Shown here piece after piece: positions 1-32,230 of a stretch of 32,230 bases of DNA. Under the pieces are notes generated by a model. It searched no databases. It saw only the letters and a program-made list of their open reading frames with translations, and had not been told where the DNA came from. Positions within the stretch are counted from its first letter, which is position 1. Every line of letters begins with the position of its first letter. The stretch is from Acidobacteriota bacterium (GTDB lineage: Bacteria; Acidobacteriota; Thermoanaerobaculia; Multivoradales; SZUA-115). Position numbers and translations under genes: made by a program. Location: NCBI GenBank assembly GCA_003231035.1, contig QIHU01000241.1, forward strand, positions 1-32,230. The letters are read 5' to 3'.

Positions 1-2890
1 GATCTCGGCATGGTGGTGGGGATGCTCGGGGTGCTCGCGGCGGGCGGCGCCTACCTGCCCCTCGACCCCTCACACCCCGCCGAGCGATTGCGCTGGATCC
101 TCGAGGATTCGACGGTGGCCCTTCTTCTCGCTTCGCGCGAGGCGCTCGAGCTTCTGCCGCGCACCGCCGCCCCACGGCTGGAGTTGGAACGCGATGGACG
201 GGTGCACCCAGCGCGGGCTCGCGGGCTCGTCGAACCGATGCCCGTGGTTCGTCACGAAGTGGATTCCCGGGCTTACGTCCTCTACACCTCGGGCTCGACC
301 GGTCGCCCCAAAGGGGTCGAAGTCAGCCACCGCTCGGTGGGAAACTTCCTCAGCTCGATGGCCCTTCGACCGGGAATGGAGGCGCACGATGTGATGCTCG
401 CCATCACCACCCTGGGCTTCGATATCTCGGTTCTGGAATTGCTGTTGCCCTTGTCCGTCGGCGGACGAGTCGAACTGGTCGAGAGCGAGGTGGCGGCCGA
501 TCCCGCCTCTTTGATGGCGGCGATCGACCGTGATGCAGGCCACCCCGGCGGGCTGGCGACTGTTGATCGAGGGCGGCTGGCAGGGTCGGGCCGCGCTCAA
601 GGTGCTGTGTGGTGGTGAGGCGCTGGTGGCGGAGTTGGCGGGTTGGCTGGCGGCGCGGTGTAGCCAGCTGTGGAACGTCTACGGGCCCACCGAGACCACC
701 GTCTGGTCTAGCGCTGAACGCATCCGCGGCCACGGCGAGGCGAGCCCTAAGGTGACCGTGGGGCGGCCGATCGCCAACACCCAGATCGTCCTGGCCGATC
801 CCCGAGGGCGGGCGGTGGCTTTGGGGGTGATGGGAGAACTGTGGATCGGCGGCGTCGGGGTGGCCCGCGGCTACTTGGGGCGCCCGGCGTTGACCGCCGA
901 ACGGTTCGTCCCCGATCCCTTCGCCGCGCTGAGCGGAGCGCGCATTTACCGCAGCGGAGATCTGGCTCGACGCCGCGCGGATGGCAAGCTTGAGCTCCTC
1001 GGTCGGCTCGACAGCCAGGTCAAGGTACGCGGTTTTCGGATCGAACTCGGCGAGATCGAGTCGGTCCTGGAAACGCTCCCCGAGGTGGCTCACGCGGTGG
1101 CTCTTGTTCAGGAAGAGGCTCCCGGTGAGCGCCGCTTGGTGGCCTACTTGGTCGCGAGTTCCGGGTTGGAGCTGGAGGCTGAAGCGCTGCGCTCGGCTCT
1201 GGGAGACCGTCTACCCGGGTACATGATCCCGGCCCTCCTGATGGCCGTCGAGAGTTTACCGCTCAACTCCAGCGGGAAGGTCGACCGCAAGGCCCTCGCG
1301 GCGCTGGGGGAAGTCTCGGTGGTGGCTGGCAAGGCCGCCTTCGTGGCCCCGCGCGGCGCCGGGCAACGGGCCTTGGCCGCCATCTGGAGTGAGGTTCTGG
1401 GCTGCGAACGGCTGAGCGTCGAGGACAACTTCTTCGCCCTCGGAGGGGACTCCATCCTGGCCATCCGCGTGGTCTCGATGGCCGCTGACCGAGGGCTGCA
1501 TTTCACCCCGCGGGACCTCTTCCGTCACCCGACGGTAGCTGCTTTGGCGGCCCTGGCCGAGGACGACGTGGAGAGCGACGAAGGCTGGACTCTGACCCCG
1601 GCGCAGCGCTGGCTACTCGCCGCTCCCAGCTGGGCCAGGATCGGCGAGGTGAGGGTTGTGCGCCCACCCCGTCCGATCTCTCGGCGGCAGCTGGAAGCGG
1701 CGCTGCGCGATGTCGTTGCCACCTACCCGAGCCTGGGCGGTCGCTTCGTGAGGGGCGATCCCATCGAGATCTTCGAAGCGGGTAAGGGGGTGGTTCCGAC
1801 GGTCTCTCGCGTGCAGCTGACTCTCTGCCGTTCCCAGGCGCGCCAGGCGGTGACGCGGGCGCTGCTTCGCCGCCTCGACAGCGCCTCCGGCCCTCTCTTG
1901 GTAGCGGCGCTGGTCGACGATGGGGCAGCGAGCGAGCTCGTTCTCGCGGCCCACCCCCTGGCCCTCGACGAGAGCTCCTGGCCGCCCTTGCTCGCTACCT
2001 TGGTCGGTCGGCTGGAGGGCGAAGAGACACGGAGCGATGAGGCGGCGCCGACCACCCGAACGCTCGTTGAGTTGGGGCGGCTGGGGCGCGGGGCTCCGCC
2101 GGCCGACGACGATGACCGGTGGCGGCGGCTGGCCGGCCAAACGGCGGGCGCCTTGGCGAGCGATGCGGGGTTGGCCTCGCCCCCGGACGCCGTTACCGCG
2201 CGCCACGGGGAGTCCTCGACCGAGTCCGTGGTGCGCCTGCGCTTGTCGACGGCCGCGACCCAGGATCTGACTTCGCTTTCCTCGGCCCTGGACGGTGAGC
2301 TCTCGGAATTCTTGCTCGCGGCGACGCTCCAGACCCTCTGCGCCTGGTCGGCCTGTCGTCGCCTCGTCGTGGCGGTCGGAGCCCAGGCCGCTGAACGGAG
2401 TCGTTGGGGATTGGCGCGGGAGGCGGTGGGAGCTTTCGCGCCTCCCGTGCCGGTGATCCTGGAGATCGAGCGCACGCTCGCGGCGACGGTGCCGAGAGTT
2501 CGCCGTCAGTTGCGCCGAAGCCGGCGGTTAGCGGCGATTTGGGGGATCACCTTGCCTGCCGAGTTGGCGGTGGAGGTCGGTTACCGATGGTGGCGAGCGG
2601 AGCCACCGGGGCCCGGTTGGGGCTGTGCCCCCGCCGCCTTCGACGCCCCCGCGCGCGGCTGGCTGCTGGCCATCCAAGGTTCTCACGACGAGGGCGCTCT
2701 GGGGGTCGAGTGGTCCTTCGATCCTGAGCGCCTCTCCCGCGGCGCTGTCGAGGCGCTCGCCGCCGCGACACTCGACGGCTTGCGCTCGTTGCTGGCAAGT
2801 GCCGCTCCCGCCGCGCGACAGCTCGTCGACCATTTTCCTGATGCTGAACTGAGTTCCGACGAACTGGAATCCCTACTGGCCGAGCTGTGA
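1..2890 (+). pseudogene. NRPS (5' end outside window), A-T-E-like; reading frame broken at about 525-530 (frame 1 for 1-618, frame 2 for about 525-2890)
   Basis: A-domain motifs continue across two frames: YTSGSTGRPKG, TTLGFDISVLEL (frame 1), then VMQATPAGW, NVYGPTETTVW, YRSGDLARR, NSSGKVDRKAL (frame 2). PCP DNFFALGGDSILAIR. C-terminal E-like region TPAQRWLL...AHPLALDESSW...GVEWSFDPERL. Frame 1 stops at 616-618. Confidence 0.88.
1590..2850 (+). other. Degenerate epimerization-like domain at C-terminus of ORF1
   Basis: E-type start LTPAQRWLL and end GWLLAIQGSHDEGALGVEWSFDPERL. HHxxxDxxSW reads AHPLALDESSW; EGHGRE, VGWF and NYLG motifs are not recognisable. Preceded by an LGGDS-type PCP. Confidence 0.75.
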
Positions 2891-2931
2891 TCGATCTTGA
2901 CCGTGACCGCCATCGAGCGCCGGAGACACCC

Positions 2932-5900
2932 ATGAATCGCAAGAACGTGGAAGACATCTACCTGCTACCGCCGACTCAACACGGCATGTTGTTGTACATG
3001 CTGCTCGAGAATCAGTACCCCGAGGTCTACCTCGAGCAGTACAGCTGCATCCTCGCCGGTTCCTTCAACCCGGCGGCGTGGCGCGAGGGTTGGCAAGCGG
3101 TCTTCGATCGGCATGCGGCGTTGCGCACTCAGTTCCTATGGGCCAAGCGCGATCGTCCTTTGCAGGTCGTGCGCCGCGATCTCGATCTTCCTTGGGAGGA
3201 ATACGACTGGAGAGAGCTCTCCGCTGACGAGCAGGAGCGGCGCTGGAGGAAGCTGCTCGAAGCGGATCGAAGTCGCGGCTTGACCCTCGATCAAGCACCC
3301 TTGATGCGCTGTGCCCTGGCGCGGGTCGGCGAGGTCCGGTTCCGGTTTCTGTGGACTTATAGCCACATGTTGGTCGATGGCTGGTCGATGGCTTTGATTC
3401 TGAGCGAGGTCCACAAGCTCTATCAGGCAGCGGTGGAAGGAGTCGATGCCGAGTTGCCCCCGGCGGAGAAGTTTCGTGACTTTGTCGCCTGGACTCAGGA
3501 GCAAGAGGTGGAGCGGGCGGAGAGTTTCTGGCGCCGTGAGCTGGCCGGCTTCGACGCGGCGACGCCGCTGCCCCTCGATGGCACCGGCCGGACGTTGGCC
3601 CCCGGCGAGGAGCGCTCCGCCCAGCTCGCGGTGATGGTGGACCCGGAGCTGACCGAGGGGCTGCGCACCTTGGCGCGTGGCAACCGGGTCACCCTGAACA
3701 CCCTGTTCCAGGCCGCCTGGGCGATGGTGCTGGCGCGCTACAACCGCCTCGATGACGTCACCTTCGGCGCCCTCTGTTCCGGCCGTCCGGCGGATCTGCC
3801 AGGGGTCGAGCGGATGGTCGGTCTGTTTATCAACTCCTTGCCAGCGCGCGTTCGTCTCGATCCAGTGCAGCGGCTCGGCGATTGGTTGGCTCAGCTGCAG
3901 GAGAGGCAAGTGGAGTCGCGCCAGTTCGAGTATTTGGCCGGGGAGCAGATTCGCGCCTGGAGCGATCTACCGCGCCGGGAAGAGGTCTTCAAGAGCGTGG
4001 TGATCTTCGAGAACTACCCGGTGGAGGGGACGGACTTCGAGGACTCCGGCCTGACCATCGAGGAGTGCGAGCTGCGGGAGGCTGGCAACTTCGCCTTCTC
4101 GCTGATGGTCAGCCTCCACGAAGGGGGGCTGAAGGTGACTTCCCTCTACCATCGCGACCGTTTCGATCGAACGGCGGTTCGACAACTCTTGGCAAGTCTC
4201 GAGACCGTCCTGCGGGCCTTTGTCGATCACCCTCAGGCCCGGCTGGGTGAGATCCAGCTCCTGGACGAGACGCAGCGCACGGCCGTTCTGGCCGCGGGCC
4301 ACGGGGAGATGATAGAGCGCACCACCGGTCTATTGCATCAACCTTTCGAGGAGATGGCTCGGCAGTGGCCTGGGCAGGTGGCGCTCGCCGCGGATCTGCT
4401 GGGCGATGACCCGCGGCGGATGAGCTATGCCGAGGTGGAGCTGCGCAGCCGAGCGCTGGCCATCGAGTTGCGCGGGAAGGGAGTGGGTCCAGATGTGGTG
4501 GTCGGTCTCCTGGGCTCGCGCTCCCTGGATTTCATTATCGCCATGCTCGGTGTGCTGCGCGCGGGCGGTGGTTACTTGCCGCTCGATCCCAGCTATCCCG
4601 CCGACCGCCTGGCCTTCATGGTGGAGGACTCGCGAGCGCGGGTCCTGGTGGTGGCGCCGGACGCCAAGGGGGCTCTAGAGACTTGTGATCTGCCGCGAAT
4701 CGATTTCGACGCGGCGGCGCGGGAACCCACTGAGCTGGGTGAACTCGCACCCAGCACGGCGATCCCAGCCAACCTCGCGGCCGTCATCTACACCTCGGGG
4801 TCGACCGGTAAGCCCAAGGGTGTTGGGGTGCCGCACGCGACCGCGTTGCACTACAGCCAGGACTCGATTGAGGTCTACGCCGTGGGGCCGCAAGACCGCC
4901 TGTTGCAGTTCTCTTCGATCGCGTTTGATACCAGTTTCGAAGAGATCTTCCCGGCGCTGTCGACCGGTGCCACCCTGGTGTTGCGCGATGAGGTGACCGC
5001 CAACTTCTTGCGCCGGGTCGGCGATCAAGGGATCACCGTGCTCAATCTGCCCACCGCTTTCTGGGGCGACCTAGCCCTGGAGATGGCGAAGAGTGTCGAC
5101 CGGGGTGACGAGATCGCGATCCCGGAGTCGCTGCGGGTGGTGATCATCGGCGGCGAGGAGGCTCAGAGCGACCGAGTGGAGGTCTGGCGCCGGGCGATGG
5201 AGAGTGCTCTCAAGGGCACTGGCGCGAGTCCGCCGACCCTGTTCAACACCTACGGCCCCACCGAGGCGACGGTGGTGACCACTAGGGCTGACCTCACCCA
5301 TCCCCGGCCGGAGCAGCGCTCGCTGGTGCCGATCGGGCGGCCGATCGCGAACGCGCGCACCTACCTCCTTGCGGCGACGATGGAGCCGGTGCCGCCGCTC
5401 GCCGATGGCGAACTCTACCTCGGGGGTGCTGGCCTGACGCGGGGCTACCTCGGTCGTCCAGCCGAGACCGCGGCCGCCTTTCGGCCGGACCCTTTCGCCG
5501 CGCGGCCGGGCGAGCGTCTCTACCGCAGTGGCGACCTGGCTCGGCGCCATCGCGACGGCCAGCTCGAGTTCCGTGGACGCATCGATCACCAAGTCAAGGT
5601 CCGCGGGTACCGCGTCGAGCTAGGGGAGATCGAGATGGCGCTGCGCGCCCTCGGTGGGGTGCGCGACGCGGTGGTGACGGTGCGCGGCGGCAACGGTGAC
5701 GACCGCATCGCCGCCTACTGGGTGGCGAGCGAGGTCGCCGAAGACGGGCTGAGCGCCATCGACCTGCGTCGGGCCCTGGGCGGCTCCTTACCCAAGTACA
5801 TGGTCCCCGCCTACTTTGTCGAGCTTCCAGAAATCCCGCTCACCGCCACCGGCAAGATTGACCGCCGGGCGCTGCCCGCTCCGGGGCCGCAACGGCCGGA

Positions 5901-8900
5901 GTTGGCGAGCGGCTATCGGGCGCCGCGCAACCCCGTGGAGGAGGTTCTGACCGGCATTTGGTGCGAGCTTCTGGGCGTCGAGCGGATCGGAGTCGAGGAT
6001 GACTTCTTCGAACTCGGCGGTCACTCGCTGCTCGTCGCCCGGTTGACCGGCCAGGTGCGCTCCTCACTGGGGGCCGAGTTGCCGATGACGGCGGTTTTCG
6101 ACCATCCGACGGTCGCCGAACTGGCCGAGATCGTGGGCGATAGCGACGCGCGGGGGAGCGACGCCGCGCCGGTTCCCGAGTTGCCCCCCTTGCTTGCCCT
6201 ACCTCGGGATGGGCGCAAGATTCCGCTCTCCTTTCCCCAGGAGCGGGTCTGGTTCCTCGACCGTCTTTCGGGGGGCGGCAACAAGGCCTACAACTTTCAG
6301 GTCACGATTTGGTTGCAAGGAGGGCTCCACGTGGGCGCCTTTCATCGCACCTTGGAAGAGATCGTGCGGCGCCATGAAGTGCTGCGCACCAGTTTCCCGG
6401 AGGTCGACGGCGAGCCGGTTCAGCGGATACATCCGCCTAGTCCCGTTCCGTTGCCCGTCGTCGACCTGTCGGGTTTGTCCACGGTGGAAGTCGGGGAAGC
6501 TTCGGAACGGCTGGTCGCCTTGGCGACGCAGATTCCTTTTGACCTGGGGCAGGGGCCGTTGATTCGGTGGTGGATGCTACGTTTGGCGGCGGACTATCAC
6601 GAGCTGCTCCAGGTGGAGCAGCACTTCGTGCATGACGGTTGGTCCTTCGCCGTGATGTTGCGCGAAATGAAGGCGATTTACGGCTCCTTCATCGCCAACC
6701 AACCCTCGCCGTTGCCGGAGTTGCCGGTGCAGTACGCCGACTATGCCCTCTGGCAACGCTCCTGGATGGAGGGCGAGGTGATGGAGCAGATGCTCGGCTA
6801 CTGGACGGGGCAACTGGAGGGTGCACCGACGGCGCTCGAACTGCCGACCGACCGGCCGCGTTCGAGCCAGCCGAGTTTCGCGGGCGACATGAACCTGTAT
6901 CAGATTCCGGGCGAGACCTACCGGGCGCTGCGCGAGTTCGGCCGTCGTGAGGGCTTCACCCTCTACATGACGACGCTCGCCGCCTTCTATCTGCTGCTCT
7001 ACCGCTACAGCGGCCAGACCGACATTCTGGTGGGGACCACCAACGCCAATCGGCGCACTCCCGAGATGGAAAAGCTGCTCGGGATGATCGTCAACAGCCT
7101 GGTGATGCGCGGCCAGCTGGGGGGCGACCCGACCTTCCGTGAGTTTCTGCTCCGGATCCGCGAAATGACCCTCGGCGGCTACAACTATCAGGACATGCCG
7201 CTCGAGCGGTTGGTGCGCGAGATCGATCCAGAGCGCCATGTGGGGCGCAATCCGCTCTTCCAAGTGCTCTTCCAGTTTCATGACGCGGCGATTCCCGACC
7301 TCGATTTTCCCGGCGACATCGAGGGCAAGTTCCTGGTCCGGGGAAACCGCACCGCCAAGATGGACTTGACGGTGATCGTCATTCCGCGGGCCGAGCAGCG
7401 GGTAGGCTCCGACGCCAGCGACGAAGAGATGCGGGCCAGCCTCCACTGGGAGTACTCGACCGAACTCTTCGACGAGGCGACGATCTCGCGGATGGTGGGC
7501 CACTACCTCACCTTGCTCGCCAGCGTTGTCGCCGATCCCGACTTGAAGCTCTCCGAGCAGCGCATGTTGAGCGCGGCGGAGACTCTGCAACTCACCCGCT
7601 GGAACGAGGAACACAGGTGCCCGCCACCGGAGTGGATCTCGATCGCCGTCCCGTTCGCCGAGCACCGCCGGCAACGGCCCAACGCCGCCGCGGTGTCGAT
7701 GGCTCCCGTGTCGATGGCCCTCGGCCTCGGGGCCAACGGGGGGGCGAGCCCTGGGGTGCGGGAGTGGAGTTACGCTGAGTTGGACCGCCATAGCGAGGAG
7801 CTGGCCCGGCGCCTGGGCGCTCTGGGCGTCGGCCCCGAGGTGGTGGTCGCGGTCTCGCTTTCCCGTTCGCCGTTCATGGTGGCGGCCCTGCTCGCGGTGG
7901 CCAAGCTCGGTGGAGCCTACCTTCCCCTCGATCCCGACTATCCGGCCCAGCGTCGTAGCTTCATGCTCGACGACTCGGGAGCGGCGCTGCTTCTCACCGA
8001 ACGGGGGTTGCTCGACGGGATACCACCGGTGGCGCGAGAAGGGGGGGTGGAAGTGGTGGTGATCGACGACGAGGGCGATGCCCCCGCCGCTCCCCACGGT
8101 GGGTCGCCGCTGGCCCGGCCCGACCCCGCCAACCTGGCCTACCTGATCTACACCTCGGGGTCGACCGGAAGACCCAAGGGGGTCGCCGTGACCTACGGGG
8201 GATTGGCCAACTTCCTCGCCTCGATGGCGCGACGCCCTGGCTTCACCGCCGAGGACGTGCTGCTGGCGGTGACCACCCTGTCGTTCGACATCGCTGGCTT
8301 GGAGCTCTACCTACCGTTGGTCACCGGCGGCAAAGTGGTCGTCGCCGACGCGGCGACGGCGGCCTCCGGGAGCCGGCTGGCGGCGGCGATCGAGAGCTCG
8401 CGGGCGACCGTGATGCAGGCGACCCCAGCGACCTGGCGGATGCTCCTCGAGGCTGGCTGGAGGCCGCCGGCAGGGCTCAAGCTGCTGGCGGGCGGCGAGG
8501 CCCTGCCCCCCGTCCTGGTGGCCGAACTGGCCGCCGCTTCGCGCGGGGAACTCGAACTATGGAACCTCTACGGTCCGACCGAGACGACGGTTTGGTCGAC
8601 CCTCGATCGGGTCGAGGTCGCACCGGCCAGCACCCTGAATTCGGTGAATTCCGTGTCGATCGGCCACCCGATCGACAACACGGGTGGCTACGTGGCCTCG
8701 CGGCGCTGGGAGCTGGCGCCGGTCGGGGTCCACGGTCAGTTGCTGATCGGCGGCGCCGGGCTGGCCCGTGGCTACTGGGCTCGGCCGGGTCTCACCGCCG
8801 AACGCTTCCGCCCCGATCCCTTCTCGCGGCGGCCGGGCGAGCGGCTTTACCTCAGCGGAGATCGGGTGCGTCGGCGCGAGGACGGCCGACTCGACTACCT

Positions 8901-9594
8901 GAGCCGGTTCGACGATCAGGTGAAGGTACGCGGCTTTCGCATAGAACTAGGTGAGGTGGAAGCGGCGTTGGTTCGCCATCCAGGGATCAGCCAGGCAGTG
9001 GTTGCCGCGCGCTCCGGGGCGGACGGTGTCGACGTCCTGGTGGCCTACCTGGTGGTCGATCCAAGTGGCGGCGGCGGTGAGGATCCCGGAGTGGGCGACT
9101 GGGGCGACGCCTTGCGGCGGATCCTGCCCGGCTACATGGTGCCCAGCTCCTTCGTCGTCCTCGACCAACTGCCCATGACCCCGAACGGCAAGGTGGACCG
9201 CAAGGCGCTGCCCGAGATGGATGGGGCCTTGCCGTTGGCGCAGGCTGAGTACCGTGCGCCGAGTACCGCCGTCGAAGAGTATTTGGTGGAGCTGTGGAGC
9301 GAGGTCTTGGCGGTGACCCCCATTGGCACCGGCGATTCCTTCTTCGCTCTTGGCGGCCATTCGCTGGCGGCCGGTCGGGTGCTGGCGCGGGTGCGGGATC
9401 GGCTGGCTGTCGATCTGCCGCTCTCGGTGATCTTTGATACACCGACCGTCGCGGCGCTGGCGGCGGCGGTGGAAACCGCCGGTGGGGTGCTGGGCGAAAC
9501 CGACCAGGCGCTGCAAGCCAAGGCGGCGGCGATGTCCGACGATGAACTCGATCTGCTGCTCGGCGAGATGTTGGGCCAAGGGGGGGCGCGATGA
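2932..9594 (+). CDS. NRPS, two modules: C-A-T-C-A-T
   Basis: Open from 2887 (GTG); the ATG at 2932 preceded by a GGAG is the more likely start. C1 NVEDIYLLPPTQHGMLLYML / SHMLVDGWS; A1 YTSGSTGKPKG, FDTSFEEIF, TYGPTEATV, TGKIDRR; T1 FFELGGHSLL; C2 QHFVHDGWS; A2 YTSGSTGRPKG, FDIAGLEL, LYGPTETTVW, NGKVDRK; T2 FFALGGHSLA. ATGA overlap with the next gene. Confidence 0.96.
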   Translation: MNRKNVEDIYLLPPTQHGMLLYMLLENQYPEVYLEQYSCILAGSFNPAAWREGWQAVFDRHAALRTQFLWAKRDRPLQVVRRDLDLPWEEYDWRELSADEQERRWRKLLEADRSRGLTLDQAPLMRCALARVGEVRFRFLWTYSHMLVDGWSMALILSEVHKLYQAAVEGVDAELPPAEKFRDFVAWTQEQEVERAESFWRRELAGFDAATPLPLDGTGRTLAPGEERSAQLAVMVDPELTEGLRTLARGNRVTLNTLFQAAWAMVLARYNRLDDVTFGALCSGRPADLPGVERMVGLFINSLPARVRLDPVQRLGDWLAQLQERQVESRQFEYLAGEQIRAWSDLPRREEVFKSVVIFENYPVEGTDFEDSGLTIEECELREAGNFAFSLMVSLHEGGLKVTSLYHRDRFDRTAVRQLLASLETVLRAFVDHPQARLGEIQLLDETQRTAVLAAGHGEMIERTTGLLHQPFEEMARQWPGQVALAADLLGDDPRRMSYAEVELRSRALAIELRGKGVGPDVVVGLLGSRSLDFIIAMLGVLRAGGGYLPLDPSYPADRLAFMVEDSRARVLVVAPDAKGALETCDLPRIDFDAAAREPTELGELAPSTAIPANLAAVIYTSGSTGKPKGVGVPHATALHYSQDSIEVYAVGPQDRLLQFSSIAFDTSFEEIFPALSTGATLVLRDEVTANFLRRVGDQGITVLNLPTAFWGDLALEMAKSVDRGDEIAIPESLRVVIIGGEEAQSDRVEVWRRAMESALKGTGASPPTLFNTYGPTEATVVTTRADLTHPRPEQRSLVPIGRPIANARTYLLAATMEPVPPLADGELYLGGAGLTRGYLGRPAETAAAFRPDPFAARPGERLYRSGDLARRHRDGQLEFRGRIDHQVKVRGYRVELGEIEMALRALGGVRDAVVTVRGGNGDDRIAAYWVASEVAEDGLSAIDLRRALGGSLPKYMVPAYFVELPEIPLTATGKIDRRALPAPGPQRPELASGYRAPRNPVEEVLTGIWCELLGVERIGVEDDFFELGGHSLLVARLTGQVRSSLGAELPMTAVFDHPTVAELAEIVGDSDARGSDAAPVPELPPLLALPRDGRKIPLSFPQERVWFLDRLSGGGNKAYNFQVTIWLQGGLHVGAFHRTLEEIVRRHEVLRTSFPEVDGEPVQRIHPPSPVPLPVVDLSGLSTVEVGEASERLVALATQIPFDLGQGPLIRWWMLRLAADYHELLQVEQHFVHDGWSFAVMLREMKAIYGSFIANQPSPLPELPVQYADYALWQRSWMEGEVMEQMLGYWTGQLEGAPTALELPTDRPRSSQPSFAGDMNLYQIPGETYRALREFGRREGFTLYMTTLAAFYLLLYRYSGQTDILVGTTNANRRTPEMEKLLGMIVNSLVMRGQLGGDPTFREFLLRIREMTLGGYNYQDMPLERLVREIDPERHVGRNPLFQVLFQFHDAAIPDLDFPGDIEGKFLVRGNRTAKMDLTVIVIPRAEQRVGSDASDEEMRASLHWEYSTELFDEATISRMVGHYLTLLASVVADPDLKLSEQRMLSAAETLQLTRWNEEHRCPPPEWISIAVPFAEHRRQRPNAAAVSMAPVSMALGLGANGGASPGVREWSYAELDRHSEELARRLGALGVGPEVVVAVSLSRSPFMVAALLAVAKLGGAYLPLDPDYPAQRRSFMLDDSGAALLLTERGLLDGIPPVAREGGVEVVVIDDEGDAPAAPHGGSPLARPDPANLAYLIYTSGSTGRPKGVAVTYGGLANFLASMARRPGFTAEDVLLAVTTLSFDIAGLELYLPLVTGGKVVVADAATAASGSRLAAAIESSRATVMQATPATWRMLLEAGWRPPAGLKLLAGGEALPPVLVAELAAASRGELELWNLYGPTETTVWSTLDRVEVAPASTLNSVNSVSIGHPIDNTGGYVASRRWELAPVGVHGQLLIGGAGLARGYWARPGLTAERFRPDPFSRRPGERLYLSGDRVRRREDGRLDYLSRFDDQVKVRGFRIELGEVEAALVRHPGISQAVVAARSGADGVDVLVAYLVVDPSGGGGEDPGVGDWGDALRRILPGYMVPSSFVVLDQLPMTPNGKVDRKALPEMDGALPLAQAEYRAPSTAVEEYLVELWSEVLAVTPIGTGDSFFALGGHSLAAGRVLARVRDRLAVDLPLSVIFDTPTVAALAAAVETAGGVLGETDQALQAKAAAMSDDELDLLLGEMLGQGGAR

Positions 9595-12500
9595 GCGAGG
9601 CGATGAGCGATCATCGGTCCGAACTCGTGAATCTCACCCGTGACGAGAAGCTAGCGCTCCTCAGCCGGCTGAGCCGGCAGCGGCAGGCGTCGTCGTCGCT
9701 TCCTGACTTCTCAGGCGGTAACGAATCCTACCCATTGACCTTCTCGCAGGAACGGTTGCTCTTCCTTCATCACCTTGAGGGCGGAGTTAACGTGCACACT
9801 CAGTTTCGTGCCATGTGGCTCGACGGCCCCCTCGATCTGGCGGCGCTCGACGCTGCCTGGGTCGAGATCGTGACTCGCCACGAGGCCTTGCGGACCCGTT
9901 TCGAGGGCGGCGGGGAGGAGGCACGGCAGGTGGTCGCTCCCCCCCCCGAGACGGTGGTCGAGTTCGTCGACTTGGAAGAATTGCCGGCCGAACAGCTCCG
10001 GGCGGCGGCTCAAGAGTTGGCCGCCAGCAAGGCTCGTGAGCCCTTCGACCTGGAGGCTGGCCCCGTCCTGCGGGTCACCCTGGTTCGGATGGGGCGGGAG
10101 GAGCACGCGCTGATCGTCGGCCTTCACCACATCGTCTCCGACGGTTGGTCGCGCGGCCTCCTCCTGGCCGAGATGGCGGCGCTCTACGACGCATTCACCG
10201 GCGGAGGCCCCTCGCCGCTGCCTCCGGTGCGTGCGCAGTTGGGAGCCTTCGCCCGCTGGCAGCGCCGACGGATGAGCGGCGAGCGGCTCCAGGCCGAACT
10301 CGACTTCTGGTCGGCCCGCTTGCGGGGGGCGCCGCCGCGGCTAGAGCTGCCGACCGACCGACCCCGCCGCGGCCTGGTGACTCCACGGGGCGGGATCGAG
10401 AGCCTCGAATTGCCCGCTGAGGTGGCCGACGGTCTGCGCCGGTTGGCGCGCCGCGCCGGAGCGACTCCCTTCATGGCGATGCTGGCCCTCTACGACGCCT
10501 TCCTCTTTCGCTACAGCGGCAAGCGCGAGGTGGTCGTGGGGCTACCGGTGGCCAGCCGCGACCATACCGAGCTTGAGACGGCGATCGGCTGCTTCGCCAG
10601 CACTTTCGTGCAGCGTATTCAGGGCGCGGTCGACGGCTCGTTCAACGATCTATTGAACCGGGTCAAGGGCGAGATTTCCGCCGTCCTGCCGCACGCCGAG
10701 GTGCCTTTTGAGAAAGTGGTCGAAGCGGTCGCGCCCCAGCGCGACTTCTCGCACAATCCGGTCTTCCAAGTGATGTTCGCCCTCCAGGAGGTTGGCGAAG
10801 ATCGGTTTACTCTGGCCGGCTTGGAGGTCTCCTCGCTGGTGGTCGAACGGGCGATGGCCAATGTTGACTTGACCTTGGAGTTGGTTGACGCTGGCGGCCG
10901 CGGCGCCCTACGTGGCTTCTTCGACTACGCCCTCGATCTCTTCGACGCCACCACCATTCAGCGGATGGTCGGCCACCTCGGCAGGTTGGCCGAGTCGATC
11001 GTGGCGAGCCCCGATTCGCCCCTCTCCCGTTTGCCGATCCTCGCTCCCGAAGAGCGCCAAGAACTCCTCACCGGCTGGGCCGCACCGCCTTCCGGTGAGC
11101 TGTTGCCCCCGGTCCACCTGCGCTTCGCCGCGGGCGCGCAAGAATGGGGCGATGCGGTGGCGATGGTCGATGGCGATCGCCTGCTGAGCTATACCGAGCT
11201 CGACCGGCGGGCCAACCGGCTGGCTCGGCTGTTGCGCCAGCGCGGGGTGGGGGCGGACGTTCCGGTCGGGGTTTGCTTCGCCCGCTCGACCGAGTTGATG
11301 ATCTGTCTGCTGGCGGTGCTCAAGGCGGGGGGCGCCTATCTTCCCCTCGATCCGACCTATCCGCGCCAGCGGCTGGAACTGATGATCGAGGACTCTCAGA
11401 CCACCCTGGTACTGAGCGAAGGCGAAGCGGCCCGACGGCTTCCCAAAGCGAGCGTCGGCTCTAGCGCTCCCCAGTTGCTCCTCTTGGATCGCGGGCCATT
11501 CGGCATTCTGCACGAGGTCGAGGCGCGGAGTGCCGAGGCGCTGGAGCCCGTCTCTGGCCTAGACAATCTCGCCTACCTGATCTACACCTCCGGCTCGACC
11601 GGCAAGCCCAAGGCGGTGGCGGTGCCGCACCGCGGCCTCACCCACCACGCCTCCGCGCTGCGCGCTCGGCTGCGACTGGCCCCGGGCAAGCGGTTCCTGT
11701 ACAGCGCCTCGATCAGCTTCGATGTGGCGGCTGAGGAGATCTATCCCACCTGGCTCTCCGGCGCCACGCTAGAAATTCTGCCGCCGGGCCCCTTTCCCTC
11801 GCTGGCCGACTTGCAAGGTTTAATCGAGCAGCGGCGGCTCAACACGATCAATCTGCCCACCCCCTATTGGCACGAGTGGGTCTCCGAGTTGAAACGCACC
11901 CGCGCAACGGTGCCATCGAGTCTCGACTCCGTACTCGTTGGCACCGAGCAAGCCTCGGCCGAGCGGTTAATCGAGTGGCTCGAACTGGTGGGGGAGCGGC
12001 CGGCATGGATCAACGCCTACGGCCCCACCGAGGCGACGGTCAGCGCCACCACTTTCATTCCGCGCTCGGCCGACGCCGAGGGGATGACCCGGGTGCCCAT
12101 CGGTCAACCGATCGAGGGGGCGCGGGCCTACATCCTGGACCCCCATTTCGAACCGCTGCCGATCGGTCTTCCCGGCGAGCTCTTCCTGGCCGGTCCGGGA
12201 GTGGTGCGCGGCTACCTGCGGCGGCCGGCCTTGACCGCCGCCGCCTTCGTTCCGAACCCGTTCGCCGAGCTCGCCGGTCAACGGCTGTACGCCACCGGCG
12301 ACCGCGCCCGATATCGCCTAGGGGGCAACATCGAGTTCCTCGGCCGGGGCGACGATCAGGTCAAGATCCGCGGCTTCCGAATCGAGCTGGGCGAGATTAG
12401 CGAAGGGCTGCGCAGCCATCCCAACGTTGCCGACTGCGCCGTGCTGGTTGCAACCCAAGCGGGCGGTGGGCGGTTGATCGCCTACGTGGTGGTCGATCCG

Positions 12501-15500
12501 ACCGACCCTACCTCCGGCGCTGAGTTGACTTCCCATCTGGCCGCCCGCCTGCCGGCCTACATGGTGCCGGAGATCCGCGTGGTGGCCGATCTACCGCTGA
12601 CCAGCGCTGGCAAGGTCGACCGCTTGAAACTGGCGACGATGGCAGCGCGGCGCGAAGAGGCTGAGGCCGAGACGGTGGCCCCCAGCGGTCCACTGGAAGA
12701 GGCGGTCGCCGCCATCTGGTGCGAAGTCTTGGCGACGGAGGAGGTCGGGGCGGATGACGACTTCTTCGAGATCGGCGGCCACTCTCTGCTCGCCACTCGG
12801 ATCATCGCCCGGCTCAAACAGGTGCTCGATGTCGAGATCGGCCTCCCCGCCTTCTTCGAGGCGCGCACCGTGGTGGCGCTGAGCGTGGCGGTGGCCCAGG
12901 CGCGCACCGCGGGCAAGAACTCGTCGCCACCCATCGTGCCGGTGCCCCGTGAAGGGGGCGTGGTCTGCTCCTTCGCCCAGCAGCGGCAGTGGTTCTTGCA
13001 TCAACTCTTGCCCGACAACGTCGCCAACAATATTCCGCAATTGCTCGCCTTTCGCGGCGCCCTCCAGGTGGCCGCCTTGCAGCGCTCGCTGGCCGGCCTG
13101 GTGCGCCGCCACGAGGTCCTGCGCACCACCTTCGCGATGGTCGAGGAAGGGACCAACGCCGGCCAACCGATGCAGTTCGTGGCGCCGCCCGAGCGGGCCG
13201 CCACGGTGGCCTTACCGGTGGTCGATCTTTCGCGGATCAGCGACCGGCTGGGGCTTGCGCAAGGGGAGGCGGTGGCGCAGCGCCTCGCCACCGTGGAGTC
13301 GTTGCGTCCCTTCAATTTGGCGACCGGACCACTCCTGCGGGCCCATCTCCTACGGCTGAGTGGCGATTATCAGCTCCTCTATTTCTGCACCCACCATATC
13401 GTCTCGGACGGCGTCTCGATCGGTCTCACCTTGCGCGACTGGGTGACCCTCTACGCCGCCGAGGTGAGCGGGAGGCCGGCGCGGTTGCCCGAGTTACCGA
13501 TCCACTACGCCGACTACGCTGCCTGGCAGCGCACTTGGCTTGAGGGGGAGGCTCTCGAAGAGCAGCTGGACTACTGGCGCGCCGCCCTCGACGGTGCGCC
13601 GGGGGCACTCGACCTACCGCTCGACCGCCCGCGGCCGGCGGTCGAAGAGGCACGCGGCAAGCGCCACTACCTGCGCCTAGGCGAGGAAGATTCCGCGGCG
13701 CTCGCCGCGCTGGGCCGGCGCCACGGCGCCACCTCGTTCATGACCCTCGCCGCTTTTTTCAACGTTCTCCTTTCGCGCTGGTCGGGAGCGCGCGATGTGG
13801 TGATCGGCTGGCCGATCGGCGGTCGCAACTCGGCCGAGGTGGAGAATCTCGTCGGCTTCCTGGCCAACATCTTGGTGATGCGCACCGACCTCAGCGGTTC
13901 GCCCAGCTCCCTCGACGTGCTGAGCCGGGTCCGCAAGGGGGCTTTGGGTGCCTACGATCATCAGGAGCTGCCCTTCGAGCAGTTGGTCAAGGAACTCCAC
14001 CCCGAACGGGACCTGTCGCGCCACCCGATCTTTCAGTCTTTCTTCGTCCTGCACCACCCGGCGGGCCAGTTACCCGAGGTGGAGGGGGTCGAAGTGACCG
14101 TGCCGAGCTTCGACAACGGCACCTCGCGACTCGATCTGCTCCTCTCCTTGATGCACACGCAGGGCGGACTGCATGGATTCTTCGAGTTCAACAGCGACCT
14201 TTTCGACGCCACCACGATCGACCGCCTGAGCCGTCAGTTCAAGACTCTCGTCGCCGCCGCCGTGGCCACACCGCGGCGGCCGGTCGAGGAGCTACCCTTG
14301 CTCGACGCGGCGGCGCGCCATCAGTTGGTTCGCGGCTGGAACGACTCGGTGGTTCCCCTCGTCGCCGAGGCCACCGAGTTCACGGTGCCGATCCATCGTT
14401 TGGTGGAGCAACGGGCGGCGGCGACACCCCTGCGCGAAGCGGTCCGCTTTCACAACCAGAGCCTGACCTACGCCGAACTCGACGCGCGGGCGAACAGGTG
14501 GGCCCACTCTCTGCTGGAACACGAGGTCATGGGCAGGCCGGTGGCGGTGGCGCTCGAACGCTCGCTGGAACTGGTGGTCGCCTTGCTCGCGGTGCTCAAG
14601 GCGGGGGGTGCCTACCTGCCGCTCGATCCCGCCTTCCCATCTGCGAGGCTGGACTACATGGTGCGCGATTCGGGAGCGCGGACGTTGCTCACCGAGCCGG
14701 GGTTGCGCCACCTCTTCTTGGCCGCCGAAGAGGAAGCCGAGCGGGAGGGCAAGCCGCTGAGGGTGATCGAGGTCGAGCCCGGCTACGAGGGCCTCCCCGA
14801 ACCTCTCGCCGAAGTGGAGTTGCCCGAGGTCGACCCCGCTCAGCTCGCCTATCTGATCTACACCTCGGGCTCGACGGGGCTACCCAAAGGGGTGGAGGTT
14901 CCCCACGCCGCGGTGGTCAACCTGCTGACCTCGATGGCCGCCGCGCCAGGGCTCGACGCCAACGACACCCTGTTGGCCATCACCACTGTCGCCTTCGATA
15001 TTCACGCCCTCGAGATCTGGCTGCCGCTCATCCGTGGAGCGCGCATCCAGCTGGCCGATGGCGAGAGCGCGGCCGACGGTGTTCTGCTGCGGCGTCTGCT
15101 AGAAGACTCGGAAGCTAACGTCATGCAGGCGACCCCGGCCACCTGGCGAGCCCTCCTGGCCGCCGGCTGGACGGGCGGGCGCGGCTTGCGCGCACTGTGC
15201 GGCGGCGAGGCGTTGGCGGCCGATCTGGCACTCCAAGTCGGCGAGCGGGTGGGCAGTTTGGTCAACGTCTACGGCCCCACGGAGACCACCGTGTGGTCGG
15301 CGTTGGAGTTCGTCCAACCTCCCGGCGCCGCCTCCCACCGGGCCGAAAGCTCCACCTTCAGCGCTACCCCCTCGATCGGTCGACCGATCGGCAACACGCA
15401 GTTATACGTGGTCGACGAGAGGCTGGAGCCGGTCCCGGTGGGGGTGATCGGAGAGCTGTTGATCGGCGGTGACGGCGTGGTGCGGGGGTACCACGCGCGA

Positions 15501-16313
15501 CCGGCGCTCACCGCCACCAGCTTCATTCCCGATTCGCTAGCCTCGCCACCCAACGGCCATCCCCCGGGTGACACCGCCCGTGGCGCCCGTCTTTATCGCA
15601 CCGGCGACCTGTGCCGCCGCCTCGCCGATGGGCGCTTGCTCTTCGTGGGCAGGCGCGACAGCCAAGTCAAGGTACGCGGCTTCCGCATCGAGCTGGGGGA
15701 GGTCGAGGCGGCGGTGGAGCATCATCCTGGGGTCGCGGCCGCGGTCGCGGCGGTCCACCGGAGCGAGGCCGACGGTGAGGCTCAGTTGGTGGCCTACTTC
15801 GTGGCCCGGCCGCAAGCACCCGGTGGCGCGCCCCGGGTGGGCGCCTTGCGCGCCGCCCTGCGCGAGCAACTGCCCGACTACATGATTCCCTCGCTCTTCA
15901 TCCTGCTAGAAGAGCTACCCCTAACCCCCAACGGCAAGGTGGATCGCAAGAATCTGCCGAACCCGGAATTGGAACGTTCCACCCTTGGGACGGCCTACGA
16001 GCCACCCCGAGGCGAAGTTGAGGAGGCGGTGGCCGCGATGTGGCGAGAAGTGCTGCGGCTGGACCAAGTGGGCCGTCACGACCGTTTCTTCGATATCGGT
16101 GGCCACTCCTTGATGGCGATGCAGATCCTCTCCCGGGTCACCCGGCGTTTCGGGGTCGAGCTGCCGCTGCGGGCGGTGTTCGAGAAGCTGACGGTCGCCG
16201 CTCTTTCCGAGTTGATCGTGACCACCGAATTTGCCGACACCGACGAAGAGCTGCTGAGCGAACTGATGAAGGAACTCGACGATGGGTCCACACAAGGAGA
16301 GCTCGATGGCTGA
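9591..16313 (+). CDS. NRPS, two modules: C-A-T-C-A-T
   Basis: C1 HHIVSDGWS; A1 YTSGSTGKPKA, FDVAAEEIY, AYGPTEATV, AGKVDR; T1 FFEIGGHSLL; C2 HHIVSDGVS; A2 YTSGSTGLPKG, FDIHALEI, VYGPTETTVW, NGKVDRK; T2 FFDIGGHSLM. ATG lies inside the upstream stop (ATGA). Confidence 0.96.
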   Translation: MSEAMSDHRSELVNLTRDEKLALLSRLSRQRQASSSLPDFSGGNESYPLTFSQERLLFLHHLEGGVNVHTQFRAMWLDGPLDLAALDAAWVEIVTRHEALRTRFEGGGEEARQVVAPPPETVVEFVDLEELPAEQLRAAAQELAASKAREPFDLEAGPVLRVTLVRMGREEHALIVGLHHIVSDGWSRGLLLAEMAALYDAFTGGGPSPLPPVRAQLGAFARWQRRRMSGERLQAELDFWSARLRGAPPRLELPTDRPRRGLVTPRGGIESLELPAEVADGLRRLARRAGATPFMAMLALYDAFLFRYSGKREVVVGLPVASRDHTELETAIGCFASTFVQRIQGAVDGSFNDLLNRVKGEISAVLPHAEVPFEKVVEAVAPQRDFSHNPVFQVMFALQEVGEDRFTLAGLEVSSLVVERAMANVDLTLELVDAGGRGALRGFFDYALDLFDATTIQRMVGHLGRLAESIVASPDSPLSRLPILAPEERQELLTGWAAPPSGELLPPVHLRFAAGAQEWGDAVAMVDGDRLLSYTELDRRANRLARLLRQRGVGADVPVGVCFARSTELMICLLAVLKAGGAYLPLDPTYPRQRLELMIEDSQTTLVLSEGEAARRLPKASVGSSAPQLLLLDRGPFGILHEVEARSAEALEPVSGLDNLAYLIYTSGSTGKPKAVAVPHRGLTHHASALRARLRLAPGKRFLYSASISFDVAAEEIYPTWLSGATLEILPPGPFPSLADLQGLIEQRRLNTINLPTPYWHEWVSELKRTRATVPSSLDSVLVGTEQASAERLIEWLELVGERPAWINAYGPTEATVSATTFIPRSADAEGMTRVPIGQPIEGARAYILDPHFEPLPIGLPGELFLAGPGVVRGYLRRPALTAAAFVPNPFAELAGQRLYATGDRARYRLGGNIEFLGRGDDQVKIRGFRIELGEISEGLRSHPNVADCAVLVATQAGGGRLIAYVVVDPTDPTSGAELTSHLAARLPAYMVPEIRVVADLPLTSAGKVDRLKLATMAARREEAEAETVAPSGPLEEAVAAIWCEVLATEEVGADDDFFEIGGHSLLATRIIARLKQVLDVEIGLPAFFEARTVVALSVAVAQARTAGKNSSPPIVPVPREGGVVCSFAQQRQWFLHQLLPDNVANNIPQLLAFRGALQVAALQRSLAGLVRRHEVLRTTFAMVEEGTNAGQPMQFVAPPERAATVALPVVDLSRISDRLGLAQGEAVAQRLATVESLRPFNLATGPLLRAHLLRLSGDYQLLYFCTHHIVSDGVSIGLTLRDWVTLYAAEVSGRPARLPELPIHYADYAAWQRTWLEGEALEEQLDYWRAALDGAPGALDLPLDRPRPAVEEARGKRHYLRLGEEDSAALAALGRRHGATSFMTLAAFFNVLLSRWSGARDVVIGWPIGGRNSAEVENLVGFLANILVMRTDLSGSPSSLDVLSRVRKGALGAYDHQELPFEQLVKELHPERDLSRHPIFQSFFVLHHPAGQLPEVEGVEVTVPSFDNGTSRLDLLLSLMHTQGGLHGFFEFNSDLFDATTIDRLSRQFKTLVAAAVATPRRPVEELPLLDAAARHQLVRGWNDSVVPLVAEATEFTVPIHRLVEQRAAATPLREAVRFHNQSLTYAELDARANRWAHSLLEHEVMGRPVAVALERSLELVVALLAVLKAGGAYLPLDPAFPSARLDYMVRDSGARTLLTEPGLRHLFLAAEEEAEREGKPLRVIEVEPGYEGLPEPLAEVELPEVDPAQLAYLIYTSGSTGLPKGVEVPHAAVVNLLTSMAAAPGLDANDTLLAITTVAFDIHALEIWLPLIRGARIQLADGESAADGVLLRRLLEDSEANVMQATPATWRALLAAGWTGGRGLRALCGGEALAADLALQVGERVGSLVNVYGPTETTVWSALEFVQPPGAASHRAESSTFSATPSIGRPIGNTQLYVVDERLEPVPVGVIGELLIGGDGVVRGYHARPALTATSFIPDSLASPPNGHPPGDTARGARLYRTGDLCRRLADGRLLFVGRRDSQVKVRGFRIELGEVEAAVEHHPGVAAAVAAVHRSEADGEAQLVAYFVARPQAPGGAPRVGALRAALREQLPDYMIPSLFILLEELPLTPNGKVDRKNLPNPELERSTLGTAYEPPRGEVEEAVAAMWREVLRLDQVGRHDRFFDIGGHSLMAMQILSRVTRRFGVELPLRAVFEKLTVAALSELIVTTEFADTDEELLSELMKELDDGSTQGELDG
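9939..9947. repeat. C9 homopolymer inside ORF3 coding sequence
   Basis: GCTCCCCCCCCCGAG encodes A-P-P-P-E in frame. Confidence 0.9.
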
Positions 16314-19300
16314 GCCCGAGATTGCCCGACGTATTGCCGACCTGCCTCCCGAAGAACGGGCGAAGCTTTTCGAGAAGGTGCTCCTGCGCCGAAAACCTCG
16401 ATCCGAGACACCTTCGCGACCGCCGCTCCTGCGCCACAGTCGCGACGACTTCAGCTTTCTCTTGTCCTTTGCCCAACAGCGGCTCTGGTTCCTCAATCTC
16501 TACGAACCGGACAGCCCCGAGTACAACGTGCCGCAGACTTTCCGCATCGAGGGAGTTCTCGACCCCGAGTTGCTGGAGGGTTCGCTCAACGGGGTGGTCT
16601 CGCGGCACGAAAGTCTGCGCACCACCTTCGTCTCCCAAGAGGGGACGCCGTACCAAAGGGTGGCACCCGCGATGCGGGTGGCGCTGCCTTGCCTCGATCT
16701 AACCCACCAGCCCGAGGAGGAGGCGTGGGAGGTGGCCATGGAGGGCTGCCGGGAGGACGCGGCTCAGCCCTTCGATCTAGCGGCCGGTCCGCTCCTGCGC
16801 GGCCGGCTCTATCGGGTGGCCGAGGAGGGCTGGGTGCTTTACTTGAACGTGCATCACATCGCCAACGACCAGTGGTCGATGGGGGTCTTGGCGCGCGAGC
16901 TGGCCGAGTTCTACGCCGCCGGTGCCGAGAAACGCGCGCCCGATCTTCCCGAACTACCGGTGCAGTATCTCGACTACGGCCTGTGGCAACGCGAATGGCT
17001 CTCCGGCGAAGAGCTGGAGCGCCAGGTCGATTTTTGGCGCCGCCGTTTGGGTTCCGTGCCACCGCTCGACCTGCCCACCGACCGCCCCCGGCCGGCGGTT
17101 CGAACCTTCGCGGGAAATACCTTGCCCTTGGCGCTGGCGCCGGGGCTGGGTTCGCAGCTGGGAAAACTCGCCGCGGCCGAGTCGGCGACCCTCTTCATGG
17201 TCCTGTCGGCGGCCTTCAAAGCGCTCCTTCACCACTACACGGCGCAAGAGGATTTCGCCGTGGGGACGCTGATCGCCAACCGCCGTTTGCCTCAGGTGGA
17301 AGACTTGATTGGCTTCTTCGCCAACACCCTGGTGCTGCGCACCGACCTAGCGGGCGATCCGCCCTTTAGCCAGCTCATCGAACGCGAGCGGGAGGTGGCG
17401 CTCGATGCTTTCGCCCACCAAGACTTGCCCTTCGAGAAGTTGATCGACGAGCTCAACCCGCCGCGCGACACCTCGCGCACGCCGTTGTGCCAGGCGATGC
17501 TGATTCTGCTCAACGCACCCGGCGAGCCCCTCCACCTTCCCGGCGCCGAGCTGGCCCCCGTGGCGCTCGACAACCGCACTTCCAAGATGGAGATGACCCT
17601 CTATCTGGCGGGTGAGGGCGATGGGTTGGGTGGCTACCTCGAATACAACCGCGATCTCTTCGATCGCGCCACGATCGAGCGCTTCCTAGGCCATTTCCAC
17701 ACCCTGCTCGAAAGCTGCGTCGCCGATCCGAATCTGCCCCTGTCGCGGGTCCCGCTCCTCGCCGAGGAGGAACGCCGCCACTTATTGTTCGACCTCAACG
17801 ACACCACCACTCCCGCGCCCACCGCGCCGCTCCACCACCTGCTAGCGGCGCGTTGCGCGGCATCGCCGGAGGCGACGGCGGTGGAAGTGGCGGGTGAGAA
17901 GCTGACCTACGGCGATCTGGAGCGGCGCTCCAACCGGCTGGCGCGCTACCTGGCGAGGCGCGGGGTCGGCCCGGAGGTGCTGGTGGGCCTCTGTGTCGAG
18001 CGCTCCCTCGACATGGTGGTGGCACTGCTCGCGGTGCTCAAGGCGGGTGGGGGCTACGTGCCGCTCGATCCCGAGTATCCGGCCTCGCGGTTGGAACGGA
18101 TGCTGGGGGACTCGCGGGCGCCGGTGGTGGTGACCCAGACGGCCTTGATCGAGAAACTTCCACCGAACACAGCGACGATCGTCACTCTTGACAAGGATGG
18201 CGATGGCGCCGCGATCGCGGCGGAAAGCGCCGAGCCCTTCGACGGCGGCGCGAGCCTTTCGAGTTTGGCCTACGTGATCTACACCTCTGGCTCCACCGGA
18301 ACCCCCAAGGGGGTGCAGATCTCGCATTTGGCGCTGGTCAATTTTCTGCGCTCGATGGAGCGCAGCCCTGGATTTACCGCCGCCGACAGCCTGCTGGGGG
18401 TGACCACGCTCTCCTTCGATATCGCCGGGTTGGAACTCTACCTACCGCTCCTCGCCGGAGGCCGCCTGGTGCTCGCCGCTCGCGACGAGGCGCAGGCCGG
18501 CGAGCGGCTAGTCGAACTCCTCGACCGGTCCGAGATCACCGTGATGCAGGCCACCCCGGCGACCTGGCGTCTGTTGCTGGGCGCCGGCTGGTCCGGCGAT
18601 CCGAACTTGAAGGTACTGTGCGGCGGTGAGGCACTGCCCGAAGATCTAGCGGCGGAGTTGGTCGCCAAGGCCGGCGAGGTGTGGAATGTCTACGGGCCGA
18701 CCGAGGCGACCATCTGGTCGACCCTCGACCGGCTGGAGCCGGTGGGTAAGGTCTCTATCGGTCTGCCGCTCGACAACACGCAGGTTCACTTGCTGGCGCC
18801 GGGCTCGCTGCTTCCGGTGCCGCTGGGAGTGCCCGGTGAGCTGCTGATCGGCGGTCTAGGGCTGGCTCGCGGTTACCGGGGACTGCCGGCGATGACCGCG
18901 GACCGGTTCGTTCCCGACCCGCACTCGGAGGTTGCCGGCGCCCGCTTGTACCGCACCGGCGACCTCGCCCGTCGCTTTCCTGACGGCCGCTTGGAGTGCT
19001 TGGGCCGGATCGACCACCAGGTCAAGGTGCGCGGCTTCCGCATCGAGTTGGGCGAAATCGAGGTGGCTCTGGCGAGCCACGATGGCGTCGCCCAGACGGT
19101 GGTGCTGGCCCGTGAGGATACGCCGGGCAGCAAACGGCTGGTCGCCTACTGGACCGGCACGGCCGGCTCCCAGCCTCCGTCGACGGCCGACCTCAAGAAC
19201 TGGATCCAGCAGAGTCTGCCCGACTACATGGTGCCCGCCTTCTTCGTCCCCCTCGACGAGCTGCCGCTCACCCCCAACGGCAAGACCGATCGGCTAGCCC

Positions 19301-20976
19301 TGCCGGCCCCCGACGCCTCGGCGGCGCAGGCCCTCTACGTGGCGCCGCGCAACGCCGACGAAGAGAAGATGGCCGACATCTGGGCCGATTTGTTGAAGCT
19401 CGAGCGGGTGGGGGTCCACGACGATTTCTTCGACCTCGGCGGGGACTCGCTCCTCGTCGTGCGGGTGGTGACCAAGGCGGCCAAGGCCGGCGTCACGATC
19501 ACCACCAAACAGGCTTTCGAACATAAGACGATCTCCGAACTGATCGCGGCGGCGGGCTCGGTGGACATCATCGCCGAGCAGGCAGCGGTGGTCGGCCATC
19601 ACCCGTGGACCCCGGCGCAACTGCACTTCCAAGAGCTGCGCCACCCCAACGAACACTTTCACTCGACTGGAAACCTGTTGGAGATTCGCCAGGGAGCGAT
19701 CGATCCGGTTGTGGTGCGACGGGCGCTCCAGGTGATGCAGCGCCACCACGACACCCTGCGCATGCGCATGGTCGAGGAGCCTTACGCGGGCCAAACCGAC
19801 GTCGGCGCCTACCAGCTGGGGGCGAACCGCCATCTGATCATCGAGCCGGTGGGTAGACTCCCGGCATTGCGCTACGTCGATCTGAGCGGCTTGCCCCAGG
19901 CGGAGCACGAAACCCACATGACCACCGTCGCCCGAGAGACGGTGACCGGCTACGACCTGGCTCGCGGGCCGCTGTTCAGGGCGGTGATCTTCGAGCTGGA
20001 ACCGGGTTGCCCACGACAGCTCTTCTTGAGCGCTCATTTCTACCCGGTCGACCTCGGCTCCTGGATACCGCTGCTCGATGATTTCGACACCGTCTACGGC
20101 CAACTTCTCGCCGGAGAAGAGGTGCAACTTCAACCTAAGACCACCTCGGCGGTCGATTGGGCCAAGCGGCTCCAAGAACGCGCCCTCAACCTGCCGGACG
20201 CGGAGCGCAAATACTGGCTGGAGCAAGCACCGCTCAAACCGACCCGCATTCCCATGGACCACCAGACCGGCCCCAACGATTGGACGGCGGCGCGGGTGGA
20301 ACGGATGGTGCTCTCGGCCGAGGACACCGAGATTCTGCTCAGCCACGCGCCCCGCGCTTTCGGAGTGCAGATCGACGGCATCATGGTCACCGCGATCCTG
20401 GAGGCTTTCGCCGAGTGGGTGAAGGCGCGGGAGTTCCCGATCGTGCTCCTCGGTCACGGTCGCGAGCCGCTCTACGACGATATGGACATCAGCCGCACCG
20501 TGGGTTGGTTCAACAGTCTCTATCCGATCAACGTCGTTCTCGGCCCGGAGGCGCAGTTCGACGACGTCGCCCGTTTCGTCAACCGGCAGCTACGCGAAGT
20601 TCCGCACGGAGGAATGGGCTACGGCAGCCTCAAGTACCTGGGCGGCGATCAGGAGGCGGCTCGCCATCTGCGCGCCGCGGCCTGGCCACAGATCTTCTTC
20701 AACTATGTCGGTTCGGACAACTCGAAGGAGTTGCGTTCCTTCAAGAAGCTCGAGCAGTTCGGCGGCTACTTCCTGGACGTCCACACCCAACGGCTCACCC
20801 CGATTGTGCTCACCGGGATGATCGTCGAAGACGAGTTGCTCCTCAAGTGGGAGTGGAGCGTGAATCTTCACAACCAGGAAACGATTCTGGCGCTTCTCAA
20901 GCGCTGTCGTGAGGTGATCGATTGGTTCCTCACCGAATATCGCCGCCGGGAGGCGGCCAGGGGGGTGGTCTTGTGA
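16306..20976 (+). CDS. NRPS, one module plus terminal E-like domain: C-A-T-E*
   Basis: ATG 16306 preceded by AAGGAGA (in-frame alternative ATG at 16282). C HHIANDQWS; A YTSGSTGTPKG, FDIAGLEL, VYGPTEATIW, NGKTDR; T FFDLGGDSLL; E-like HHPWTPAQLHF, AHFYPVDLGSW, LLGHGREPLYDDMDISRTVGWFNSLYPI, FFNYVGS. No TE motif before the stop. Confidence 0.95.
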   Translation: MAEPEIARRIADLPPEERAKLFEKVLLRRKPRSETPSRPPLLRHSRDDFSFLLSFAQQRLWFLNLYEPDSPEYNVPQTFRIEGVLDPELLEGSLNGVVSRHESLRTTFVSQEGTPYQRVAPAMRVALPCLDLTHQPEEEAWEVAMEGCREDAAQPFDLAAGPLLRGRLYRVAEEGWVLYLNVHHIANDQWSMGVLARELAEFYAAGAEKRAPDLPELPVQYLDYGLWQREWLSGEELERQVDFWRRRLGSVPPLDLPTDRPRPAVRTFAGNTLPLALAPGLGSQLGKLAAAESATLFMVLSAAFKALLHHYTAQEDFAVGTLIANRRLPQVEDLIGFFANTLVLRTDLAGDPPFSQLIEREREVALDAFAHQDLPFEKLIDELNPPRDTSRTPLCQAMLILLNAPGEPLHLPGAELAPVALDNRTSKMEMTLYLAGEGDGLGGYLEYNRDLFDRATIERFLGHFHTLLESCVADPNLPLSRVPLLAEEERRHLLFDLNDTTTPAPTAPLHHLLAARCAASPEATAVEVAGEKLTYGDLERRSNRLARYLARRGVGPEVLVGLCVERSLDMVVALLAVLKAGGGYVPLDPEYPASRLERMLGDSRAPVVVTQTALIEKLPPNTATIVTLDKDGDGAAIAAESAEPFDGGASLSSLAYVIYTSGSTGTPKGVQISHLALVNFLRSMERSPGFTAADSLLGVTTLSFDIAGLELYLPLLAGGRLVLAARDEAQAGERLVELLDRSEITVMQATPATWRLLLGAGWSGDPNLKVLCGGEALPEDLAAELVAKAGEVWNVYGPTEATIWSTLDRLEPVGKVSIGLPLDNTQVHLLAPGSLLPVPLGVPGELLIGGLGLARGYRGLPAMTADRFVPDPHSEVAGARLYRTGDLARRFPDGRLECLGRIDHQVKVRGFRIELGEIEVALASHDGVAQTVVLAREDTPGSKRLVAYWTGTAGSQPPSTADLKNWIQQSLPDYMVPAFFVPLDELPLTPNGKTDRLALPAPDASAAQALYVAPRNADEEKMADIWADLLKLERVGVHDDFFDLGGDSLLVVRVVTKAAKAGVTITTKQAFEHKTISELIAAAGSVDIIAEQAAVVGHHPWTPAQLHFQELRHPNEHFHSTGNLLEIRQGAIDPVVVRRALQVMQRHHDTLRMRMVEEPYAGQTDVGAYQLGANRHLIIEPVGRLPALRYVDLSGLPQAEHETHMTTVARETVTGYDLARGPLFRAVIFELEPGCPRQLFLSAHFYPVDLGSWIPLLDDFDTVYGQLLAGEEVQLQPKTTSAVDWAKRLQERALNLPDAERKYWLEQAPLKPTRIPMDHQTGPNDWTAARVERMVLSAEDTEILLSHAPRAFGVQIDGIMVTAILEAFAEWVKAREFPIVLLGHGREPLYDDMDISRTVGWFNSLYPINVVLGPEAQFDDVARFVNRQLREVPHGGMGYGSLKYLGGDQEAARHLRAAAWPQIFFNYVGSDNSKELRSFKKLEQFGGYFLDVHTQRLTPIVLTGMIVEDELLLKWEWSVNLHNQETILALLKRCREVIDWFLTEYRRREAARGVVL
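19590..20955 (+). other. Epimerization-like domain with substituted catalytic positions at C-terminus of ORF4
   Basis: WTPAQLHF start, AHFYPVDLGSW (second His to Phe), LLGHGRE (first Glu of EGHGRE to Leu), VGWF retained, NYVG retained. Preceded by an LGGDS PCP. Confidence 0.82.
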
Positions 20977-21048
20977 ATCGGCTCACCCTCGCGGACACAG
21001 TCCCTGTACAACTTCAACCCTTTGGACAGCGTTTCATGGAGGCGGACC

Positions 21049-22434
21049 ATGACGGAACAACCTAGTCAACGTAGCTTTCGAATTTTCGGCATTATCTGGG
21101 TAGGTCAACTGATCTCGTTGATCGGCTCCGGCATGACAACGTTCACGTTGGCGATCTGGATCTTGAGAAATACCGAGCACGTCACCAACTACACCCTGGC
21201 CATTGTGCTCGCCAGCCTTCCCGGAACTCTGCTGGCGCCTTTCGCCGGTGCTCTGGTCGATCGCTGGAGCCGGCGGCTGGTGATGATCGGCTCCGACATC
21301 GCTCCGGCGATCGTCACCTTGACCGTTGCCTGGCTACTGATGCAGAACAATCTACAGCTTTGGCATGTTTACATCGGTGTGGTGGTGGGGTCGATCGCGC
21401 AGACCTTTCAGTGGCCAGCCTACATGGCCTCGATCACCTTGCTGGTGCCGAAGGAGCAATACGGGCGGGTGAACGGCATGCTCCAGTTTGGCCAGGCGGC
21501 CACCACCATCGCGGCACCCGCTCTCGCCGGCTTGTTGCTCTCCTTCATGAGTCTTTCGAAGGTGCTCTTGATCGACTTCGTGACCTTCCTCTTCGCGGTC
21601 ACTACGCTGGCCATCGTGCGCATCCCACAGCCGCCTGAAAGCGAGGCCGGCAAGGCTTCGAAAGGGTCAATCTGGCAGGAGGTCAAGTTTGCCTGGAACT
21701 ACATCCGGGAGCGCAAAGGGTTGTTCAATTTGTTGATGTTCTTTGCCGTGGTCAACTTGGCGGCGAGCGTGACCGGAGTTGCGTTGATGCCGATGGTTCT
21801 TGGCTTTGCCTCGGAAGCAGGGGTTGGGACGATCATGTCGATGGTCGGAGTCGGGTTGCTGATCGGTGGCTTCATCATGACCGCCACCGGTGGGCCGAAG
21901 AAGAAGATCTACGGGGTGCTCGGTGCCGGTGCCATGTACAGCATCTGTTTCGTGATGATCGGACTCAAACCGTCGATTTGGCTGGTCGGTGCCGGGGTGG
22001 TCCTCTGGTACACCGTCCTGCCGATCATGAATGCCAGCAGCCAGACCATTTGGATGAGCAAGGTGGAGCCGGATCTGCAGGGTCGCGTCTTCTCGATGCG
22101 GCGCATGATGGCGCAGTTCACCGTGCCGATCGGAGATTTCTCGGCCGGCCCGCTGGCCGACAAGATCTTCAACCCGCTCCTCATCGCTGGCGGACCGTTG
22201 GCCGCCTCGGTGGGAGGCGTGATCGGGGTGGGGCCCGGCCGTGGCATTGGCCTGATGTTCCTGGTCATGGCGATCGTGCCTGGCCTTGCCGCCCTCTGGG
22301 GTTTTCTGAATCCCAGGGTGCGCAATGTTGAAACTGAAATACCGGACCACTCGGCGGCGCCAGAAGCGGCGCCGGATGTCGAGGAGACCGGCGGAGAAAC
22401 GAGTGCAACCGATGCCGCGGAGGCGGGAGCTTAA
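21049..22434 (+). CDS. MFS transporter, likely product exporter
   Basis: About 12 hydrophobic segments; FGIIWVGQLISLIGSGMTTFTLAIW start and DRWSRR loop typical of the EntS/MFS_3-like group; ATG preceded by GGAGG. Confidence 0.88.
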   Translation: MTEQPSQRSFRIFGIIWVGQLISLIGSGMTTFTLAIWILRNTEHVTNYTLAIVLASLPGTLLAPFAGALVDRWSRRLVMIGSDIAPAIVTLTVAWLLMQNNLQLWHVYIGVVVGSIAQTFQWPAYMASITLLVPKEQYGRVNGMLQFGQAATTIAAPALAGLLLSFMSLSKVLLIDFVTFLFAVTTLAIVRIPQPPESEAGKASKGSIWQEVKFAWNYIRERKGLFNLLMFFAVVNLAASVTGVALMPMVLGFASEAGVGTIMSMVGVGLLIGGFIMTATGGPKKKIYGVLGAGAMYSICFVMIGLKPSIWLVGAGVVLWYTVLPIMNASSQTIWMSKVEPDLQGRVFSMRRMMAQFTVPIGDFSAGPLADKIFNPLLIAGGPLAASVGGVIGVGPGRGIGLMFLVMAIVPGLAALWGFLNPRVRNVETEIPDHSAAPEAAPDVEETGGETSATDAAEAGA

Positions 22435-22438
22435 GAGG

Positions 22439-24736
22439 ATGAGAATTATGAGATTTGGAGAGATAGGCAGAGTGTGGAACATCGCGTTGACTCACTGCCT
22501 GTGGCTAGCGATTCTGACCATGATGGCGGTGCCGGTGGTGGCACAGAAGGACGAAGCGGCAGCCGTCCCGGCGCAACCGTTGCGACACTTCGAGGTCACC
22601 CAGGCGAGTTCGCCGATCAAGATTGACGGCCTGCTCGACGAAGCGGCCTGGGAGACGGCGGTGGTCATCGATCTGCCCTATGAGTGGTTCCCGAGCGACA
22701 ACGGCACTCCGCCGGTGAGGACCGAGTCGTTGGTCACCTACGACCGCACCAATATTTACATCGCTTTTCGCGCCTTCGATCCGAATCCCGAGGAGATCCG
22801 GGCCCACTTGATGGACCGCGACGCGATCGGCCTCTTCATCCAAGACGATCATGTGGGCTTCACCCTCGATACTTTCAATGACGAACGGCGCGCCTTCCAC
22901 TTCCGGGTCAACCCTCTGGGGGTGCAGATCGACGCCGTCTTTTCAGAACGCACCGCGCGCGAGGACTACTCGGTCGACCTCATCTGGGACTCGGCCGGCC
23001 GGGTCCATGCCGAGGGGTACGTCGTCGAGGTGGCCATTCCGCTCAAGCAACTCCGCTTTTCTCGCAGCGACGAGGCGCAGACCTGGGGCTACGAGGCATT
23101 TCGTAGCTATCCACGCAGCGTTCGCCATCGGATTACCTCGCGTTTTACCGATCGTGAGAAGGACTGCCTGCTGTGTCAAGAGAATAAGATCAGCGGCTTC
23201 CAACAACTGAAGACCGGCAACAATCTTGAGATTACCCCCACCGTGACGGGGATCAGCACGGATAGCGTGGACACCTTTCCTGACGGCCGTCTTCAGAACG
23301 TCGTGGAGGACCTAGAGGCCGGTGTTTCGTTGCGTTGGGGGGTCACTCCGAACATCACCGTCAGCGCCACGGTCAATCCTGACTTTTCACAGGTCGAAGC
23401 CGATGTGGCGCAGCTCGATATCAACAACAGATTCGCCCTCTTCTTTCCCGAAAAGCGCCCCTTCTTCCTAGAAGGGTCGGACCTCTTTCAGACGCCTCTC
23501 AACGCGGTCTTTACCCGCACCGTGGCCAACCCCCGCTGGGGCACCAAGCTCTCCGCCAAGGAGGGTAAGAACACCTTGGGTCTCTTCGTCACCGACGATC
23601 GGATTACCAATATTCTGATTCCAGGCAACCAAGGTTCGAGCTTTGCCTTTCTGGACGATGATCTGACCACCGGTGTGGTCCACTACACCCGAGAGGTGGG
23701 GAAGTTCTCGGCGATTGGCCTGCTGTACACCGGGCGCGAGGGCGACGGCTATTTCAACCGTGTGGGCGGGATCGATGGTTTCTTGCGTTTCACCCCTTCC
23801 GACACCGTACGGGTTCAGTACCTGCGCTCGGATACGCTCTATCCCGTGGAGGTGGCGGACCGTTTCGGTCTGCCCACTGACCCTTTCGACGGCGACGCCT
23901 TCTCCGTGCGCTACGACCACTTCGCCAAACTTTGGAGGGGATTCGTGCGCTACGAGAATCTCGATCCAGAGTTCCGTGCCGATGCTGGCTTTATCCCGAG
24001 GGTCGATGTCAAGACTTCCGAGGTAGGTTACGAGCGTGTGGTCTATGGCGAGCAGGGCGACTGGTATGCACAAATGAGTTTCGGCGGTCGCGCCCTGCGG
24101 ACTGAGGATCACAGCGGTCTACTGACCGATGAGGAGATCGAAGTTTTCGGCATTTACCAAGGGCCGAAGCAGTCCTTCGTTCGGCTACAACTCTTCGACA
24201 ACCAGGAGTTCTTCGGCGGGGTGACCTACGACATTCAAAAGGCGCGGCTGTTTGGGCAGTTCACCCCCAGCGGCAACGTGCGCGCCTCGCTGGCGATTTG
24301 GTCGGGTGACGAGGTCGATTTCGCCAATGGCCGACCCGGCGATCAGGTCTTGATCAGTCCCAACGTGCTGATGCGTTTGGGACGTCACCTGTCGGTGGAA
24401 GTCGACTATCTGCGCCGGGAGCTCGACGTGGAGGGAGGGCGGCTGTTCACCGCCGAGCTAGCGCAAGCCAATATCATCTACAACTTCAACGTGCGCTCGT
24501 TCGTGCGTGGAATCTTCCAGTACCAGAAGATCGCTCGCGACCCGTCTCTGTACACCCGAACGGTGGTAGAGGAGAACAGCGACTTCTTCGTTCAATTCCT
24601 CTACTCCTACAAGATCAACCCACAGACCGTCCTCTTCGTTGGCTATACCGACACCCGCGCGGGGGTGGAGGACGTCTCTTTGCAGCAGACCGATCGCACC
24701 TTCTTCCTGAAACTGGGCTATGCCTTCCTCTACTGA
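22439..24736 (+). CDS. DUF5916-type outer-membrane protein with N-terminal CBM9-like domain
   Basis: Signal peptide (IALTHCLWLAILTMMAVPVVAQ); SPIKIDGLLDEAAWE and ESLVTYDRTNIYIAFRAFDPNP (CBM9-like); NPDFSQVEADVAQLDINNRFALFFPEKRPFFLEGSDLF signature; alternating beta-strand C-terminus ending LKLGYAFLY. Confidence 0.85.
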   Translation: MRIMRFGEIGRVWNIALTHCLWLAILTMMAVPVVAQKDEAAAVPAQPLRHFEVTQASSPIKIDGLLDEAAWETAVVIDLPYEWFPSDNGTPPVRTESLVTYDRTNIYIAFRAFDPNPEEIRAHLMDRDAIGLFIQDDHVGFTLDTFNDERRAFHFRVNPLGVQIDAVFSERTAREDYSVDLIWDSAGRVHAEGYVVEVAIPLKQLRFSRSDEAQTWGYEAFRSYPRSVRHRITSRFTDREKDCLLCQENKISGFQQLKTGNNLEITPTVTGISTDSVDTFPDGRLQNVVEDLEAGVSLRWGVTPNITVSATVNPDFSQVEADVAQLDINNRFALFFPEKRPFFLEGSDLFQTPLNAVFTRTVANPRWGTKLSAKEGKNTLGLFVTDDRITNILIPGNQGSSFAFLDDDLTTGVVHYTREVGKFSAIGLLYTGREGDGYFNRVGGIDGFLRFTPSDTVRVQYLRSDTLYPVEVADRFGLPTDPFDGDAFSVRYDHFAKLWRGFVRYENLDPEFRADAGFIPRVDVKTSEVGYERVVYGEQGDWYAQMSFGGRALRTEDHSGLLTDEEIEVFGIYQGPKQSFVRLQLFDNQEFFGGVTYDIQKARLFGQFTPSGNVRASLAIWSGDEVDFANGRPGDQVLISPNVLMRLGRHLSVEVDYLRRELDVEGGRLFTAELAQANIIYNFNVRSFVRGIFQYQKIARDPSLYTRTVVEENSDFFVQFLYSYKINPQTVLFVGYTDTRAGVEDVSLQQTDRTFFLKLGYAFLY

Positions 24737-24767
24737 GGCGGCGGCGCGACGGCACTGGAGACTGACG

Positions 24768-26441
24768 ATGAACAAACCCATCCTCGATTGCATTCTGGTT
24801 GGCCACAACGAAGGAAATTACCAAGACTTCGTCGAACGGCAACGGATGACCTCCTCGACGACTGGAGCCTACGGCGAGGTGATGACCAACTCGATCCTGT
24901 TCAAGGGGCGCAGGATCACCTACATGGACTTGATGAACTATGGCATTGGTCGGGCGACCGGACGACGGTCAAAACTATCGAGCTTCGGGCCGACCAACCT
25001 CGCTTCGTGCTATCTGCGGAACTTCCTGCGCGGTTGCGGTCTGTCGGCCGAGATCGTCAATACTTTTCAACCTCAGAAGGCTCTGCTCGAAGAGTTCCTC
25101 GACGAGCCGCATCGGGTGGTTGCGATCACCACGACCTTCTACGTCGAGCCAAGCCCCATTCAGGAGATCGTGCAGTTCGTGCGTGAGCGGAGCCCCCAGA
25201 CGACGATTGTGGTGGGTGGGCCGCATGTGTTCAATATCTGCGAGGGTAACGACGCCAAGACGCAGGACTTCATCTTCGAGACCATCGGCGCGGACATCTA
25301 TGTGCAGGAGTCGCAGGGAGAACTTACCCTGTCGAGGATTCTGATGGCTCTGCGTTCCTCGCGGGACCCGGACCTTTCGAAAATCGAAAACCTGATCTAT
25401 CGCGAAGATGGCGCCTATGTGCGCACCACCCGGTTGAGCGAAGAGAATGTGATGAATGAAAACTCGATCGACTGGAGCCAGTTCGATTCGAACTACCTGG
25501 AGCCGATGACGCTGACGCGCACGGCGCGAAGTTGCGCCTTTTCTTGCTCCTTCTGCAACTATCCGCGCATGGCGGGCGCGCTGAGTCTGACCGATATCGA
25601 TGTGGTTGAGCGCGAGTTGAGGCAACTGGAGGAGATCGGCGTGCGCTCGGTGCATTTCATCGACGACACCTTCAACGTGCCGATCCGGCGGTTCAAGGAG
25701 CTGCTGCGGATGATGATCCGCAACCGGTTCACTTTTCGCTGGATGTCCTTCCTGCGCGCCGGCAACGCCGACGCCGAGGCGATTGACCTGATGGCCGAGA
25801 GCAACTGCTTCGGCTCTCTGCTGGGAATCGAATCGGGAGATTCCCAGGTGCTGACAATGATGAACAAGAAGGCTACCATCGAGCTCTACGAACAGGGCAT
25901 CGCCAGACTCAAGACCAACGGCATTCTCGCTTACGGCATGTTCTTCATGGGATTTCCCGGGGAAACGCAGCAGACGGCGCGCAACACCTTCGAGTTTATT
26001 CAGCGCACCGCCCCCGATTTCTACATGACCGGACTCTGGTATCACGATACCTTGGCGCCGATTCACGAACGGGCCCAAGAGCTGGGGATTCGCGGCGCTG
26101 GCTATAACTGGAGTCACAAGACGATGAACTGGCGCGAGGCGGCGCAGTGGGTGCACTACATCTACAACAACATTGATCGATCGACGATCATGCCGCTGAC
26201 CGGTTTCAGCTTCGAGACCCTGCCCTACTTGCTCGGCCTCGGCATGCGGCTGGAAAAGATCAAGGAGTTCGCCCGTTTGGCGCACGGCATGTTGGTCGCC
26301 ACCCTGGACGACGAGCCGCAGGATTTCAGCCGCCAAGAGAGGGAATTGGTCCGCATCTGCGGTGAACTCTACGGCGACGATCTCGCCCACGTCGCCAAGG
26401 AGGCTCTGGCCACGGCGCCACCGATCGAGGTCGCGGTTTGA
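24768..26441 (+). CDS. B12-binding-domain radical SAM protein, PhpK-like family by eye
   Basis: CAFSCSFC (CxxxCxxC) cluster motif; Rossmann-like N-terminus with TTIVVGGPHVFNI; N-terminal LDCILVGHNEGNYQDFVER; ESGDSQVL and GMFFMGFPGET radical SAM core motifs. Confidence 0.85.
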   Translation: MNKPILDCILVGHNEGNYQDFVERQRMTSSTTGAYGEVMTNSILFKGRRITYMDLMNYGIGRATGRRSKLSSFGPTNLASCYLRNFLRGCGLSAEIVNTFQPQKALLEEFLDEPHRVVAITTTFYVEPSPIQEIVQFVRERSPQTTIVVGGPHVFNICEGNDAKTQDFIFETIGADIYVQESQGELTLSRILMALRSSRDPDLSKIENLIYREDGAYVRTTRLSEENVMNENSIDWSQFDSNYLEPMTLTRTARSCAFSCSFCNYPRMAGALSLTDIDVVERELRQLEEIGVRSVHFIDDTFNVPIRRFKELLRMMIRNRFTFRWMSFLRAGNADAEAIDLMAESNCFGSLLGIESGDSQVLTMMNKKATIELYEQGIARLKTNGILAYGMFFMGFPGETQQTARNTFEFIQRTAPDFYMTGLWYHDTLAPIHERAQELGIRGAGYNWSHKTMNWREAAQWVHYIYNNIDRSTIMPLTGFSFETLPYLLGLGMRLEKIKEFARLAHGMLVATLDDEPQDFSRQERELVRICGELYGDDLAHVAKEALATAPPIEVAV

Positions 26442-26464
26442 TCGTCGCGAGCCGGGCCGCAACC

Positions 26465-27598
26465 ATGGCCAACCAGAAGATCGATCACTGGCGAGCGCTG
26501 TGGGACGATGCTTATGAGCAACCGGTTGGAGACGGCGATCCGAGCTTGAATCTCGCTGGCTGGACGAGCAGCTACACGGGACTGCCCATCCCACTCGCCG
26601 ATATGCGCGAGTGGGTGGCGGGGACGGTAGGGCGCATCGATTCGCTGACCCCAAGCCGGGTTTTGGAGATCGGCTGCGGTACCGGCATGCTTCTCCTACG
26701 CATCGCCCCGCGCTGCGAGATCTATCGCGGAGTCGACTTCTCGCCGACTTCGCTGGCCTATGTCGCGGAGCAGGTTCGCGTCGCGGGAATCGAGGGGGTG
26801 CGATTGTTCGAGGCCGATGCCGATCAACTCGCTTTGCCGGCTTCGGAACGGTTCGATCTGGTGGTGCTCAACTCGGTAGTCCAGTACTTCCCCGACGCTG
26901 ACTACCTCCGGCGAGTCCTCCTCGGCGCGATCCAACACCTGGCTCCGGGAGGCGCGATCTTCCTCGGCGACCTGCGCAGCCGTTCGCTCCTGCCTTGCTT
27001 TCATTCTTCGCGACTGCTGCGCCAGGCGGACCGCGACCGGCCTCTCTCCGAACTGGCCACGCAGCTGACTGGCGATGTCGCCAGCGAAGTGGAATGGGCT
27101 CTCGACCCGGCCGATCTTGAAGCGATCACCGCGTACCTGCCCGGTTCGGTCTCGATCACCACCCAGCTCAAACGGGGCCGGCGGCGCAATGAGATGACCT
27201 GCTTCCGCTACGATGCCACCCTCCGTCTGGAGCCCGGCCCCGCCTGGGGAAGGGGCGCTGACGGCAAGGACGTAGTCGCGGACTGGCGCGACGAAGCTCT
27301 CTCGGCCAGCATAGTACGCGGTTGGTTGGACGCCAGAGGGGAGGCGGATCTGACCCTTCAAGGCATCCCCAATGCTCGTTTGGTCGAAGAGCTGAAGGCA
27401 CTGCGCTGGCTGCGCAGGCCTGAAGGTCTGGAGACGGTTGGTGAGCTGGCGAGGGCGGTGCGTCGAGCACGTCTGAGCGGCATCGAACCGGAGGATCTCT
27501 GGCGGCTAGAGAGGGGTGGTGTTGGCGACGAGCTGAGGATCGAAGTCGATTGGCAAGCGGATGCCGCTGATCGCTTCCTGGCGCGAGTGAGCCGGTAA
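26465..27598 (+). CDS. Free-standing SAM-dependent methyltransferase resembling NRPS-embedded nMT domains
   Basis: VLEIGCGTGMLLLRIAP, YRGVDFSPTSLAYV, FDLVVLNSVVQYFPDADYL, LAPGGAIFLGDLRSRSLLPCFHSS, GIPNARL, IEPEDLWRLE, typical of nMT domains inserted in A domains. In-frame TTG at 26438 overlaps the upstream stop; ATG at 26465. Confidence 0.85.
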   Translation: MANQKIDHWRALWDDAYEQPVGDGDPSLNLAGWTSSYTGLPIPLADMREWVAGTVGRIDSLTPSRVLEIGCGTGMLLLRIAPRCEIYRGVDFSPTSLAYVAEQVRVAGIEGVRLFEADADQLALPASERFDLVVLNSVVQYFPDADYLRRVLLGAIQHLAPGGAIFLGDLRSRSLLPCFHSSRLLRQADRDRPLSELATQLTGDVASEVEWALDPADLEAITAYLPGSVSITTQLKRGRRRNEMTCFRYDATLRLEPGPAWGRGADGKDVVADWRDEALSASIVRGWLDARGEADLTLQGIPNARLVEELKALRWLRRPEGLETVGELARAVRRARLSGIEPEDLWRLERGGVGDELRIEVDWQADAADRFLARVSR

Positions 27599-27660
27599 CA
27601 CCGGGTGGTTGTAGGATTCGCGTCCGCTTGACCTGCCGCGAGTCCCTTCCTTCACAAGGA

Positions 27661-27695
27661 AACCGCCCGGGAGCCTCGCGGTCGCCCGGGCGGTT
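27661..27695. terminator. Inverted repeat between convergent genes, candidate bidirectional terminator
   Basis: Perfect 11-bp arms AACCGCCCGGG (27661-27671) and CCCGGGCGGTT (27685-27695), 13-nt loop; no clear T-tract on either side. Confidence 0.65.
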
Positions 27696-27727
27696 CAAGA
27701 GTTGGCGTCCACCAAGGACGGCGCGGA

Positions 27728-29482
27728 CTAGCCACAGATGGAGAACTTGTCGGAGCAACAATCGCCGAAGGAGGCGCAGGCGGAGTCGCACCAGCAGCCG
27801 CCCGGAGCCCGGCTGCCGCAGTTACCGGAGCAGGAGTTCGGGTTGCTCGGCGCTTCGCAGACGTCGACCCAGCTCAAGAAGCCGTAGTTGGGTCCGACGT
27901 TGCTAGCGCAAACCAGGCCGGTGTTGCACTGGGCGTCGCTATCGCAGTCGCCTTCGCCAGCGTCGCACTTGCAGCTATTGGTGCAGAAGCTGCCACCGCC
28001 GTTAGCGCCGACGTTGCAGCCGCCGGTCGCTGGATTGAGGTATTGCGAAACATTGGAGAAGTAGGCGGCGAGCGCGCCGTCGACAGTGGCCGCGCTACCG
28101 CAGGCGTTGCCGGGGTTCGAACCACAGGCGCCGGATAGTTGTCCGACCACCTGGCCGCTCGAGTTCAACACCGGCGAACCGCTGCTACCGCCTTCGGTGG
28201 CGCCGAAGTTCTTGCTTTGGTAAATTCGGTTGCCGCGAGTCCAGCCGGTGCAGGTGCCCACCGTGGTGTTGACGTTACTGGTCGAGTAGGACTGTGGGGC
28301 GCCCTTGGGGTGGTGGACTCGGAAGAGCGAGTTGCCATTGGAAAAGGCCACCGCGGCGGAGGTCCAACCGAGGAGGGTACTGCCGCTGGGAGCGGAGCCG
28401 TTGAGCCGCACAAAGGTGTAGTCGGCGGCGCTGCCGGTGGAAAGCAGGGTCGAACCGTTCACCGTGGGGACCGCCCCGCTGGGGTTGAAGCAGCTGCCAC
28501 CACACGAGGTGCTGAACTGAAAGAAGGCCTGCAAGCTGTTGGCCGAACTTGTGGTGCTGAAGCAATGGTTGGCGGTCAACAGGTAGGGGATGGTGGATGA
28601 ACCGTCGGTGTCGTTGAGTAGACCACCGCTACAAATGAAGGCGCTGGAGCCGACCACGAACTGCAAGTGCGCAACGGCGTTACGGGCGCCCTGAATCGCC
28701 GATGGAATCGACGAGCAGGAGGCGTTTTGAACGCAGCTAGCATTGAACGAGCAGAAGGCTTCGGGCAGGTTGGCGTTGTTGGGGTCGCGCATCACGCCGT
28801 AGAGGAAGCGCTCGCCGAGGTGGACGACGTCGGTGAGGTTGACCTTGGTGTTGTAGAGCGCGCGGAGGGCGTTGGGGCCGGTGTAGCGAATTTGCAGTCG
28901 CACTTCCTCGCCGACCAGCGTGTCCGACCAGAACTCACCGTGCTCGAAGATGCCGTTGCCGGTGTAGGGGCCGAAGGCTTCGCCGCCTTTGGAGTACACA
29001 AACATTTCGGCGCCCTTGGGAAGATCGGTGTCGGTAAAGTGGAGACGAACCGCTTTGGCGCCTTCGGAGCGGATCGTGGTGTACCAGGTGAACTCGGTGG
29101 GCTTGAGGCGCAGGATGCCGCCGGCCGGTCCGCGAACCGCGCGGCGGCCGAGGCGGATGTTGAGGTTGTCGAAACGGATGTTGGCGCTCAAGTCATTAGT
29201 CACCCCGACCAACAGCCGGCCTTGGGTTTGCGAGGCGCGCTCCATTCTTTCGAGATCTCCGATGGACGGCTTGACCCGCAGGCCGCGGGCTACTTCTCTG
29301 CCCTCCCGCGAAACCAGGCGCTCGCTCAACGCGGCGCGCTCGCTGGCGACCGCGATGGAGTCAAAGAGGCCAGGGATCTTTTCGGACTTCGTTTCACGAA
29401 CTTGAGCGCTGGCGGATAGGCTCATCATCAGGGCCAAGGCGGCAATACAAAGAGTGGGGGCCTTTGAACAATGTGGTGACAT
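27728..29482 (-). CDS. Secreted trypsin-like serine endopeptidase with C-terminal Cys-rich and somatomedin-B-like motif
   Basis: Signal peptide MSPHCSKAPTLCIAALALMMSLSASA; triad candidates TANHC, ADYTFVRL, GGSSGSPV; C-terminal CSGNCGSRAPGGCWCDSACASFGDCCSDKFSIC with 8 Cys. Confidence 0.88.
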   Translation of the reverse strand: MSPHCSKAPTLCIAALALMMSLSASAQVRETKSEKIPGLFDSIAVASERAALSERLVSREGREVARGLRVKPSIGDLERMERASQTQGRLLVGVTNDLSANIRFDNLNIRLGRRAVRGPAGGILRLKPTEFTWYTTIRSEGAKAVRLHFTDTDLPKGAEMFVYSKGGEAFGPYTGNGIFEHGEFWSDTLVGEEVRLQIRYTGPNALRALYNTKVNLTDVVHLGERFLYGVMRDPNNANLPEAFCSFNASCVQNASCSSIPSAIQGARNAVAHLQFVVGSSAFICSGGLLNDTDGSSTIPYLLTANHCFSTTSSANSLQAFFQFSTSCGGSCFNPSGAVPTVNGSTLLSTGSAADYTFVRLNGSAPSGSTLLGWTSAAVAFSNGNSLFRVHHPKGAPQSYSTSNVNTTVGTCTGWTRGNRIYQSKNFGATEGGSSGSPVLNSSGQVVGQLSGACGSNPGNACGSAATVDGALAAYFSNVSQYLNPATGGCNVGANGGGSFCTNSCKCDAGEGDCDSDAQCNTGLVCASNVGPNYGFLSWVDVCEAPSNPNSCSGNCGSRAPGGCWCDSACASFGDCCSDKFSICG

Positions 29483-29642
29483 TCACAAACTCCTCGATGA
29501 CCGATGGGCTACATGGGCCGACACACACCTCCGGCACTCGCCGTACAATGCGGCAAGGGGTACTCGGGCCGTGAGGCCGCGCACTCGGTCTAGTGCTGGA
29601 TGGTCCGAAGGCCCGAAGTCTTGTATCTGTCGGACGGTGACA

Positions 29643-29654
29643 CATGCTAGCATG
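29643..29654. promoter_or_regulatory. 12-bp perfect palindrome in divergent intergenic region, candidate operator
   Basis: CATGCTAGCATG reads identically on both strands; lies between the divergent peptidase and allantoinase genes. Confidence 0.35.
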
Positions 29655-29693
29655 GCTATGTAGCGTTGTGCAACTTGGTCTTGAAGTTTTTTT

Positions 29694-29711
29694 ACTGCGT
29701 CGACTGCGTCG
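29694..29711. repeat. 9-bp tandem repeat ACTGCGTCG x2 upstream of allantoinase
   Basis: ACTGCGTCG at 29694-29702 and 29703-29711, directly after a T7 run. Confidence 0.8.
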
Positions 29712-29779
29712 GCAGCGCGGGAAGGGACAATTTGCCAGATGAAGTTGTGGTACGACGGACGATGGGTGGAGGCTTTGGG

Positions 29780-31126
29780 GTGAGAGATCTGGTGATCATC
29801 AGCAGGCGAGTACTGACCGAGGACGGCTTGCGCCCGGCGGCGATCCACCTCGCCGAGGGCAAGATCCAGGCGATTAGCGATCTTGAGGCGGCTGGCGAAG
29901 GCCGCCGTCTCGATGTTGGTGAGGCGATGGTTTTTCCGGGGCTGGTCGACACCCATGTGCATGTCAACGAGCCGGGAAATACCGTTTGGGAAGGCTTCGA
30001 GACGGCCACCCGGGCGGCGGCGGCCGGCGGAGTGACGACCCTGGTCGACATGCCCCTCAACAGCCTACCGGTCACCACTAACCCCTCGGCGTTAGAGGCC
30101 AAGCAACGCCGAGCCGCTCGCCTAGCACGAGTCGACTACGGTTTCTGGGGTGGGCTCGTGCCGGGCAATCTGGATCAGCTGCAACCGCTCTTGGCAGGCG
30201 GAGTCCTCGGTTTCAAAGCTTTCTTGGTCGACTCCGGTCTAGCGGAATTTCCCTTGGTGACTGACGCCGATCTGCGCCCGGCGATGCACTGGCTCGCCGA
30301 GCACGATGTGCCCTTGCTGGTGCATGCTGAGGATCCCACGGTGATCGCTGGTGCGGCAGGCGCCGATTCGTCGCCGATGCATCGCTATGGCGACTATCTG
30401 GCCTCACGGCCCGACCAGGCGGAAGTGGTGGCCATCGAACGCATGATTCGGCTCTGCCGCGAGACCGGCTGTGCGGTACATGTCGTCCACTTAGCAACGG
30501 TGGAGGCCCTGCCCGCCTTGGCGCGGGCCCGTGCCGAGGGGCTGCCGATCACGGTCGAGAGTTGCCCGCATTACTTGACCTTCGCCGCCGAGGAGATCGC
30601 CAACGGGGCGACCCTCTTCAAGTGTGCGCCTCCCATTCGGAGCCGCGACAACCGCGAGGAGCTGTGGCGCGCCTTGCGCCAGGGGGAGATCGACCTGGTG
30701 GCGAGCGATCACTCGCCTTGTCCGCCTCCGCTCAAGCGGCAGGAGGAGGGCGACTTCCGAGCCGCCTGGGGGGGCATCGCCTCGCTCCAGTTGAACCTGC
30801 CCGCCGTGTGGACCGAGGCCTCGAAGCGAGGTGTGGCGATCGCGGAGCTAGGCCACTGGCTGTGCGCCGAGCCAGCCCGGCTGGCCGGCCTTCAAAGGCG
30901 CAAGGGGCGCATCGCACCCGGCTACGACGCCGATCTGGTGATCTGGGATCCCGACGCCACCTGGGTGGTGGAGGGAGCGGCGCTCGAACATCGTCACCCC
31001 ACCACCGCCTACGAGGGGCGCACTCTACGCGGCCGGGTGACGCAGACCCTGCTGCGCGGCGAGATCATCTTCGATCGCGGTAGCTTCCCCGGGGCAGCGA
31101 GCGGCCGCTGGCTGAGGCGGGGCTAG
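29780..31126 (+). CDS. allB: Allantoinase (dihydroorotase/amidohydrolase superfamily)
   Basis: FPGLVDTHVHVNEPG, AGGVTTLVDMPLNS, GFKAFLVDSG, LLVHAED, VHVVHLAT, ESCPHYLTF, VASDHSPCPP. GTG 29780 preceded by GGAGG (29768-29772); the frame is open upstream to 29666 and ATG 29762 is an alternative start. Confidence 0.88.
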   Translation: MRDLVIISRRVLTEDGLRPAAIHLAEGKIQAISDLEAAGEGRRLDVGEAMVFPGLVDTHVHVNEPGNTVWEGFETATRAAAAGGVTTLVDMPLNSLPVTTNPSALEAKQRRAARLARVDYGFWGGLVPGNLDQLQPLLAGGVLGFKAFLVDSGLAEFPLVTDADLRPAMHWLAEHDVPLLVHAEDPTVIAGAAGADSSPMHRYGDYLASRPDQAEVVAIERMIRLCRETGCAVHVVHLATVEALPALARARAEGLPITVESCPHYLTFAAEEIANGATLFKCAPPIRSRDNREELWRALRQGEIDLVASDHSPCPPPLKRQEEGDFRAAWGGIASLQLNLPAVWTEASKRGVAIAELGHWLCAEPARLAGLQRRKGRIAPGYDADLVIWDPDATWVVEGAALEHRHPTTAYEGRTLRGRVTQTLLRGEIIFDRGSFPGAASGRWLRRG

Positions 31127-31201
31127 CGTGGACTTCCTCGCCTTCGAGTCGGCTATGATTGGCCACCTTTTTTCAATCGTGGAAAGCGCACTACCCACGC
31201 C

Positions 31202-32230
31202 ATGAGCGACCCCTCCCCTCCTGAATTCACCCATCTGGTCGATCTGGCCAACGAACGCGTCGGCGGCCGAACGCTGGCGGCAAGCGATGACTTTTTCGCC
31301 GAGAAAGAGAATCTTCTCAAGGCGAAGGCGGCGATTTTTCTGCCCGACGAATACACCGATCGTGGCAAGTGGATGGATGGCTGGGAGTCGCGCCGCAAGC
31401 GGGATCCCGGCCATGACTGGTGTGTGATCCAGCTCGGGGTTCCGGGCCGCATCCAGGGACTCAACGTCGCTACCCACCATTTCAGCGGCAACCACCCGGA
31501 AGCCTTCTCACTCGATGCCTTGGCCCTCTCGGGCGACGAGTCGCCAGAGGTCGCGGGGTTGGAGTCGCACTGGGCCGAGATCGTCGCTCGCACCGCATTG
31601 AACGGCGACAGCGACAACTATTGTGCGGTGGAGAGCGGCGAGCGCTTCACCCACCTGCGGTTGCACGTCTATCCCGACGGTGGGGTGGCGCGGCTGCGGG
31701 TCTACGGCGAAGTGGCGCCGGACTGGACCTCCCTGGCAGCACGGCCGCGGGTCGACTTGGTGGCGGTCGAAAACGGGGGCCGTGCGGTGGATTGCAGCGA
31801 CCGGTACTTCAGCGATCCGAGCAACTTGACCATGCCGGGCCGGTCCACCTACATGGGGGATGGCTGGGAAACGCGGCGGCGGCGGGGGCCGGGCCATGAC
31901 TGGTGCATTCTCTCCCTGGGCCATCGCGGCGTGGTGGAAGAGGCGGTGGTGGACACCCACCAGTGGTGGACACCCACCATTTCAAGGGCAATTTCCCGGA
32001 AAGCTGCGCTCTCGAAGGGTGCGACGCCGCGGGAGCCTCCAGCGAAGAACTCCTGGATGAGCATCGCCCTTGGACTCCGCTGGTGGAACGCACCACCTTG
32101 GGAGGCGACCAAGAACATCGGTTCGCGGTGACCGCAGGGCAGCCCTTGACCCATGTTCGCTTGCGGATCTTTCCTGACGGCGGGGTCAGCCGATTGCGGC
32201 TCTTGGGGCGAGCGGTGGGCAGGGAGACGG
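31202..32230 (+). pseudogene. alc: Allantoicase, two repeated domains, frameshifted in the second domain by a 17-bp tandem duplication; 3' end outside window
   Basis: MDGWESRRKRDPGHDWCVIQLG and MGDGWETRRRRGPGHDWCILSLG are the paired domain motifs. After 31962 the original frame becomes unrelated. Frame 1 from 31963 reads VVDTHHFKGNFPESCALEG...ERTTLGGDQEHRFAVTAGQPLTHVRLRIFPDGGVSRLRLLG to the window end. Confidence 0.88.
31946..31979. repeat. Exact 17-bp tandem duplication GTGGTGGACACCCACCA x2
   Basis: Copies at 31946-31962 and 31963-31979 are identical and directly adjacent, inside the allantoicase coding region. Confidence 0.97.

Follow-up and report, generated by a model that had tools for sequence, protein, structure and literature searches.

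An exact 17-bp tandem duplication breaks an allantoicase frame near a contig end of an Acidobacteriota draft genome: a possible assembly scar or young null allele

The ureide locus and its interrupted allantoicase

The window, that is the whole stretch of 32,230 nucleotides analysed here, is the complete contig C3 of an Acidobacteriota draft genome (G000), and its end is the end of the contig. Near this end lie two plus-strand genes of ureide degradation, an intact allantoinase (allB, 29666-31126) and, as its downstream neighbour, a frame-broken allantoicase (31202-32131). The final 91 bases of the window (32140-32230) recur unchanged at the start of contig C161, which carries, further downstream, an OHCU decarboxylase, a hydroxyisourate hydrolase and a DhnA/LsrF-type aldolase. 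The allantoicase sits in an ordinary urate-to-ureidoglycolate cluster. A classical uricase (PF01014) was found neither in G000 nor in a genome of the same genus (G001), and urate oxidation in both may be catalysed by another enzyme. Ureidoglycolate lyase (PF04115) was not found in G000, and as a backup route for allantoate only a relative of AllC scoring below the cut-off was detected, on contig C34. Our search for literature joining allantoicase, frameshift, pseudogene and bacteria found none.

The 17-bp unit GTGGTGGACACCCACCA, consisting of one G and a hairpin with a 6-bp stem and a 4-nt loop, occurs exactly twice, head to tail, on the plus strand (31946-31962 and 31963-31979). Tandem Repeats Finder reported a period of 17, 2.0 copies and a 100% match at 31946-31979, by far the strongest tandem repeat of the window; no adjacent 17-bp copies of this kind are expected in shuffled sequences, and a search of the 4.99 Mb draft genome that allowed up to one mismatch found the unit nowhere else. 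The matching run is exactly 34 bases long; the match goes no further on either side of the duplication. In 969 kb of the genome there are just two exact tandem duplications whose unit is at least 14 bases long and not a multiple of three, the other being an 80-bp unit in contig C309, and 1.06 Mb of sequence from a third-order Markov model contained none that long. The 17-bp duplication is therefore not a product of chance, and it stands in the deposited sequence, together with the frame break, as the sequence-only reading had first described it.

The 17 additional bases of the second copy shift the frame. The frame at 31202-32131 encodes 309 amino acids, comprising the first allantoicase repeat and the start of the second; it follows the family through the residues VVDTH and then continues for about 55 unrelated residues up to a stop. 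Its protein nevertheless scored 343.7 bits against TIGR02961 (cut-off 277.9) and matched PF03561 in two stretches, so that it shows the two repeats and the score above the curated cut-off that define the family, whereas a single uninterrupted frame over both repeats is absent from the window. Similarly, the solved allantoicase structures 1sg3 and 1o59 could be matched up to VDT (residue 252) and were out of frame thereafter. The rest of the second repeat (31963-32230, plus strand), corresponding to positions 66-154 of the Pfam Allantoicase model, lies in another frame that is open to the contig end and continues into C161, with a stop directly past the overlap. As had been claimed, this displaced stretch is allantoicase-like and open to the window end; it belongs, however, to the second repeat, and the earlier comparison had set it against the first repeat of the same protein.

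Relatives and other frame breaks in the genome

G001 contains an intact allantoicase of 338 amino acids with one copy at the site of the duplication, and a single frame across the site was also found in ten further relatives and at 80 loci from other genomes. All 91 relatives (G001 and 90 other allantoicase loci) thus have one intact frame across the site. A conserved in-frame insert was rejected as an explanation, since a sample alignment of intact relatives showed no insert and one frame throughout. A tandem repeat at the site was likewise detected neither in the congener, the sequence of which differs there, nor at the 90 other loci.

The part upstream of the duplication shares 79% amino acid identity with G001 (changes per codon position 0.17/0.09/0.41), and the out-of-frame tail shares 74% (0.15/0.15/0.47). 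As the tail is still conserved and its changes are in excess at third positions, the break is either recent or not real. The proposal that the event is recent is compatible with these data, as is an artefact.

Coding-like frames of 40 stretches of G001 were also compared with 102 stretches of G000. In about 83 kb of conserved coding sequence two clear breaks were observed, both exact duplications without a shared edge base. The second is an 11-bp unit, CTCTTCCTCTA, present twice at positions 2995-3016 of contig C409 (locus L190), which interrupts a DUF6526 gene that G001 has in one piece; the duplication lies about 3 kb from a contig end, and its unit forms no hairpin. The reverse comparison (80 kb) gave no clean case, only mirror images of these two and one doubtful match at a gene start. 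Two further frame breaks are found in a non-ribosomal peptide synthetase (NRPS) gene that spans contig C166 and the window (frames 1-618 and 530-2890). One is located at about position 527 of the window in an adenylation domain, where PF00501 is matched up to model position 254 in frame 1 and from 260 in frame 2; the other was read by eye from the translation of C166, about 350 bases from its end, in the linker past a condensation domain. Both look like short losses of sequence. Of these four breaks, three are no more than about 550 bases away from a contig end, a small sample that favours an error of the draft.

Three other candidates were rejected as breaks. Close to the start of C1, what seemed a break lies in noncoding, tRNA-like sequence that the congener shares; in C18, a 13-bp duplication falls right at the beginning of a stop-to-stop frame, whose Fe/Mn superoxide dismutase is intact; and a 10-bp duplication in C184 falls between two frames.

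Contig structure and the origin of the second copy

The first 91 bases of the window recur as an end of C166, and every end overlap found among 81 whole contigs, including that with C161, measures exactly 91 bases, which indicates a de Bruijn graph with k=91. The contigs are numbered by descending length, except that 54 of the 102 sampled contigs (C1-C21, C160-C200, C300-C319 and C400-C419) are longer than their rank allows. As no N characters occur in 969 kb, these contigs were apparently lengthened after they had been sorted by length. C3 is longer than C2 by exactly 17 bases, probably a coincidence.

From this structure of the assembly, the position of the duplication and the other frame breaks, an artefact is slightly ahead of a new null allele, and we assign a probability of about 0.5 to an assembly scar as the origin of the second copy. 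Two dead contig ends with a true overlap of only 17 bases could not be joined in a k=91 graph, as this overlap is shorter than 91 bases; if they were later placed end to end without collapsing it, an exact repeat would result, which could have any length, would share no base at its edges and would be single-copy in relatives. We infer such a join from an exact duplication that breaks a frame, single copies in the relatives, the k=91 structure and the position at a contig end. An overlap left uncollapsed in this way would mean that the allantoicase of the organism is probably intact. The two copies are 100% identical and end 251 bases before the contig end, and the run comprises exactly two units without a shared edge base, as would be expected of an overlap that was not collapsed. 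The only other clear break in 83 kb, that of C409, is of the same kind; that three of four frame-breaking duplications without shared edge bases are located on over-long contigs is uninformative. Against an assembly scar, exact duplications as a class show no significant excess at contig ends (5 of 40 lie within 600 bases of one, where 4.5 are expected), the copy in C409 is some 3 kb away from such an end, and the unit coincides with a perfect hairpin, something to be expected of a blind join only about once in 400-570 cases.

Errors of assembly that falsely duplicate sequence at contig boundaries have been documented (PMC8081667). The homotype duplications described there resemble the present case in that an exact second copy, absent from the real genome, lies at or near a contig boundary; they differ in being of read length and in coming from long-read vertebrate assemblies, whereas here 17 bases are concerned in a short-overlap de Bruijn draft, with a presumed join. 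We see no new kind of system at this locus. The main lesson is one of caution: a short exact duplication close to the end of a contig in a fragmented metagenome-assembled genome can look like a new null allele or a switch.

A real, recent null mutation that inactivates allantoicase in the dominant strain is a serious alternative to the assembly scar, with a chance somewhat below even. The locus resembles spontaneous null alleles of bacteria caused by short tandem duplications in its exact adjacent copies, a length not divisible by three, the broken frame and single-copy relatives; it differs from them in the missing shared edge bases and in the coincidence of the unit with a hairpin. Slippage duplications normally leave some shared bases at their edges, and classical slippage between pre-existing short repeats was rejected here because the run is exactly 34 bases long and edge microhomology is absent. 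This absence suits re-copying over a hairpin better: the growing strand might fold the 16-nt hairpin TGGTGG-ACAC-CCACCA, and a polymerase resuming one base upstream of its foot would re-copy 17 bases, giving a tandem duplication of the hairpin plus one base without microhomology. In agreement with this route, the unit is one G followed by a perfect edge-to-edge hairpin with a 6-bp stem, predicted to fold at -5.8 kcal/mol as DNA, while the site of G001 has no hairpin; 17-mers in which a stem of at least 6 pairs leaves no more than one base free at either edge occur once in 392 in the window and once in 570 in 20 other contigs. The conserved downstream frame would also be expected of a young null. 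On the other hand, the stability of the hairpin compared with shuffled sequences is weak (z -1.6), the duplication in C409 has none, and both the contig-end position and the further frame breaks of the assembly speak against a mutation. If real, the duplication would represent one recent loss of allantoicase within an otherwise intact ureide cluster.

A further reading is an artefact of library preparation or amplification: during PCR or cluster formation, templates might have been re-copied, or reads cut short, at the hairpin, and the duplicated path might then have been retained by the assembler. This would unite the coincidence of the hairpin with the contig-end position; we regard it as unlikely, as stems of 6 bp are ordinary and no hairpin accompanies the duplication in C409. 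It is still more doubtful that short tandem duplications of this exact, microhomology-free kind, such as the 17 bp at the hairpin and the 11 bp in C409, arise unusually often in the lineage, by hairpin re-copying or by fill-in of staggered breaks, so that it carries many young null alleles that revert easily. Slippage between adjacent direct repeats can delete one copy, and the sequence-only reading had offered a reversible switch (phase variation), with allantoicase off at two copies and on at one. The direct repeat inside a reading frame, with a unit that is not a multiple of three, recalls contingency loci, and a deletion between the two neighbouring, identical 17-mers would in principle lead back to a single copy; yet such loci carry arrays of several units in varying number, whereas here a single duplication of exactly 2.0 copies, without microhomology or evident copy-number variation, lies in the gene of a catabolic enzyme instead of a surface or restriction gene, and relatives lack the repeat and the congener also the hairpin of the unit, so that we rejected the switch as the least probable of these explanations.

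Other genes of the window

Beyond the ureide genes, a B12-binding radical SAM protein (24720-26441) comes after the large NRPS cluster (530-20976) and is near the PhpK P-methyltransferase family, with 587.5 bits against TIGR04479 (cut-off 600). A phosphinate product is doubtful, however, since no PEP mutase (PF13714) turned up in the draft genome. On the minus strand, a gene at 27728-29482 encodes a protein of 584 amino acids in which a trypsin-like domain is combined with a weak C-terminal match to Somatomedin B (below the cut-off), which is unusual in bacteria.
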